Below, piece by piece: positions 1-64,000 of a stretch of DNA of 64,000 bases; the first letter of the stretch is position 1; each line of letters starts with the position of its first letter. Made by a program: the position numbers and the translations under genes. The notes beneath the pieces were generated by a model. The model was not told where the DNA came from, ran no database searches, and saw only the letters and a program-made list of their open reading frames with translations. Origin of the DNA: Silvibacterium bohemicum (GTDB lineage Bacteria > Acidobacteriota > Terriglobia > Terriglobales > Acidobacteriaceae); NCBI RefSeq assembly GCF_001006305.1, contig NZ_LBHJ01000012.1:656231-720230 (forward strand), in the 5' to 3' direction.

Positions 1-222
1 GCCATCGTGGATGTTGCCGCAGCTGGTGAAGTACCCCGCCAGCGGCGAGGGCCTCTCCCACATCTCCCGGCCGCAGCGCGCGTACTGGTAATCGTCTTCG
101 GAGAGCGTCCGATGCCATGCCACCCACAGGCATTGCGCTAGTAAAAGGCCGAGCAGGACGGCAGCGTACTGTTGCGGACGATTGAATCGAAATTTGCGGA
201 TTCGGTGGGTCGAAGGAGGCAT
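1..222 (-). CDS. Membrane protein N-terminus, cut by window edge
   Basis: This open frame of 74 codons starts with ATG at 222 and runs off the left edge, so only the N-terminus is visible. The first 18 residues are basic (several Arg and Lys), followed by one clear membrane segment at about residues 19-36. An acidic-aromatic stretch, SEDDYQYARCGREMW, follows the helix. A membrane helix followed by an acidic Asp-Asp-Tyr loop resembles the start of GT-C type glycosyltransferases or related large acidobacterial membrane proteins, but too little is present to assign a function. It lies 21 bp downstream of the Fic gene on the same strand and could be cotranscribed with it. Confidence 0.6.
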   Translation of the reverse strand, partial: MPPSTHRIRKFRFNRPQQYAAVLLGLLLAQCLWVAWHRTLSEDDYQYARCGREMWERPSPLAGYFTSCGNIHDG

Positions 223-243
223 CGTTCTAGGCAAGTGTAACGT

Positions 244-1419
244 TTAAAGCTCGGTCCCTTCGTTCACGAGATTTACATATCTCGTGTACCGGTAGATACG
301 CCCGCGCTCCCGGCCAGTGATCTCTTGTACGATGCCCATGGCACGCAATTCCTCTACGGCACGAAGCACGGTCGGCATGCTGAGCTGCGTTTGTTCGACA
401 AGCATGGGAGGAACGGACACAGACCTTGCCTGCATGGCCCGCAAAACCGCCAGTGCCGAGGCTCCGCGCGCTCCTTTTCCACGGACTTTCTGCTCGTCTT
501 CATCGAACAAGTCCAGAATTTTTCTGGCCATCTTAACCGCCGATTCTGCGGTAGTTGCAATCGCATCCAGAAAAAATTCAACCCAAAGCTCCCAGTCACC
601 CTCCATACGTACCTGCTGCAACAGCCTGTAGTAAGTGTCCCGGTTCTGTTTGAGATAGAGGGAAGGATAAAGCAGAGGTTCAGCCAGGACGCCCCGCTCC
701 ACCAGCAGCAGGGTCACAAGCAGACGGCCGAGCCTTCCATTGCCGTCAAGAAAAGGATGGATGGACTCAAATTGAACATGCAGCAACGCCGCCTGCACAA
801 GAGGTGGGAAATCCTTGGCGCCGTCGTGTAGAAACTGCTCGAATCGGTTCAGGCATTCTTGCATTTCCGTGACCGGGGGTGGTATGTACGTGGCATTGCT
901 CGGGCCGCTGCCTCCAATCCAGTTCTGAGATGTGCGAAATTCGCCCGGAGTCTTATCGCTCCCACGGCCAGTATGAAGAAGTTTTTGATGCATCTCGCGA
1001 ATGAGTCGCAGCGAGAGCGGAAACCCCCCGCCAAGGCGTTTCAGGCCATGGCGCATTGCTGCCAGATAGTTCGAAATCTCGAGAATATCCAGCCTATGTT
1101 CTGTGGATGACTGGTCAGCTTCGAACAGCAGCAGCTCGGATAAGGTCGATTGCGTTCCCTCGATCTGCGAGGAAAGGACTGCCTCCTTACGGCTATAAAT
1201 AGAAATGAACAGATTGGTATCCGGAAGGATTTGTCCTATTCCATCCAACCTGCCGATCATGCTGTCCGCTCTTGAAAGCGCATGGCGGATGCGCGCATTC
1301 CATTCCAGTGCAGGCGCCGGGGGCAGCGATGCTGGAACAAAAGCCAAATAGCTTTCTGGCTTGCCACGGAATTGAATGGAGTGTTTTCCTTGAAGGCCTC
1401 GCAGCATGAAGCTAAGCAT
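244..1419 (-). CDS. Class II Fic family protein (predicted AMPylase) with C-terminal winged helix
   Basis: Fic enzymes transfer AMP or another phosphate-containing group to protein side chains. The catalytic motif HPFLDGNGR is intact at residues 221-229, with His221 as the expected base. An N-terminal inhibitory motif of the [S/T]xxxE[G/N] type is present as Ser83-x3-Glu87-Gly88; this marks a class II Fic protein that holds itself off by blocking the ATP gamma-phosphate. Residues about 320-385 look like a winged helix, as in many bacterial Fic/DOC-HTH proteins. No antitoxin gene is adjacent, which fits intramolecular inhibition. The start could be Met1 or Met5; neither has a good ribosome binding site. 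It is divergent from gyrA. The cellular target cannot be inferred. Confidence 0.9.
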   Translation of the reverse strand: MLSFMLRGLQGKHSIQFRGKPESYLAFVPASLPPAPALEWNARIRHALSRADSMIGRLDGIGQILPDTNLFISIYSRKEAVLSSQIEGTQSTLSELLLFEADQSSTEHRLDILEISNYLAAMRHGLKRLGGGFPLSLRLIREMHQKLLHTGRGSDKTPGEFRTSQNWIGGSGPSNATYIPPPVTEMQECLNRFEQFLHDGAKDFPPLVQAALLHVQFESIHPFLDGNGRLGRLLVTLLLVERGVLAEPLLYPSLYLKQNRDTYYRLLQQVRMEGDWELWVEFFLDAIATTAESAVKMARKILDLFDEDEQKVRGKGARGASALAVLRAMQARSVSVPPMLVEQTQLSMPTVLRAVEELRAMGIVQEITGRERGRIYRYTRYVNLVNEGTEL

Positions 1420-1687
1420 AATTTAAAAAAAAGAGAAATTCTTAAATAAGCTCACCCTTAAGTAACGATCTTTAATCAGGGGCTCTCAAGACCGCTTCGA
1501 ACAAAATTCGAGATGACACGATAGTGTGGGCGGCAAACTCCTGAATCCATTGGCCAAACCGCCATTGCTGCGGACTAACTAAAGCAGTATCATAGATTTA
1601 GGTCATTTTCCGCAGGCTCTCTTCGTAACTCATTCTTCCCAGCTCTTCATCGGATGAAAACAGTCTGCGCCCTGACCCCAATCAACT

Positions 1688-4360
1688 ATGGCAGACGATC
1701 AGAACCCTCAGCTTCCCCTCGGCGACGGCAACAATGGCGATGGCCCCAATGGTTCGACCGGTCCCACCGGCGCCGCCAATCTCATTCCGATCAATATCGA
1801 AGACGAGATGCGCCGGTCGTACCTCGACTATTCGATGTCGGTCATCATCGGCCGCGCCTTGCCCGACGCCCGCGATGGGCTCAAGCCCGTTCACCGCCGC
1901 GTGCTCTACACCATGCACGAGATGGGCCTGCAGCATAACAAGAAGTACACCAAGTGCGCCAAGGTCGTAGGACAGGCCATGGGTGTGTATCACCCGCACG
2001 GCGACTCGGCCATCTACGACACGCTGGTGCGTCTGGCGCAGCCGTTCAGCATGCGCTATCCGGTGATCGATGGACAGGGCAACTTCGGCTCGGTCGACGG
2101 CGACCCGCCCGCGGCCATGCGGTATACCGAATGCCGCCTGATGAAGGTAGCCGGCGATCTGCTGGCCGACATCGAGATGGAGACCGTCGACTTCACGCCT
2201 AACTACGACGAGTCCACATTTGAACCTACCGTCCTGCCCACCCGTATCCCCAACCTCATCGTTAACGGATCGAGCGGCATCGCTGTGGGCATGGCGACAA
2301 ACATTCCGCCGCACAATCTCACCGAGGTTGTGAACGCCGCCATCGAGATGATCAATAATCCGCAGGCCGGCCTCCTCGAAGTGCTGAAGCACGTGCAGGG
2401 TCCGGATTTCCCGACCGGCGGATTCATCTACGGACGCAGCGGCATCGCGCAGGCCTACAAGACCGGCCGCGGCCGCTTCCTCATGCGCGCCAAGTGCGCC
2501 ATCGAGAACATGCCCCAGGGACGCCAGGCGATCATCGTCAGCGAGATCCCCTATCAGGTGAACAAGTCGAAGCTGATCGAGCGCATCGCTGCGCTGGTGA
2601 ACGACAAGATCATCGACGAGATCTCCGACGTTCGCGACGAGAGCGACCGCGACGGCATGCGCATCATGATCGAGCTCAAGCGCGGAGCCGAAGCACAGAT
2701 CGTGCTCAACCAGCTCTACAAGCACACGCAGATGCAGGAAGGTTTCTCCATGATCTTCCTGGCCGTGATTAACGGTCAGCCGAAGGAGCTTTCGCTCCCC
2801 GACGCGATCCGGCATTTCCTCGATCACCGCATCGATGTGGTGCGCCGCCGCACGGCCTATCAGCTGCGCAAGGCGCGCGAGCGTGAGCATATCTTGCTTG
2901 GCTACCAGATTGCGCTCGACCATCTCGACAACGTCATCAAGATCATCCGCGGATCGTCCTCCCGCGCCGATGCGCGCGAGAACCTCTTCCAGTTCTTCTC
3001 CGGACGCACCATCACCGTCCGCGATCAGGCTCTGGCGGGCGTCACGCTCGATCCGGCAAAGTACAACATCGATCCGGCGACCATCGTTACCGCCACGCTG
3101 ACCCTCAGCTACCGTCAGATCGACGCAATTCTCGAACTGCAGCTCTATCGCCTCACTCAGCTCTCGATCGACGAACTACTCAAAGAATTGGCTGAGATTC
3201 GCGAGCACATCGCCGAGTACGAATCGATCCTGGCTTCGGAGAAGAAGCTGCGCGCTGTCATCGTCAAAGAGCTCGAAGCCGTCAAGAAGGAATACGGCGA
3301 CGAGCGCCGCACGCAGATTCTGGATGAGACCGCCGAGTTGCAGCTCGAAGATCTCATCGCCGATGAGCAGGTTGCCGTCACCGTCTCGCACTCCGGCTAC
3401 CTGAAGCGGACGCCTATTTCCACCTACCGTCAGCAGCGCCGCGGCGGCACCGGACGGCTGGGCATGAAGACGCGCGAGGAAGATTTCGTGCAGCAGCTCA
3501 TCATCGACTCCACGCACGCCTACCTGCTCTGCTTCACCAATACCGGACGCGTCTACTGGCTCAAGGTATACGAGGTTCCGGATGTGGGAGCGGCCGGCAA
3601 GGGCAAGTCGATGGCCAGCCTGCTCAACCTGCAGCCCGGCGAAAATGTGCGCACCATCCTTGCCCTGCGCAATCTTGAGGAAGAAGGCAAGTTCATCTTC
3701 TTCACGACGCGCAAAGGCACGGTCAAGAAGACGCCGCTGAAGGACTTCTCTAACGTTATGGCGCGCGGCATCATTGCCATCGGCATCGACGACGAGGATG
3801 AGCTGGTCGGTGTTCGCATCACCGACGGCAACCAGGTTGTCTTCATCGCCACGCACGACGGCATGGCCATCCGCTTCGACGAAAACGACGTTCGATCCAT
3901 GGGACGAACCGCCCATGGCGTGCGCGGAGTCGATCTTGGCAAGAACGATTACGTGGTGGGCATTGCCGTTACTCCGAAGGAGCGCAGGAAAGATGGGGAA
4001 GGCATTGACTGCGCCTGCCTGATTCTCAGCGTCACCGACAACGGCTTCGGGAAACGTACTGACGTCGATGAGTACCGTCTCCAGACGCGCGGCGGCAAGG
4101 GCGTCATCAACGTCAAGACCACCACGCGCAACGGCAAGGTCACGTCGATCCTACTCGTCGACGACACATCGGAGCTGGTGGTCATCAGCCAATACGGCAA
4201 GATCATCCGCATTGACACCAAGACCATCCGCGCCGCGGGCCGCTCGACGCAAGGCGTCAAGCTGCTCAACCTCGAGGAAGACGACAAGGTCGCCGCAGCC
4301 GTCGTCATCCCGCCCGAGGAAGCCAAGATCGAGCCGGAGAACGGAACGCTGCTGCAGTAA
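1688..4360 (+). CDS. gyrA: DNA gyrase subunit A
   Basis: This is the breakage-reunion subunit of DNA gyrase, which introduces negative supercoils with GyrB. The 890-residue product has the expected length. The catalytic tyrosine is Tyr146 in AAMRYTECR. The GyrA box QRRGGTG is at residues 583-589, which separates it from ParC. A C-terminal beta-pinwheel domain follows. The quinolone-determining positions are Ser107 and Asp111, equivalent to E. coli Ser83 and Asp87, so no common resistance substitution is visible. The N-terminal 34 residues form a Gly/Asn/Pro-rich extension before the conserved core. gyrB is not nearby. No clear Shine-Dalgarno sequence precedes the ATG. A strong terminator follows at 4378. 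Confidence 0.98.
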
Positions 4361-4377
4361 GCAATATCAAAAGGAAG

Positions 4378-4403
4378 GGCGCTGGCAACAGCGCCTTTTT
4401 CTT
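4378..4403 (+). terminator. Rho-independent terminator of gyrA
   Basis: A perfect 7-bp stem (GGCGCTG, loop GCAA, CAGCGCC) is followed by five T and a further T-rich stretch, 17 bases after the gyrA stop codon. Confidence 0.9.
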
Positions 4404-4543
4404 TCCTCGCAGCATCCCTTCCTTTGCAGGGATTTCGCGCGGCATTTGCGTCGCGACGCCTGTACGGATCTTAATCGGCAGATGCTAGTCTGCTTTCTGG
4501 TCAACGACCCACTTGAACATTTAACAAAAGCATAGGAGAACTC

Positions 4544-4957
4544 ATGCCAACATCCGTAGAAACCGTGAACCTCGCAGACGCGCGCCGCATTATCGCCGCT
4601 GCCGAAAAGAAAGCCGCCGAGATCGGCCAGCCTATGAACATTGCTGTTGCTGACGCGGGCGGCAATCTCGTCGCCCATGTCCGCATGGACGGGGCATGGA
4701 TCGGCTCCGTCGATATCTCTATCAAGAAGGCCTTCACTTCGCGGGCCTTCGACATCGCCACCAAGGATCTCGCCCCTCATTCGCAGTCTGGCAGCCAGTT
4801 CTTCGGCATTCACGCATCGAACGATGGAAAAATCATGATCTTCGCGGGCGGCATTCCGCTGAAGAAGGGCGACAAGGTGATCGGATCCATTGGTGTTAGC
4901 GGTGGATCGGGCGATCAGGACCACGCGGTAGCCGAAGCCGGCGCAGCGGCTCTCTAA
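4544..4957 (+). CDS. GlcG/HbpS family heme-binding-like protein
   Basis: The 137-residue protein matches the GlcG/HbpS (DUF336) family throughout. It has the typical alpha-beta layout, an N-terminal ADARRIIAAAEKKA helix, the IAVADAGG strand-turn, and a Gly-rich C-terminal GSIGVSGGSGDQD turn. Characterised members bind heme or respond to redox stress, but many are of unknown role. It is preceded by a good ribosome binding site (AGGAGA, 5 bases before the ATG). No signal peptide is seen, so it is probably cytoplasmic. The next gene starts shortly downstream on the same strand. Family assignment is firm; heme binding here is inference. Confidence 0.88.
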   Translation: MPTSVETVNLADARRIIAAAEKKAAEIGQPMNIAVADAGGNLVAHVRMDGAWIGSVDISIKKAFTSRAFDIATKDLAPHSQSGSQFFGIHASNDGKIMIFAGGIPLKKGDKVIGSIGVSGGSGDQDHAVAEAGAAAL

Positions 4958-5037
4958 CCTTCCCATTGGCCAACACGCGGTGGAATGAACCTTCATTCTG
5001 CCGCGTCCAGCCGATGTGCCGGCCCGTCAAAGTAAGC

Positions 5038-5748
5038 ATGACCCGCCCGGAAACCGTGATGGTGGAGAATCGCTCTGGCGCAGAGCGGCATGTCTCACGC
5101 CGTCGCGACATCTTCGAACTCACTCTCGGTTATGGTCTGATCCTCGCCGTCATTTGGACGCCCAATCCCGCGCAGCGCATCCTTTATTGGATTGCCATCA
5201 TTGTTCTGATTGCGGTGACTGTTCTGCGCCGTGAAAAACCGGCAGCGCTCGGACTCACCGGCGAAGGATTCCTGCGTTCGCTATGGGTCGTGGGCCTTGC
5301 CGCATTGCTCGCCGCGATTTCCATCGCTGTTGCGTGGCACGCTCATACCCTGCATCGTCACTTGGGCCGCGTTTCTCTCGACTTCCACTTCACCGGATAC
5401 ATCCTCTGGGCTCTGGTGCAGCAATTTCTCTTGCAGGATTATTTCCTCGGCCGCTTCCTGCGTCTATTCTCCAATCGATGGGTCGCGGCAGCCGGAGCCA
5501 CCGCGCTCTTCACCCTCGCGCATATTCCCAATCCGATCCTCGTTGTCCTCACGCTGATATGGGGATTCATCGCGTGCGCTTTATTTCTGCGCTATCGCAA
5601 CCTCTACACTCTGGGAATCGCCCACGCCATCCTGGGAATCGGCGTGGCCATCACAGTGCCAAACCACATCCAGCGGCACATGCGCGTGGGGATCGGCTAT
5701 CTCCACTACCATCCCCCAGCAAGATATCTTCATCCCCATCAGCCCTGA
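5038..5748 (+). CDS. CPBP-family membrane protein lacking the catalytic Glu pair
   Basis: A polytopic membrane protein of about 236 residues in the CPBP (CAAX protease/bacteriocin-processing) fold. Motif 2, F-T-L-A-H (His162), and motif 3, HAILG (His196), are present. Motif 1, which is EExxxR in active enzymes, reads QQFLLQ (Gln128-Gln129). Both catalytic glutamates are therefore replaced by glutamine and the arginine is lost, so the protein may be inactive as a protease or use different chemistry. The frame is open back to a TTG at 4966; ATG 5038 or ATG 5059 are more plausible starts. It converges on a canonical CPBP gene only 25 bp away. Confidence 0.75.
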   Translation: MTRPETVMVENRSGAERHVSRRRDIFELTLGYGLILAVIWTPNPAQRILYWIAIIVLIAVTVLRREKPAALGLTGEGFLRSLWVVGLAALLAAISIAVAWHAHTLHRHLGRVSLDFHFTGYILWALVQQFLLQDYFLGRFLRLFSNRWVAAAGATALFTLAHIPNPILVVLTLIWGFIACALFLRYRNLYTLGIAHAILGIGVAITVPNHIQRHMRVGIGYLHYHPPARYLHPHQP

Positions 5749-5773
5749 TGCGGACGATATCGGCGTTGCGGGC

Positions 5774-6673
5774 TCACCGCAGCAACACGCCCCATATCGT
5801 ATCCACGGACGCATGCGTAATCGCAGATGCACTCGAGCGCCGCTGCTTACTCCAGGCTCGCCCATAGAAGATGCCGGCGATGGCCGCAAGAAGCACATAG
5901 CGCCAGTTGAACGAAGTCGTCCGTTTATTGAAATGCGCCAGCCCAAAGACAATGGACGTGATGATCAACGCCGCCGTCCGTCCCAGCCTGCGCTCCAATA
6001 GATTCAGCATCCAGCCGCGAAAGAAGATCTCCTCGGGCAGCGCGACCACAAAGAAGATGCCTATCCAGATCAGAGGCGCCATCCAGGCTCGCTCCAGGTG
6101 GCGATGCCAGTGGAGAAATCCCACCGCTAAACCGAGCGAGAGGGCGATCGGCACGTAAAAGGCCCATTCGCGAAGGCCAATCTTCCAGTCATCCCGCCGC
6201 AGACGCAGATCGAAGCCTACGCCGGTCAACCGCCGTATGATGAGAAACGCGTAGAGTCCTGCATCCAGCAGAAGAATCTTATTGAACGCATCCAGGTGCC
6301 GTGGCCAGGCGTTGTCAAACCAGCGAAGGTCGACGGTCAGCCCCAGCGTGAGCAGGACAACGAACTCCAGCCAATGCCCGCGCTGCTCCGGATCCAGCCT
6401 TGTGACCAGCATCAGGACCCCGGCGATCAACACCGGCAGAAATGCATAGAGCAAGAACCACTTCCAATGAAACATTCCCAGCGGAGCGGTGACGACGGTA
6501 TAGGGCACGCAGAGCAGCGCTGGCAATGCCAATTGGATTGCGGACGAAGCCGCTTTGCGGTCAGAGGGCCATGCCTGTAGTCGTTCGCTGTTGAAGCCGA
6601 ACCACAGCACCGGAGCCAAAGCAAGGGCACCACCGGCTACTGTCGTCCATGCAGGTAATACTAAAGTGGTCAC
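5774..6673 (-). CDS. CPBP family intramembrane glutamic endopeptidase
   Basis: Membrane protein of 299 residues with about eight hydrophobic segments. It carries all three motifs of an active CPBP/Abi/Rce1-type protease: PEEIFFR (Glu214, Glu215, Arg219), FGLAH (Phe243, His247) and HASVD (His287, Asp291). Known relatives process prenylated proteins or bacteriocin leaders, or give bacteriocin self-immunity; the bacterial substrate is usually unknown. It is convergent with the degenerate paralogue at 5038-5748. No bacteriocin-like peptide gene was seen beside it. Confidence 0.88.
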   Translation of the reverse strand: MTTLVLPAWTTVAGGALALAPVLWFGFNSERLQAWPSDRKAASSAIQLALPALLCVPYTVVTAPLGMFHWKWFLLYAFLPVLIAGVLMLVTRLDPEQRGHWLEFVVLLTLGLTVDLRWFDNAWPRHLDAFNKILLLDAGLYAFLIIRRLTGVGFDLRLRRDDWKIGLREWAFYVPIALSLGLAVGFLHWHRHLERAWMAPLIWIGIFFVVALPEEIFFRGWMLNLLERRLGRTAALIITSIVFGLAHFNKRTTSFNWRYVLLAAIAGIFYGRAWSKQRRSSASAITHASVDTIWGVLLR

Positions 6674-6752
6674 CGGTCGATCTTAAAGCCAATCGCTCAC
6701 TAAAGTTGTCAAATGGAGATCGAACGTTGAACGTAGCCGCACGGAAGACTCC

Positions 6753-7673
6753 TTATTTCACGCGCTCCGCAAGCAGAGTAGAGCCTGCCCGATATCTCGG
6801 CATTCCAGGATTGGGCGCCGGCGTATAGGACTTATACACGGTGACGTGAAAGCAGGCCTGGTAGAACTCTTCCTCGACGTCGATCCTTCCGGCCTGCTCC
6901 AGCGGCAACAAATAAGCGCGCATCCACGAGACTTCCGAAGTGGAGAGGCCTTTCTTGGCAATATCCACGGCCGCGCCGGTGAGGTGCGGGGAGGCGATAT
7001 CGCCGTCGGCGGCCGCTGCATTGCCGTTGACTTCCATCAGATAGCGCTGATATTCGACCGTCCGCACTGCGGAGTTCACCTGCAGGCTGCGGCGGAAGCG
7101 TGTAGTGTGCGCTCTCGCCAGATCGGCGAGGAATTGCGCCGTCCACGGGCGGCAATAACGCCGGTTCATCGGCAATCCTTCGTTGATGTGCAGCTGCGCG
7201 CTTACCGGCACCGGCACTAGCGCTCGTTCGCGCCGCAACTCATTGAGCTGCGCGTCGTCCTCAATACGCTCCAGGCCGTCCGCCACGGTCCGCACGTTCT
7301 GCCGCACCAGCGACTGATGCGAGCCGGTGAGCGGAGGCAGAATCACCCAGTGCTTCAACGGAGCAGTTGGAATCGTCGTCGCTACCTCTATCTTCTGTGG
7401 AGCAATGGGAGCGGCATGCCGGTGCGCAGCAATCAGCGCTGCGCCGCGTCGTCTCGAGCCGCGAACCGGGAGCTGCTGACGTGTGCGACAAACCGATGCC
7501 GGGCGCCGCGATCGACTCCGAGTGCCCGCATGGCGAGCGGAGGACGCGGCCTGCAGGTGCCGTGCATGCCGGTGGTATGTCTCCGGATGCGACACGGTCG
7601 CGAGCGCTAAGGGTGCAAGCCCGCTCAGCAGCACAACCAGAGCAGATACAGCAATGAGACGAAAACTACGCAT
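6753..7673 (-). CDS. DUF5715 secreted protein, likely DD-carboxypeptidase-like
   Basis: A 306-residue protein with an N-terminal signal peptide or anchor (residues 1-26), a long Arg/His/Ala-rich linker to about residue 105, and a conserved C-terminal domain. That domain reads SAVRTVEYQRYL, then SPHLTGAAVD at 228-237, then FHVTV at 275-279. The SxHxxGxAxD plus distal His arrangement (His230, Asp237, His276) is the zinc-ligand layout of VanY/peptidase M15 D,D-carboxypeptidases. The family name is DUF5715. A peptidoglycan substrate is inference from the motifs and from export. The start is supported by the signal peptide. Confidence 0.8.
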   Translation of the reverse strand: MRSFRLIAVSALVVLLSGLAPLALATVSHPETYHRHARHLQAASSARHAGTRSRSRRPASVCRTRQQLPVRGSRRRGAALIAAHRHAAPIAPQKIEVATTIPTAPLKHWVILPPLTGSHQSLVRQNVRTVADGLERIEDDAQLNELRRERALVPVPVSAQLHINEGLPMNRRYCRPWTAQFLADLARAHTTRFRRSLQVNSAVRTVEYQRYLMEVNGNAAAADGDIASPHLTGAAVDIAKKGLSTSEVSWMRAYLLPLEQAGRIDVEEEFYQACFHVTVYKSYTPAPNPGMPRYRAGSTLLAERVK

Positions 7674-7772
7674 GAGGGACCCAAAAGCCGGTCGCGGTAA
7701 AAGCCGTTCAGAGCTTCTTTAGCCTACTGAACCCATTCCGAAAAGAAAAGTAGCCATTCGGGTTCACGCGTT

Positions 7773-7785
7773 CCCCAATTTGGGG
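7773..7785. promoter_or_regulatory. Near-palindrome CCCCAATTTGGGG
   Basis: A 13-base near-perfect palindrome lies in the 144-bp gap between the DUF5715 start and the stop codon of the GT39 gene. It sits about 100 bases upstream of the DUF5715 start and could be a regulator site. No regulator is identified. Confidence 0.3.
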
Positions 7786-7817
7786 GATTCAGGCCAGGAT
7801 TTGTATAAGCGGCCCGT

Positions 7818-9386
7818 TCATCTGCCCGCGTTGCCGGCTTCTTCGAAGGCTTCGTCATAGTGCTGCTGGTTGGGAGGCAGAGGATGCAGCTTATAAAGCA
7901 CCAATTGGTTGCGATCCGGATCGTCGAAGGCATGAAAAACCGCCACCTGCTCCAGCGAATATTGCGTATGAAGATCTTGCAGAGTGCCAGGATCGAGCTC
8001 ATTCCATGCCGCATACCACCCCGGTTGATAGTGATGAATCCGCAGCGGAAGGTCCCAGGTCCCGAAGTCATCGCAGATGGCCGGTAGGTGCGTCACCAGC
8101 GTGATGTTGTCACCGCTGATCGAGAGCAGCAGACGATTGCCGTTCGGATGCTCGTCGATGTAACGGGTGATCTGAGTCGCTGCTGAGATCCAGGAATACT
8201 GCGGATGCCCGGTCCAATAGACGACTTCGTTCAGATTTCGCACCGAGGAAATTGCAGCGACGCCAATGCACGCGATCGCCAGCGGCAGCCGTAGTTTCCC
8301 CGTAATACCGTCCGCATGTTTTGTTAGAAGCAGAGTGTCGAGGCTTAGAGCGACGATGAATACCACAGGAAAGGCGATGACCTGGTAATAGCGCGGCTGC
8401 ATATTGTTATGCCAGCCGATGAAGAAGATGTAGCCGGCAATGGCCAGCAAAGACGCGGTGAAGACCGGATTCTTCCAGATGGCGCGAAAGAATACTACGG
8501 AGAGCGCGATGAGAAACAGCGCCAGCAGGCACAGCCACGGATCGATCCACAGCGATCCATGCAGCGCGTACCAGAACGCAGCGAGACGTCCCATCAGCGT
8601 CGGTGGCTGCACCCATTCGTTGGCCGCAAAGAGATAGTGGTAATCGAAGGCATAGTGCGGACGTACGCACAGCAGGTAATACGCGCTCCAGGGCAGAACG
8701 GCGGCCAGGAGAGTTACAAAGATGGCCTTGCAGCCGGCTCGGAATCTGTAACCATAAGCGTGCCAGATAAGCAGCAGCGTCGACGGCGCCACGAAGATCG
8801 CTGTGGTTTTGCTCCAAACCATCAGGCAGAGCAGAAGCCCGATGGCGGACAGCAGAGCAATCCTGCTTACCTCATTCACCGTCTTTGGCAGCCGCAGCGC
8901 AAGCAGCCACGACGCCAGCAGAAATAGGATCAGCAGCATCTCGAGGATGGCCAGGCGGCTGAAGGCGTATAAAAATGCGTTGACCGCGAGCAGGCTCGGC
9001 GCCAGCAACGCTATCCATCGCGAGGCTTGTGTGCGCACGATTCCGTAAGCCAGCACCAGGTTTAGCGCAAACGCCGCCAGCACGAGCAAGCGCGCACCCA
9101 CCAGGCTCACGCCGGTGAAGTGAAACACGATCCACTCCAGCGCAGGCAGAACAGGGAGCGCGACCGAGGGATTAAAATCGCCGCGCACATACCACGACCC
9201 AAGCACGTAGTGCTCGATCGCCGCTTTGCCGTACCATCCCTCGTCTGTGTATTTCGAGTAGTCCATCCAAGGCGAGTAGTTGGGAAAATCGGCGCGCAGA
9301 TGGACCGCGTGCACCGCGGCAATCACCACGATCGCCGCGATCCACAGGCACCAGCCCAGATTTTGGACGAGCTGCTTCCGCTTCAT
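7818..9386 (-). CDS. GT39/PMT-type membrane glycosyltransferase
   Basis: A polytopic membrane protein of 522 residues from the ATG at 9386 (KRKQLVQN start, then a membrane helix). The frame stays open back to a GTG at 9491, but the extra 35 residues look non-coding. After the first helix it has the acidic loop YTDEGWYGKAA, the hallmark Asp-Glu of GT-C/GT39 dolichyl- or undecaprenyl-phosphate sugar transferases. About ten further membrane segments follow, with a soluble C-terminal domain of about 120 residues. The likely role is transfer of a sugar from a polyprenyl carrier in the periplasm, for example in lipid A modification, glycan synthesis or protein glycosylation. The substrate cannot be told. 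Confidence 0.82.
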   Translation of the reverse strand: MKRKQLVQNLGWCLWIAAIVVIAAVHAVHLRADFPNYSPWMDYSKYTDEGWYGKAAIEHYVLGSWYVRGDFNPSVALPVLPALEWIVFHFTGVSLVGARLLVLAAFALNLVLAYGIVRTQASRWIALLAPSLLAVNAFLYAFSRLAILEMLLILFLLASWLLALRLPKTVNEVSRIALLSAIGLLLCLMVWSKTTAIFVAPSTLLLIWHAYGYRFRAGCKAIFVTLLAAVLPWSAYYLLCVRPHYAFDYHYLFAANEWVQPPTLMGRLAAFWYALHGSLWIDPWLCLLALFLIALSVVFFRAIWKNPVFTASLLAIAGYIFFIGWHNNMQPRYYQVIAFPVVFIVALSLDTLLLTKHADGITGKLRLPLAIACIGVAAISSVRNLNEVVYWTGHPQYSWISAATQITRYIDEHPNGNRLLLSISGDNITLVTHLPAICDDFGTWDLPLRIHHYQPGWYAAWNELDPGTLQDLHTQYSLEQVAVFHAFDDPDRNQLVLYKLHPLPPNQQHYDEAFEEAGNAGR

Positions 9387-9549
9387 TGCACTCTGGCTCT
9401 CTTGATAACGAACACGAACGTCGGCAGAAGTAGCGGTTCCCGATGGGGTTCCGGAGCAAGGCAAGGGGCAATGCCAGTGAACGACAGTCACTTTATTGAA
9501 GTATAGAAATGATGATAACCGTCACAACGGAAAGCCCGCAGACGTGGCC

Positions 9550-10665
9550 TTATTCGTAGGCCAAAGCGTCGATGGGATCTTTCCGTGCCGCCTTCCAGGC
9601 TGGATAAATTGCACCCAAGATGGACCCGACCAGTGCGATCACCGCTCCGCGCAATCTCCATTCAGCAGTGATGGGGAAGGGCAAGGTAGGAAATCGATAA
9701 GCCATGATGAGCCTGAGCGCCTCCGCCAGGAGGATGCCAGCGATAATGCCCGCAATGGTGACCAGCGCCGTTTCCCGCAGAACGACATTGACGATATAGG
9801 TCTTCGATGCGCCCAGCGATTTGAGAATTCCGATCTCCCGGGTGCGCTCCAGAACCGCGGTGTACATCGACTGGAAGATGACCAGAAAGCCGACGATGAC
9901 CGCAATGCCGATCACGGCGCGCAGCGCGATATTGAAGCCCGGCAGGTGGTCGGGAGTCATCTGCGAGAAGAACTCCTGAACTGTCTGAACCTGATACTGG
10001 CTTAGGCCAGGCGTGGCATGAATCTCGTTGCGGATCAGGTCCTGATTCTTCAGGTCATCGCTTTTGATGTAAAAGAGCGATGCATTGTCCGCGCTCCCCA
10101 TCAGCGCACCAAGGGTACGGATGGGAAGAAAGACGCGTCCTCCTTTGCCGTGTTCGACGATGCCGCTGATGCGAAAGGGATGATTCAAGACCTGGATGGT
10201 GGCGCCGACTACCCTTGGTCCGCTGTTCTTGGGCGCGGAGCGCGCGTAGAGATCGTCGACCATGACGTCGTTCGGGCCGGTGAAGGGGCCGCCAGAGAGG
10301 AAGACGAAGGGCCGCAGGGCATTGAAGCTCTGGAAGTCGATCCCCCAGATCGTCTCCAATCCGCCCGCCATATTGAAGTCGGTAATCGCGGGCGCAGCAA
10401 CTGCCACATGGGGCAGCTTGCGCAGCACCTCGGCAATCTTCGCCGGAACCGGCGCGCCGCCCACCGAGCTGATGAAACTGGCGTTTGGGGGGCGCATGAT
10501 GATGTCGGCGCCGATGCCGCCCGTCTGGCGGCTGGCATTGCTGACCTGGCCCACCATGACAGCCACGATGGATAGAATCATCACCACTTCGATGGCTACG
10601 GCCACCACGCTGATGAGCGTGCGGAGAGGGCGGTGAAGAAGGTTGCCGATGACCAGTTTATTCAT
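9550..10665 (-). CDS. FtsX/MacB-type ABC transporter permease
   Basis: A 371-residue permease with one N-terminal membrane helix (residues about 15-40), a periplasmic MacB_PCD-like domain (about 41-240), and a C-terminal FtsX domain with three helices. It contains the conserved region TREIGILKSLGASKTYI and ends with PAWKAARKDPIDALAYE, typical of this family. Such permeases work with an ATPase in efflux or lipoprotein-type extraction. No ATPase or periplasmic adaptor gene is adjacent in this window: the neighbours are a GT39 gene downstream and a divergent HTH gene upstream. It is therefore an orphan subunit here. Confidence 0.9.
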   Translation of the reverse strand: MNKLVIGNLLHRPLRTLISVVAVAIEVVMILSIVAVMVGQVSNASRQTGGIGADIIMRPPNASFISSVGGAPVPAKIAEVLRKLPHVAVAAPAITDFNMAGGLETIWGIDFQSFNALRPFVFLSGGPFTGPNDVMVDDLYARSAPKNSGPRVVGATIQVLNHPFRISGIVEHGKGGRVFLPIRTLGALMGSADNASLFYIKSDDLKNQDLIRNEIHATPGLSQYQVQTVQEFFSQMTPDHLPGFNIALRAVIGIAVIVGFLVIFQSMYTAVLERTREIGILKSLGASKTYIVNVVLRETALVTIAGIIAGILLAEALRLIMAYRFPTLPFPITAEWRLRGAVIALVGSILGAIYPAWKAARKDPIDALAYE

Positions 10666-11016
10666 GAGTGGATAGAAGTCAGGCTACAAATGAGCGGTTG
10701 GAGGGAGCATTTACAGCTGTCCGACAACCCTGAATTCCGGGGTGCTAACGCTTTAATCGAAGCGATTAGATCAGTCCCCTCAGTTGCACTCACTCTGGTG
10801 AGTGTACCAAAATGAGAAATATCGGACGGAAGTTGCCGATATGTGAATTCAGAGTTACAAAAGCACCACCGGTGGTGCAGGCAGTATCCAGTAGGTATAT
10901 GAAAATAAAGGGAAATTATGCAGTTTTCCTTTGACGTCCCCCAGGCTCCGGCGATATATCTACTGTAAGTCATTGAAATCCTTGCCCTTCTGCCTTTTGT
11001 AGTGAGGTTCGGAAGC
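10666..11016. promoter_or_regulatory. Divergent control region with three inverted repeats and a sigma70-like promoter
   Basis: This 351-bp gap between the FtsX permease and the RodZ-like gene holds three inverted repeats: TAATCG-AAG-CGATTA (10754-10768), CACTCAC-TCTG-GTGAGTG (10787-10804) and a perfect 16-bp palindrome GCACCACCGGTGGTGC (10863-10878). A plausible promoter for the rightward gene is TTGACG at 10931-10936 and TATATC at 10955-10960 with an 18-base spacer. The repeats look like operator sites, but no cognate regulator is identified. Confidence 0.5.
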
Positions 11017-11508
11017 ATGTCTGAATTCGGCACCGAGTTACGGAGAGAACGGGAAAGCCGGGGCATTGGTCTGGAGGCCATCAGCGAGGCCACGAAGATC
11101 AGCAGCAGCCACTTGCAAGCTCTGGAATCCAGCAACTTCCAGCGTCTGCCCGGCGGAGTCTTCAACAAGGGAATCGTGCGCGGGTATGCGCGAGTCGTAG
11201 GCCTGGACGAAGATGCCTGGGTCGAGCGGTTCATGGCTGCCTATCAAGGCAGCGGGCAGCTCAAGGACGATGACGCCAGCTGGATCGAATTCGCCGAAAA
11301 CGTGGGCAAGAATCGCACCAATGTAGGCGACCTCCCCAACAAGCGTCTCCGCTGGGCTGGAGTCGCACTCCTGTTGACCCTTCTCGCGGTGCTGGGATGG
11401 TTTGTCTGGCATTACGTCAGCAACAAGATGTCGGCGCAAGTTGCTCATCCTCGTACGCAGGAAGTCTCTGCCGCCGCCGCCGACCTTCCGCACCGTCTTC
11501 CGCATTGA
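11017..11508 (+). CDS. RodZ-like HTH protein with one membrane helix
   Basis: A 163-residue protein. Residues about 3-72 form a RodZ/HTH_25-type helix-turn-helix with the typical start EFGTELRRERESRGIGLEAI. A polar linker follows, then one membrane segment at about residues 113-133 (LLLTLLAVLGWFVWHYV) and a short periplasmic tail of about 30 residues. RodZ links MreB to the cell-wall machinery, but full RodZ has a large periplasmic domain that is missing here, so this is a short relative. The ATG at 11017 has an upstream GAGG at a good distance; an in-frame GTG exists at 11002. Confidence 0.8.
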   Translation: MSEFGTELRRERESRGIGLEAISEATKISSSHLQALESSNFQRLPGGVFNKGIVRGYARVVGLDEDAWVERFMAAYQGSGQLKDDDASWIEFAENVGKNRTNVGDLPNKRLRWAGVALLLTLLAVLGWFVWHYVSNKMSAQVAHPRTQEVSAAAADLPHRLPH

Positions 11509-11785
11509 CCCGTCATTTCTCTTTCCACAGTTGCCCACCTCTGCCCCGTTCAAGCTAGCCAATCGCTGGTGACCATTTTGTTTCGCCCATTCGCTTTAGT
11601 CCTTTGTCGCAGTTAGCTCTGGTCTTGTAACATCGAACAGATGTTGATTTCGGGATGTCCACTCCAGATTCCTGGCCGCCAGTCATTTCTCTCCAAGTCA
11701 TGGAATCTACCTGTGAATCAATCCGGCCAATGCGGAAGACGAGTTTCCGCGAGCCGTTGCCATCCCAAATTGGAGGAACTCCGTA

Positions 11786-12932
<1,147 letters not shown>

Positions 12933-12958
<26 letters not shown>

Positions 12959-13022
12959 GAAGCGGCTGGCTAAAAGTCCGGTCAGCTAAAAGCAGTTAGC
13001 AAAGAAACGGTTAGCAAAACAA
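12933..13022 (+). repeat. 15-bp tandem repeat array, six units, spanning the metK stop
   Basis: Six head-to-tail units (lengths 15,15,16,14,15,15) with approximate consensus CGGTTAGCTAAAAGT run from the last metK codons, through the stop codon, into the terminator stem. Units include CGGTTAGCGAAAAGG, CGGGTCGCTAAGAAG and CGGCTGGCTAAAAGT. The same unit appears in reverse orientation at 13200-13259. Confidence 0.8.
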
Positions 13023-13055
13023 GGCAGGCTCTTCGGAGTCTGCCTTGTTTTTTTT
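13020..13055 (+). terminator. Rho-independent terminator of metK
   Basis: A 12-bp stem with one G-T pair (CAAGGCAGGCTC, loop TTCG, GAGTCTGCCTTG) is followed by eight T. Confidence 0.93.
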
Positions 13056-13199
13056 AGCGAAGTGCGATGTGTAGAGCCATTCCAAGTGTTGTTTGACCAA
13101 AGCATCGCCGGAATTCTTCCTTTCTGCGGTCGTCAAAATGAGGCCCCCCCAAGCTCAGGTTTCCTTCCGTGCAGCCTGTCTCGCCGTCTTACCGCCAAC

Positions 13200-13259
13200 C
13201 GGACTTTAGCTACCCGTTTTTTAGCTGTCCGCTTTTTAGCCACCCGGACTTTAGCTAAT
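13200..13259 (-). repeat. 15-bp tandem repeat array, four units, inverted relative to the metK array
   Basis: Four exactly spaced 15-base units: CGGACTTTAGCTACC, CGTTTTTTAGCTGTC, CGCTTTTTAGCCACC, CGGACTTTAGCTAAT. A weaker fifth unit precedes them. Read on the minus strand the consensus is CGGGTAGCTAAAGTC, matching the array at 12933-13022. The array ends 8 bases before the HIT gene start, so it occupies that gene's leader. Confidence 0.8.
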
Positions 13260-13267
13260 CTCTATCC

Positions 13268-13843
13268 ATGGACCATCTCTGGACTCCCTGGCGCTATGCC
13301 TATGTCACCGATGAGCAAAAGAACGCGCGCAAGGGCGTTCCCGAGGAGCTGAGCGCGTGGCCTGGAGACGAGGGTTGCGTCTTCTGCAACATCATCGCCG
13401 CCGCCGACTACGCCATCACCCAAGGCATGGCTGTGGATGAGGCCGAGCGCGTAGCCGGCATCGTCGATCGCGGCGAGTTCAACTTCGTCTGTCTCAACCG
13501 CTATCCCTACAATGCCGGACACGTCATGATCGTCCCGTATGCTCACAGGTCGTCGCTTGCCGTGCTCGACCGGGAGACCGCGCACGAGATGGCCGATCTG
13601 GCCCAGCGCTGCGAGCTGGCGCTCCAAGAGGTCTACCATCCCCACGGATTTAATTTTGGACTGAATCTGGGGAAGGCGGCGGGAGCGGGAGTGGCCGAAC
13701 ACCTTCACCTGCATGCGCTGCCGCGCTGGGCTGGAGATACCAACTTCATGACTGTGGTAGCCGAAAGCCGCGTCCTTCCCGAAGATCTCTCAGTGACCTG
13801 GCAGCGCCTGCGCCAAGCCTTCCGTATCGCCCCGGGAAGCTAA
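13268..13843 (+). CDS. HIT family nucleotide hydrolase/phosphorylase (Ap4A phosphorylase-like)
   Basis: HIT proteins cleave nucleotide phosphoanhydride or phosphoramidate bonds. The 191-residue protein starts MDHLWTPWRYAYV, a signature of the branch that includes the mycobacterial Ap4A phosphorylase. A CxxC-like pair lies at Cys37-Cys40. The histidine triad is His145-x-His147-x-His149 in GVAEHLHLHALPRW, and GHVMIVPY precedes it. Diadenosine polyphosphate as substrate is inference from the subfamily. No good ribosome binding site is seen, and the leader is filled by the 15-bp repeats. Confidence 0.88.
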   Translation: MDHLWTPWRYAYVTDEQKNARKGVPEELSAWPGDEGCVFCNIIAAADYAITQGMAVDEAERVAGIVDRGEFNFVCLNRYPYNAGHVMIVPYAHRSSLAVLDRETAHEMADLAQRCELALQEVYHPHGFNFGLNLGKAAGAGVAEHLHLHALPRWAGDTNFMTVVAESRVLPEDLSVTWQRLRQAFRIAPGS

Positions 13844-13897
13844 CGCGCCATCTCTGCCCTGTGCATCCAACGGTGGAGAAGCACGGAGGAGTCATTC

Positions 13898-14116
13898 ATG
13901 GCGGAAGCAGCGAAACAGCAGGAGCCGGCTGAGGAACAGGCCAAAAATCAGCCCCAGCCCAGCGTGCAGCCCGTAGAGCCCCCAGATCCCCGTCAAGCCG
14001 GCCAGGCAACACACCGCGCGGTCGTAAACAAAGATCCCAAAGATTCGGAGCGGCATCCGCAAGAGGCGCCCGGCCAGCATGCGACTGGCTCGTTCACGAC
14101 GAACGACGAGAAATAG
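13898..14116 (+). CDS. Small hydrophilic Gln/Pro-rich hypothetical protein
   Basis: An unrecognised 72-residue protein, very rich in Gln, Pro, Glu and Ala, with no hydrophobic segment; probably disordered. It is listed as a gene because a strong ribosome binding site, GGAGGAG at 13885-13891, sits 6 bases before the ATG. Its stop codon abuts the rmuC stop codon on the other strand with no gap. It follows the HIT gene by 54 bp and may be cotranscribed. An opposite-strand frame of similar size exists here but has no ribosome binding site. Confidence 0.55.
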   Translation: MAEAAKQQEPAEEQAKNQPQPSVQPVEPPDPRQAGQATHRAVVNKDPKDSERHPQEAPGQHATGSFTTNDEK

Positions 14117-15631
14117 CTACTCGCGGCGATTTAACGCTGTCTCCTCATCGCTTTTGGCAGCCAGGCTCAGGCCGTCATCACTCCCGTCCTGTTCATCCTG
14201 AAAGGCTAGCCCGGCCAGCTTTGGAGGCAGCGATTGCTGAAGGGACTTCACCGGTTTCACCCCTAGCTCTTTCAGCATCTCTGCTTGGCGGATGGCGTTG
14301 CCCTTGCCCTGAGCCAGCTTCTTGTACGCGTCGTCGTAGCTGCTCCGCGCTGCGTCCAGGCTTTTGCCGACATCGGTTAGATCTTTGGCGAAGGCGGCGA
14401 GCTTGTCATAAAGTTCGCTGCCACGCCGGACGATCTCCTGCACATTTTTGGTCTGTTGCTCTTGTCTCCACAGTTGGGCAACGGTGCGGAGTACAAACAG
14501 TAGCGTGCTGGGGCTCACCAGTAGGACGCTCTTCTCCCAGGCCTCCTGCCACAGCTTGTTGTCCCGGCCGATGGCGGCGATGAATGCCGGCTCGATGGGG
14601 ACGAACATGATCACGAAATCCAGCGAGTTGAGGCTGTAAAGGGCGTGGTAGTCGCGCTTCGAGAGGTCGCGGATATGCGTCCGCACCGCAGTCAGATGGC
14701 GGCCCAATGCGGCATCGCGCAGGGAGTCCTCCACTGCGCTGCAGGCGTCGTTGTAGTCGTTGAGCGACACCTTGGAGTCCAGCACCAGGTGCCGTCCTTC
14801 CGGCAAATCCAGGATCACGTCTAGCCGCGCCCGCGTCCGATCCTCGCGCGTGAAGCTTTCCTGTACGCGATATTCGTACCCTTTGCGCAATCCGGAAGAT
14901 TCGAGGATGCTCTCGAGCACTAACTCGCCCCAGTCTCCCTGGGTCTTGGACGAGCCGCGCAGCGCGCTCACCAGGTTGGTCGCGTCCTGCGAAAGCCGCT
15001 CGTTCAGCGTGCGAAGCTGCTCAATCTGAGTCTTCAGCTCGGTCCGGCCGGTGAGGCCGTCTTTCTCCAGGCTCTCGACTTTGGTCTGGAATTCGCCGAA
15101 TTTCTCCTTGAGCGGCTTAATCAGATTGCCCAGATTCGCCTCGTTCTGATCGGTGAATTTCTTCGATTTCTCGTCCAGAATGCGGTTGGCGAGAGCCTCG
15201 AATTGATCTGAAAGCTCTTTCCGGGCCGAGGTCAGCACCGTAAGCTTCTCCTGCGATGCGTTCTTTTCTGCCTCAAACTTAGCCGTAAGCTCTGCGACCG
15301 TCGATTTGAGCCCCGAAATGTCCCCACGCAGCTGATCCTTAAGCGACTCATTGCTGGTGCATTCGCTCTGCAGGGCCTCGACTCGCTGCTGTAAATGGCT
15401 GTTTCCGGCCTCCAGCCTGGCAATTTCGGAGCGCTGTTTCGCATCGCGTTCGTTCCAGTTCGCTTCTGCCGCGGATTTCTCGCGCATCACCGCATCGAGC
15501 GCGGCGGACTTCTGGGACACTTCTGCGGCTAAACCCTCAGCGCGCTGCCCAGTGGCCGCCTTTGCCGCCAGCCACGCCAGCAATGCGGCCAGTCCCGCAG
15601 CCGCGAGCGCGATTACCATCCATAGAATCAT
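14117..15631 (-). CDS. rmuC: DNA recombination protein RmuC
   Basis: RmuC limits recombination at inverted repeats and has a nuclease-like fold. The 504-residue product from ATG 15631 begins with a membrane anchor (residues 1-22), then a long coiled coil to about residue 210, then the conserved RmuC domain. That domain includes KTQGDWGELVLESILE, ARLDVILDLPEGRHLVLDSK and FVIMFVPIEPAF. The acidic-Lys array (Asp/Asp-x-Lys) fits a PD-(D/E)XK-like core. A GTG at 15652 would add seven residues. It is convergent with the small gene before it. Confidence 0.93.
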   Translation of the reverse strand: MILWMVIALAAAGLAALLAWLAAKAATGQRAEGLAAEVSQKSAALDAVMREKSAAEANWNERDAKQRSEIARLEAGNSHLQQRVEALQSECTSNESLKDQLRGDISGLKSTVAELTAKFEAEKNASQEKLTVLTSARKELSDQFEALANRILDEKSKKFTDQNEANLGNLIKPLKEKFGEFQTKVESLEKDGLTGRTELKTQIEQLRTLNERLSQDATNLVSALRGSSKTQGDWGELVLESILESSGLRKGYEYRVQESFTREDRTRARLDVILDLPEGRHLVLDSKVSLNDYNDACSAVEDSLRDAALGRHLTAVRTHIRDLSKRDYHALYSLNSLDFVIMFVPIEPAFIAAIGRDNKLWQEAWEKSVLLVSPSTLLFVLRTVAQLWRQEQQTKNVQEIVRRGSELYDKLAAFAKDLTDVGKSLDAARSSYDDAYKKLAQGKGNAIRQAEMLKELGVKPVKSLQQSLPPKLAGLAFQDEQDGSDDGLSLAAKSDEETALNRRE

Positions 15632-15831
15632 GGATGAACTATAACGCTGCACCCTTCCCGGCGTCCGGGCATCTCTGTGGAGAAGTTGAAGAGAAACGCC
15701 TCCGCCGCTTTACACCACTAAACGGCCTCAGTAGACTTGAAATTTCGGGGCAAGGAAAAGTTGTGTCTCTATATCCGGCACAAAAATCTGCAACCGAACT
15801 GATTCAGTAGCACCCAAGAGGAGAGACACGC

Positions 15832-16077
15832 ATGGCAGCAGTGGAAGAGAAGGTTAAGCAGATCATCGTCGAGCAGCTCCAGGTCGATGAAGCCGAAGTC
15901 ACCCCCAGCGCTTCTTTTCAGGAAGACCTCGGCGCCGATTCGCTCGACGTCGTTGAGCTGGTCATGCAGTTTGAGGAAGCCTTCGACATCGAGATCCCCG
16001 ACGAGGACGCCGAGAAGATCAAGACCGTGAAGGATGCTATCGAGTACATCGATAAGAACGCGAAAGGCGGCAAGTAA
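15832..16077 (+). CDS. acpP: Acyl carrier protein
   Basis: Carries growing acyl chains in fatty acid synthesis. The 81-residue acidic protein has the phosphopantetheine attachment site [10 protein letters not shown] with Ser37. A ribosome binding site GAGGAGA lies upstream of the ATG. It is followed after 2 bases by fabF, the common acpP-fabF pair. Confidence 0.97.
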
Positions 16078-16079
16078 CC

Positions 16080-17327
16080 TTGCAACGGCGCGTTGTAGTT
16101 ACCGGGCTCGGGCTGGTTTGCGCAGTGGGCAACACGGCTCCCGAGATCTGGTCGAAGCTGCTCGCGGGTAAGAGCGGGATGGCGCCCATTACCGCCTTCG
16201 ACACGACAGGCTTCTCCGTCACCTTTGCGGCCGAGGTCAAGAACTTCGATCCACTCGACTTCGTGGATAAGAAGGAGTCGCGCAAGATGGCGCGCTTCAT
16301 CCATCTTGCCCTTGGCGCTACCCACGAAGCCATGGAGAACTCAGGCCTCAAGATCACCGACCAGAATGCGACGCGCGTTGGAGTTCACATCGGCTCCGGT
16401 ATCGGCGGATTCGACATCATCGAGCGCGAGCATAGCGCCATGCTTGCCGGTGGTCCGCGCAAGATATCCCCATTTTTCATTCCTGCAGCCATCATCAATC
16501 TTGCTGCCGGCCAGGTGAGCATCCGGTACGGCGCCAAAGGCCCCAACGAGGCCACGGCGACAGCCTGCACCACCAGCGCGCACTCCATCGGCGATGCCTA
16601 TCGCATCATCGAGCGGGGCGACGCGGACGTAATGATCGCCGGCGGTTCTGAGGCGGCCATTACTCCCATGGGCATCGGCGGTTTTGCGGCCATGCGCGCG
16701 CTCTCTACGCGCAATGATGATCCGGAGCACGCCTGCCGTCCCTTCGACAAAGATCGCGATGGATTTGTCTGCGGCGAAGGAGCGGGCATCTTGATCCTCG
16801 AAGAGCTCGAACACGCCAAGGCTCGCGGCGCAAAGATCGTGGCCGAGATTATCGGCTACGGCATGAGCGCGGACGCCTTCCACATCACCGGCATGCCCGA
16901 AGACGGAGACGGCTGCTTCCGTGCTATGGAAAACGCTCTCAAGAGCGCCAACCTGCGGCCCGAGCAGATCGACTACGTAAACGCACATGCCACCTCGACC
17001 CCGCTGGGAGACGCCACCGAGTCGAAGGCCATGCAGCGCCTCTTCGGCGAACATGCCACCAGCCACAAGCTGCTGGTCAGCTCGACGAAATCGATGACCG
17101 GCCACCTGCTGGGCGGCGCCGGAGGTCTGGAGGCCGGCATCACCATCATGGCCCTCATGAATCAGATCGTTCCTCCGACCGCAAATCTCGACAATGTCGA
17201 TCCGGAGTGCAAGCTGAACTACATTGCCAATCATCCTCAGAATGCGAAGCTCGACTATGCCTTGTCGAACTCCTTTGGCTTCGGAGGCACCAACGGCTCG
17301 CTGGTCTTCCGCCGCTGGGAGGAATAA
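16080..17327 (+). CDS. fabF: Beta-ketoacyl-ACP synthase II (TTG start)
   Basis: Condenses malonyl-ACP with acyl-ACP in fatty acid elongation. The 415-residue protein has the thiolase-fold triad Cys163 (ATACTTSAHS), His303 (NAHATSTPLGD) and His342 (SMTGHLLGGAGG), almost the same numbering as E. coli FabF. The start is TTG two bases after the acpP stop; the ribosome binding site (AAAGGCGG) is inside the end of acpP, so the pair is probably translationally coupled. No ATG alternative keeps the conserved RRVVVTGLG start. Confidence 0.96.
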   Translation: MQRRVVVTGLGLVCAVGNTAPEIWSKLLAGKSGMAPITAFDTTGFSVTFAAEVKNFDPLDFVDKKESRKMARFIHLALGATHEAMENSGLKITDQNATRVGVHIGSGIGGFDIIEREHSAMLAGGPRKISPFFIPAAIINLAAGQVSIRYGAKGPNEATATACTTSAHSIGDAYRIIERGDADVMIAGGSEAAITPMGIGGFAAMRALSTRNDDPEHACRPFDKDRDGFVCGEGAGILILEELEHAKARGAKIVAEIIGYGMSADAFHITGMPEDGDGCFRAMENALKSANLRPEQIDYVNAHATSTPLGDATESKAMQRLFGEHATSHKLLVSSTKSMTGHLLGGAGGLEAGITIMALMNQIVPPTANLDNVDPECKLNYIANHPQNAKLDYALSNSFGFGGTNGSLVFRRWEE

Positions 17328-17360
17328 AGACTAGCGAGCGTCGTAAAACGGCTTCTCACG

Positions 17361-17403
17361 AACTGCCTCTCCTTCATGTCTCACGGAGAGGCAGTTTTCT
17401 TTG
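17361..17403 (+). terminator. Terminator after fabF, overlapping the lysR stop
   Basis: A perfect 12-bp stem (AACTGCCTCTCC and GGAGAGGCAGTT, 12-base loop) is followed by a T-rich tail on the plus strand. The convergent LysR gene ends inside this hairpin at 17381. Confidence 0.8.
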
Positions 17404-18322
17404 CTGCCCGATTCTTCGTCTGAGGAGTGGGGTCCATTGGCCGGCTCAGCAGGAAAGAGCGAAATGCCCCGGCATTCCCAGTCGGTTCCGGTCCTGCAGG
17501 ATAGGCAAGAGAAAACATTCGCGACAATTTGAGCCCACGAACGCGTGCCAGCTTCAGCGTGCCGAGCGCCAATTGATTACGCACGGCCCAGCGTGAGGCG
17601 AAGGTTACGCCAAGCCCTGCTTCAACGGCTGTGAGCAGACCTTCGGTCGAGTCCAGTTCCATGCGCGTGTTGAGGTCCTTGGTCTTCAGGCCGGCATGGG
17701 CCAGCGCGTTCTCTACCACGCGGCGCGAGCCGGAGCCGAATTCCCTTATCAGCAGCGGTGCTTCTTTGAGCATCGCAATATCGATTTCATGGTCGGCCCA
17801 CTCGTGGCTGGCTGCGACCACCAGCACCATCTGATCTTCCATGAAGGGCTCGATGTGGATGTCTTTGCGCAGCGCCGGCCCCTCGATCAAGGCGAGATGA
17901 ATGCGGTGCGCGATGAGCTCTTCGAGCATGGCGTCGGTGTTGCCGCTCACCGCGGTCATCGAGACGCGTGGATTCTCCGCGAGGAAGCCGGCGACGAGCC
18001 TGGGCAGCAGATAGACGCCGATGGTCTGCGAAGCTCCGACCGCAAGCTGGCCACCCTGTTTCCCAACCGCATTGGCGACCGCCTCCGACGCTTCATCGGA
18101 GAGCGCTTTCATGCGTTGCGCGAAAGGCAACAGGGCCTGTCCCCCCGGCGTGAGAGTAATGCGGCCTCCGCTGCGGTCGAAGAGCGGGACGCCGTATTCA
18201 TCTTCGAGTGCCTTGATCTGCTGGGTGACGGCGGGCTGCGTCAGCAGAAGTTCTTCGGCTGCACGGCTGAAGTTGAGGTGCGTCGCCACGACCCGAAAGA
18301 CTTTAAGACGAAAATTCTCCAC
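17381..18322 (-). CDS. LysR family transcriptional regulator
   Basis: A 313-residue regulator. The N-terminal winged HTH (residues about 1-60) has the LysR pattern NFSRAAEELLLTQPAVTQQIKALE. A two-lobe effector-binding domain follows to about residue 295. The sequence resembles the CysL/CbbR-like branch, which controls sulfur or carbon assimilation genes, but the target and effector are unknown. No divergently read gene lies next to it: the upstream neighbour is the ClC/flavoprotein pair on the same strand. Confidence 0.92.
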   Translation of the reverse strand: MENFRLKVFRVVATHLNFSRAAEELLLTQPAVTQQIKALEDEYGVPLFDRSGGRITLTPGGQALLPFAQRMKALSDEASEAVANAVGKQGGQLAVGASQTIGVYLLPRLVAGFLAENPRVSMTAVSGNTDAMLEELIAHRIHLALIEGPALRKDIHIEPFMEDQMVLVVAASHEWADHEIDIAMLKEAPLLIREFGSGSRRVVENALAHAGLKTKDLNTRMELDSTEGLLTAVEAGLGVTFASRWAVRNQLALGTLKLARVRGLKLSRMFSLAYPAGPEPTGNAGAFRSFLLSRPMDPTPQTKNRAAKKTASP

Positions 18323-18431
18323 GTTGCTTCACTGTACATCGATCTGCAGTGGCTACGCCGCGACTCTTGATCGCTCAGACTGCTGATTCTCTTGGGGCAG
18401 ACAATCTTCCACTGTTAAAGAATATTTCCGG

Positions 18432-19793
18432 TTAGGTGGTTTTCAAAGATGGGGCTGCTTTCGGGCTAACCGTCTGTTCGTCAGCGAGCATCGAGGGTCT
18501 GCTCTCTCGCGGCAGCTCACCTCCGGGCTCCGATGTAGCGATCCCGTACAGCGCTCGCGAAGAGAGGCTGCGCGCCACGCCCCACGCAATCAGATTGCAG
18601 ACCAGGATCAGCGGCAAAAGCCTCCACTGGCCGGTCAACTCGACTGCCATCAGCGTAGCCATCAGCGGGGCGTGCGTGACTGCGGCAAGCAGGCACCCCA
18701 TGCCCACGATAGCGAAGAGCAAAGGATTCGAACCATGGATCAGATGTATCCCGATCAAGCCGATAGCGCTGCCTGCGAAAAGCGTCGGAGTGAAGACTCC
18801 TCCGACGGTTCCGGTTCCCACGCAAAAAGTAGTGGCGCAAAGCCGTAGCAGGAAAATCGAGAGCAGAGCGGAGAGAGCAGGCGTGGACTGCATCATGCTG
18901 AGCAGTGCGGCATCGCCGTTCCCCCACACCTGCGCGCTGCTCAGCGAGAGAGCGCCCACCAGCAGACCGCTCCACAGCAGCGGCAGAGGCAATCTGGAGC
19001 TGAAGCGCAGGCTGCGAACGACCCATTGATACGCTGGGCCGAGAACTCCGATCAATGCTGCTGCAATTACCGCCAGCAGGATATGTGGGAGGTCAGCGCC
19101 CAGGCGCGCGTGCACCGCGAAGAGCGGTCCGCCGCCCAGGATGAAACGTCCGGTGAGGCTTCCGGCGAAAGCTGCGACTAACAGTAGAGGGCAATCGGCG
19201 AGAGCAATTTTTCCGATGACGATCTCTGCCGCGAAGAACATGCCCGCGATGGGCGCCTGGTAGACCGTTGCGACCGCCGCAGCTGCGCCGCACGCAACCT
19301 GGGTGGCCAGCGGCAGCAGAGAGATCTTCGCGCGCCGGCCAAGCAGCGAGGTAGCCGCGGAGGCGAATTGAATCATCGAGCCCTCGCGCCCGATGGCTGC
19401 GCCGGAGGCTACCGAAAAAGCGGAAGAGATGGTTCTCCCCAGAGTGGGGACAAAGGGAATGCGTCCGCCGTGCAGTCGCACCGCCTCCACATATTCTTCG
19501 AAGGCCCCAGCCCGTACGAAGCGCTTCGCTATCCAGGTCACCGCCATGGCGCATAGCGCACCGATGGCCGGGGTGACGACTCTGCGCCATGAGGGCAGGC
19601 TATGCGCCGCATCGGCCAGCAATCCGGCATGGCCGGTGAGCAGCCACTGCAGGAGCCGAAAGAAAAGCCGGACGACGACGCAGGCTAACCCGCTGGCGAT
19701 GCCGATGGCAGCCGCTCCGTGCAGGTTCCAGAGCAGATTCTCAAGGTACGATCGTCGCTTCATGCCCGGAGCGTACTCAGGAGGCGCGGTCAT
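18432..19793 (-). CDS. ClC-family chloride channel/transporter, ClcB-like
   Basis: Membrane protein of 453 residues with the ClC fold. It keeps GREGS (the gating glutamate of the GREGP motif), the YQAPIAG helix and GVFTPTLF near the C-terminus. The first filter motif, GSGIP in CLC antiporters, is replaced by the region AGAFEEYVEA, as in ClcB-like members, so ion coupling and selectivity may differ. Its ATG overlaps the stop codon of the upstream flavoprotein gene by four bases (ATGA), indicating translational coupling. Met11 is an alternative start. Confidence 0.88.
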   Translation of the reverse strand: MTAPPEYAPGMKRRSYLENLLWNLHGAAAIGIASGLACVVVRLFFRLLQWLLTGHAGLLADAAHSLPSWRRVVTPAIGALCAMAVTWIAKRFVRAGAFEEYVEAVRLHGGRIPFVPTLGRTISSAFSVASGAAIGREGSMIQFASAATSLLGRRAKISLLPLATQVACGAAAAVATVYQAPIAGMFFAAEIVIGKIALADCPLLLVAAFAGSLTGRFILGGGPLFAVHARLGADLPHILLAVIAAALIGVLGPAYQWVVRSLRFSSRLPLPLLWSGLLVGALSLSSAQVWGNGDAALLSMMQSTPALSALLSIFLLRLCATTFCVGTGTVGGVFTPTLFAGSAIGLIGIHLIHGSNPLLFAIVGMGCLLAAVTHAPLMATLMAVELTGQWRLLPLILVCNLIAWGVARSLSSRALYGIATSEPGGELPRESRPSMLADEQTVSPKAAPSLKTT

Positions 19794-21238
19794 AGACTGG
19801 CCATAGCGTCGATTGCAGAGATTCGGATAGACCGCATCCGTTTCGTCTCATCGCTGTCGGAGATTTGCCCGGCGGCTTCATCTTGCTCAGCATGTGCCGG
19901 CGTCTGGGAGCGGTCGACGAGCAGCGTAGCCATGGCCGCTGCCTGGCACCGCAGTTCGGGCACGGCAATCGATTCGAGCAGCGTGCCCTGCCGTCCCGGG
20001 CCGACATGGAAGAGAATATCCGAGAACAACTCGTCCTGGTTGCGCAAAGCGCCGTTTGAGTCGGTCCACAGGCCGGAACCGAGCGGCCCGGCAACGGCCA
20101 GCCCTTGGGCAAAGAGGCTGTCCAGCAGGGAAGAGCCAACGCGGCGATAGTTCATGTTCGGACCGGTGCAATTGATGACGCGCGTCGCGGCGAGCTCTTT
20201 GACGTCGCCATCGGCCGTCCGAAACTGAACCCGCGCTCCATCCGGAGAGGGCAGCACGGCATGCAGGCTTCCACGATGCAGTGCGAGTGTTCCCACCTCG
20301 AGCTCCGCTTCGATGCGATCGGCGATGGAGGGCGCCATGCGATGTCTCACCACATCCCAACGGCGCTGCAGGTGGCGGCGGAAGCGCTTCTGCTCGACAA
20401 CAGGGAGTGCCAGCCACAATTCATTGGTGCGAGTGCGGAGACAATCGACAACCGCTCGCCAGTCGCCGCCCTGCTTGATGGCCTGGTGCACTCGATGAAG
20501 AAGATCGCGCGCCTTCACCGGCGCTTCACCATCGATGACCGATTGGCTCAAAGGATCATACGGGGCATGACGGTAAGGGAAGATGCCGTGCCGGGAGATC
20601 GCCGTTATCTGTCCGCGATGGCCCGTTTCTCTGAGCCTGAGCAGCACGTCGACAGTAGTGAGTCCGGAACCGATCAGAGCGACTGGAGCATCGGCAGGCA
20701 GGCCTGCATAGGTCGCATTCGCCCACGCGGAGTGGCAGTAAACGCCGTTGGCGATGGTCTCTTCCGCGACCCCAGGCAGCGGCGCAGGATCGAAGTTGCC
20801 GATGGCGAAGACCACCGTGTCGGCAATCAACTCCGTTCCGTCGGCCAGGTTTAAGACAACCTGATCGCTCACGATGCGGCAGCTCTGCACCGAGGTCCGC
20901 AGATGCTCGATGCCGGAAACGGCCTGAAGCAGCGACTGAATGTAGCGGCCGAAAACCGCGCGGGGAGCGAAGTAGGATGCCGTTGCCTTCGCGTCGTAGT
21001 TCTTCTGTAGCCACAGGAGAAAGTGGTCGGGCTGGTCGGGTATCGCGCTGATCTTGCCGGCCGGCACATTCAGCAGGTGCTCCAGGCTCGGAGTGGAGTA
21101 GGCCAGTCCCAGCCCTAACTCGCTGCGAGGATCGATCACAATAGCCCTCGCCTGCGCCTGCTTGCGAAGCAGGTGATAAGCAGTCAGCGCACCGCTGACT
21201 CCGGCGCCGACGATGGCAATTGTTTTCTCCGTGTTCAT
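19790..21238 (-). CDS. FAD/NAD(P)-binding protein, YdhS-like
   Basis: A 482-residue flavoprotein. It begins with a dinucleotide-binding fold, GAGVSG at residues 11-16, has a central VFAIGNFDPAPLPG and ALIGSGLTTVDVLLRL (second Rossmann motif), and a late NCTGPN motif. This is the architecture of the HcnC/YdhS-like FAD-NAD(P)-binding family, often of unknown substrate and possibly N-hydroxylation or sulfur/cyanide related. The C-terminal tail is polar. It is coupled to the ClC gene by a 4-base overlap, so an oxidoreductase and an anion transporter are made together; why is not clear. Confidence 0.8.
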   Translation of the reverse strand: MNTEKTIAIVGAGVSGALTAYHLLRKQAQARAIVIDPRSELGLGLAYSTPSLEHLLNVPAGKISAIPDQPDHFLLWLQKNYDAKATASYFAPRAVFGRYIQSLLQAVSGIEHLRTSVQSCRIVSDQVVLNLADGTELIADTVVFAIGNFDPAPLPGVAEETIANGVYCHSAWANATYAGLPADAPVALIGSGLTTVDVLLRLRETGHRGQITAISRHGIFPYRHAPYDPLSQSVIDGEAPVKARDLLHRVHQAIKQGGDWRAVVDCLRTRTNELWLALPVVEQKRFRRHLQRRWDVVRHRMAPSIADRIEAELEVGTLALHRGSLHAVLPSPDGARVQFRTADGDVKELAATRVINCTGPNMNYRRVGSSLLDSLFAQGLAVAGPLGSGLWTDSNGALRNQDELFSDILFHVGPGRQGTLLESIAVPELRCQAAAMATLLVDRSQTPAHAEQDEAAGQISDSDETKRMRSIRISAIDAMASL

Positions 21239-21571
21239 GATTTCACCGTAATGCGGCCGAGCCGCTTTGAAGTATTACAAATTGTTATGCCGCATAAGCA
21301 GCGCAAATACAGCCAATGTATTAGGACGGAAACATACCTCGCCATGCCGTCATGGCTCGAACATATTTCGAGATTGTCAATTGCGGACGAATTCGATCCG
21401 GTGTGCCGCTGTTCCACGAAAGTCCATCTCATCTGGTTCCAGTCTGCGACTGCGCAGGGGAGCGTGTCCAAGTAGAAATCTTTATCTCCGATAAGCAGGC
21501 CCTCACTTCGCTGCGCTTGAGCGAAGACCGCTTCGAACGCTTATGATGTCAGGCGACGGGCAACTTTCGAG
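21239..21571. other. Intergenic stretch without a supported gene
   Basis: These 333 bases separate the flavoprotein gene (leftward) from the Gfo/Idh gene (rightward) and must hold both promoters. A 64-codon frame (21352-21546, plus) exists but has no ribosome binding site and weak codon bias. No clear hairpin or operator was found. Confidence 0.4.
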
Positions 21572-22933
21572 ATGAGGGCTAGGGTGCACGAATTGAATCG
21601 CAGGAGTTTTCTGAAGGCGGCGGGAACGGCGGGCGCGCAAACGCTGTTCGGAGCCAAGGTCCATGCGCTGACCGCAATGAGCGAGCCGGAGAAGCCGGTC
21701 GCAGCCAACGATCATATCCAGTTCGCGTTGATTGGAGCGGGTATTCAGGGGCAGGGCGATACCAAGACGGCGGTCCAGGTGCCGGGCGTGAAGCTGGTCG
21801 CAGTCGCCGATTGCTACGATGGCAGGCTCGAGCACAGCAAGGAGCTTTGGGGCAGCGACATTTTCACGACTCGAAACTACGCCGAGATTCTTGCGCGGAA
21901 AGATATCGATGCCGTAATCATCGCCACGCCCGATCACTGGCATAAGCAGGCCGCGGTCGATGCGATGAAGGCAGGGAAAGACGTCTATTGCGAGAAGCCC
22001 ATGATCCATCTCTATACAGACGGTCCGGAGATGATCGAGACTGCACGCGCGACCAAGCGGATCATCCAGATCGGAAGCCAGCGCGTCAGCTCCATGATTT
22101 ACGCCAAGGCCAAAGAGCTGCTTGCCTCCGGCGCCATTGGCCAGCTGAACATGGTCACCGCGCGCTGGGATCGGAACTCCTCGATGGGCGCATGGAACTA
22201 CACCGTTCCGCTCGATGCATCGACGGAGACCTGCGATTGGCCGCGCTTTCTCGGTACCGCACCGAAGATTCCCTTCAACGCCGAGCACTTCTTTCAATGG
22301 CGCAAGTGGAAGGCCTACGGCAGCGGAGTGGCCGGCGATCTCTTCGTGCATCTTTTCAGCGGCACGCACTTCATCACCGGCTCCAACGGCCCGACACGCG
22401 CCATGGCCACCGGCGGTCTGCGTTTCTGGAAGGATGGAAGAGATGTTCCGGACGTGATGCTGGGGCTCTTCGATTATCGCGAGGGATTCAACCTCAGTCT
22501 GCGCGTCAATTTTGTGGATGGCGGCGAAGAGAGCGAGGGGCTGATCTTTACCGGCTCCGACGGCACGATGGAGATCGCCGGTAATTCGGTCAGCGTAGGC
22601 CGTGTGCCGCGGCCAAAGGAGCCAGGCTACGTCATCGGCACCTATACCGAGGCCATGCAAAAGCGCATCCTCGAGGAATATCGGCAAAAGTATCCGCTCG
22701 ATCATCCGGCGGGTGAGCCCCAGGTAGCGTACGACAAATATGTAGCTCCCGCTGGATACAGTGACAGTTACGATCACTTCAAAAACTTCTTCGCCGCCGT
22801 GCGCTCCCGTCAGCCAGTGGTCGAAGATGCGGTCTTCGGTTATCGCGCGGCGGGAGCGGCGCTGCTCGGCAATCTCAGCATGGAGCGCGACGCCATAGTG
22901 AAGTGGGATCCCGACGCGATGAAGCTCGCGTGA
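21572..22933 (+). CDS. Tat-exported Gfo/Idh/MocA family oxidoreductase
   Basis: A 453-residue NAD(P)-dependent sugar-type oxidoreductase. Residues about 9-32 form a twin-arginine signal (NRRSFLKAAGTAGAQTLFGA). The Rossmann motif GAGIQGQG follows, then the family motif CEKPM with the usual lysine, and a C-terminal alpha/beta domain. Exported members act on sugars or sugar alcohols in the periplasm and often keep a tightly bound cofactor. A GTG at 21584 has a better ribosome binding site (GAGGG) than the ATG at 21572, so the true start is uncertain by four codons. A VCBS-repeat gene follows after 49 bases and is probably in the same operon. Confidence 0.9.
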   Translation: MRARVHELNRRSFLKAAGTAGAQTLFGAKVHALTAMSEPEKPVAANDHIQFALIGAGIQGQGDTKTAVQVPGVKLVAVADCYDGRLEHSKELWGSDIFTTRNYAEILARKDIDAVIIATPDHWHKQAAVDAMKAGKDVYCEKPMIHLYTDGPEMIETARATKRIIQIGSQRVSSMIYAKAKELLASGAIGQLNMVTARWDRNSSMGAWNYTVPLDASTETCDWPRFLGTAPKIPFNAEHFFQWRKWKAYGSGVAGDLFVHLFSGTHFITGSNGPTRAMATGGLRFWKDGRDVPDVMLGLFDYREGFNLSLRVNFVDGGEESEGLIFTGSDGTMEIAGNSVSVGRVPRPKEPGYVIGTYTEAMQKRILEEYRQKYPLDHPAGEPQVAYDKYVAPAGYSDSYDHFKNFFAAVRSRQPVVEDAVFGYRAAGAALLGNLSMERDAIVKWDPDAMKLA

Positions 22934-22982
22934 AATATATCGCTCCCTGTTGCCACCCGCTCGACCAATGCACGACCGGAGA

Positions 22983-24290
22983 ATGAAGTTGTTGAAACGC
23001 ATGAAACTCACAGCCCTCGCGCTTGTATCGATCTATGCAGCATCTGGCTTGATCGCTGGTGCGCAGGACAAACGCAAGACCACTCCTGGCGATGGTCCAT
23101 ACGGTGTTCCGGAAGTGACCTTTCGTGTGCATCGCCTGGGCACCGATCACGCTGAAGGCATCACGACATTGGACATGAACGGCGATGGGCGTCCTGACCT
23201 GGTGAGCGGAGCCTACTGGTACGAGAATCCGGGACCCGAGGGTGGCGAATGGAAGCGTCATCAGTACCGGACCGTCGGCATGCTCAATGAGTTCGTCTCC
23301 GACTGCGGCGAGTGGACCTTCGACGTCAATCACGATGGTGCTCCCGATGTAGTGACGACCGGCTGGATGGTCAACGGCCTCTGGTGGTATGAGAATCCCC
23401 AAAAGCCCGACGTGATGTGGGAGAAGCACTTCATCGCCGACAGCTACGACACCGAGGGCGGAGCGACGGGCGACATCAATGGCGATGGCAAGCCCGATCT
23501 CGCACTCGCGCACTACAACCACTCTGGAATTATTTGGGTCGACTTCTCCGGACCGGAACCCAAGGTGCATCACGTCGGCGGCAAAGAGCAGGATGGACAC
23601 GGCATCGGCGTCGCCGATGTGGATGGCGATGGCAAGGCCGACATCCTGACTCCTTACGGATGGTTCAAGAACATCGATGCCGATCACGATCAGTGGGAAT
23701 GGCATGGCGACTGGCAGCTTGAAGACGCCGGATTTCCCATCATCGGATACGACGTCAACGACGACGGCAAGACCGACATCATCTACGGCCAGGGGCATAG
23801 CTACGGTCTTTACTGGCTCGAACAGCAGGGCGAGGGAACAGGCCGGCATTGGGTCAAGCACATCATCGACGAATCGTATTCGCAGATTCATGCACTCAAG
23901 GTGATCGATATCGACGGCGACGGCGTGCCTGAGCTGCTGACCGGCAAGCGTTATCGCGGCCACTCGGGCAACGATCCCGGCTCGTACGATCCGCTGGTGG
24001 TGTACTACTACAAGATCGATCGCAAGACCGGCCAATTCACCCGCTATTCGATCTCAGTGAATGGGACTGCGGGAGCCGGTACGCAGTTCATCGCGGAGGA
24101 TCTGGACGGAGATGGTGACATAGACCTGGCCACAGCAGGGAAGACCGGCGTTCACTTCTTCGAAAACCTAAAAGTCAATCTCGTGCCGAAAGCGACTCGC
24201 GAGAACGATCTTCTGCTGGATAAGAACTGGCCCTTCCCGGGCGAAGGCGTGATCGTGAAACAGGAAGATGGCCCTGCGCCGCAGAAATAA
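22983..24290 (+). CDS. Secreted VCBS/FG-GAP repeat beta-propeller protein
   Basis: A protein of 435 residues from the ATG at 22983 (frame open from 22950). An N-terminal signal peptide ends near AGAQ. At least seven FG-GAP/VCBS blades each carry a calcium-type loop: DMNGDGRPD, DVNHDGAPD, DINGDGKPD, DVDGDGKAD, DVNDDGKTD, DIDGDGVPE, DLDGDGDID. Such propellers bind ligands or partners and are common in secreted proteins encoded next to exported Gfo/Idh enzymes in Acidobacteriota and Planctomycetota. No catalytic site is recognised. Its end overlaps the next gene. Confidence 0.85.
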   Translation: MKLLKRMKLTALALVSIYAASGLIAGAQDKRKTTPGDGPYGVPEVTFRVHRLGTDHAEGITTLDMNGDGRPDLVSGAYWYENPGPEGGEWKRHQYRTVGMLNEFVSDCGEWTFDVNHDGAPDVVTTGWMVNGLWWYENPQKPDVMWEKHFIADSYDTEGGATGDINGDGKPDLALAHYNHSGIIWVDFSGPEPKVHHVGGKEQDGHGIGVADVDGDGKADILTPYGWFKNIDADHDQWEWHGDWQLEDAGFPIIGYDVNDDGKTDIIYGQGHSYGLYWLEQQGEGTGRHWVKHIIDESYSQIHALKVIDIDGDGVPELLTGKRYRGHSGNDPGSYDPLVVYYYKIDRKTGQFTRYSISVNGTAGAGTQFIAEDLDGDGDIDLATAGKTGVHFFENLKVNLVPKATRENDLLLDKNWPFPGEGVIVKQEDGPAPQK

Positions 24291-24957
24291 GCCCACAGTC
24301 ATCGATCGCACATTCGCTTCAGCAATTAAGTCAGTAAGCTCAGGGTATATGCCACTCAATGTTCAGGAGCAGTTTGGACAGATCGACATTTACGTGTTCG
24401 ATCAAATCCTTCGCGGAAATATCACTTCCGGAATGCGTGTGCTCGATGCCGGATGCGGGTACGGTCGCAATTTGGTCCACCTTCTACGAGAAGGGTGCGA
24501 GATCTTCGCATTGGACGCAGATCGCGAGGGAGTCGAGCACGTCCGTCAGCTATCGGCTGTCCTGAAAACCGGCCTCCCTGCAGAGAACTTTCGCGTGGGG
24601 CTGATTGAGCAAATGCCATTCCGGGATGCGATGGCCGATGTTGTGATCTGCAACTCGGTGCTTCATTTCGCGCGGGATGAAGATCACTTCAGAGCGATGC
24701 TGTCCGAGCTATGGCGGGTCTTGAAGCCTGCCGGAATGCTCTTCTGCCGCCTGGGCTCGAGGATCGGGATGGACTTCGAGCATATCGAGGGGAACCGGTA
24801 TGCGATAGCCGATGGTTCGGAGTGGTTCCTGGTGGATGAGGAAATGCTCCTGGAACTGGTGGAGGAAATGAACGCTGTTCTCGTTGACCCGTTGAAGACG
24901 ACCATCGTTCAGGATTATCGCTGCATGACCACGTGGGTGCTGCGAAAACGGCGATGA
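24268..24957 (+). CDS. Class I SAM-dependent methyltransferase
   Basis: A 229-residue methyltransferase of the Methyltransf_11 type. Motif I is VLDAGCGYG (58-66), the acidic strand-2 residue is in FALDADREG, and the post-I motif PFRDAMADVVICNSVLHF follows. The longest frame overlaps the VCBS gene by 23 bases. Met28 at 24349 (MPLNVQEQFGQ) is an alternative start, but the preceding 27 residues keep coding character. The substrate is unknown. Codon use is less GC-biased than that of its neighbours. Confidence 0.82.
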   Translation: MALRRRNKPTVIDRTFASAIKSVSSGYMPLNVQEQFGQIDIYVFDQILRGNITSGMRVLDAGCGYGRNLVHLLREGCEIFALDADREGVEHVRQLSAVLKTGLPAENFRVGLIEQMPFRDAMADVVICNSVLHFARDEDHFRAMLSELWRVLKPAGMLFCRLGSRIGMDFEHIEGNRYAIADGSEWFLVDEEMLLELVEEMNAVLVDPLKTTIVQDYRCMTTWVLRKRR

Positions 24958-25058
24958 CATCGCATCCAACTACAGAGAGATTCCTCTGTTGATTCGCCTG
25001 TCCCTAAGGCGCTCACTCTCAGAGCGGATGAGCGCAGGCTCTAGGCTAGAATTGACTC

Positions 25059-26360
25059 GTGCGAATCCCCGTCATCGCTGCAAGCTTCCTTTCGTTACCG
25101 CTGTTTCTGGCTCTCGCCGGCTGCAGCAAGCCTTCCTTGATTGTGCCAGCTTCGCTGACCACCATAGGCCAGGCGACACCCGTCACCGTCCAGGTCCACG
25201 ATACTCACGGGGTTAGCAAGCTCACCGTCAGCGTGACTCAGAACGGAGCCCAGTACCAGGCCTGGCAGAGTAGCGCTGCCTCCAAAAGCGCTGACACCAC
25301 ATTCAACTTCAATGTGGGCGTCAAAACTACTCCCCAACTGCGCGACGGGAAGGCCCACCTGATTATCGAAGCCATCTCCGGCGGTCTGTTCCACAGCCGC
25401 GCTCGCTGGGAAGGCGACGTCAACGTGGTCACCGAGCCGCCCGTCGTCAGCGCGGACTCCGACCAGCACTATCTGTACCTCGGCATGGCCGACCTCGCCA
25501 CGCTGAATGTCACCGGCTCCTATACGTCGGCGGGCGTTCGCGTCGGGGACCAGACCTTTCGCGCGTGGCCCATGCCCGGCGGCAAACCCGGCCTCATCTC
25601 CCTGTTCGCCTTTGCCTGGAACATGCCTCAGGGCACCGCGCCCCTGGTCTTCGCCTCCAATGGCGCAGGCAATGACGTGACCACGCCGCTCACCGTCGTC
25701 TTTCCCAAGAGAGAGCAGCCCGTCTATACCCAGCACGAGATTCAGGTCACCGACCAATTTATGCAGAAGGTCCTGGGCGAGCTCGATCCGAATGGCGCCG
25801 GCGATCCCGTCGCGCGCTTCGTCAGGATCAACACCGAGATGCGCAAGGCGAACAACCAGACTCTGTCAGACCTGCGCTTCAAGACCGCGGATCATTTTCT
25901 CTGGTCCCAGCCCTTCACGCGACAATCGCACTCTCAGGCCGAGGCCACCTTTGCCGATGTGCGCAGCTATATCTATCACGGCAAGAAGATCGACCAGCAG
26001 GTGCACCTGGGCTACGATCTTGCCGTCACCCAGCATGTAGGCGTCGAGGCGTCCAATGACGGCCGTATCGTATGGGCCGCTCCTCTCGGCATCTACGGCA
26101 ACTGCGTCGTCGTCGACCACGGCTATGGATTGCAGACCATCTACGGCCACATGAGCCGGATCGATGTGCATGTCGGAGACATGGTCAAGCGCAGCCAGAT
26201 CATGGGGCTCAGCGGCATGACCGGCATGGCCGGAGGCGATCACGTCCATTTCGCCATGCAGCTCGACGGAGTCCAGATCGATCCCAAAGAGTGGTGGGAC
26301 GCGCACTGGATTCACGACCACATCGCCCGCCGCGTCGATCTGCCCGGCTTCGGTAAATAG
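25059..26360 (+). CDS. M23 family peptidoglycan endopeptidase, lipoprotein
   Basis: A 433-residue lipoprotein from a GTG start, with a signal peptide and lipobox LALAGC (Cys22). An all-beta N-terminal part spans about 30-215. The LytM/peptidase M23 domain lies at about 305-415: His316 and Asp320 (HLGYD), IYGHMS, and the HxH pair His395-His397 in GGDHVHF. All zinc ligands are present, so it is probably active. M23 enzymes cut peptide cross-links in peptidoglycan. The lipobox suggests anchoring in the outer or inner membrane, facing the periplasm. Confidence 0.92.
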   Translation: MRIPVIAASFLSLPLFLALAGCSKPSLIVPASLTTIGQATPVTVQVHDTHGVSKLTVSVTQNGAQYQAWQSSAASKSADTTFNFNVGVKTTPQLRDGKAHLIIEAISGGLFHSRARWEGDVNVVTEPPVVSADSDQHYLYLGMADLATLNVTGSYTSAGVRVGDQTFRAWPMPGGKPGLISLFAFAWNMPQGTAPLVFASNGAGNDVTTPLTVVFPKREQPVYTQHEIQVTDQFMQKVLGELDPNGAGDPVARFVRINTEMRKANNQTLSDLRFKTADHFLWSQPFTRQSHSQAEATFADVRSYIYHGKKIDQQVHLGYDLAVTQHVGVEASNDGRIVWAAPLGIYGNCVVVDHGYGLQTIYGHMSRIDVHVGDMVKRSQIMGLSGMTGMAGGDHVHFAMQLDGVQIDPKEWWDAHWIHDHIARRVDLPGFGK

Positions 26361-26385
26361 CCTCTGTTTCGGATGCGCAAGAATT

Positions 26386-26420
26386 CGCCAACGCAGACTG
26401 CGATTTTTTCTGCGTTGGCG
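26386..26420. terminator. Hairpin between convergent genes, probable terminator
   Basis: A perfect 12-bp inverted repeat (CGCCAACGCAGA and TCTGCGTTGGCG, 11-base loop containing six T) lies between the convergent M23 and GH51 genes. There is no strong T run after the stem, so terminator function is likely but not certain. Confidence 0.55.
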
Positions 26421-26515
26421 GATTTATCGTGAGGATAGAGCCTGAAGTACAGAAGCTTTGTTGTTCTTCCAGGCTTTGCTTTAAGCCTATTCCGGGTATC
26501 AAGCGTAGCGGCAAG

Positions 26516-28102
26516 CTATGGGGTGATCGAGATGACAGTCACCGATTTAGGGTCAAGTGTCACCGTCAGTTTGCCGTCACGGGTCTTCACCGCCGCAGGC
26601 TTGGGTACAACAGTACGAGGCGAATCGAAGGTGTTGATGCTATCCACCGCCGGAGCTGTCAGTGTCTCTCCGCTTGCAGCCGCTGTCTTCATGCCGTTGA
26701 TGTCGGCTTCAATCTGAAGAGGTTTCTCGGGATCGAGGTTCGTGAGCGCCAGCCAAAGCTTCCCTGTGGCATCCCGGGCAGCGATCGCATCCAGCCGCGG
26801 TAGTGTTACGTCGCCATGGACGTAGGTTCCGGCATCGAAAGCCACCGGAACAAAGGTCGCGTCCTGGAAGGGCACATACATTTTGTAGATGTAATAGGTT
26901 GGGGTGAGAACCATCTTCTCCCGGTCGGTGAGGATCATCGCCTGAAGCACGTTGATCATCTGCGCGATATTGGCCATGCGAACGCGATCGGCATGCCGGG
27001 CGAAGATATTCAGGTTTAACGCAGCCAAAACCGCATCGCGCATGCTGTTCTGCTGTTCGAGAAATGATTTATTGGTTCCGGGCAGCGGAGCAAACCACTC
27101 GCCCCACTCGTCAACCACGAGCGCGACCTTTTTCTCCGGATCGTACTTGTCCATGACCGCTTCCTGCTTTCGCAGAAATTCGTCCATGAACAGGGTGGAC
27201 TTGATGGTCTTCGCGTAGTCTTCGACGCCGAAATTGATGGAGGGTGCGGAGGGCGGCCAGCCGGTGGGAACGGTGTACCAGTGAAGCGACAGCCCGTTGA
27301 TATCCCAGCTCCAGGTGTGGTGCTGCCAGGCTTTCATGACCGCTTCGGTCCACTCGGTCGTGGGAGTGCCAGGTCCGACAGCAATGCGCAGCATCTGGTC
27401 TTTATCGCGTTGCGCGGGATTCATGTTAGGGACGAAGCGGCTGTAAATCTTCATCAGGCTGACATAGTAATCGGGGCTCATCGCTCCCCCGCAGTCCCAG
27501 CTTTCATTGCCCAGGCCCAGCATCGCAATTTTGTAAGGCGCGGGATGGCCGTTGGCAGCGCGCTCCTTGGCCAGCGCCGTGGGCTCGGCAGCTGTCATGT
27601 ATTCAACCCATTCGGCCGCCTCCTGCGGTGTTCCCGAGCCAAGGTTGAGCGACACGTATGCATTGCTGCCTATCTGATGGACAAAGTCCATGAACTCGTC
27701 AGTCCCGAAGGCATTGCTATCGACAACATCGCCCCAGGCGGAGTTCACTGTGGCCGGACGCTTGTCGGCAGGGCCGATCCCGTTGCGCCAGTGGTACTGG
27801 TCCGCGAAGCAGCCGCCGGGCCAACGGACGTCCGGAACCTTGAGCTCCCGCAGCGCGCCAACGACGTCATTGCGAATCCCGCGTGTGTTGGGAATCGAGG
27901 AGTCCGGCCCAACCCAGATTCCGCCATAAAGGCCACGCCCAAGGTTCTCCGCAAATTGGCCGAATAGGTTGCGGTCGATTTTTGCGCCGCTTTTTGCCGC
28001 GTCGATGGAGAGGTGAGCTTGGTCCTGAGCCGCTGCCGGCACGATGGGGAGCAGAAGGAGAAGGCAATTGCGAAAGACAGCCGGGAACTTGATGATCTTC
28101 AT
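26516..28102 (-). CDS. GH51 alpha-L-arabinofuranosidase, secreted
   Basis: Releases L-arabinose from arabinan or arabinoxylan side chains. The 528-residue protein has a signal peptide (residues 1-25, ending AAAQ), a TIM-barrel catalytic domain with acid/base Glu200 in GLGNESWDCGG and nucleophile Glu332 in VVDEWGEWF, and a C-terminal beta-sandwich. Export points to periplasmic or extracellular use of plant polysaccharide. A LacI-type operator candidate lies about 80 bases upstream at 28180-28195. Confidence 0.93.
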   Translation of the reverse strand: MKIIKFPAVFRNCLLLLLPIVPAAAQDQAHLSIDAAKSGAKIDRNLFGQFAENLGRGLYGGIWVGPDSSIPNTRGIRNDVVGALRELKVPDVRWPGGCFADQYHWRNGIGPADKRPATVNSAWGDVVDSNAFGTDEFMDFVHQIGSNAYVSLNLGSGTPQEAAEWVEYMTAAEPTALAKERAANGHPAPYKIAMLGLGNESWDCGGAMSPDYYVSLMKIYSRFVPNMNPAQRDKDQMLRIAVGPGTPTTEWTEAVMKAWQHHTWSWDINGLSLHWYTVPTGWPPSAPSINFGVEDYAKTIKSTLFMDEFLRKQEAVMDKYDPEKKVALVVDEWGEWFAPLPGTNKSFLEQQNSMRDAVLAALNLNIFARHADRVRMANIAQMINVLQAMILTDREKMVLTPTYYIYKMYVPFQDATFVPVAFDAGTYVHGDVTLPRLDAIAARDATGKLWLALTNLDPEKPLQIEADINGMKTAAASGETLTAPAVDSINTFDSPRTVVPKPAAVKTRDGKLTVTLDPKSVTVISITP

Positions 28103-28179
28103 TCGGGGTATCCAAAGAAAAATGGTTATGTATCGATAAAGCTCTTGTAGTGAGCTGCTTGAGCCCAGTTATATGCGAT

Positions 28180-28195
28180 GAGAAAACGTTCTCTC
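28180..28195. promoter_or_regulatory. LacI-type operator candidate upstream of the GH51 gene
   Basis: GAGAAAACGTTCTCTC is a 16-base near-palindrome (14 of 16 positions symmetrical) centred on AACGTT with a central CG, the usual layout of LacI/GalR-family sites. It is 78-93 bases upstream of the arabinofuranosidase start. The regulator gene is not in the window. Confidence 0.45.
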
Positions 28196-28309
28196 GTATC
28201 TCACCCATAAACCATATATAGGCGCCCCGAGGATCAGCAAGAAAAATAAATCGCTTTAGTAGAGGAGCTCGCAGACCCCACCGAGAAAGATTTTGATTGA
28301 CGTTTCGTT

Positions 28310-28386
<77 letters not shown>

Positions 28387-28795
28387 TTTGGCGGCTTTCG
28401 CGGGGTGAATGTGCGACCGGCGGCTCTCCCGATCTTAATTCACGGCGACCCTGACACCCAAGCCGCGTGAAAATCGTCGCGATGCGTCTAATAGAAAATA
28501 TGCCGTGGAATTGTGGTCAATGCCAATCAAGAGTCGGCGCGATTCAACGTGCTTTCATTAACGGCTGCTAGATTCTCTTTAGTTTTGCCTCAGTTTCGCG
28601 GATTACGGTAGCGATCGATCTCTATCGATTTTCCAAAGTGATTCAACTGGTCTGACACCTGCGTCAGCCGCTTGGTCATCGGAGCCTTCCTTTCCGTTGC
28701 GGCTTCGATCCTTGTGTAAGTGCACTTAAGCAGTCACATAAATGAAAATGCGCCTGTTCATTTTGCAGGCTTCTTTATTCGGAGACCTTATACTT
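28387..28795. other. Upstream region of the large TonB-dependent receptor
   Basis: This 409-bp gap between the tRNA and the receptor gene holds no supported gene. It contains a perfect 12-bp palindrome, TAAGTGCACTTA, at 28717-28728, about 68 bases before the receptor start, and two ATCGAT palindromes 9 bases apart near 28616-28632. A GGAGA ribosome binding site is at 28781-28785. Confidence 0.45.
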
Positions 28796-31700
28796 ATGGA
28801 TTTTTCCAGCCGCTTTCATCGGCTCTGCAGGATTTCTTTCCTCGCGATTTTCGCCCTGCTGCTTTTCCAATCCTCTTCTTTTGCCCAATCCACACAAGGC
28901 ACGATCCTGGGCACCATCAAGGATGCTTCGGGAGCTGTTGTTTCGGGCGCAGCCGTGACACTCACCGATCTCGATGCGGGAATCAAGCGCACCGCGACCA
29001 CCAGCACCGCAGGAAACTATCAGTTCCTGGAACTGACCGCCGGCAGATATAAGGTCCAGATTGCTGCGTCGGGCTTCAATGAGGAGACGATCGACAACCT
29101 GAACCTCGGTGCCCGGCAGCAGCTTCGTGCCGATGCCGCTCTCAAGGTCGGAGCAGCGAGCCAGGACGTCACGGTGAATGCCGCCGCAGCTGGAGCCATC
29201 GAAACCGAAACGCCTTCCATCGCCGCCAGCTATAGCGCGGTCGATGTGCAGAACCTGCCCGCAAATTATCGCGCCAATCAGAGCGGCACCAGCCCGCTGA
29301 ATTTGATCCAGACGCTGCCCGGCGTGCAGGCCGATACGGCGGCGAACTCTCCCACCGCTTCCTCGCCTCCGCAGTTCTCGATTCAGGGTGGTCTGCCCTC
29401 GCAGGCCGACGTGACCGTGGACGGCATCACCGCGCAGAACACGACCAGCAACACACCCATCGCGAATGCTTTTCCGTCCGGAGAATCAATCGCTGAGATC
29501 CGTGTGGATGGCGTGCTGAATAACGCGGAGTTTGGGCAGCCGGGCGAGATTACGACAATCTCGAAGAGCGGCACCAATCAGCTTCATGGCGCGGCTTTCT
29601 GGTACTTTCAAAACTCCGCGTTCGACTCCATCCCCTTCGGCGCAACCACCAAGCCCAAACTGGTCGGCAATGACTTCGGCGGCACGCTGGGCGGCCCGGT
29701 CTTCATCCCGCATTTCTACAACGGCCACGACCGCAGCTTCTTCTTCGGAGCCTACGAAGGTTTCCGCCGTCCGGGTAGCCAGCCCTATCAGGCCAGCGTG
29801 CCGACCGCGGCAATGAAGCAGGGCAATTTCAGCGGCGTCGTGGGCGTCCAGCCGCTCATCAATCCGTTTACCGGCGCTCCCTACCCCAACTTCACCGTTC
29901 CGATCAACACCGTCTCGCAGAAATTTCTTCAGTTCTTCCCCGATCCGAATGTAGGCAATACGAACACATATACGCCGGGTGCGATCAACTACATTACCAA
30001 CCACGACACGTCTCTGACCTCGAACCAGTTCGATATTCGCGGCGATCAGTACATCGGACAAAAGGCATTGGTCTACGGGCGGTTCACCTGGAAGAACACC
30101 ACAACCGCGAATCCGGAGCCGCTGCTGGTAAACCCTGGCTCGAACAGCGACCAGGAGCGAATCTTGGTGGTGGCCGGCAATTACAACTTCACTCCGCGGT
30201 TGATCAATGAGTTCCGCTTTGGATTTACGCTGAGCACACTCGGAACGACTAACGGTTTCAATGGCCCCGGCTTCGCTCAAGCGAGTGGACTGCAGGGTCT
30301 GCAGAACCTCTTTTACGACGGCGTCTCCGAACTCGACTTCACCTACCTCACCTCGCTTAACGCCGATCGCCTCAACAACACCACCAAATCGCGAACTTTC
30401 CAGTATCTCGACGGCGTTACCTGGTCGAAGGGCTCGCACGATATGAAGTTTGGCCTCGATATCCGGCACATCGAGGCGATCACACCGCTCAGCTTCTTCG
30501 GTGCGGATAACTACGGCACCTTCGCCTACAACACGGGACACAATTTCACCGGACTAGGCGTGACGCCCGGACAAGAGTTCGCAGACTTCCTGATCGGCAC
30601 CCCGCAGGGCACTGCTTACGACGTGGTGACTTCAGACAACGATGGCATCACCCTGCACTACAACTTCTACGCGCAGGATCAGTGGAAGGTGAATTCGCGG
30701 CTCACCCTCAGCTACGGCCTGCGCTACGAGTATCATCCCGGCTACCACGATCCGGGCGGCAACATTGGAAACTTCGATCCCTCGGTTCCTCTTTCCGGAG
30801 AAGCCGTTTATCCAGACGGTGCGGCCGCCAACCTGAATGCGGGCTTCCTCTCCAGCTTCAATGCCTGCGGGGTGGGAACTACCACCGGTCCTGCGGAGAA
30901 CGGCGCACCTTGCACCCCGGTGCTCTCGAACAGCCAGGCTGGCCTGCCGAGCAGTTTGAAGAACGTGCCGACCAAGCGATTCATGCCGCGCTTCGGCTTT
31001 GCCTTCCGCCCCTTCAACGATGACAAGACGGCCATTCGCGGTGGTTTCGGCATGTACAACATCACCGCGCTGGGAGCGAGCTTCTATTCGCTTACCGGCA
31101 CACTGCAGGCGGCGACCAGTGAGTACGCCAATAGCGAAACGGCAACCGGTCCTGCTTACGCATGGCCGACAATTTTTGCCGGTGCAGGTACGAGCTCGGC
31201 CGCGGGTGCGCCGGGCACGGCGTACTTCGGCACAGCCAACGACATCAACTGGAAAGACGCGTACTCCGAGCAGTATTCGCTCTCGGTCGACCATGAGTTC
31301 AATGGCGGCTACGGTACACGCGTCTCTTACATCGGACTCGAGACGCATGACCTGGTCTGGGCTCCCAACCTCAACGATCTAGCCTACTCGAATACCACGT
31401 CTGCTTTTGTGCAGCCGCTCAGCGCGCGCCCCTTCCCCAACTGGGGACGCATCAACACCCGCTCGACGGGTGCGAACGCCAGCTATCAGTCTCTGCAGCT
31501 CGATGCCAACCATCGCTATTCGCACGGCCTCACCTTCGATTCCAGCTACACCTTTGCCAAAAACCTCGCCGATAACCAGGGACCCGACAACACTGGCTTC
31601 TCCGGTGAAGTGGGCGGCGCACGCGCCTCTTACGCCCGCGATCGCACCGTGGATTTCGGTGAAGTCTACGGCACCCGCCGCAATCGCTGGAGCACGACGA

Positions 31701-32335
31701 TGGTCTATGAACTTCCGGTGGGCCGCGGACGGCACTTCGGGAACAGCATGAACCGGCTCGAAGACGCAGTGGTGGGCGGATGGCAGCTAAGCAACATCTT
31801 CCTGTGGCAGAGCGGTCCTCACCTTTCCGCGTACTTCCCTGACGGTCAAGGCGATCCTTCGGGAACCGGCTCCGGACTGGACAGCGGTGAGTTCGGCGAT
31901 CTTGGTCACCGGGCGCAAAAGCCGGATCGCATCGGTTCGCCTGCGCCCCACGGCCAGAACCGCACCAACTGGATCAACAAAGCTGCCTTCGTCTGCCCCG
32001 GCAACCCTGCGTGGCAGCAAGGAACGGCTTGCACCACAGGTGCGGGACAGGCTGGCGATCTGGCGCCTATCGGTCGCTTCGGAAACGCCCAGATCGGTTC
32101 CATCACTGGACCCGGAACGGTTAACCTTTCGAGCGGTTTGAGCAAGAGCTTCGCGATCACCGAGGGTATCCGGCTGCGCGCGGAGGGAACCTTCACCAAC
32201 GTGCTCAACCACACCAACCTCGGCGATCCCGTACTGGACGTCTCGAGCCCGCAGTTCGGCAACATTACGGCGGCACGCGGCTCCGACTTCGGCGGCAGCC
32301 GTACCGGACAGGTATCGATGCGGCTGGAGTTCTAG
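28796..32335 (+). CDS. Oar-like TonB-dependent receptor with carboxypeptidase-regulatory domain
   Basis: An outer-membrane receptor of 1179 residues from the ATG at 28796, which has GGAGA 10 bases upstream; the frame is open 18 codons further back. A signal peptide ends near SSSFAQ. An N-terminal carboxypeptidase-regulatory-like (Ig-fold) domain, GTILGTIKDASGAVVSGA, is followed by a plug with FSIQGGLPSQADVTVDGI and a long beta-barrel ending in VSMRLEF, the aromatic-ended last strand. Such receptors import oligosaccharides or other large ligands and are strongly expanded in Acidobacteriota. Neighbouring GH51 and GH2 genes suggest a plant glycan ligand, but this is inference. Confidence 0.93.
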   Translation: MDFSSRFHRLCRISFLAIFALLLFQSSSFAQSTQGTILGTIKDASGAVVSGAAVTLTDLDAGIKRTATTSTAGNYQFLELTAGRYKVQIAASGFNEETIDNLNLGARQQLRADAALKVGAASQDVTVNAAAAGAIETETPSIAASYSAVDVQNLPANYRANQSGTSPLNLIQTLPGVQADTAANSPTASSPPQFSIQGGLPSQADVTVDGITAQNTTSNTPIANAFPSGESIAEIRVDGVLNNAEFGQPGEITTISKSGTNQLHGAAFWYFQNSAFDSIPFGATTKPKLVGNDFGGTLGGPVFIPHFYNGHDRSFFFGAYEGFRRPGSQPYQASVPTAAMKQGNFSGVVGVQPLINPFTGAPYPNFTVPINTVSQKFLQFFPDPNVGNTNTYTPGAINYITNHDTSLTSNQFDIRGDQYIGQKALVYGRFTWKNTTTANPEPLLVNPGSNSDQERILVVAGNYNFTPRLINEFRFGFTLSTLGTTNGFNGPGFAQASGLQGLQNLFYDGVSELDFTYLTSLNADRLNNTTKSRTFQYLDGVTWSKGSHDMKFGLDIRHIEAITPLSFFGADNYGTFAYNTGHNFTGLGVTPGQEFADFLIGTPQGTAYDVVTSDNDGITLHYNFYAQDQWKVNSRLTLSYGLRYEYHPGYHDPGGNIGNFDPSVPLSGEAVYPDGAAANLNAGFLSSFNACGVGTTTGPAENGAPCTPVLSNSQAGLPSSLKNVPTKRFMPRFGFAFRPFNDDKTAIRGGFGMYNITALGASFYSLTGTLQAATSEYANSETATGPAYAWPTIFAGAGTSSAAGAPGTAYFGTANDINWKDAYSEQYSLSVDHEFNGGYGTRVSYIGLETHDLVWAPNLNDLAYSNTTSAFVQPLSARPFPNWGRINTRSTGANASYQSLQLDANHRYSHGLTFDSSYTFAKNLADNQGPDNTGFSGEVGGARASYARDRTVDFGEVYGTRRNRWSTTMVYELPVGRGRHFGNSMNRLEDAVVGGWQLSNIFLWQSGPHLSAYFPDGQGDPSGTGSGLDSGEFGDLGHRAQKPDRIGSPAPHGQNRTNWINKAAFVCPGNPAWQQGTACTTGAGQAGDLAPIGRFGNAQIGSITGPGTVNLSSGLSKSFAITEGIRLRAEGTFTNVLNHTNLGDPVLDVSSPQFGNITAARGSDFGGSRTGQVSMRLEF

Positions 32336-32350
32336 CCGCTTCTCAGCTCT

Positions 32351-32389
32351 AAAGCAAACGGAGTGGCCCAGGCCACTCCGTTTGCTTTT
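32351..32389. terminator. Bidirectional terminator
   Basis: A near-perfect hairpin (AAAGCAAACGGAGTGG with its complement CCACTCCGTTTGCTTT) is flanked by A on one side and T on the other, so it can end transcription from both the receptor gene and the convergent DUF4440 gene. Confidence 0.9.
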
Positions 32390-32394
32390 CCGAT

Positions 32395-32892
32395 CTACTT
32401 TGCCGTGGATGCTTCCGCCGTCTTCCGATAGGCATCGCACACTGCGGGGTCGTCGCATGAAAGAAGCACAAAGAGCTCGGAGCGAATCTTCCAGCCTCCA
32501 GTCGAGTGCCTCCACATAGCCAGGTAGGTGCCCCCATAAGCAGCTCTTCCATCGGAAAACTTTCCGATCCAATGCCCATGTTCGGCCGCGAGAGGCGCAG
32601 CCGAGGAAATTTCGACGCTGTCCGTGAAGCGTTCGTAGCGAACCGCTGTTGGATTTTTAAAGTCCGCCGCGAAGGCTTCGATATACGCTGCGCGCGTGGA
32701 GAATGCCCCGCTGCCCCGAACCATCACGAAGTCATCAGAGAGGCTGCTGGCGAAGGCGGTAATATCGCCCTTCGCGATCGCGCTGTTGGAGTCCACACGG
32801 AGCGTGCGAATCTCCGCCTCTTCCGAATGTGTTTGTGCAAAACCTGTGACTGACACGAAGAGGAGAATAGCACCTGCCAGCTTTTTCATCAT
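32395..32892 (-). CDS. Secreted DUF4440 / NTF2-like protein
   Basis: A 165-residue protein with a signal peptide (residues 2-20, ending GFAQ) and a single NTF2-like DUF4440 domain. That domain contains NSAIAKGDITAFASSLSDDF, a helix-loop typical of the fold, and a central WRHSTGGWKIRSELFV strand pair. Two cysteines near the C-terminus (Cys146 and Cys152) may form a disulfide. The fold binds small ligands or acts as an enzyme in different members; no function is assigned. Its stop lies beside the bidirectional terminator. Confidence 0.82.
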   Translation of the reverse strand: MMKKLAGAILLFVSVTGFAQTHSEEAEIRTLRVDSNSAIAKGDITAFASSLSDDFVMVRGSGAFSTRAAYIEAFAADFKNPTAVRYERFTDSVEISSAAPLAAEHGHWIGKFSDGRAAYGGTYLAMWRHSTGGWKIRSELFVLLSCDDPAVCDAYRKTAEASTAK

Positions 32893-32934
32893 GGCATGCT
32901 AGCAGGTGCGGATAGCCTCAGCGCGAGGAACCGG

Positions 32935-35100
32935 TTATTTGCCTGCCGTCTCATTCCAAAGGAAGCCCAGTTCGTCGGCCTGGTCTTCCACGAGCTGCGA
33001 GATCGAAACCCCCGAGCTGTGGCCTCCTTTGAGGGAGTAGTGCAGCAGAATGGGCCGATCGCTGCCGCTCGATGCCTGCATCAACGCTGCCATCTTGCGT
33101 GCGTGGAGAGGATCGACGCGGGTGTCGCTATCGCCGGTAAAGAACATGATGGCCGGATACTTCGTTCCTGCCTTCACGTTCTGGTAAGGCGAATATTTGA
33201 CGAGATAAGGGAAGTCTTTCGCCTCTTCTGCGTTGCCGTACTCGGTGGTCCAGAGGCGTCCGAACTCGAACTTCTGGTAGCGAAGCATGTCGAGCAGAGG
33301 ATAGCCGCACCAGATGGCTCCAAAGAGATCCGGACGCTGGGTCATGGCCGCGCCCATGAGCAGGCCGCCATTGGAGCGGCCGCGAATGGCAAAATGGTCC
33401 GGCGACGTGTATTGATTCTTGATGAGGTATTCGGCGGCTGCAAACCAGTCGTCGAATACGTTCTGCTTCTGCTCGAACATGGCTGCCTTGTGCCACGGCT
33501 CCCCGTATTCGTTGCCCCCGCGCAGGTTGGGCAGCGCGAAGAAGCCGCCCTGCTCCATCCACCAGGCATATTCGGCGTCCCACTCGGGAGTTTCCGGAAC
33601 ATCGAAACCGCCGTATCCGGTCGTCAGCAGGCGTGCCTTGCCGTCGCGAGCCAGGCCCTTCTTGCCTGCGATGAACATGGGCACGCGAGTCCCATCTTTC
33701 GAGGTGTAGAAGACCTGCGTGACCTCGAACCTGGAAGAGTCGAAAGGCACGTTGGGAGCGGCGAATACGTCAGTGTGGCCGGTCTTCGTGTCATAGCGGT
33801 AGATGGTGGGCGGAGTGATGAAGGACTCGAAGATGTAAAAGCCCTCGGTCTGCGTGGTGCGTCCAAAGACCACAGTGCCCGAACCAACTCCAGGATAGGT
33901 GAGCTCGCCGGTCTTCGCGCCGTCGAGGTTATAGATGGCAGTCTCCGTCTTGACGTCATGAAGCCGCGTGACGAACAGCTTGCCGCCGACGATGCTGAAG
34001 CTATCGATCACGTCTTTGCCATTGGGGATGAGGGTCTTCCACTGCGCAGGCTGATCGCCGGGCGCGACCTCCGCGATACGGCCGTTGGACGCCTGATAGT
34101 CGGTCATCAGAAAGAAGCGGTCGTTGGCTTCTTCCATGCTGGTGTGGGCGTCGACGCCGTAGACCAGTGGAGCCAGCTCACTCCCGGACTTGCGCAAATC
34201 TTTGATCAGGACATCGTCGCGCGTCGCAGGCACGCCGTGTGCAATGGTGATCACCAGGTAATGGCGGTCGTCAGTGAGGTGAACGGTGATCAGTGCCAGC
34301 TCGCCGAGTTTTTCCCCGCGATACTCGCCGCCAAAGATCTTCTCGTCCTTTGCCGCGTCCTCGCCGATTTTGTGCAGCCAGACGGTGGTTCCCGAGTGCT
34401 CGAAGCGTGCGTAGTAGAGGCCCTTTTCGTCAGCGCTGAGACTGACTCCGAAGTAGCGGGCGGAAGGCAGCACATCGGCCAGCTCTTTGTGCGAGCTTAC
34501 GTCGAGGAAGTGAATCGACTCTTCGTCGGCTCCGCCCTGGCGGACTCCATAGACCAGCAAATGGCCGTCATCGGAGATGGCGTTGATGCTGACGGAAGTG
34601 TTCCCGTCGGCGCTGAGCTTGGTGGTGTCGATGAGGCGCTGGTCCTGGCCTTTCCAGCCGTCACGCACATAAATAGAAGATTGGTTTTCGTCAGCGAGCC
34701 GTTTCTCGAAGAAGTATTTTCCGCTCCGTACTGTGGGCGCGGAATAATCATCGATGCGCTCCAGCTGGGTGAGGCGCTGGACGATCCCGGGACGGCTCGA
34801 AATCTGCGAAAGATACTGATGTGTGTATTTATTCTCTTCTGTAATCCAGGCGCGGGTTGCCGGACTCTTGGCATCCTCGAGCCAGCGATAGTTATCGACG
34901 ATCCTCGTGCCGTTGTAGTCGTCGGTGACGGGCTGCACGGTTGCTACCGGCGGTGGTGGCAGAGTAATCCCATTGGCGCCATGGATTGTCTGCGTCTGCT
35001 GGGCTGAAACTCCGATGGTCGCCAGAAAGGCGATGCTGAGAACAATGGCGCATTGCTTCCGGGGCGAAATGCGTACGGCTCCGCTGCGTGTCTTGGGCAT
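32935..35100 (-). CDS. Prolyl oligopeptidase family (S9A) serine peptidase, secreted
   Basis: Cleaves short peptides after proline. From the ATG at 35100 the product is 721 residues, with a basic N-terminus and signal peptide ending in VSAQ; the frame is open 24 codons upstream. An N-terminal beta-propeller gates the C-terminal alpha/beta-hydrolase domain. The catalytic Ser576 is in GRSNGG, the aspartate is in GDSDTRVDP, and His694 is in GGHSSG. All three catalytic residues are present. Export suggests periplasmic peptide scavenging. Confidence 0.95.
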   Translation of the reverse strand: MPKTRSGAVRISPRKQCAIVLSIAFLATIGVSAQQTQTIHGANGITLPPPPVATVQPVTDDYNGTRIVDNYRWLEDAKSPATRAWITEENKYTHQYLSQISSRPGIVQRLTQLERIDDYSAPTVRSGKYFFEKRLADENQSSIYVRDGWKGQDQRLIDTTKLSADGNTSVSINAISDDGHLLVYGVRQGGADEESIHFLDVSSHKELADVLPSARYFGVSLSADEKGLYYARFEHSGTTVWLHKIGEDAAKDEKIFGGEYRGEKLGELALITVHLTDDRHYLVITIAHGVPATRDDVLIKDLRKSGSELAPLVYGVDAHTSMEEANDRFFLMTDYQASNGRIAEVAPGDQPAQWKTLIPNGKDVIDSFSIVGGKLFVTRLHDVKTETAIYNLDGAKTGELTYPGVGSGTVVFGRTTQTEGFYIFESFITPPTIYRYDTKTGHTDVFAAPNVPFDSSRFEVTQVFYTSKDGTRVPMFIAGKKGLARDGKARLLTTGYGGFDVPETPEWDAEYAWWMEQGGFFALPNLRGGNEYGEPWHKAAMFEQKQNVFDDWFAAAEYLIKNQYTSPDHFAIRGRSNGGLLMGAAMTQRPDLFGAIWCGYPLLDMLRYQKFEFGRLWTTEYGNAEEAKDFPYLVKYSPYQNVKAGTKYPAIMFFTGDSDTRVDPLHARKMAALMQASSGSDRPILLHYSLKGGHSSGVSISQLVEDQADELGFLWNETAGK

Positions 35101-35251
35101 GGCGGAAGTGTAATGGCTTCCTGCGGGATTCAGGAAACGAAAGAAGCGCCGAAGCGCAAATGAGTTTGGCAAAGCGAACGCAGGGAATGCCGAGAATATA
35201 ATCTGTCACCAGTCTGGAAAGCCCGGCGGGTAAAATCGACGCTAGAGCAAC

Positions 35252-36877
35252 ATGTCGACAACTCCCATTACTCCGCGGTGGCAGCGAGCCCTGGCCATTC
35301 TTCGCCCTTCGCACCGCCACACGGCTTTTACCGCAACCCTGCTGCTCATGGGATCGGCGATGGCCTCACGCGTCATCGGGCTGGTGAAGACCAAGTACAT
35401 CGCTTACCTGTTAGGCAAGACGGCTGCAGCGGATGCCTTCAACGCCGCGTTCATGCTGCCTGACATGATCGCGTATTTCCTGGTAGGCGGCGCAGCCTCG
35501 ATCACCTTCGTCACCATGCTGACCCGGTATCGCGACGCGGGGCGCGAGGCTGAGGGCGAGCGCTCGATGTCGGTCATCCTGACCACCATGACGCTGGTGT
35601 TGGGGCTGGCGATTGTGGCGGCTGAATTCCTGGCTCCGCTTTATGTTCGGCTGATGCTCGATGGCTTCGAGAGCGATCCGGCGAAAGCCGCCCTGTGCGC
35701 GCATCTCACGCGCATTCTGCTGCCCGCGCAGCTGTTCTTTCTTGCTGGCGGAGTATTTGCTGCGGTGCTGCTGGTGCGGAAGCAGTTCGGGGTGCAGGCA
35801 ATAACTCCGCTGGTCTATAACTGCGGCATCATCTTTGGCGGCGTGCTGCTCTACCGCCATCTCGGCTCTTCGGGGCTGGCGGTGGGCGCGGTTGCAGGGG
35901 CATTCCTTGGCCCTTTCCTGTTGAACGCGATATGGGCGCATCGCGTGGGCATGCGCTATCGGCCTATTCTGGATTGGTCGGATCGCGGGCTGCACGAGTG
36001 GGTGCGAATGTCGATCCCGCTCATGCTGGGCGTGTCGCTGGTGTCCGCCGATAGCTGGATCATCAGCAAGTTCGCTTCGCACACGGGAGGCGCGGTTTCG
36101 CTGCTGACCTATGCCAAGCAGCTGTTCACGGCTCCGGTAGCTCTCGGTCAAGCGGCCGGTGCGGCATCGTTGCCGTTTTTGGCTTCGTTGTACGGCAAGG
36201 GGCGATCCGAAGGAAATGGCGCTCCGTTTGCACGAGCAGTGAATGCTTCGGTCTCGCGGATACTAGCGTTTTCGATTCTGTTGAGCGCGTTCATGATTGC
36301 CATGGCGCTCCCCATGGTCGACGTTCTCCTGCGCGGTGGCGCCTTTCATCGCGCTGACTCAGGAACGATGGCCGTTTACTTCGGAATCTTCTCTCTCTCG
36401 CTCTGCCTGTGGTCAGCGCAGGCTATCTACGCGCGGGCATTTTATGCGGCAGGCAACACGCTTACCCCCATGATTGCGGGAACGATCGTGACGGTGGTTT
36501 CGCTGCCCGTGTATTGGGTGTTTTATCGCTCCACCGGCCCGGCCGGACTCGCGATCGCCTCCGATATCGGCATTCTGATCCAGACAATCACGCTCGCCGT
36601 GCTGCTTCACAGAAATCGCATGGTGCCGATGAGCGGCCTGGAATACATGGAGCTTCTGCGCTCTCTCTTCGCTGGCATCGTCGGCTACGCTGGGCTGATG
36701 GCGTTGCAGCATTTTCTACCCCACTCGCCGGGGCGACTGTTTGAGCTGGGCGTGCTTGTGCTCGCAACGTTCGTCTGGATTGGGATTTCGGCGCTGGCGC
36801 TGGAGATCACGGGATCGGCATTACCCGATCAGCTGTTATCGCGATTCCGCAAAACCAGGCCGGACGCAGCAGCGTAA
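35252..36877 (+). CDS. murJ: Lipid II flippase MurJ
   Basis: Moves the peptidoglycan precursor lipid II across the inner membrane. The 541-residue protein shows about 14 hydrophobic segments and the MviN/MurJ start SAMASRVIGLVKTKYIAYLLG, followed by AADAFNAAFMLPD. The conserved central region YAKQLFTAPVALGQAAGAASLPFLA is also present. It is transcribed alone and divergently from the S9 peptidase. Confidence 0.92.
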   Translation: MSTTPITPRWQRALAILRPSHRHTAFTATLLLMGSAMASRVIGLVKTKYIAYLLGKTAAADAFNAAFMLPDMIAYFLVGGAASITFVTMLTRYRDAGREAEGERSMSVILTTMTLVLGLAIVAAEFLAPLYVRLMLDGFESDPAKAALCAHLTRILLPAQLFFLAGGVFAAVLLVRKQFGVQAITPLVYNCGIIFGGVLLYRHLGSSGLAVGAVAGAFLGPFLLNAIWAHRVGMRYRPILDWSDRGLHEWVRMSIPLMLGVSLVSADSWIISKFASHTGGAVSLLTYAKQLFTAPVALGQAAGAASLPFLASLYGKGRSEGNGAPFARAVNASVSRILAFSILLSAFMIAMALPMVDVLLRGGAFHRADSGTMAVYFGIFSLSLCLWSAQAIYARAFYAAGNTLTPMIAGTIVTVVSLPVYWVFYRSTGPAGLAIASDIGILIQTITLAVLLHRNRMVPMSGLEYMELLRSLFAGIVGYAGLMALQHFLPHSPGRLFELGVLVLATFVWIGISALALEITGSALPDQLLSRFRKTRPDAAA

Positions 36878-36884
36878 GCGACGC

Positions 36885-37190
36885 TGTTGTCTCTCACCCT
36901 GTGCCGTTGTGGCAACGGGTTGGTTACATATCCGGCGAACGCTGCCGGGTGCGCGGGATCGCTTACATGCGAATCCGATCCTTCATCCTCTCGAGGCTCT
37001 TCGAGAGAGAGCTTGCCGTCCGCGTGGAAGTAGAGAATCTTCGCTCTGGCCTGCGCCAGGGTCTACGATTCATACTTGCGCCCGACATCGGTGCCGTTCT
37101 CGAACATGTAGGCTTCGGAGCCGCTGCCCGTTCCTGGGCAACAGCACAAAGGACGAGAGAAGAACCGAACATGAGTACGAACGGCAAAAA
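36885..37190 (-). pseudogene. Decayed small secreted protein gene
   Basis: On the minus strand, one frame from about 37187 encodes a signal-peptide-like segment (PFVLMFGSSLVLCAVAQ). The coding character then shifts by one base to a second frame reading SEAYMFENGTDVGRKYES, then a TAG stop where a CAG Gln codon would fit, then TLAQARAKILYFHADGKLSL. One frameshift and one in-frame stop explain the break. The remaining part of this 384-bp gap between murJ and the GH2 gene shows no other gene. The call rests on sequence texture only; no homologue was checked. Confidence 0.4.
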
Positions 37191-37261
37191 GATTCTGCGG
37201 CGATCTTGTAAGCCAACTTAGCCTCGAAAGAGAGTCTTGCATCCCTAAAGCGCAATGAGAG

Positions 37262-39061
37262 TTACTGCTTCTTTTTAGCGTAATAGTCTTGCAGCACAGA
37301 AAATGCCTGCTTCTTCACGCCCTTGTTAGAAACCAATCCCTTGCGATTGTAGCCATCCTGAATATCCGGCAGCTGCCGCGTCGGCGAACGGAAATCCATC
37401 ACTACCCACGGGATAATCCCTTGCAGGAACGGCATATCCTTGAACATCTCGAACTGTTTCTTATAGATCTCGGCCTGATACTCCTCGGTGAAGCGCTGCG
37501 TTACCGGTCCATGCAGCCCAGCCTTCGCGCCCCCGCCGAATTCACTGATCACCACCGGCTTGTGCATCGGATCTTCCCACTTATACTCGGGCGTAGCATC
37601 CGGCTTGTCCATGTACCACCCGATGTATTCGTTGTATCCCAGCACGTCCAGATCGGCTCCGAGAGGATCGTCGAGAACAGCGGTCTTGCCGTGGAAGGAA
37701 GTCAGCAGAGCCGAGGTGATGAGACGCGACGAGTCTTCCTCACGAGCTTGCGCGATCAGCTTCCGGATGAAAGCGGTGCGATCCGCGCTGACGGGCGTTT
37801 CATTCGACATGGACCAGAGAATGACCGAAGCCTTGTCGTGATCGCGCTGGATCATCTCATGCAACTGCTGCTTCGCCACATCGAGCGTATGCGGATTTGT
37901 CCAGTCGATCGACCAGTACACCGGAATCTCCGACCACACCAGCAGGCCCATCTTGTCGGCAAGCCGGGTCATGTGTTCGTCGTGCGGATAATGCGCCAGG
38001 CGCACGAAATTGCAATTCAACTCTTTGGCCCAGCTCAGCAGCGTCTTCGCGTCTTCTTCCGACCAGGCGCGGCCGCCGCGGACGGGAGCCTCGGCATGAA
38101 TATTAATGCCACGCAGGAAGACCGGCTTCCCATTGAGAAGAATCTCGTCGCCTTTTACCTCGATGGTGCGAAAACCCACATCATCTTGCAGGCGGTCGGA
38201 GCCAGCCGTGTACTCGACCTTATAAAGCCGCGGATGCTCCGGCGACCAGGCTTCGAGACTGCTGGGATGAAAGGCAAACTTCGCCAACCCCGCTTCGTCG
38301 GTTACAGCACTCTGATCGACACTCAGCTCTGGAATGTGGACAGCGACCTTTGCTCCGGCCGCAGCGCCAGTCACATGCACCGAGCCTTCGATCTCACCTG
38401 CCGGCGTGAGATGCAGCCAGGCATCGTCGATGAAAGTCTCCGGCACCTCGACGATGGAGACACTCCGCGTCAGCCCGCCGTAGTTGTACCAATCGGTCTT
38501 GAGCGTCGGCACTCTCTCCTTTTCGCGACGGTCATCGACGGCGATCACGACAAAGTTCGCTCCATCTTTTACCGCGCTCGAGATCTCGCAATCGAAAGGA
38601 GTGAATCCCCCCTCGTGTCCGCAAACCAGAACATCGTTCACGAAAACATGAGACGAGTAATTCGCAGCGCCGATGTGCAGAAAAGCGCGCGTGTGCGGTT
38701 TCGGATGATAAGTAAAGTCGCGCTGATACCAGAGCAGTCCTTCGTAATAGAAGAGATCCTCACGCTGCGTGTTCCAATCGCCCGGCACCTGCAGCACCGG
38801 CGATTTGGCAAAGTCGTACTCCAGCAGCGCCTCGCCGGGCGTGTAATGCAGGTTCGCCGCATATCCACGCGGACCCGGCTCATCCGTGTTCGATCCCCAT
38901 CCACCCTTGTAAGGGTCGACGATGGAATGCCACGGCCCATCGAGACTCACGGACGGCCGGTGATCGACATCGGCCAATGAGGTGGAGTGCGGTTCGGCAG
39001 CGGCGAGAAGCGTGGAGAACAACAGAGCGAGAAAAACAGCAGCTTTGCGCATGCCCAACAT
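37262..39061 (-). CDS. GH2 glycoside hydrolase (beta-glucuronidase/galactosidase type), secreted
   Basis: A 599-residue enzyme with a signal peptide (residues 4-22). It has a jelly-roll sugar-binding domain (about 35-200), an Ig-like domain (about 205-300) and a TIM barrel (about 305-590). The GH2 acid/base is Glu421 in SMSNETPVS and the nucleophile is Glu507 in VISEFGGG. The segment TDWYNYGGLTR resembles beta-glucuronidases, but the exact glycoside is not determined by this. Met4 is an alternative start; neither start has a clear ribosome binding site. Confidence 0.92.
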   Translation of the reverse strand: MLGMRKAAVFLALLFSTLLAAAEPHSTSLADVDHRPSVSLDGPWHSIVDPYKGGWGSNTDEPGPRGYAANLHYTPGEALLEYDFAKSPVLQVPGDWNTQREDLFYYEGLLWYQRDFTYHPKPHTRAFLHIGAANYSSHVFVNDVLVCGHEGGFTPFDCEISSAVKDGANFVVIAVDDRREKERVPTLKTDWYNYGGLTRSVSIVEVPETFIDDAWLHLTPAGEIEGSVHVTGAAAGAKVAVHIPELSVDQSAVTDEAGLAKFAFHPSSLEAWSPEHPRLYKVEYTAGSDRLQDDVGFRTIEVKGDEILLNGKPVFLRGINIHAEAPVRGGRAWSEEDAKTLLSWAKELNCNFVRLAHYPHDEHMTRLADKMGLLVWSEIPVYWSIDWTNPHTLDVAKQQLHEMIQRDHDKASVILWSMSNETPVSADRTAFIRKLIAQAREEDSSRLITSALLTSFHGKTAVLDDPLGADLDVLGYNEYIGWYMDKPDATPEYKWEDPMHKPVVISEFGGGAKAGLHGPVTQRFTEEYQAEIYKKQFEMFKDMPFLQGIIPWVVMDFRSPTRQLPDIQDGYNRKGLVSNKGVKKQAFSVLQDYYAKKKQ

Positions 39062-39153
39062 ACTAGAACATCTGTTGGATCACTTAGCCCTTCAAAGCCA
39101 CACGCCGTCGGATTTTCGCAATCGACGGGAAGGGGACGGCAAAGAGGTAGCGC

Positions 39154-39198
39154 GGGTGCCCCATCGTTCACAGCATTCTCGTGAAGGGTGGGAGACCA
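39154..39198. repeat. REP-like imperfect palindrome
   Basis: GGGTGCCCCATCGTTCAC and GTGAAGGGTGGG form an imperfect hairpin (10 of 12 arm bases match) in the gap between tyrA and the GH2 gene. The layout resembles dispersed repeats of acidobacterial genomes; copy number was not tested. Confidence 0.45.
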
Positions 39199-39286
39199 CA
39201 AAACTGCGCTCCCGCGGTACTCATCCTGAACGAAGGCTCACAGCGACGTCACTTACCCGACAGGGTACGAAAAGCGAAGAAGCCCG

Positions 39287-40183
39287 TTACTTCTTCCCCG
39301 CCCGCATCTGCTCCCGAAAGCGGTTGGCGCGGTCGAATTCGTCACGAAGCTCGGGAGTGCGCAGATTCTCGCGCAAATGCGTGAGCCGCTGCTCCAGCGC
39401 CAGCAGTGAAGCGGCGACGGCTTCAGTATTGGTATGGGCTACATCGCGCCACATGGAGTAGGGACTCGCGCCCAGGCGCGTCATCTCGCGCAAGGCGCGG
39501 CCGCCGATGGCCAGAATCTCATCTTTGTCGGGAAATTCGTCTTCGAGCAATGCGCTCAAAGCGGTCGAAAGATACTGCGGGAGATGGCTGACCCATGCGC
39601 ACAACACGTCGTGCCGCTCCGGTTCGAGATCGAGCACCCTGCATCCAAATTTAGCCGGCCACGCCCGCCACTCGTCGGCAATCGCGCGAGAGGCCTTGTG
39701 CATCGACCGCGACTCCGGCGTCTCGGTAAAGAGCCATGCCGCGCCGTCGAACAATGCGGCCTCGGCATTTGCCGCACCGCTCACCTCTTTGCCGGCCATT
39801 GGATGCCCGGCCAGAAAACCAGCCGTGTGGACCAGGTTATAGCTGTCCCGCGCGTGCTGGCAGAGCGCGTTCTTCACCGATCCCACGTCCGTGACCAGCT
39901 GTCCCGACTGCAGCACCGGAGCCAGCCTGTCCAGCCATTCCAGAATGGTGAAGACCGGTCCGCTGAGCAGGACTACCTGGCTGCTGCGAGCGGCAAGAAC
40001 GGCTCCGTCGATTGTCGATGGAGATGCGGAATCGATCGCGCCCAGGCGCTCCGCATCTGCCAACTCTGCGGGATTCGGATCCCAGCCTGTAATTTGTCCG
40101 GAGAAACCATGTGCGCGCAGCGCCAGCCCGGCCGAGGCTCCAATGAGCCCCGTTCCAAGGATGACGATGCGCTCGATGGGCAT
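39287..40183 (-). CDS. tyrA: Prephenate dehydrogenase
   Basis: Oxidatively decarboxylates prephenate to 4-hydroxyphenylpyruvate on the tyrosine route. The 298-residue protein begins with the NAD motif GTGLIGAS (10-17) and has GHPMAGKEVSG (126-136) with the expected catalytic His, followed by the helical dimer domain with WVSHLPQYLS. It has no fused chorismate mutase or ACT domain; a free chorismate mutase is two genes upstream. It starts 3 bases after aroF and is the last gene of the aromatic operon. Confidence 0.95.
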   Translation of the reverse strand: MPIERIVILGTGLIGASAGLALRAHGFSGQITGWDPNPAELADAERLGAIDSASPSTIDGAVLAARSSQVVLLSGPVFTILEWLDRLAPVLQSGQLVTDVGSVKNALCQHARDSYNLVHTAGFLAGHPMAGKEVSGAANAEAALFDGAAWLFTETPESRSMHKASRAIADEWRAWPAKFGCRVLDLEPERHDVLCAWVSHLPQYLSTALSALLEDEFPDKDEILAIGGRALREMTRLGASPYSMWRDVAHTNTEAVAASLLALEQRLTHLRENLRTPELRDEFDRANRFREQMRAGKK

Positions 40184-40186
40184 CGG

Positions 40187-41248
40187 TCAGCCGACGGAGA
40201 CCGTGGCTGGCTGTGATTGCGGAGTTGCCGTCGCTATCGTCCGGCCGACTGCGGGAGCAATGATGCGCAGCTCGTCCATCAGCTTCGAGAACTGCTGCGG
40301 AAAGAGCGATTGTGCGCCGTCGGAGACCGCCTTATCCGGATTGGGATGCACTTCGATGAGCAAGCCATCTGCGCCTGCGGCCACTGAGGCCCGCGCCATC
40401 GCCGGGACCATATCGCGCCGTCCAGTGCCGTGCGATGGATCGCCGAGAATCGGCAGATGCGAGAGATGCTTGATGACCGGGATAGCGGAAATATCCATGG
40501 TGTTGCGCGTGTACGTCTCGTAGGTGCGGATGCCGCGCTCGCAGAGCATTACATCGTAGTTGCCGCCGGAGAGAACGTACTCTGCGGAAAGCAGCAGCTC
40601 CTCGATCGTCGCCGCAATGCCGCGCTTGAGCAGCACCGGCTTGCGCACCAGGCCGACTTCGCGCAACAGGTTGAAGTTCTGCATGTTGCGCGCGCCCAGT
40701 TGGAAGCAGTCGACATAAGGCAGCATCACTTCGATCTGCGAAATCTCCATCACTTCACTGATGATCAGCAGGCCCGTCGTATCGCCCACCTCACGCAGCA
40801 GCTTCAGTCCGTCCAGCCCCATGCCTTGAAACGAATACGGCGAGCTGCGCGGCTTGAACGCGCCTCCGCGCAGAAACTTTGCGCCTGCGGCCTTTACCTG
40901 CGAAGCCGCGGTAAAAATCTGTTCACGGCTCTCCACTGAGCACGGCCCGGCCATGACCACAACCTCATCGCCGCCGACCTTTACGCCGTTCGGAAACGTG
41001 ACGACGGTTCCTTCGGGACGGAAGCTGCGTCCCGCTAATTTATAAGGTGAAGAGATGCGTACGACTTCCGCCACTCCGGCGAAGAGCTCGAAATCCTTAT
41101 GATCGAACTGCCCCGGCGTTCCCACGCCTGCCAGAATGGTCTGCACCGTACCCGTGGTGCGATGCACGTTGAATCCGATTTCGACCATCCGCGCTACAAC
41201 GCTCTGGATCTGCTCATCGGTGGCATTGGTTTGCATTGCAACTATCAT
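40187..41248 (-). CDS. aroF: DAHP synthase (3-deoxy-7-phosphoheptulonate synthase), FLD type
   Basis: Catalyses the first step of the shikimate pathway from phosphoenolpyruvate and erythrose 4-phosphate. The 353-residue protein has an N-terminal ferredoxin-like regulatory domain (about 1-70), as in the Thermotoga-type enzyme, which gives feedback control by Tyr or Phe. The barrel contains GPCSVES (101-107), [17 protein letters not shown] and [11 protein letters not shown]. It lies between chorismate mutase and tyrA in the operon. Confidence 0.95.
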
Positions 41249-41284
41249 GGTTACAATTCCTGTCCTGCGCGGTCTCCGCGCCTG

Positions 41285-41587
41285 TTACTCCTTCACTCCG
41301 GTGGCGGGTGCGGCCTTTTGCGAGGCCAGCTCCTCCCGCTGGAGCGCGCGCATCACGTCGATGATGCGTTCGTAGATATGTACCAGCTCAATGTCCGGAA
41401 GCGGTCCCCGGTTGGCTGCGCGTACATTCTCGAAGATCACGCGCTCTCGATTCGGTTCGTAGACGGGCAGGGCGGTGGAACGCTTGAGCTTGCCGATGGC
41501 CTGGGCCGCGGACGCACGCTCACTTAACAAATCCACAATCTGCCGGTCGAGCACATCGATCTTTTTACGCCAGTCTTCGATATCCAT
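41285..41587 (-). CDS. Chorismate mutase, AroQ type
   Basis: Converts chorismate to prephenate. The ATG at 41587 is chosen because GAGGGGG lies 6-12 bases upstream; a longer frame starts at 41608. The 100-residue product is all-helical, with the AroQ pattern DWRKKIDVLDRQIVDLLSER near the start and VYEPNRERVIFENVR in the middle. It is a stand-alone mutase, 37 bases before aroF, and supplies tyrA. Confidence 0.92.
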   Translation of the reverse strand: MDIEDWRKKIDVLDRQIVDLLSERASAAQAIGKLKRSTALPVYEPNRERVIFENVRAANRGPLPDIELVHIYERIIDVMRALQREELASQKAAPATGVKE

Positions 41588-41654
41588 GCCATCCCCCTCA
41601 TGCAGCACCCATAACGGCGCTTGCGATCTCTCTGCTCTCTACGAACTCTAGGAA

Positions 41655-42449
41655 TTAACGGGCCTGCAGTACCGGCGTACGCAGACCCCGAATAAATCGC
41701 GCGATCGAGCTCGGAGCTTCTTCCGGAGTGGACTCTTCGATCAGCTGCACGATGGCGCTGCCGATCACTGCAGCGTCGGCAAATTCGCCCACTGCCGCAA
41801 AGTGCTCGGCGTTGGAGACGCCAAAGCCCACGGCAATCGGAAGCGGCGTATAACGGCGCAGCCGGTCCACGAGCTGCTTTGCATCGCTTGCCAGCGTGGT
41901 CCGTATGCCTGTAATTCCAAGCCGGGAGATAGCGTAGACGAACCCCTTCGACACTGCGCCAATCCGCTCCAGCCGGGCATCGGGGCTGGTGGGAGCGGCG
42001 AGGAAGATCGGCGCCAGGTGGTGGCGCTCCAGCAGAGCGAGATATTCGCCTGCCTCTTCCACGATCAGGTCCGTCACCAATACGCCGTCCACGCCCGCGG
42101 CTTCCGCCTCGGCGCAAAAACGCTCCAGGCCGAATCGCAGGACCGGATTGTAGTAGGAAAAGATGACCAGTCCGGCGTCGGGGCGCTCTTTGCGTAGCTC
42201 CGCAGCCAGCCCCAGCACATCGACCAGCCGGGTCGCAGGCTTGGAAGGCCCGTTCAGCAAAGCTCGTTCGCTGGCGCGTTGAATCACCGGACCATCGGCC
42301 AGGGGATCGCTGAAAGGAACGCCCAGCTCGATCACGTCGGCGCCGGCATCGATGGCGGCTAAGGCGATCTGGTGTGTGGTCTTTAGGTCGGGATCACCAG
42401 CAGTGAGGTAGGCCACCAAGCCCGGCTTGCCGGCAAATCGAATTGGCAT
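41655..42449 (-). CDS. trpA: Tryptophan synthase alpha subunit
   Basis: Cleaves indole-3-glycerol phosphate to indole in complex with TrpB. The 264-residue TIM barrel has catalytic Glu41 in ELGVPFSDPLADGP and Asp52, equivalent to E. coli Glu49 and Asp60. It starts 8 bases after trpB, whose 3' end contains the probable ribosome binding site. Confidence 0.97.
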   Translation of the reverse strand: MPIRFAGKPGLVAYLTAGDPDLKTTHQIALAAIDAGADVIELGVPFSDPLADGPVIQRASERALLNGPSKPATRLVDVLGLAAELRKERPDAGLVIFSYYNPVLRFGLERFCAEAEAAGVDGVLVTDLIVEEAGEYLALLERHHLAPIFLAAPTSPDARLERIGAVSKGFVYAISRLGITGIRTTLASDAKQLVDRLRRYTPLPIAVGFGVSNAEHFAAVGEFADAAVIGSAIVQLIEESTPEEAPSSIARFIRGLRTPVLQAR

Positions 42450-42457
42450 CGAACGAC

Positions 42458-43669
42458 TTATGCTCCCTTAAGATTCAGTTCGCGCGAAAGAATACCCATA
42501 TCCTTGTCGCCGCGGCCAGAAAGGTTGACTACCAGTATGTCATGCCGGGACAGCGTCGGAGCGAGGCGGAGGCATTCCGCCACCGCGTGCGCGCTCTCCA
42601 GTGCCGGCAAAATGCCTTCAGTCCGCGCCAGGCGAACCGTTGCGTCCAGTGCCGCCTGGTCGCTCGCCGATATATATTCTGCGCGCCCTGAATCGTGCAG
42701 TGCAGCATGCTCGGGTCCGACGGAGGCATAGTCCAGGCCGGCCGAAACCGAATGCGTCAGCGAAACCTGTCCGTTCTCATCCTGAAGGACGTAGGAATAC
42801 GTGCCTTGCAGAACGCCCGGCGTACCGCCGCTAAAGCGGGCAGCATGGTCGCCCAGGCCCGTGCCGCGGCCGCCGGCCTCGACTCCGATGAGGCGCACCG
42901 AGGCATCCGGAATAAACTCATAGAATGCGCCGATCGCGTTCGAGCCGCCGCCCACGCAGGCGATAATCGCGCTGGGCAACCGGCCTTCCTTTTCCAGAAT
43001 CTGCGCCCGCGCCTCCTGGCTGATCACGCGTTGGAAATCCCTCACCATGGCCGGATAGGGATGCGCGCCCAGAACGCTGCCGAGAAGGTAATGCGTGGTG
43101 CGGACATTCGTCACCCAGTCGCGCATGGCTTCGTTGATAGCATCCTTCAGCGTCTTCGATCCCGAGCTGACGCCGCGCACCTCTGCGCCCAGCAGCCGCA
43201 TGCGGTAGACGTTCAGCTCCTGCCGCCGCATGTCCTCTTCGCCCATGTAGACCACGCACTCCATGCCCAGCAGCGCGCAGACGGTCGCAGTGGCCACGCC
43301 GTGTTGGCCCGCGCCGGTCTCCGCGATAATGCGGCGCTTGCCCATGCGCTGCGCCAGCAGGCCCTGGCCAATGCAGTTGTTGATCTTGTGCGCGCCGGTG
43401 TGCAGCAGGTCTTCGCGCTTAAGATAAATCTTCGCCCCGCCCAGCGACTCGGTCAGGCGCGCTGCAAAGTAGAGCGGCGTTGGACGGCCCGCATAATCGC
43501 GCAGCAGCGAATCCAGCCGCGCATGAAACTCCGGATCGGCCTGTGCCTCGGCATAGGCATGGTCCAGCTCGTCGAGAGCGGCAACCAGCGTCTCAGGCAC
43601 ATAGCGTCCACCGTAGGCGCCGAAGCGTCCAGAAACGGTCTTTGCAGCAATCTCGGTAACGGTGCTCAC
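42458..43669 (-). CDS. trpB: Tryptophan synthase beta subunit
   Basis: Joins indole and serine to make tryptophan with pyridoxal phosphate. The 403-residue protein has the PLP lysine Lys95 in HTGAHKINN and the phosphate loop [10 protein letters not shown], and is the standard TrpB1 length. It is separated from trpF by a 146-bp gap with a strong hairpin, the largest gap in the operon, so it may also have its own promoter. Confidence 0.97.
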
Positions 43670-43775
43670 AGCGAAATCCTCGAGTCCCTAAATTCTCTAA
43701 ACCCTAAAATCAACTTCTTATTCCCAGCGAACGAAGTAAAGCTCTGGAATGCTTTTCCACCAAAGTCTCGGATGC

Positions 43776-43801
43776 CCCACGTCTCGAATTTGAGACGTGG
43801 G
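43776..43801. repeat. Palindromic hairpin in the trpF-trpB gap
   Basis: CCCACGTCTC and GAGACGTGGG form a perfect 10-bp stem with a 6-base loop. No T run follows on either strand, so it looks like a REP-type element or RNA-stabilising hairpin and not a terminator. The same gap carries CTAAACCC at 43697-43704, a motif also seen in the RNase R insertion. Confidence 0.6.
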
Positions 43802-43815
43802 TTCACTACAGGAAA

Positions 43816-44496
43816 CTAAACTTCAACCGGCGACTCCATCTTCGCCCGGTGCGCCGCAATTCGCGCGTTCTCTATGAAGGCTCTCACCTTCGCCGGATCT
43901 TTCTTTCCCGGAGATATCTCGACGCCGGTGGCCACATCCACGCCCCACGGACGCATCGTGGCAATCGCCTCGCCCACGTTCTCGGGATTCAACCCTCCGG
44001 CAACGATCAACCGCAGTCCCGATGCCGACTCCGCAACCCGCCGGCTCGCCGCCTTCCAGTCATAGCTCTGTCCCGTACCACCCAGCAGCGTCGCCGTGCG
44101 TGAATCGATTAGCACGCCATCGGTCGCGGAGTTCTCTTGCGCGGCGCGCAGCTGCGCCTCCAGCCCCTGTCGATAATGAATGACCTGCAAAATCCGCAGG
44201 TCATTACGAAAATGCGAACGTAGCCGTGCGGCTAACTCTGTATCGCCTGCCGAGTGCAGCTGCACGCCAGTGAGGCCGCCATACTCGATTGAGTGAACCA
44301 GCTCATCGAACCTCGCGTCGCCGAAGACTCCGACTTTCTCAAGCTTCTTCGGCAGTCGGGCGGTAATCGCCGCGACTTGATCTGCGGTTACACGCCGCGC
44401 ACTCTCGGCAAACACGAAACCGACGGCATCCGCTCCGGCATCCGCAGCCAGGAGGGCATCGTCCAGATTCGTGTTGGCGCAGATCTTCACCCACAT
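43816..44496 (-). CDS. trpF: Phosphoribosylanthranilate isomerase
   Basis: Isomerises phosphoribosylanthranilate in tryptophan synthesis. The 226-residue barrel has the catalytic Cys6 in MWVKICANTN (most homologues have KICG) and the acid Asp in GVLIDSRT. GGTGQSYDW and IVAGGLNPENV form the phosphate site. It starts 3 bases after trpC. Confidence 0.95.
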   Translation of the reverse strand: MWVKICANTNLDDALLAADAGADAVGFVFAESARRVTADQVAAITARLPKKLEKVGVFGDARFDELVHSIEYGGLTGVQLHSAGDTELAARLRSHFRNDLRILQVIHYRQGLEAQLRAAQENSATDGVLIDSRTATLLGGTGQSYDWKAASRRVAESASGLRLIVAGGLNPENVGEAIATMRPWGVDVATGVEISPGKKDPAKVRAFIENARIAAHRAKMESPVEV

Positions 44497-44499
44497 GCG

Positions 44500-45312
44500 T
44501 TACACCCGCTCCGCGACGGCTTCCAGCGCCTTTGCGCCTGCTACTAAATTCTTCAGAGCCTCGCCCGGATCGGCATGCCGCATCAGCGACTCCCCAATCA
44601 GGAAGGCATCGAAGCCGGCATTGCGCAACTGTGCCAGATGTTCGGAGGTATGGATTCCACTCTCCGCGACACGCACCACGCCCGCGGGCAGTCGATCGAC
44701 CAACGACAGGGATGTCTCCAGGCGGACTTCGAAGGTCTTGAGATCGCGATTGTTGATGCCGTAAGCATCGCAGCCCAGACCGGTCGCCCGATCCAGCTCT
44801 TCCGCCGTGTGAACCTCGCAGAGAACGTCGAGTTCATAGCAATGAGCGGCTTTGGTGAAGGAAACCAGCTCTTCGTCGCTGAGAGCCGCGACAATCAGCA
44901 GGATTGCATCCGCATTATGAGCGCGGGCTTCGACGATCTGGTACTCATCGACGATGAAATCTTTGCGCAGGCAGGGAAGGCCAGTTACATCGGAGGCAAC
45001 TTCGAGATTATGAAGGCTTCCTTGAAAGAAGGGCTCATCCGTTAGCACCGAGAGCGCTGCGGCTCCGCCGCTTTGCAGGGATTGCGCAAGTACGCGGGGA
45101 TCGAACTCCGGCCGGATCAGCCCTTTTGAGGGTGAAGCCTTCTTCAATTCCGCCAGGATGGCGGGCCCTGACTCCGACGCGACGCGAAGAGAACGCGCAA
45201 ACCCTCTGGGCGTGTGCTCTGCCGCTCGTCGATCCAATACATTCGCAGCTACGTGATGTTTGCGTTCGGCTACGGTAGCGCGAGTCTTATCGAGAATGCG
45301 ATCCAGATGCAC
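44500..45312 (-). CDS. trpC: Indole-3-glycerol phosphate synthase (GTG start)
   Basis: Makes indole-3-glycerol phosphate from CdRP. The 270-residue barrel has KKASPSKG (57-64), LRKDFIVDEYQ and AESGIHTSE, all typical. The start is GTG with AGGAG 5 bases upstream. It is the first gene of the operon trpC-trpF-trpB-trpA-aroQ-aroF-tyrA; the earlier steps (trpE, trpG, trpD) are not next to it. A palindromic operator candidate lies directly upstream. Confidence 0.96.
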   Translation of the reverse strand: MHLDRILDKTRATVAERKHHVAANVLDRRAAEHTPRGFARSLRVASESGPAILAELKKASPSKGLIRPEFDPRVLAQSLQSGGAAALSVLTDEPFFQGSLHNLEVASDVTGLPCLRKDFIVDEYQIVEARAHNADAILLIVAALSDEELVSFTKAAHCYELDVLCEVHTAEELDRATGLGCDAYGINNRDLKTFEVRLETSLSLVDRLPAGVVRVAESGIHTSEHLAQLRNAGFDAFLIGESLMRHADPGEALKNLVAGAKALEAVAERV

Positions 45313-45323
45313 AGCGACTCCTA

Positions 45324-45348
45324 AGTGACTATCGTAGTCACTAGTATA
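45324..45348 (-). promoter_or_regulatory. Promoter -10 box and palindromic operator of the trp operon
   Basis: On the minus strand TATACT (45348-45343) is a good -10 box. It is followed at once by the palindrome AGTGACTA-CGA-TAGTCACT (45342-45324), which would cover the transcription start, and then by the ribosome binding site and GTG of trpC. A repressor bound here would block initiation. No -35 box of good quality is seen, and the regulator is unknown. Confidence 0.55.
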
Positions 45349-45381
45349 GTCGCCGGTGCCCGGCCAAATGTCGGAAGGGTA

Positions 45382-45591
45382 CTAAGCCTGTGCTACCGGC
45401 TGAAAACCATCGCACCCGCTCAGCGCCGTGACCTTCAAATGCAGCGAAGAATGCTTCGGATGCCCGCAATCATCCAGGAAATCTTCTGGAGCGCGCATGG
45501 TGGAGTGGATCTGGGTCAACTTCTCGGAAGCCTTGTGATCCTCACCGAAATGGTTACAGAGTCCGCATTGTCCGTCGTGCAAAGCGATCAT
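45382..45591 (-). CDS. Small Cys-rich protein, putative metal-binding
   Basis: An unnamed 69-residue protein. The start at 45591 is fixed by an excellent ribosome binding site (AGGAGG, about 8 bases upstream). It has a CxxC pair near the N-terminus (DGQCGLCNHFGE), then DDCGHPKHSSLHLK, then SGCDGF; four Cys with nearby His could bind zinc or iron. Small proteins of this pattern occur in Acidobacteriota by recollection, without known function. It sits between the trp operon and a siderophore receptor and is divergent from the latter. Confidence 0.75.
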   Translation of the reverse strand: MIALHDGQCGLCNHFGEDHKASEKLTQIHSTMRAPEDFLDDCGHPKHSSLHLKVTALSGCDGFQPVAQA

Positions 45592-45988
45592 GGCAATTTC
45601 CTCCTGTTTGCTCAGACTCCGGAATAATAATCCCGGTTGCCAGGAAATCAAGCCTTCGTTGTCTGTGAGTCATAGATTCGAATAAAGTTTCCCGGCCCAT
45701 TTCGAGAATTCCCAAAAATTCCCAACCAAGATGAATTAAAGATGAACGTCTTGTAATGCGACCATTGCTGTCGTATATTGAGCGAGTACGAACTCCGACC
45801 AGCAAGGTCGCATATAGCTACAACGAGCCCTGCGCATGACTCTTGGCGGAGAAGCGCAGACGCCTCGTCCATTACAGCCGGATAGACCGCGGATCCTTCA
45901 CACCGGACCGCCTTCTTACCCTTCAACTTCCAGGCACCCGCCGGTCGTCCCCGGAACGCGTGAAGCCCTGGCCATTTTAGGAGCGAGT
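45592..45988. promoter_or_regulatory. Divergent control region before the siderophore receptor
   Basis: This 397-bp gap separates the Cys-rich gene from the receptor. It holds a good sigma70-type promoter for the receptor: TTGTAA at 45751-45756, a 17-base spacer, TATATT at 45774-45779. Just upstream are two direct repeats of AAGATGAA, 11 bases apart (45728-45735 and 45739-45746), and two of AATTCCCAA, 10 bases apart (45707 and 45717). Repeats spaced by one helical turn next to a -35 box resemble activator sites of OmpR/PhoB-type regulators. No Fur box is evident. The predicted leader is about 200 bases. Confidence 0.55.
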
Positions 45989-48463
45989 GTGAAGCAAAAA
46001 AAGCGCCGATATCTGACAGGCCATCGCGCCTGGCTAGCCATGGGCACCATTGCCGCCTACGCCGCGGCCGGCCCCAGCAAAGCCACCATCGCCTACGCAA
46101 AGAATTCCAAAAGCCAGTCTGGGAACCAGGCACAGCTCACAGTCCGCCGCTACGATATTTCAGCCGGCCCGCTCGATCTCGCTCTGGCGCAGTTTTCGAA
46201 AGCCAGCGGCATCAAGGTCGCCTACACCGTGCCCGCCGAAACTATCCCCGGCTTCAAATCTCACGGAGTCTCCGGCCTCTACTCCGACGCGCAGGCGCTC
46301 CGGCAGCTGCTGGCTGGAACGGGTCTGGACTTCACCCTTCAGGGGCAGGATGCCGTCAGCATCGGTGTGAAGAATGCCGAGTCGGTGCAGGTCACCGCCA
46401 GCAGTTTCGACAGCATCGGGTTGTCCAAGTTTCCCGCTCCGCTGATCGACACGCCGCAAGCCATCAACACCATTCCCGCGCAGCTTCTTGCCGACCAGGG
46501 GGTCTCCACCCTGCGCGACACCTTGCGCAATTCGCCCGGCATCAGCCTGGCAGCCGGCGAGGGCGCTTTGCAGGGCGACAATCTGACTATCCGCGGCTTC
46601 TCCGCTCAGGACGACATCTTCCTCGATGGTGTCCGCGATTTCGGCAGCTATTACCGCGATCCCTTCAACTACGAGAAGGTGGATGTGCTCGAAGGTCCGG
46701 CCGGCGTGGAGTTCGGGCGCGGCTCTACCGGCGGCGTCATCAACCAGGAGAGCAAGGTCCCGCAGCTTCATCCTTTCATGCGCTTTGATGGCGGATTGGG
46801 CACCGACATGACCCGGCGCTTCACCGGCGACATCAACCAGCCCCTGCCCGGCATCGCAGCCGGCGCTGCCGCCCGCTTGAATTTCATGGTTCACGACTCC
46901 GGAGTCGCACAGCGTGATGTCACCGAGAGTCGCCGTTTTGGCGTCGCGCCGACCTTCGCGCTGGGACTCAACACGCCGACGCGCCTCGTCGCCAGCGAAC
47001 TCCACTCCCAGGCGGACGACATCCCCGACTACGGCATTCCCTGGTACTTCGGCCACGGAGCTCCGGTGCCGCGCCACAACTACTATGGTTTCGCCGATCA
47101 CAATTTCCTGCGCACCAATGTCGATGTCGCCAATCTACGCGTCGAACACGACCTCGGCAGCCTCGGCCTGCTGCGCAATGTCACTCGCTATGCCCACTAC
47201 GAGCGCAAGTGGCAGATCACCGAGCCGCAAGTAAACAATGCCAGCGCCGGCGCCATCACGCCGGCCACCCCGCTCAGCCAGGTCATGGTCAACCGCAATC
47301 AGATCGCCGGCAACAGCGACGAGGCCCAGCTATGGGACCAGGCCGAGACGATGGTCTCGGGCAAGTTGCTGGGCATCCGGCAGACCGCGGTGCTGGGCGC
47401 CGAAGGCGGTCGCGAGAGCTCCGATCCCATTCGCGTGCGCTTCACCAACCCCGCAGGAATCAATACCGTCCCGCTTACCAGCCTGCTTCATCCCGATCCT
47501 TACCAGCCCTTTTCCGGAACGGTCTACCCCAACACGACTGTACATACCACCGCCTTCAGCGCCGCCGCGTATATGCTCGACACCTTCGAGCTGGGACGGC
47601 AATGGGAGCTGAGCGGCGGTATCCGCTTCGACCACTTCGACGCCAACTACCGCGCCATCACCAACACCTTTTCGGCAACCACCGGTGGCGATACCGTCGC
47701 CTATCCGAAATACGAACAAGACCTCAACAAGGGCAGCTGGCGAGCCGCGCTGGTCTACAAGCCGCGTCCGAATGGCAGCATCTACTTCGACTACGGCACT
47801 TCATTCGATCCCTCCGCCGAGACTCTTTCCCTCTCTGCGGCCAACGCAGCTGTGCCTCCCGAGGAGAACGAGACCTACGAACTCGGCAGTAAATGGGATC
47901 TGAACGGCGGCCGCCTCACCGCGCGCGGCGCGCTCTTCCGCACCAATCGCGAAAATGTTCTCGAGCCCGATCCGACCGATTCGTCGGTCGACGTACTCGC
48001 CGGCAATCAGCGCGTGGATGGCGCAGAGGGCGTGATCCAGGGACGCCTCACCGACCGCTGGGAGCTGCTCACCAGCTACACCTTCATGCACAGCGAGGTG
48101 GTGTCGTCGAACTTCTACCCGCTGTCCATCGGTTTGCCGCTTCAGAATGTGCCGCAGAACCTCTTCAATCTGTGGACGGAGTATCGTCTGCCGCGCGGCT
48201 TTGAGGTCGGAGCCGGCAGCAACTTCGTCGGCGCGCGCGATGCCAACTCGACGACGCTGACCTCACCCACCACCGCCATCGAGAAGGCGCCGGAATACTG
48301 GACCTTCAACGCCATGGTGAAGTACGACGTCACCGAGCGGATTGCGCTCCAGGCCAACATCAACAACCTCCTCGACCGCTTCTTCCTCGATGAGCTGCAC
48401 CCCGGCCACGTCATTCCCGGCGCTGGAACCTCGGCGCTCTTCGGGGCGAAGTTCAAATTCTGA
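45989..48463 (+). CDS. Fiu/CirA-like TonB-dependent siderophore receptor with STN domain
   Basis: An outer-membrane receptor of 824 residues from a GTG at 45989, chosen for its AGGAG 5 bases upstream and for the basic signal peptide that follows (KQKKRRYLTGHRAW); the frame is open from 45836. After the signal it has an STN (secretin/TonB N-terminal) domain, SAGPLDLALAQFSKASGIKV, then a plug with TPQAINTIPAQLL and VLEGPAGVEFGRGSTGGVIN. The beta-barrel ends in FGAKFKF. The STN domain suggests transcriptional signalling through an anti-sigma factor, but none is seen in the window. The adjacent PiuC-type gene supports a catecholate siderophore ligand. Confidence 0.92.
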   Translation: MKQKKRRYLTGHRAWLAMGTIAAYAAAGPSKATIAYAKNSKSQSGNQAQLTVRRYDISAGPLDLALAQFSKASGIKVAYTVPAETIPGFKSHGVSGLYSDAQALRQLLAGTGLDFTLQGQDAVSIGVKNAESVQVTASSFDSIGLSKFPAPLIDTPQAINTIPAQLLADQGVSTLRDTLRNSPGISLAAGEGALQGDNLTIRGFSAQDDIFLDGVRDFGSYYRDPFNYEKVDVLEGPAGVEFGRGSTGGVINQESKVPQLHPFMRFDGGLGTDMTRRFTGDINQPLPGIAAGAAARLNFMVHDSGVAQRDVTESRRFGVAPTFALGLNTPTRLVASELHSQADDIPDYGIPWYFGHGAPVPRHNYYGFADHNFLRTNVDVANLRVEHDLGSLGLLRNVTRYAHYERKWQITEPQVNNASAGAITPATPLSQVMVNRNQIAGNSDEAQLWDQAETMVSGKLLGIRQTAVLGAEGGRESSDPIRVRFTNPAGINTVPLTSLLHPDPYQPFSGTVYPNTTVHTTAFSAAAYMLDTFELGRQWELSGGIRFDHFDANYRAITNTFSATTGGDTVAYPKYEQDLNKGSWRAALVYKPRPNGSIYFDYGTSFDPSAETLSLSAANAAVPPEENETYELGSKWDLNGGRLTARGALFRTNRENVLEPDPTDSSVDVLAGNQRVDGAEGVIQGRLTDRWELLTSYTFMHSEVVSSNFYPLSIGLPLQNVPQNLFNLWTEYRLPRGFEVGAGSNFVGARDANSTTLTSPTTAIEKAPEYWTFNAMVKYDVTERIALQANINNLLDRFFLDELHPGHVIPGAGTSALFGAKFKF

Positions 48464-48513
48464 GAGGCGGCGAGACAGTTTCCCCTCCCCCATAGAAAGC
48501 AAGGAAAACCTCG

Positions 48514-48541
48514 TGCGCTCAATGAATTAGGAGCGCACGGG
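48514..48541. repeat. Intercistronic hairpin between receptor and piuC-like gene
   Basis: CGTGCGCTC and GAGCGCACG form a perfect 9-bp stem with a 10-base loop in the 109-bp gap. It is followed by an A run on the plus strand, so it is not a plus-strand terminator; it may set relative mRNA levels. Confidence 0.45.
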
Positions 48542-48572
48542 TGCAAAAAAATATTTAGAAAAGGGAACAACC

Positions 48573-49253
48573 ATGCTGTTAACCATCCCCGATGTGCTGA
48601 CTCGCGAGCAGGTCGCCGTCGCACGACAGAAGCTGGATGCCGCCGACTGGGTCGACGGCCGCGTCACCGCCGGCCACCAGTCTGCACTGGCCAAAAACAA
48701 TCTTCAGATCCCCGAAGGCCATCCGGTCGCGCAGGAAATCGGCGAATGGATACTCCAGGCGCTCGGCCAGAATCCCCTCTTCGTCTCCGCCGCGCTGCCT
48801 ATGAAGGTCTTTCCGCCGCTCTTCAATCGCTATAGCGGAGGCCACGCCTTCGGCACGCACGTGGACAACGCCATCCGCCACTTGAAGGGCACCTCGCACC
48901 GCGTGCGCAGCGATCTCTCCGCCACGCTCTTCTTCAGCGACCCCGAGGAATACGATGGCGGCGAGCTTGTCATCGAAGACACCTACGGCATCCATACGGC
49001 GAAGCTGCCGGCAGGACACATGGTCCTCTACCCCTCATCGAGCCTGCACAACGTGAGGCCGGTGACCCGTGGCGCGCGCGTCTGCTCCTTCTTCTGGATT
49101 CAGAGCATGGTGCGGGCGGACAGCGCCCGGACCCTCCTCTTCGATCTGGATAGTGTGGCTCAGAGCGTCGGCGTCGCCGACCCCAACTCCCCCAACGCGG
49201 TCAAGCTGATCGGCATTTATCACAACCTGCTGCGCCACTGGGCCGAGGTATAG
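48573..49253 (+). CDS. Fe(II)/2-oxoglutarate dioxygenase, PiuC/YbiX type
   Basis: A PKHD-type hydroxylase of 226 residues, the standard length for YbiX/PiuC. The iron ligands His96 and Asp98 (FGTHVDNA) and His159 (SSLHNVRPV), and the 2-oxoglutarate-binding Arg169, are all present. Such genes sit beside Fiu-type receptors in many bacteria, as here, and are thought to modify a siderophore or a receptor-linked substrate. A ribosome binding site AAGGGAA precedes the ATG. The stop codon coincides with the first base of the inverted-repeat element at 49253. Confidence 0.93.
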
Positions 49254-49519
49254 AGCCTGTTATGCCCCTTTGGGCTGTCGTCGCCGGGAGCCAATTTTTC
49301 TGGATTCTAGGAGCGAGGAGCGACGAATATCGGGAATCTTCGAGCGACGAGTGACAACGAAGCCGGGAAATTGTCCCCGGCCCTTCGGGTTGCGGCGCAA
49401 AGCGGTCCATACTTCGTTGTCGCCCTCGACGGTGGGCCCGCCACAGCCTTCGGGCTCCGTCTCGTCTGGAACGCTTTTCGCTCGCAACGGCAACTGCCCA
49501 AAAGGGGGATAACAGGCTC
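49253..49519. mobile_element. MITE-like element with 24-bp terminal inverted repeats
   Basis: A 267-bp segment bounded by inverted ends: GAGCCTGTTATGCCCCTTTGGGC at 49253-49275 and the complement of GAGCCTGTTATCCCCCTTTTGGGC at 49496-49519, differing by one substitution and one indel. Inside are further inverted repeats, for example GACAACGAAG and CTTCGTTGTC. No transposase is encoded, and no clear target-site duplication flanks it. It fills most of the 403-bp gap between the piuC-like gene and the next gene; the last 137 bp hold nothing recognised. A 130-codon minus-strand frame crosses it but is treated as a by-product of the repeat. Confidence 0.6.
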
Positions 49520-49656
49520 GAATCAATGCCGGAATGAAAAGCTGATGAAATATCCGCGTCCAACGTGCCATCGCGATGACCCATTCGTGGAATTTGCCGA
49601 AAATATAATCGGATTTTGAATGTATCCGAAAGTATTTGAGGCTTAATGGCATCAGG

Positions 49657-50196
49657 ATGCGAAACGCATGGCTGTTCCCTCTGACTCATTGGAACTGGAA
49701 GGCAGCGCTGATCACCGCCATCTGCCGCGCCGCAGCCTGCATGGCTGCACTCTGGCACAGCCCGCTTTATGCCCGCGAACACTTCGGCGCGGTTGAGGCA
49801 GCCTATGTTCTGCTGACCGCGGGCGTCTTCTCCGCCTGGCAACAGCAGGCTTTGGATGTGAAGCCCCGCCAGCTTGCCTGGTCCATCACCGTCCTCGCTA
49901 TCCCGCTCGGCTCACTCGCCGCCGATGCCGGCCTTCATCTCTGGCTGGACCACGGCAACATGCGCGCTCTCGGTATCGGAGCCCTCATCGTCACCGTTGT
50001 CTCCGCCATGTTCCATTGGCACGTCATGCGCAACGGAGCTCTGCTGGTGGGAAGCGAGAGCCGTCCCTTCATCGATGATATGAAGCGGATGCCGCAGCTG
50101 GTTGCCAGCTTCGTCACCGAACCCCTCCAGTCGCTCATGGCTCGCATCCGCCCCGAACCGATCGCCGCTGAGAACGAAGAGCTGGAAGTAGCCTGA
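49657..50196 (+). CDS. Hypothetical membrane protein
   Basis: An unrecognised 179-residue protein with four or five hydrophobic segments between residues about 14 and 125, starting MRNAWLFPLTHWNWKAAL. The C-terminal 50 residues are polar and acidic. The ATG at 49657 is preferred; the frame is open from a TTG at 49636. No ribosome binding site is convincing. It stands alone downstream of the MITE-like element. Confidence 0.65.
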   Translation: MRNAWLFPLTHWNWKAALITAICRAAACMAALWHSPLYAREHFGAVEAAYVLLTAGVFSAWQQQALDVKPRQLAWSITVLAIPLGSLAADAGLHLWLDHGNMRALGIGALIVTVVSAMFHWHVMRNGALLVGSESRPFIDDMKRMPQLVASFVTEPLQSLMARIRPEPIAAENEELEVA

Positions 50197-50248
50197 GCGC
50201 GCAGAGCATCCGGTGCGAACGTCGTACTTCCCATCAGTCGCTAGGCCG

Positions 50249-51406
50249 CTACCGCTTATACTCCTTCAGCGCCTTCTGCAACTCCTCATGTGGCAAGCCA
50301 ATCACGGTGTGCCCATCGATACCAATCATCGTCTTCGCCCCCACCATCGCATTCACAATGGCCTCTTCGGTAGCTTCGACGGTGGCCTGAAACAACGGGC
50401 TGATACGCTCGTTCGAAACGGTTAAAACCGGATTCGGTCCCGGCTCGGCATCAGCATGAGGATTCGCAGTGGAGAAGGCAATAAAAATATCCCCCGAGCC
50501 ATTCCCTGAGGTCGAACCGGTCCGCGCCAGCCCCATCGTCGCGCGTCGTGCGATTCGTTTGAGCTGATGCGGAAGAAGCGGAGCGTCGGTCGCGACGACA
50601 ATGATGATCGATCCGACATCGCCCCCGCGATCTCCGCCGGTTCCGTCCTTGTACATCGAGTAAGGGACATCCTGCGGTATCAGCTTCCCAACCGGAACTC
50701 CGGCAATCGTAAGCTGAGGACGCCGTCCGCAATTGCACTGCACCAGCACTCCGACGGTGTATCCACCCTGTTCTTTCGTTAACACGCGCGATGCCGTGCC
50801 GATGCCGCCCTTGAATCCGTAGCAGACCATCCCCGTGCCGCCGCCCACCGCGCCCTCATCGACAGGGCCGCCATGCGCGCTGTCCAGAGCGGCGAAGACA
50901 TTCTCCGGCTTCACATGAAAGCCGTTGATGTCGTTCAGGAAGCCGTCCCAGGTTTCGGCAACGACCGGCAGCGACCAATCCTGCTTCATGGTTGCGTGCT
51001 GGACGCTCCATGCGATCATCGCGTCGCGCACCACGCCCACGCTATGGGTATTGGTGATGGCTACCGGGGTTTCCAGAAAGCCCGACTCCTCGACCCAGGT
51101 CGTCCCGGTCATTTCGCCGTTGCCGTTCTGCGAGAACCACCCCGCATAGACCGGATCGTGATCGGCCTTGCCGCGCGGGAAGACCGCCGTTACACCAGTG
51201 CGGATCGGCCCCACGCCCACCTTCAGCGGGCCGTTACCCGAGATCAGCGTGGTGTCGCCCACCTCCACGCCTCGCACATCGGTAATCGCATCGAGAGGAC
51301 CGGGAGTTCCCTCGAAAGGCACACCGAGATCGCGGGCCCGCTGCCCGGAAGCTGAAAAGGCGGCCAGAGCCGCAACCAGCAGAGTCATCCATCGCATGCC
51401 AGCCAC
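50249..51406 (-). CDS. P1 family peptidase (DmpA/S58 type)
   Basis: An N-terminal-nucleophile peptidase related to DmpA, which releases N-terminal L- or D-amino acids. The 385-residue precursor has a signal peptide (residues 4-21). The self-cleavage site is in GGDVGSIIIVVATDAPLLP, making Ser266 the expected nucleophile after processing. ITNTHSVGVV and EGAVGGGTGMVCYGFKGG are family landmarks. Met4 is an alternative start. Confidence 0.92.
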   Translation of the reverse strand: MAGMRWMTLLVAALAAFSASGQRARDLGVPFEGTPGPLDAITDVRGVEVGDTTLISGNGPLKVGVGPIRTGVTAVFPRGKADHDPVYAGWFSQNGNGEMTGTTWVEESGFLETPVAITNTHSVGVVRDAMIAWSVQHATMKQDWSLPVVAETWDGFLNDINGFHVKPENVFAALDSAHGGPVDEGAVGGGTGMVCYGFKGGIGTASRVLTKEQGGYTVGVLVQCNCGRRPQLTIAGVPVGKLIPQDVPYSMYKDGTGGDRGGDVGSIIIVVATDAPLLPHQLKRIARRATMGLARTGSTSGNGSGDIFIAFSTANPHADAEPGPNPVLTVSNERISPLFQATVEATEEAIVNAMVGAKTMIGIDGHTVIGLPHEELQKALKEYKR

Positions 51407-51438
51407 AGTAAATCAGCGCACGCCGCAACGGTAGCAAT

Positions 51439-51480
51439 TGTCATTCCGAGCGAGCGCAGCGAGCCGGGGAACCTGCATTC
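51439..51480. repeat. Dispersed repeat of the GTCATTCCGAG type
   Basis: TTGTCATTCCGAGCGAGCGC followed by a Gly/Cys-poor GC-rich run and AACCTGCATTC, in the 109-bp gap between maf and the P1 peptidase gene. This resembles a widespread intergenic repeat in Acidobacteriota; recognition is from memory. Confidence 0.4.
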
Positions 51481-51515
51481 GACAGCGATACCGCGAATGC
51501 GAACTCAACCGCGCT

Positions 51516-52130
51516 TCAAACCGAAGCGGCAACGCCCTTCGGCTTCGCATGGCGCGCAACCGCGCCTTCGATCATGGTGGATACCAGCGCCAAAGGCAGT
51601 CCCATCACGTTGAAATAGCATCCGTGAACTCGCGGAATCCACCGCGCGGCGCGCCCCTGAATCCCATAAGCGCCGGCCTTGTCCATCGACTCACCGGCCG
51701 CCACGTACGCGGCAATCTCCTCATCCGACAGCGTAAGCATGCTTACATAGGTGACCTCGGCCGCGACCTCAACGCCGGTAGCGGAGACCAGGGCCACGCC
51801 GGTAATCACCTGATGCGTTGTGCCGGAGAGCTGGCGAAGCATCCTCGCCGCGTCCGCCGCATCCGCAGGCTTCTCCAGAATCTGTCCATCGGGGGCCACT
51901 ACCGTGGTGTCGGCGCCGAGCACCAGGAGAGCATCGCCCTCCCCATCCTGCGGAGAATGTCGCGCCCACACCGCCTCCGCCTTTTCGCGGGCCAGCCGCG
52001 TGACGTATCCGATGGCGGATTCGCCCGCGCCCAGCTCCTCAGGGATCGCGGCCGGTGCAACCGTAAATGTGAAGCCGCCGAGAGCCAGCAGCTCCCGGCG
52101 ACGGGGTGAAGCAGAAGCAAGTACGAGCAT
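51516..52130 (-). CDS. maf: Maf-like nucleoside triphosphate pyrophosphatase
   Basis: Hydrolyses non-canonical or excess nucleoside triphosphates to monophosphates. The start at 52130 is set by the canonical MLVLASASPRRREL; the longer frame back to 52352 is the shadow of the upstream gene. The 204-residue protein has VLGADTTVV, the conserved lysine in EKPADAADAARML, and KAGAYGIQG. It begins 14 bases after the isoaspartyl peptidase stop and is probably cotranscribed with it. Confidence 0.93.
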   Translation of the reverse strand: MLVLASASPRRRELLALGGFTFTVAPAAIPEELGAGESAIGYVTRLAREKAEAVWARHSPQDGEGDALLVLGADTTVVAPDGQILEKPADAADAARMLRQLSGTTHQVITGVALVSATGVEVAAEVTYVSMLTLSDEEIAAYVAAGESMDKAGAYGIQGRAARWIPRVHGCYFNVMGLPLALVSTMIEGAVARHAKPKGVAASV

Positions 52131-52144
52131 AGGTAAATTATGTC

Positions 52145-53122
52145 CTATTCGACACGCAGGCCGGTGCGTGGGCCATCCGCCGTGTGCAGTCCCCACGCCA
52201 TGCGCGGCGTGTTGTGCGCGAAGCCGTAGCGCCCCTGCGCGTCGAGCAGGATGATGCCGCCATGGCCGCCCAGCCGCTTGTGCAGGTAGGAGATTGCCTC
52301 GGGAGCCACCTGCTCCGGGGATTGTCCAAGCTGCACGCGATCGACGGCCCACTTGCCCAGCACCAGCTTCATGATGGGCTCGCCCCAGCCGGTCAAGGAG
52401 ACCGCGGCGCTCTGATTGTCCGCATAGCAGCCGCAGCCGATCAGAGAAGAATCACCCACCCGCCCCGGAGCCTTGTTCAGCGTGCCACCGGTCGAGGTCG
52501 CTGCGGCGATATTGCCGGCTGCGTCCAGAGCCACCGCACCGACCGTATCATGAGAATCCCCTAGCGATCCGGGGTCGAGGGGCACTGCCGTCTCCGGTGA
52601 CTTGTCGTCCCGGAATTTTTCTCCCGCAAAGGTGAGATCGGGCAGTCCGGCCCGCTCTTTTTCCTGAGCCTCGGCCAGACGCACGCGCTCCCGCTCCAGC
52701 ACCAGCTCGGAGTTCTCGATGAGCGGCATGCCGTGAGCCGCGGCAAACTCCTCCGCACCCCTGCCGACAAAATAGACGTGCGGGCTTTCGTCCAGCACCA
52801 GCCGCGCGGCCTGGATCGGATTGCGCAGCCGCTCCACGCAGGCCACGCCGCCGGCCCGCAGTGTCGCGCCGTCCATCAGCAATGCGTCCAGTTGCACCCG
52901 GCCGTCGCGGGTCAGGAAACTGCCGCGTCCGGCGTCAAAGGTCGCATCGTCCTCGAGCTTGGTGACCGCGGCCTCGACCGCGTCTACTGCCGACGCGCCC
53001 CGCTCGAGCAGAGAATATCCTGCCTGCAGAGCATCGAAAACGCCCTGTTCATGGGCCTCGAGCATATCGTCGGGAATGGCCCACGCACCGCCGTGAACCA
53101 GAAGAATAGGTGATCGTGCCAT
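52145..53122 (-). CDS. Isoaspartyl peptidase/L-asparaginase (Ntn hydrolase)
   Basis: Cleaves isoaspartyl dipeptides and asparagine. The 325-residue precursor begins ILLVHGGAWAI, the family start, and carries the autocleavage site HDTVGAVALD with Thr193 as the nucleophile. TSTGGTLNKAPGRVGDSSLIG follows. A signal peptide is absent, so it acts in the cytoplasm. It is the first gene of a pair with maf. Confidence 0.94.
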   Translation of the reverse strand: MARSPILLVHGGAWAIPDDMLEAHEQGVFDALQAGYSLLERGASAVDAVEAAVTKLEDDATFDAGRGSFLTRDGRVQLDALLMDGATLRAGGVACVERLRNPIQAARLVLDESPHVYFVGRGAEEFAAAHGMPLIENSELVLERERVRLAEAQEKERAGLPDLTFAGEKFRDDKSPETAVPLDPGSLGDSHDTVGAVALDAAGNIAAATSTGGTLNKAPGRVGDSSLIGCGCYADNQSAAVSLTGWGEPIMKLVLGKWAVDRVQLGQSPEQVAPEAISYLHKRLGGHGGIILLDAQGRYGFAHNTPRMAWGLHTADGPRTGLRVE

Positions 53123-53147
53123 AGATACAGGTTACAGGCAGCGGCGA

Positions 53148-53726
53148 TCAGAGCTTCGTGGTAGCGTCGGCTTGCTTGGGCGAGCCGAGATCGAGGGTGA
53201 CGGTGGTGCGGCTTACGGAGTCGCGTGCCTTCTGATCGGGAAGATTGGGGAGATTCGGAATGGTGGGAAACCGCCGATAGATGGCCTCGATCGCCTTTTG
53301 CGTCTGGGCTTCGTCCAGGTGAGGCAAAACACAGTCGGCCTGCCATCGCTGCTGAACGTACAGCCCGCCCGGCAAGCTGGATTTGCCCTCGCTGCGATCG
53401 GGACGATACTCAAGACGCCGAATCACGCTTAGAGGAATGTGCCGGTTCAAGTTGGAACCGGATCGGAAATGGCCGATCACCTGAATTTCGTAATCGCTGA
53501 CTTTCAGTTCGACCTTCACCGCTCGCCACCAGCGTGCCGAACCCCAAATTGCCGCCACGATGGTGAGGACAATCAGCGCCGGCCGGTGAAAGTACATCCG
53601 CCCCAGCAGAAAAACAGTGAGGGCGGCTAAAACTGCGCTGAGCAGGGCATAGACAACCGACCCCCGGCGCACGGAACGGATCAATAACCCGTACGGGATC
53701 TCCTCGATTTCCAAACTTGCAGTCAT
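53148..53726 (-). CDS. Hypothetical membrane protein, PH-like
   Basis: A 192-residue protein with two adjacent membrane segments (about residues 24-42 and 48-66), then a soluble part of beta-rich character (VELKVSDYEIQVIGHF, SVIRRLEYRP) like membrane-associated PH-domain proteins of the DUF304 type. The C-terminus is polar. No function is assigned. It lies 25 bases upstream of the isoaspartyl peptidase gene on the same strand. Confidence 0.7.
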   Translation of the reverse strand: MTASLEIEEIPYGLLIRSVRRGSVVYALLSAVLAALTVFLLGRMYFHRPALIVLTIVAAIWGSARWWRAVKVELKVSDYEIQVIGHFRSGSNLNRHIPLSVIRRLEYRPDRSEGKSSLPGGLYVQQRWQADCVLPHLDEAQTQKAIEAIYRRFPTIPNLPNLPDQKARDSVSRTTVTLDLGSPKQADATTKL

Positions 53727-53786
53727 CGCACAAAAGCTTAGAGCATCCAGGCCATATCCGACGAGAATTTTTCCCGGCTGCCGAAG

Positions 53787-56519
53787 TTATTTCCGCCGCT
53801 TGGATTTTTTGATCTTTTTGGGAAACGGATGGGGCTTCGCGCCTTGCCGCTGCATGCTCGTCTTCCCGCGCTTGCCCTTAAATTTCTTTTTTCCCGGACC
53901 GGCCACGTTGGCGGCAAAGGCCGGAACCGAAGACGCTATCTCTTTCTTCTTTTTCGACTTGCCGTCTTTCGACGACTTCGCTTTGCCGGAGCCCGAAGTC
54001 TGGCGTTCCCGGCCCTGGCGTTCTCGAGTCTGGTGCTCTCCGGATTGCTCGTCCTGTTCATCTAGTAGAACCGAAAACTGCAGCCGTTTTGCCGGCGCGT
54101 CCACTCGCTCCAGCAACACCCTCACCCGCTGGCCTACCCGGAAGCGCCGTCCCCAGCGCTCACCAAGGATCTCCCGGGTATTTTCGCGATAGGTGTAGTA
54201 GTCGTTGTCCAGCGCGCCCAGGCTCTGCAGAGGCACCAGTCCTTCGACAAAAAGGTCGTCCAGCTCGACGAACAGCCCGTACTTGGTCGCACTGAGAACC
54301 ATGGCGCTGAAATCCTCGCCCACCCGTTCGCGCATGAACTTCAGCTTCTTCCACTCCACCAGCTCGCGTTCCGCGTTGGAGGCGCGGCGCTCGTTCTCGC
54401 TGGATTCGGTGGCCACAAGAGCCAGATCGTCCTCGGGAATGATCTCCGCGACCTCATGTCCCGCGTCAAATTCCTGAGCAAAGAAAGAAGCATCCGCAGG
54501 ATGCGGTTCCGATCCCCGAGTTTTTCGCCTGGCACCTCGGTTTTCTAAACCCAGGACCCTATGCCCTAAACCCTGCTTTCCATGCCCGCTCACGCCAGCA
54601 TCGAGCAGCGCCTTCGCAATCCGGTGCACGATCAGGTCCGGATAGCGCCGGATCGGCGAGGTGAAATGCGTATAGCAGGGAGCGGCCAGGGCGAAATGGC
54701 CCTCATTCTTTTCGCTGTAACGGGCCTGCCTGAGCGAACGCAGCATCAGGTAGGCGACAATCCGCTCCTCGGGCTTTCCCGCAATCTTCGCCGTGAGCTT
54801 CTGATACATCCGCGGCGTCACCGGAATATCCTCCGGCACCTCATGCTGCCGGGGATTCCGTCCCGATCCACGATTGTCGCGCCGTTCGCCGCGGGTCTGA
54901 AATTTCTTCACCGGCAGATTACCCAGCCCCAGCGAATAGCCGAACGAAGCTGCGATCTCTTCGAACTCCACCACTCGCCGCGGCTCCGGCTTTTCGTGGA
55001 TGCGATAGATCGATGGCACGCCCAGATTCTCGATCCACGAGGCCACCGACTCGTTCGCCGACAGCATGAACTCCTCGATCAGCCGATGCGCCCAGTTGCG
55101 CTCCGAGCGCGTGACCGACTTCATCGCGCCGAACTCGTCGAACTCGATGATCGGCTCCGGCAGATCAAAATCAATGGACCCGCGCCGGTCGCGCTTGTGA
55201 TTGAGAATCTCCGCCAGCTGCTTCATCCGCTCGAAGGCCGGAACCAGATCGGCAAATTCCGCGCGCACCGCCTCGTCGCCGTCGAGAATTCTGTGGACCT
55301 GCGTGTAAGTCATCCGCCGCGCCGAGCGGATCACGCCCTCCGTCACCTCGTAATCGACAACATTGCCGCTGGGGTCGATGTTCATCAGGCAAGACAGCAC
55401 CAGCCGGTCTTCGTTCGGGCGCAGGCTGCAGATATTCGTCGACAGCTCCTGCGGCAGCATGGGAATCGCGCGGTCCGGAAAATACACCGAGTTGCCGCGC
55501 AGCCGCGCCTCGAGATCGAGCGCCGTGCCCGGCGTCACATAGTGCGCCACGTCCGCGATATGCACCTGCAGGTGCCAGTGTCCCGTCGCCTCGTCGTGTT
55601 CCACCAACACGGCGTCGTCGAAGTCGCGCGCCGTCTCGCCGTCGATAGTCACAATGGGCAGATCGCGAAAGTCCCTTCGCTCCGAGACAACCTCTGCATC
55701 CAGATGTGCGACACTGCGCGCTTCTTCGAGCACGTTCTCGGGAAAGATCCGCGGCAGCTGGTGCTTGCGGATGACCATCTCCACGTCGACTCCGAAGTCA
55801 TCCTCATGCCCCAGGATTTCCATCACCCGCCCGCGTGCCGGACGCGAAGGCGTGGGCCAGTCGGTGATTTCCACGTCGACGACCAGGCCCTCTAGATTCT
55901 CGGCGTTGAAATCTCGCGCGACCGCTGTGGCTTCTTCGCCCAGCACGCGATGCGGCGTCGCAACGGCGGCTGCGATTTCCGGCATCTCCGCGTCGAACGG
56001 AATGATAACCGGCTGCGACATGCGCTCGTCGAAGGGAGTTACATAATTTCCATTTGCACGATCGCTTTTTGCGTAGTGAAAGATCCCCACCACGGTTGGA
56101 TTTCGTCGTGTCAGCACCCGCACGATGCGGCCCAGACGGCGTCCGTCGCCGCGGGGCGGAGCCAGCTCCACCAGCACCTGGTCGCCTTGCATCGCGCCGT
56201 GAATCTCGTTCGGAGGAATGAAAATGTCATCGTCCCCGCCGCGCTGGCGCTCATTCGGACGCACAAATCCGAAGCCGTCGCGATGCAGGTCGAGCTTACC
56301 GGCGATCAGGTTGTCGCGAGTGGCCGCGGCCTTGGCGATCGCCCAGGTATCGCGATCGATCTTGGTCAGGTGTCCGGCAGCCGTCAGCCGCGCCAGATGC
56401 TCAAGCAGCAAACGCCGCTCGCGTCCTCCGCCCAGCGAAAACTCCCGCACCAACTGTTTGTAGCCGGCGCGCTGCCCGGCCGAGCGCTCGATCTGCCGTA
56501 AAAGTTCGCGGTCCGTCAT
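53787..56519 (-). CDS. rnr: Ribonuclease R
   Basis: A processive 3'-5' exoribonuclease that degrades structured RNA. From ATG 56519 the product is 910 residues: an N-terminal HTH (about 1-65), cold-shock domains, the RNB domain with DGETARDFDD (the Asp cluster at 293-302), an S1 domain (about 700-790), and a long Lys/Arg/Gly tail as in E. coli RNase R. After RNB a low-complexity insertion (HGKQGLGHRVLGLENRGARR region) is encoded by repeat-like DNA at 54490-54583. The frame is intact. A GTG at 56540 is an alternative start. Confidence 0.95.
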   Translation of the reverse strand: MTDRELLRQIERSAGQRAGYKQLVREFSLGGGRERRLLLEHLARLTAAGHLTKIDRDTWAIAKAAATRDNLIAGKLDLHRDGFGFVRPNERQRGGDDDIFIPPNEIHGAMQGDQVLVELAPPRGDGRRLGRIVRVLTRRNPTVVGIFHYAKSDRANGNYVTPFDERMSQPVIIPFDAEMPEIAAAVATPHRVLGEEATAVARDFNAENLEGLVVDVEITDWPTPSRPARGRVMEILGHEDDFGVDVEMVIRKHQLPRIFPENVLEEARSVAHLDAEVVSERRDFRDLPIVTIDGETARDFDDAVLVEHDEATGHWHLQVHIADVAHYVTPGTALDLEARLRGNSVYFPDRAIPMLPQELSTNICSLRPNEDRLVLSCLMNIDPSGNVVDYEVTEGVIRSARRMTYTQVHRILDGDEAVRAEFADLVPAFERMKQLAEILNHKRDRRGSIDFDLPEPIIEFDEFGAMKSVTRSERNWAHRLIEEFMLSANESVASWIENLGVPSIYRIHEKPEPRRVVEFEEIAASFGYSLGLGNLPVKKFQTRGERRDNRGSGRNPRQHEVPEDIPVTPRMYQKLTAKIAGKPEERIVAYLMLRSLRQARYSEKNEGHFALAAPCYTHFTSPIRRYPDLIVHRIAKALLDAGVSGHGKQGLGHRVLGLENRGARRKTRGSEPHPADASFFAQEFDAGHEVAEIIPEDDLALVATESSENERRASNAERELVEWKKLKFMRERVGEDFSAMVLSATKYGLFVELDDLFVEGLVPLQSLGALDNDYYTYRENTREILGERWGRRFRVGQRVRVLLERVDAPAKRLQFSVLLDEQDEQSGEHQTRERQGRERQTSGSGKAKSSKDGKSKKKKEIASSVPAFAANVAGPGKKKFKGKRGKTSMQRQGAKPHPFPKKIKKSKRRK
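54490..54583 (-). repeat. Repeat-derived insertion inside the RNase R gene
   Basis: This in-frame segment holds an inverted GCATCCGCAGGATGC and two CTAAACCC motifs (54545 and 54566) 21 bases apart. It encodes a Gly/Arg-rich stretch lying between the RNB and S1 domains. The same CTAAACCC motif occurs in the trpF-trpB gap, which suggests insertion of a dispersed element that kept the frame open. Confidence 0.45.
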
Positions 56520-56540
56520 CTTGAATGAATGGTACGGCAC

Positions 56541-56896
56541 AGCAGAGATGCTCTGCTCGGTTCGGTCAGAGAGATGAATACAGAGTAAAAACTGCGCGCG
56601 CTGCGTAGAGTTTTCATTCTTAGAAGCATCACGACGGGCTCAGGTTCCTCAAATGTAACTGGCTGGATAGCTCTCTCTCGAAAAGATGCGTGGACAGGTG
56701 TAATTTTCCGCTACGCGTGTATAAGATCGAAGCACAGCGCGGATTGCGCGGGTTTGCTTATGGTGCAAACGAGGGGTCGATCGATGTGCTCCTGGACAGA
56801 TACGCTCCCGGACGAAGCGGTTTCATGACGGGCGAAAGCTTCCCGCAGTCACCAGGGTCCGGATGGGCAAGAAAATAAGAGAGGACAAACGAAATC
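56541..56896. other. Divergent gap between RNase R and bactofilin genes
   Basis: These 356 bp must hold both promoters. A perfect hairpin AGCAGAG-ATG-CTCTGCT (56541-56557) lies 22 bases before the RNase R start and could be an operator or leader hairpin. A 62-codon plus frame at 56690-56878 has no ribosome binding site and is not accepted as a gene. Confidence 0.4.
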
Positions 56897-57421
56897 ATGT
56901 GGAAACCAAATCAGTCAGGTAACTCTTCGCAGACTCCATCCAACGAGCCCGCACGTCCAGCAACGCCCGCGGTGCCCAGCTACGATCCGCCCGTGCGCAC
57001 GTCGACCGCCAATGCATCGACAGCAACTTCCGCCGACCAGGCCACCATCGGCAAGAGCCTCGTGGTCAAGGGCGAAGTCACCGGATCGGAATCGCTGTAC
57101 ATCGACGGCAAGGTGGAAGGCGCCATCAATCTGCCCGGCAATCGCGTCACCGTCGGCCGCAACGGACAGGTTTCCGCCAACATCACCGCGCGTGAGATCG
57201 TCGTTCTTGGCAAAGTTCGCGGCAACATGACCGCCAGCGACCGCGTCGATATCCGCAGCGAAGGTTCGCTGACCGGCGACGTCGCCGCACAGCGCATCTC
57301 CATCGAAGACGGCGCATTCTTCAAGGGCGGCATCGATATCCGCAAGCCCGGCAACGAAGCCAAGAGCTCGAATGCGGCGGCCAACGCCGAGGCTGCCAAG
57401 CCCGTCGCCGTTCAGGCTTAA
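56897..57421 (+). CDS. Bactofilin (polymer-forming cytoskeletal protein)
   Basis: Bactofilins polymerise without nucleotides into filaments linked to shape and cell-wall positioning. The 174-residue protein has a disordered Pro/Ser/Thr-rich N-terminus (about 1-45), then a DUF583 right-handed beta-helix with repeats such as SLVVKGEVTGSESLYIDGKV, NLPGNRVTVGRNG and IVVLGKVRGNM, and a short Ala/Lys tail. Ribosome binding site GAGAGGA precedes the ATG. A GC-rich hairpin follows the gene. Confidence 0.92.
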   Translation: MWKPNQSGNSSQTPSNEPARPATPAVPSYDPPVRTSTANASTATSADQATIGKSLVVKGEVTGSESLYIDGKVEGAINLPGNRVTVGRNGQVSANITAREIVVLGKVRGNMTASDRVDIRSEGSLTGDVAAQRISIEDGAFFKGGIDIRKPGNEAKSSNAAANAEAAKPVAVQA

Positions 57422-57441
57422 TTCCATCCGCATCGTTCTTG

Positions 57442-57469
57442 CAAAGCCCCGGTTATCGCCGGGGCTTTG
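57442..57469 (+). terminator. Probable terminator after bactofilin
   Basis: A perfect 11-bp stem (CAAAGCCCCGG and CCGGGGCTTTG, loop TTATCG). Only a weak T-rich tail follows. Confidence 0.65.
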
Positions 57470-57578
57470 TCGTTGAAGCACATCCGCCATATTTTGGTAA
57501 GCACCCGCCGCATCCCCGTTATCGCCCCCCTGGTATCTTGAGAGGGCAAAAACTCCAAAGCCTATCGAGGAAAACGCG

Positions 57579-58373
57579 ATGCACAGGTCGATTCGTGCAG
57601 CTTCCTGGTTCTTCTTCGCCGCCATCATGTACCTCATCCTGGTCGAGGCAGTCGCTCCGTGGCTGCAATTACCGGGATTAGGCAATATCGGTTTTACCCT
57701 CGTCTTCGTTCTCTTCGCTCTCCTGCATTGCACGGCGCTCGAAGGGGCGCGCCGGACGGGCATCTTCTTTTTTCTCTCCGCTGTTGTCTCTTTTCTGATG
57801 GAAGAGGCTGGCGTGCGTACCGGCCTTATCTTCGGCCCGTATCACTACGGCGATATGCTCGGAGCCAAGCTGGGCCACGTGCCTGTCCTGATCCCGCTAG
57901 CCTGGTTCATGATGATCTATCCCTCCTGGATGGTGGCCCGGGCCATCGTCGCGGGCATCGCGATCGATACCTTCGCGGGACTTCTCTCCATCTCCGCAGT
58001 TGCCGCCATCGTTATGACTGGCTGGGATATGGTGATGGACCCCGGCATGTCCGCCGCAGGGAACTGGATATGGGTGCAGGGTGGCGCGTACTTCGGTGTG
58101 CCCCTGCACAACTACTTCGGATGGCTGCTCACCACCTTTCTCGTCTATTTCCTTGTTGGCCGCCTATGGAAGAGTGTGGTCTCTGCCAGTGCGGCGCAGC
58201 GGACATTCGCAGCACTTCCCATCCTCGTGTACGCCTTCTTCGCCCTTCGATACGTGCTCGCTAACAGCAGATTTCCCGAGCTGCGGCTGGTGGCGCTCTT
58301 TTCCATGGGCACACCGGCGCTGCTGGCGCTGATTCAGACATTCCTCAACCGGCGTGCGGCCACAGCGGCTTAA
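57579..58373 (+). CDS. Carotenoid biosynthesis protein, CruF/DUF422 family
   Basis: A 264-residue membrane protein with seven or eight hydrophobic segments and the family landmarks ALEGARRTGIFFFLSAVVSF, EEAGVRTGLIFGPYHY and GWDMVMDPGMSAAG followed by WIWVQGGAYFGVPLHNYFGW. CruF hydrates the 1',2' ends of linear carotenoids such as lycopene. No other carotenoid gene lies in the window, so the pathway must be completed elsewhere or this member has another substrate. Confidence 0.87.
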   Translation: MHRSIRAASWFFFAAIMYLILVEAVAPWLQLPGLGNIGFTLVFVLFALLHCTALEGARRTGIFFFLSAVVSFLMEEAGVRTGLIFGPYHYGDMLGAKLGHVPVLIPLAWFMMIYPSWMVARAIVAGIAIDTFAGLLSISAVAAIVMTGWDMVMDPGMSAAGNWIWVQGGAYFGVPLHNYFGWLLTTFLVYFLVGRLWKSVVSASAAQRTFAALPILVYAFFALRYVLANSRFPELRLVALFSMGTPALLALIQTFLNRRAATAA

Positions 58374-58456
58374 TTCGTCCGCGCCGCGTGACGAATTCTT
58401 CTTGAAGGTGGGCATCGTAGAATGGTCCGGCAGCTGAATCTCACGCCGAAGAGACC

Positions 58457-60076
58457 ATGAAAAATTTCCGCCTCCTCCCGCTCCTGTTCGTTCCTATCGT
58501 GGTTTGCCTGTTATCCGTACTGGTCATCGCGCCCTTCCAGGCGCAGAGCGAAGTGACGCTCCCCAACCTGCTCAGCAGCCACATGGTGGTGCAGCGGAAT
58601 CGTCCCATTCATCTCTGGGGATGGAGCGATCCCGGCGAAAAGATAACGGCGACCATGAACAGCGCAACCGCGACGGCAGCCGCGGACGGTCTCGGCCACT
58701 GGAGCCTTTACCTGCCTCCGGAAAAAGCAGGCGGCCCCTATCAGATCACCATCGCCGGCACCAATCGCATCGTGCTCGACGATGTGCTGGTCGGCGATGT
58801 CTGGTTTGCCTCGGGACAATCCAACATGGAGCTGCCGCTCATGGGCTTTCCCGGCAGCGCGGAGCTGCAGAACGGTCCCGAGGAGATTCGCAACGCGAAC
58901 CAGCCGAACCTGCGCCTGCTTCACATCCGCACCAAGGCTTCACCCTATCCGCTGCAGGACGTGAACGCTGACCCTCCGAACCCGGCGGAACGGAATCCTC
59001 CTCCGACGAATTCCTGGACCGCCTGCACACCCGAGACAGCGGCCACCTTCTCCGCAATTGCTTATTTCTTCGGCCGCGAGATATCCAACAAAGAGCATGT
59101 GCCCATCGGACTCATCGACTCCAGCTGGGGTGGGACGCCGGCCGAAGCCTGGGTCAGCCTGGACGGAATTTCCTCTGACGCTTCGCTGATGCCGGTCTTC
59201 GCGCAGTGGGCCGAGAAATCGAAGGATCAGGCCGACGTCCCCAAACAGCTCGAAGCCGAAAAGCGCGAGGATGACGCAGCGAAGGCAGCGGGTCAGCCCG
59301 CTCCCAAGCATTCCTGGCATCCCAATCTGGCCTCGTGGGACCCGGCATGGCTGTACAACGCCATGGTCGCACCGGCAGTCAACTTTCCCATCAAGGGAGT
59401 GATCTGGTACCAGGGCGAGTCCAACAGTGATGTGCGCCGCGCCTCGACCTACGAGCGCCTCTTTCCCGCGCTGATTCAGGACTGGCGCAAGCAGTGGAAT
59501 GAGGGCGATTTCCCCTTCCTCTTCGTGCAGATTTCCAGCTTCCGGTCGAATGAGGGAGAGAACTGGCCGATCATTCGCGAGGCTCAGCGCCGTACCTTGG
59601 GATTGGTCAACACCAGGATGGCTGTCACCATCGACATCGGCAATCCCGACAACGTGCATCCCTCCGACAAGCAGGATGTCGCCGCCCGGCTGGCTCTCGA
59701 AGCGCGCGATATCGCCTACGGCGAGCAGGTGGAAGACTCCGGACCGCTTTATCGCCAGACCAGCATCGAGGGTAGCTCGATCAACGTCTGGTTCGATCAC
59801 GCTGCGGGTCTAACAGCTAAGGGGGGCTCGCTTACAGGATTCGACATCGCAGGCGACGATCACAAGTTTGTCAAAGCTGACGCTCGCATCGAAAGCAAAG
59901 CAGGAGTCGATCGCGTCGTGGTCTCCAGCGCGACGGTGACGAATCCGAAATACGTTCGTTACGGCTGGCAGAATGCCCCCGTCGTGAATCTCTTTAACGG
60001 CGCTGGACTTCCCGCATCGCCATTTACATCGGAAAAAGAAATCCCCAAGCCCGACCCGCGATACCCAACGAATTAA
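58457..60076 (+). CDS. Sialate O-acetylesterase-like SGNH hydrolase, secreted
   Basis: Removes acetyl groups from sialic acid or, in soil bacteria, from plant or microbial glycans. The 539-residue protein has a signal peptide (residues 1-30). The SGNH motifs are FASGQSNMELPL with Ser122, GVIWYQGESN, and DNVHPSDK with the Asp-x-x-His pair. A beta-domain interrupts the hydrolase fold, as in SIAE. It ends 9 bp from the convergent iron exporter gene. Confidence 0.92.
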   Translation: MKNFRLLPLLFVPIVVCLLSVLVIAPFQAQSEVTLPNLLSSHMVVQRNRPIHLWGWSDPGEKITATMNSATATAAADGLGHWSLYLPPEKAGGPYQITIAGTNRIVLDDVLVGDVWFASGQSNMELPLMGFPGSAELQNGPEEIRNANQPNLRLLHIRTKASPYPLQDVNADPPNPAERNPPPTNSWTACTPETAATFSAIAYFFGREISNKEHVPIGLIDSSWGGTPAEAWVSLDGISSDASLMPVFAQWAEKSKDQADVPKQLEAEKREDDAAKAAGQPAPKHSWHPNLASWDPAWLYNAMVAPAVNFPIKGVIWYQGESNSDVRRASTYERLFPALIQDWRKQWNEGDFPFLFVQISSFRSNEGENWPIIREAQRRTLGLVNTRMAVTIDIGNPDNVHPSDKQDVAARLALEARDIAYGEQVEDSGPLYRQTSIEGSSINVWFDHAAGLTAKGGSLTGFDIAGDDHKFVKADARIESKAGVDRVVVSSATVTNPKYVRYGWQNAPVVNLFNGAGLPASPFTSEKEIPKPDPRYPTN

Positions 60077-60085
60077 CCGGCATGG

Positions 60086-61306
60086 CTACGCGCCGGCTCG
60101 GCCCAGTCCGATTCCGATGATGTAGGTGACGATGCCTTCGACTGCGCCTACCAGCGTCATCTCCATGCCGCTGGCCCACCAGCTGCGCACGGTGATGAGC
60201 GACTTGGCCGCGCCCACCGCGAAGTGCGCGGCCAGCGAGATGATGGCGGAGAGAATGATGGCGTCGTATCCGCGCAGGAAGAAGAACGGGATGATAGGGA
60301 CGAAGGCGCCGACGGCCGTCGAGAGCGCGCCGGAGATTGCCGAGGTCAGCGGATTGCGCAACGCGTCTTCGGTTGAGTTGAGCCGCTCGGAGGCCAGCGC
60401 GCGTAGAAACTGGTCTTTATCTTTGGCGATGTGCTCGACGACATGGTCGGCGTCGTCTTCGGGCAGTCCTTTGACCTGGTAGTAGAGCGAAAGCAGCTCG
60501 CGCGATTCCGGAGCGTTCATCTCGATGGCCTCGCGCTCGCGCGCGACCTCCGCCTCGTAAATCTCACGCTCGCTCTTCGCCGCCAGATACGCACCCGAGC
60601 CCATGGAGAGAGCGCTGGCGATCATGCCGGCGATGCCCGCGAGCAGCACGTACTTGCTGTTGCCCAGGGTCGCGCCGGAGACGCCGGAGACGATGCCGAA
60701 GATAGCGCCCAGGCCGTCATTGACTCCATAGATGGCGTCGCCGATCCAGCCTGCCCTCTGTCTTCCTGAGCCGCTGCGTTTGGATAGCAGTTCGGTGAGC
60801 AGCTCCTGCGGTGAAGTGAAACTGGTCTCCGCGGCGCGTCGCGGATAACGATCGCGGATCAGGCTTCCGAGTTCGGTGTAATGTTCCCGCTCCTCCTCAA
60901 TGACCTGGCGCAGCAGAGCGATGCTGGGTTCGTCATCGAGATCTTTGAGCTGCTGGCCATACATGGCGATGGCCCGGCTCTCGTCGATTTCCAGCCGCCG
61001 CAACGCCATGCGCTGGCCGCCGAGACGATTGGCGAGGGTATCCACATCGCCTGTCTGCTTGCCGCGGTAGCGGGGAATGGTGCCGCCGAGCTCTTCGATG
61101 CGCCTGCCCCAGAGAGCGGCGTGCTCGGCCTCGGCGTCGGCCATGTGCTGGAGAGTTTTCTTGCGGATGGGATCGCTGTCGCGTTCAGCCAGCGTTCGAT
61201 AGGTGTAGTAACCGCTCATCTCTGTCTGCCAGTTGCCTTCAAGGGCAGACAGGAGCTTGCGAAGTCTGGACGAGCGGTTCTTATTTCCCGAATTCGCGTC
61301 GGACAT
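60086..61306 (-). CDS. MbfA-type ferritin-like/VIT1 fusion iron exporter
   Basis: A 406-residue fusion. Residues about 15-150 form a ferritin-like diiron domain with Glu29, Glu59-x-x-His62, Glu111 and Glu141-x-x-His144. Residues about 185-406 form a VIT1/CCC1 transporter with five helices (GDAIYGVNDGLGAIFGIVSG, then SMGSGAYLAAKSE). This is the MbfA architecture, which exports iron in alpha-proteobacteria and protects against peroxide. It is 8 bases downstream of a secreted hypothetical gene in the operon that begins with a sensor kinase and its regulator. Confidence 0.92.
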   Translation of the reverse strand: MSDANSGNKNRSSRLRKLLSALEGNWQTEMSGYYTYRTLAERDSDPIRKKTLQHMADAEAEHAALWGRRIEELGGTIPRYRGKQTGDVDTLANRLGGQRMALRRLEIDESRAIAMYGQQLKDLDDEPSIALLRQVIEEEREHYTELGSLIRDRYPRRAAETSFTSPQELLTELLSKRSGSGRQRAGWIGDAIYGVNDGLGAIFGIVSGVSGATLGNSKYVLLAGIAGMIASALSMGSGAYLAAKSEREIYEAEVAREREAIEMNAPESRELLSLYYQVKGLPEDDADHVVEHIAKDKDQFLRALASERLNSTEDALRNPLTSAISGALSTAVGAFVPIIPFFFLRGYDAIILSAIISLAAHFAVGAAKSLITVRSWWASGMEMTLVGAVEGIVTYIIGIGLGRAGA

Positions 61307-61314
61307 CAGTGATT

Positions 61315-61857
61315 CTAGTCTCCGATCCGGTATGCAAAGGTGAAGCGCCCGATCTGCATAAGCGGATGTTCAGCGGGCGGCCAGATCCGAAATGATTCTA
61401 CCCGAGTGCTGGCCGGATTCAACTCGGCGGCGATCGAACCCATGGGCTTGCCCGAGGCTGCTTCATAAAACTTTACCTGCAGACCGCTTTCGATATGCTC
61501 CCAGCCGATAACGTAGGCGCCCGGAGGCAGTGAAAAGTTGCCGATCTTCATCGGTACCTGCGTCAAGAAGAAGTGCGAATACTTTCCGTCAGCCGAATAG
61601 CCTGCGGTGATGAGTACGACACCGGCGACGAATTTCCCCTGGCCGTTGGTGATGCCCGATGCGGTTCGCATCTCCGTCTCAATACGCTCCTGCTGCACGG
61701 GCGCGCGAGCCGGCAGCAATGAGCTAAGCTCGGCGGCGGTGGCAATTCGCCAGCCCTGTTCAGAGCGGGAAGCGGGTTGCGCAGCAAAGGTGAGTCCGCA
61801 GCAGAAGAGCATTACGGCGGCGAAAACCTTCGAGCTCAAAAATCTAAATTGGAACAT
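61315..61857 (-). CDS. Secreted hypothetical protein
   Basis: An unrecognised protein of 180 residues from the ATG at 61857, the position that gives a clean signal peptide (KVFAAVMLFCCGLTFAAQ); a GTG at 61893 would overlap the upstream gene. The mature part is beta-rich, with GVVLITAGYSADGKYSHFFL and a PPGAYVIGWE strand resembling DUF2911-like sandwich proteins. It lies 13 bases after the response regulator stop and 8 bases before the iron exporter, so it is an operon member and may be part of the envelope response. Confidence 0.7.
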   Translation of the reverse strand: MFQFRFLSSKVFAAVMLFCCGLTFAAQPASRSEQGWRIATAAELSSLLPARAPVQQERIETEMRTASGITNGQGKFVAGVVLITAGYSADGKYSHFFLTQVPMKIGNFSLPPGAYVIGWEHIESGLQVKFYEAASGKPMGSIAAELNPASTRVESFRIWPPAEHPLMQIGRFTFAYRIGD

Positions 61858-61870
61858 CGGTCTCTCCGCG

Positions 61871-62527
61871 TCAGTCCAGGTGAACGATTCCACGCTGCAG
61901 GGCAGTCGTCGCGGCCTGGGTACGATCGGTCACGCCCAGCTTGCCGAGAATGCTGTTGACGTGCGTCTTCACCGTAGCTTCGGAGATGAAGAGGTCGCTT
62001 GCGATCTCCTTGTTGCTGCGACCGGCGACGATGCGCTTGAGAACCTCAGTCTCGCGCGTGGTCAACGCCGGACCGCCCATGCGCTCGGCCAGCTTCTCCG
62101 CGACAAAGCCGGGGATCTTCGATTTGCCGGCGTGCACCGCGCGAATGGCCTCGGTCAGTTCGTCGATATCCATCCCCTTGAGGAGGTAGCCTTTGGCCCC
62201 TGCCTGCAGCGCGCGAAAGATATCTTCGTCACCATCGAAAGTGGTGAGGACGATGATGCGGGCCGAAGGGCTTTCTTCGCGGATGCGGGTGATGGCATCT
62301 GCGCCGCCGATTTTTGGCAGGCGAAGATCCATCAGCGTGATGTCCGGCTTGTGCTTGCGGAAGGTCTCGATGGCCTCCGGGCCGTCAGAGGCTTCGGCTA
62401 CTACTTGCAGGTCGGAAACCGTGTTGAGCAGCGCCACCAGGCCCTGCCGCACGACGTTATGATCGTCCACTACTAGGATTCGGATTGGTTCGGTCATTTG
62501 CTTTTCGCTCATGGGATTTTCACTCAT
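61871..62527 (-). CDS. NarL/FixJ-type response regulator
   Basis: A 218-residue regulator. The receiver domain (about 14-130) has the acidic pair Asp21-Asp22, the phosphorylation site Asp67 in LMDLRLPK and Lys116 in KGYLLKG. A LuxR-type HTH (about 150-212) reads LTTRETEVLKRIVAGRSNKEIA. Its first codons overlap the end of the kinase gene by 8 bases (ATGAGTGA), so the pair is translationally coupled. Met6 and Met11 are alternative starts. Confidence 0.95.
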   Translation of the reverse strand: MSENPMSEKQMTEPIRILVVDDHNVVRQGLVALLNTVSDLQVVAEASDGPEAIETFRKHKPDITLMDLRLPKIGGADAITRIREESPSARIIVLTTFDGDEDIFRALQAGAKGYLLKGMDIDELTEAIRAVHAGKSKIPGFVAEKLAERMGGPALTTRETEVLKRIVAGRSNKEIASDLFISEATVKTHVNSILGKLGVTDRTQAATTALQRGIVHLD

Positions 62528-64000
62528 TGTCTTTCGTTCGCGGCGTATTTTGCGGAATTTCCACCTGCACGCGCGTGCCCTGTCCTGCTTTGCTGCTCAC
62601 CGTCAGGCTTCCGCCCATCTGTTCGGCGCGTTCTTTCATTCCTGTGAGGCCATAGTGGCCCTCGCGTATTGACGGCGCATCGCCGGAGAATCCGCGGCCG
62701 TCGTCTTCCACCGTCACTGCGATCCGGTTTTCTGCGTAGCGAAGCTCGATTTCGACGCGGCCGGGCTGTGCATGGCGAACCGCATTGGTCACTGCTTCCT
62801 GCGCGATGCGCAGCAGCTGGTCTTCGGTCTGGCTTGGTAGCGGACGATAAGTTCCGGAGACATGCACTTCGGTTTTAATTGTGCTCGATGCGGTGACGCG
62901 ATTTGCCATGTGGATCAGCTGGCTGGCGAAATCGCTTTCCTGAACGCCCTGCGAACGAAGCTCCCAGATCGCACGCCGCGCATCTTCGAGCCCGCTTCGC
63001 ACCAGTTCCTGGGCCTGGGTCAGGTGCCGCTGGGCTGTGTCAGGCGCGTTCGTGAGAAGACGCGACGCGACCTGCAATTGCACGGAGACGGCAACAAATC
63101 CCTGCGCCAGCGTGTCGTGAATTTCGCGAGCGATGCGATTGCGTTCTGTCAACACGACCTGAAAGCGCGACTCGACCAGGCGAAGACGCCAGAGATAAAT
63201 TCCATATCCAAGAAGTGCGATGGTGAGAACAAGAAGGAGATAAAACCAGACCGTCTGATGGAAGTATGGCTGCAGGCGCAGCGCTAGGGCCGCGGACTCC
63301 TGGCCCCAGACGCCGTCGTTGTTGCAGGCTTTCACTCGAAAGGTGTAATGGCCAGGCGGCAGGTTCGTATAGTAGGCCGCGCGTCGGGCGCCGGCATCGA
63401 CCCAGTCGCGATCGAAGCCTTCCAGCTTGTACTGGAATCGAACTTTCTGTGGAGCGACAAACGACAGAGCCGCATATTCGAAGGCCAAGCGGTGGGAACC
63501 GGGTGGAATTGTAACCGTAGCTGATCCTTTTTGTGGCTTGCCGTTCATGCTGACGTCATCCACGCTGAGCTGCTCGATGCTCACCAGCGGCGGCACGCGA
63601 TTCATTGCCAGATGCGCGGGATCGACGGTAGCCACGCCTTTGAGCGTTGCGAACCACAGGCTTCCATCCTGCAAACGCCACGCCGCGGGATGTCCTCCAC
63701 TGCTGGCTTCGCTGATCTTCATGCCGTCGGCCACGCCGAAGGTCGCGACGGAAACCGGGTCTCGGCTTCCTTCGTCGAGAGAGTGATTGAGCGCGCCGCG
63801 ATTGACGCGAACCACGCCGTCGCTGGAGCTCAGCCAGAGATTGCCATCGTCATCCTCGAGAATGCTGTAGAGATTGGCGGGAAGGCCGGCATTCTGTTGC
63901 GTGACCGGCTGAATTTTTCCGGCGCGGTAACGATTGAGCCCGCCGCCATTGCTTCCAATCCACAGCGTTCCTTCGGAGTCCTCATGCAGCGCGGTGATGA
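62520..64000 (-). CDS. Beta-propeller sensor histidine kinase (HisKA_3), N-terminus beyond window
   Basis: The visible 492 residues are the C-terminal part of a hybrid-sensor-like kinase; the frame stays open to the right edge. From the N-side come regulator-propeller repeats (GTLWIGSNGGG, GNLWLSSSDG), a Y_Y_Y domain (FQYKLEGFDRDWVDAG), one membrane helix (FYLLLVLTIALLGYGIYLW), a HisKA_3 dimerisation helix with the phosphorylated His in REIHDTLAQGF, and an ATPase with DDGRGF and YGLTGMKERA. The large periplasmic propeller suggests sensing of a polysaccharide or envelope signal. It is cotranscribed with the response regulator. Confidence 0.92.
   Translation of the reverse strand, partial: ITALHEDSEGTLWIGSNGGGLNRYRAGKIQPVTQQNAGLPANLYSILEDDDGNLWLSSSDGVVRVNRGALNHSLDEGSRDPVSVATFGVADGMKISEASSGGHPAAWRLQDGSLWFATLKGVATVDPAHLAMNRVPPLVSIEQLSVDDVSMNGKPQKGSATVTIPPGSHRLAFEYAALSFVAPQKVRFQYKLEGFDRDWVDAGARRAAYYTNLPPGHYTFRVKACNNDGVWGQESAALALRLQPYFHQTVWFYLLLVLTIALLGYGIYLWRLRLVESRFQVVLTERNRIAREIHDTLAQGFVAVSVQLQVASRLLTNAPDTAQRHLTQAQELVRSGLEDARRAIWELRSQGVQESDFASQLIHMANRVTASSTIKTEVHVSGTYRPLPSQTEDQLLRIAQEAVTNAVRHAQPGRVEIELRYAENRIAVTVEDDGRGFSGDAPSIREGHYGLTGMKERAEQMGGSLTVSSKAGQGTRVQVEIPQNTPRTKDNE

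Follow-up and report, generated by a model that had tools for sequence, protein, structure and literature searches.

A conserved glutamine-variant CPBP protein and its canonical CPBP neighbour in Acidobacteriota

Two convergent CPBP genes and their motifs

The window, the 64,000-nucleotide stretch of Silvibacterium bohemicum DNA that was analysed, contains two genes for CPBP-fold membrane proteins which meet tail to tail. One carries glutamines at the catalytic glutamate positions (the Gln protein); the other has the canonical glutamate pair (the EE protein).

5038..5748, plus strand: gene for the Gln-variant CPBP protein, 236 aa; conserved pseudo-protease candidate
5419..5436, plus strand: motif 1, QQFLLQ, in place of EExxxR; Q128, Q129 and Q133 of the 236-aa protein
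5749..5773, no strand: gap of 25 bp separating both stop codons
5774..6673, minus strand: gene for the canonical CPBP protein (EE partner, presumed active), 299 aa; EEIFFR, FGLAH and HASVD

The Gln gene runs from an ATG at 5038 to a stop at 5748, with alternative starts at ATG 5059 or TTG 4966; the EE gene runs from a GTG at 6673 to a stop at 5774. Pfam family PF02517 matches both proteins above its cut-off of 22.4 bits (27.8 bits for the Gln protein and 68.8 for the EE protein), and a gap of 25 bp lies between the two stops. The convergent CPBP pair described in an earlier sequence-only reading is therefore present as described. PF02517 also matches all 39 Gln-family members of the alignment used here at E<=0.001.

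In CPBP proteases the first Glu of EExxxR is the catalytic base. The EE protein has the full set of catalytic residues, as the same reading had claimed: EExxxR (EEIFFR), the motif-2 His (FGLAH) and HxxxN/D (HASVD) are all present, and E214, E215, R219, H247, H287 and D291 are invariant among 44 aligned rows. The reading was also correct for the plus-strand protein. Its motif 1 is VQQFLLQ, without Arg, so EExxxR is absent; both His are kept (FTLAH and AHAILG), and the Asn of HxxxN is replaced by Gly (HAILG). The motif-2 His is invariant (H147 in the 39-row alignment).

The sequence-only reading would fail if a glutamate motif lay elsewhere in the Gln protein. Inspection of the whole window protein finds no EE pair. 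When the two families are compared profile against profile (E 3.5e-6, probability 88, 18% identity), QQ falls on EE and His on His; therefore the glutamates have truly been replaced.

The genome of the window has ten PF02517 loci. Seven have EExxxR and three deviate: the Gln gene, one locus with QGILFR and one with EIALLR. A change in motif 1 is not rare in itself.

Conservation, neighbourhood and co-occurrence

Public contigs were scanned with two peptide patterns, one containing Q[QE] and the other consisting of the MRVG tail. Among 143 relatives found, the best 80 loci were kept, nearly all of them labelled Acidobacteriaceae or Acidobacteria; motif 1 was read by pattern in 78 of these and by eye in two (L110 and L112). 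The first catalytic Glu position is Gln in 80 of these best 80 loci; at the second, 73 have Gln and 7 have Glu. As many as 46 loci match the MRVG tail pattern only, yet these also carry Gln. The first Gln is encoded by CAG 64 times and by CAA 14 times in the 78 loci read by pattern, a mixture expected under selection for the residue.

The Gln protein was also sought in genomes. Among 100 relatives, 33 have a match at E<=0.001, including one (G055) that reaches only 8.6e-4 over 57 residues. Of 297 genomes sampled from the phylum, 51 give a match to a 28-row Gln profile, five of them weakly, with E above 1e-9 (G114, G178, G206, G256 and G373). Four weak matches that were inspected (L220, L221, L222 and L226) carry PQ[EG] or EE and belong to other CPBP types; L223 gave no hit in this inspection. 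Forty loci were then picked by hand, of which 32 are stronger hits in the phylum beyond the window's family and 8 come from relatives. Gln occupies the first position in 39 of the 40 (the exception is L173), and Glu occupies the second in five, among them L187 (QE). Random loss in a single genome, a possibility raised by the sequence-only reading, is ruled out by Gln at the first position in 80 of 80 and 39 of 40 loci.

The 39-row Gln alignment, which omits 8 of the 40 fetched loci, L173 among them, has six invariant columns: W25, Q113, F143, H147, P149 and G203. The first Gln is one of the six. A C-terminal stretch, MRVGxGY, is largely conserved in Gln proteins. The second His is replaced by Gln in some family members (L015, L019, L027, L029 and L030).

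A quick tree search was run on 92 CPBP cores over 139 columns. A branch with SH-aLRT 96 sets the 53 Gln proteins, L173 included, apart from all other rows, and another with SH-aLRT 97 does so for the 24 EE partners; neither clade contains any of the 8 other CPBP proteins from the window's genome. The suggestion that QQxxxQ defines a conserved clade thus stands as regards the clade and needs correction as regards the motif, which in the 80 loci is Q[QE]xxx followed mostly by Q and sometimes by L or N. The rows nearest to the Gln clade are of the PQ[EG] type, joined by long branches with weak support. One of these is found in the window's genome (L039, at G000:C16:744818-745096); it is a second CPBP type with Gln first, YPQGILFRAFLLHRYR and an EHALYG motif, and L220, L221 and L227 are of related types. 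One genome (G223) holds two pairs, and in each the sub-clade of the Gln member corresponds to that of the EE member.

An EE homologue lies convergent to and downstream of the Gln gene in 61 of the 80 loci, within 300 bp in 59. EExxxR is present in 60 of these 61 EE genes. The exception, in Granulicella S190 (L063:10633-11000, the same place as L231), is a decayed remnant of which only N- and C-terminal pieces can be aligned; the Gln gene beside it is intact. At L102 the contig ends within the EE gene.

The open frames overlap tail to tail in 54 of the 61 paired loci, by at least 30 nt in 37; the window has its 25-bp gap. Overlap lengths recur among the pairs from L041 to L120, with 94 nt seen 19 times, 76 nt 14 times and about 15 nt often. 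The likely cause is that the Gln gene takes its stop codon from sequence which, read on the opposite strand, forms conserved codons of the EE gene.

No other cluster of neighbours exceeds 12 of the 80 loci, a count which is a lower bound because flanks are short in some loci. Synteny with conserved flanks is ruled out on this count as an explanation of the pairing. In the window the pair lies downstream of gyrA and a GlcG/HbpS-like gene (1688-4360 and 4544-4957); a gyrA-like neighbour recurs in at least 10 of the 80 Gln loci, given the short flanks.

Outside the window's family, an adjacent pair is found at 6 of the 32 fetched phylum loci, in five genomes which all belong to one family (code f27). 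These pairs are divergent (L153 and L154) or in tandem with the EE gene upstream (L152, L155, L158 and L162). Among the fetched relatives, the pair is in tandem at L183-L185 (EE downstream) and L186 (EE upstream) and convergent at L187. A rate of 11 of 40 adjacent would be unfair because the loci were chosen by hand and five of the 8 relatives were already-known adjacent pairs; 6 of 32 is the fair figure. In the 26 relatives with both genes, 14 pairs are adjacent (10 convergent and 4 tandem) and 12 are not, some of these lying at contig ends. Neighbours in distant families give no general hint of the function of the Gln protein.

Long frames in distant loci raised the suspicion of a Gln-EE gene fusion. 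This was rejected, since the EE protein occurs in none of the frames read. In three cases (L135/L151, L143/L159 and L148/L182) the frame continues past the Gln domain and ends in a C-terminal region that looks propeller-like. FG-GAP matches to these regions are weak and below Pfam cut-offs in L151 and L159, and there are none in L182. By eye L225 resembles the propeller-tailed frames, and the frames of L166 and L174 are comparably long.

The 19 loci without an EE neighbour represent 18 genomes; in 14 of these an EE protein is encoded at another place, always with EExxxR and at E below 1e-96. The EE protein is split over two contigs in G399 and has a stop inside the N-terminal match in G401. 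No EE protein is found at 1e-10 in G390, G395 and G403, and G391 has only a weak match. An EExxxR partner is present in 74 of the 79 genomes behind the best 80 loci. Genome counts for the two proteins are as follows, in the order both, Gln only, EE only, neither.

100 relatives, with G055 dropped: 26, 6, 15, 53 (p 2e-8)
297 phylum genomes, EE at E<=1e-25: 20, 31, 6, 240 (p 1.5e-12)
The phylum genomes with the five weak Gln genomes removed from the Gln count: 20, 26, 6, 245
One genome per genus within the window's family: 12, 6, 6, 28 (p 6e-4)
Outside the window's family, taken as 267 genomes (the listing gives 266): 9, 25, 5, 228 (p 4e-6)

These p values come from Fisher tests in which kinship is handled only by the genus and family splits, with no species tree, and the samples overlap. 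Co-occurrence of the gene pair, proposed as a check by the sequence-only reading, is positive by adjacency (61 of 80 loci), by the share of genomes with an EExxxR partner and by the two-by-two counts.

Each protein is also found alone. At the strict threshold of E<=1e-25, 31 of the 51 phylum genomes with a Gln protein have no detected close EE protein. The same applies to 6 of 32 near relatives; a profile search finds none in three of these and matches of E 1e-6 to 3e-8 in the other three. Conversely, 15 of 41 relatives have the EE protein without the Gln protein. Profile searches of 15 EE-only genomes, made up of 12 from the 15 relatives just counted plus 3 more, found no full Gln protein. 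A 39-residue frame at a contig end in G082, ending RLRVGPGYWWWEVPR, is probably the tail of a Gln protein. The four remaining profile hits in EE-only genomes are weak; the hits in G080, G086, G088 and G300 fall on the EE gene itself. Given the Gln-only genomes, the EE-only genomes and the Granulicella S190 remnant, the partnership is therefore not obligate everywhere. Overall, the sequence comparisons indicate that selection maintains the Gln protein and that it tends to occur together with a single EE clade.

A plasmid protein search for relatives outside the phylum found nothing. One record titled Rhodanobacteraceae (CAJCHN010000112.1, L053) carries an acidobacterial pair. The title is probably wrong because its genome falls in the window's phylum sample; G404, titled Rhodanobacteraceae, belongs to that sample.

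Predicted fold and known relatives

The AlphaFold models of the Gln protein (pLDDT 88.9, pTM 0.84) and the EE protein (pLDDT 92.8, pTM 0.89) are confident. Q128 is placed in helix 114-143 of the Gln model, just as helix 196-230 of the EE model holds E214 and E215. In VIA-align 2, the Gln model aligns with SpdC (6u0o; Z 14.3, rmsd 3.6, 195 aligned) and with Rce1 (4cad; Z 13.2, rmsd 3.5, 187 aligned), followed by a row with Z 6.0. The tool cautions that Z 13 is within reach of helical models lacking clear kin, but the SpdC and Rce1 rows, both of CPBP fold, stand well above the rest. The EE model scores Z 13.2 and 10.3 against the same two structures. Foldseek ranks 4cad first for the Gln model, but with E 0.11 and probability 0.99. 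PDB sequence searches with the Gln and EE profiles found no relative. The Gln protein is thus predicted from its model to have an Rce1-like helical CPBP fold.

The Gln protein resembles the glutamic CAAX protease Rce1 and PF02517 proteins in fold, Pfam match and motif-2 His. It differs from them in having Q[QE]xxx followed by Q, L or N in place of EExxxR, and the Asn of HxxxN is not kept.

The top structural match, SpdC/LyrA of Staphylococcus aureus, is nearly tied with Rce1. SpdC is presented in passages of PMC7387801 as a CPBP protein without key catalytic residues, and portions of PMC5854430 describe its binding of histidine kinases; it thus acts through partners, one of which is SagB according to the title of PDB 6u0o. 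Its known partners are a hydrolase and kinases, unlike the second CPBP protease considered here. The NCBIfam SpdC model NF052643 (SdpC) does not match the window Gln protein, and no NCBIfam family does so at E<=1.

LnsB of S. aureus is a further CPBP-like protein with diverged catalytic motifs; it requires a second protein, LnsA, and can be needed for lipoprotein acylation (PMC7387801). Its partner differs in being an NlpC/P60 enzyme encoded elsewhere, and LnsB was compared with the Gln protein by description.

The gamma-secretase subunit APH-1 is related to CPBP proteins; the relevant sections of PMC7387801 give it no proteolysis of its own and a proposed role as substrate presenter to an intramembrane protease. 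APH-1 (PDB 5a63 chain C) aligns with the Gln model at Z 5.0 over 126 residues, a weak match level with unrelated rows. Presenilin, the protease partner of APH-1, is of the aspartyl type. The iRhoms are reported to be catalytically dead kin of an intramembrane protease and to act as regulators; they differ in having the rhomboid fold and occurring in animals.

Excerpts of PMC11980579 describe MrtX as an EExxxR CPBP protease which sorts MYXO-CTERM proteins, and name EExxxR and HxxxN as conserved motifs. The EE partner weakly resembles such myxosortases (MrtX, MrtS and Mrt_core). The NCBIfam models MrtS and Mrt_core give weak matches in 20 of 20 EE-partner members (best E 8.8e-14), and the window EE protein falls far below the family cut-offs (40.4 against 130 bits for MrtS, 37.1 against 100 for Mrt_core and 27.6 against 75 for MrtJ).

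A proposed non-cutting partner and its alternatives

The reading which is modestly favoured here is that the Gln gene encodes a conserved, catalytically dead CPBP protein which works with the EE protein, its preferred active relative. Retention of Gln in many genomes and the frequent company of the EE protein suggest a non-cutting partner and not a decayed gene. The sequence-only reading had proposed a pseudo-protease or a distinct class beside an active paralogue; as far as sequence comparison reaches, the single Gln clade and its linkage and co-occurrence with the EE protein lend support to this proposal.

In mechanistic terms, the Gln protein would be unable to hydrolyse peptides as a glutamic protease. 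It would bind a substrate, a lipid or the active protease within the membrane, and would present or gate substrate, or stabilise the enzyme, for the EE protein, by analogy with the APH-1 proposal and the iRhom reports. Envelope proteins with a membrane-embedded C-terminus may be the substrate; this is a guess, made because the EE protein weakly resembles myxosortases. A stronger form of the idea is distinctly more tentative: the pair would be a two-subunit glutamic intramembrane protease with a co-evolved, dedicated pseudo-protease subunit, a bacterial counterpart of APH-1 or iRhom in many Acidobacteriota.

Other explanations account for parts of the data. The Gln protein might be an enzyme of other chemistry, in which Gln and His form a different site, or a lipid-handling membrane protein, sharing a pathway with the EE protease without binding it. 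Conservation of Gln itself, beyond mere loss of Glu, fits this explanation, as do the invariant motif-2 His, the distinctive conserved MRVGxGY stretch, the many genomes that hold the Gln protein without the EE protein and the precedent of LnsB; however, no known catalytic set is kept, given that some members have Gln for the second His and that motif 1 lacks its Arg, and this explanation is considered somewhat unlikely. It is a good deal less probable that the Gln protein is still a protease, either because Gln is deamidated to Glu or because the second position and His are enough, as in the QE members. Such activity would make sense of Glu at the second position in 7 of 80 members and of the invariant motif-2 His, but a first position which is never Glu in 80 loci, with Gln at both positions in 73, argues against it.

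Descent offers a further explanation, in which an old duplication left two copies that stay together through synteny, with no joint function, and the Gln copy has drifted. That PF02517 matches both proteins and that adjacent pairs in the window's family are convergent would be expected from such a history. Separate clades and distant profiles (18% identity), flanks shared by 12 of 80 loci at best, adjacency in several arrangements and strict retention of Gln all speak against it, and it is improbable, if very slightly less so than residual protease activity. A catalytically dead partner of the EE protein remains the preferred reading.

The CPBP proteins without catalytic residues considered above (SpdC, LnsB and APH-1) are single cases with partners of other folds, and literature searches found neither a Gln-variant CPBP clade nor a CPBP-CPBP pair. 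The present case is a conserved Gln clade with a preferred, presumably active partner of the same fold, for which natural, split, doubled and partner-less cases are available. Judging from the motifs, naming members of this conserved class as proteases on the basis of PF02517 is probably wrong as regards activity. The pair offers a way to test whether an active CPBP protease is served by a pseudo-enzyme of its own fold.
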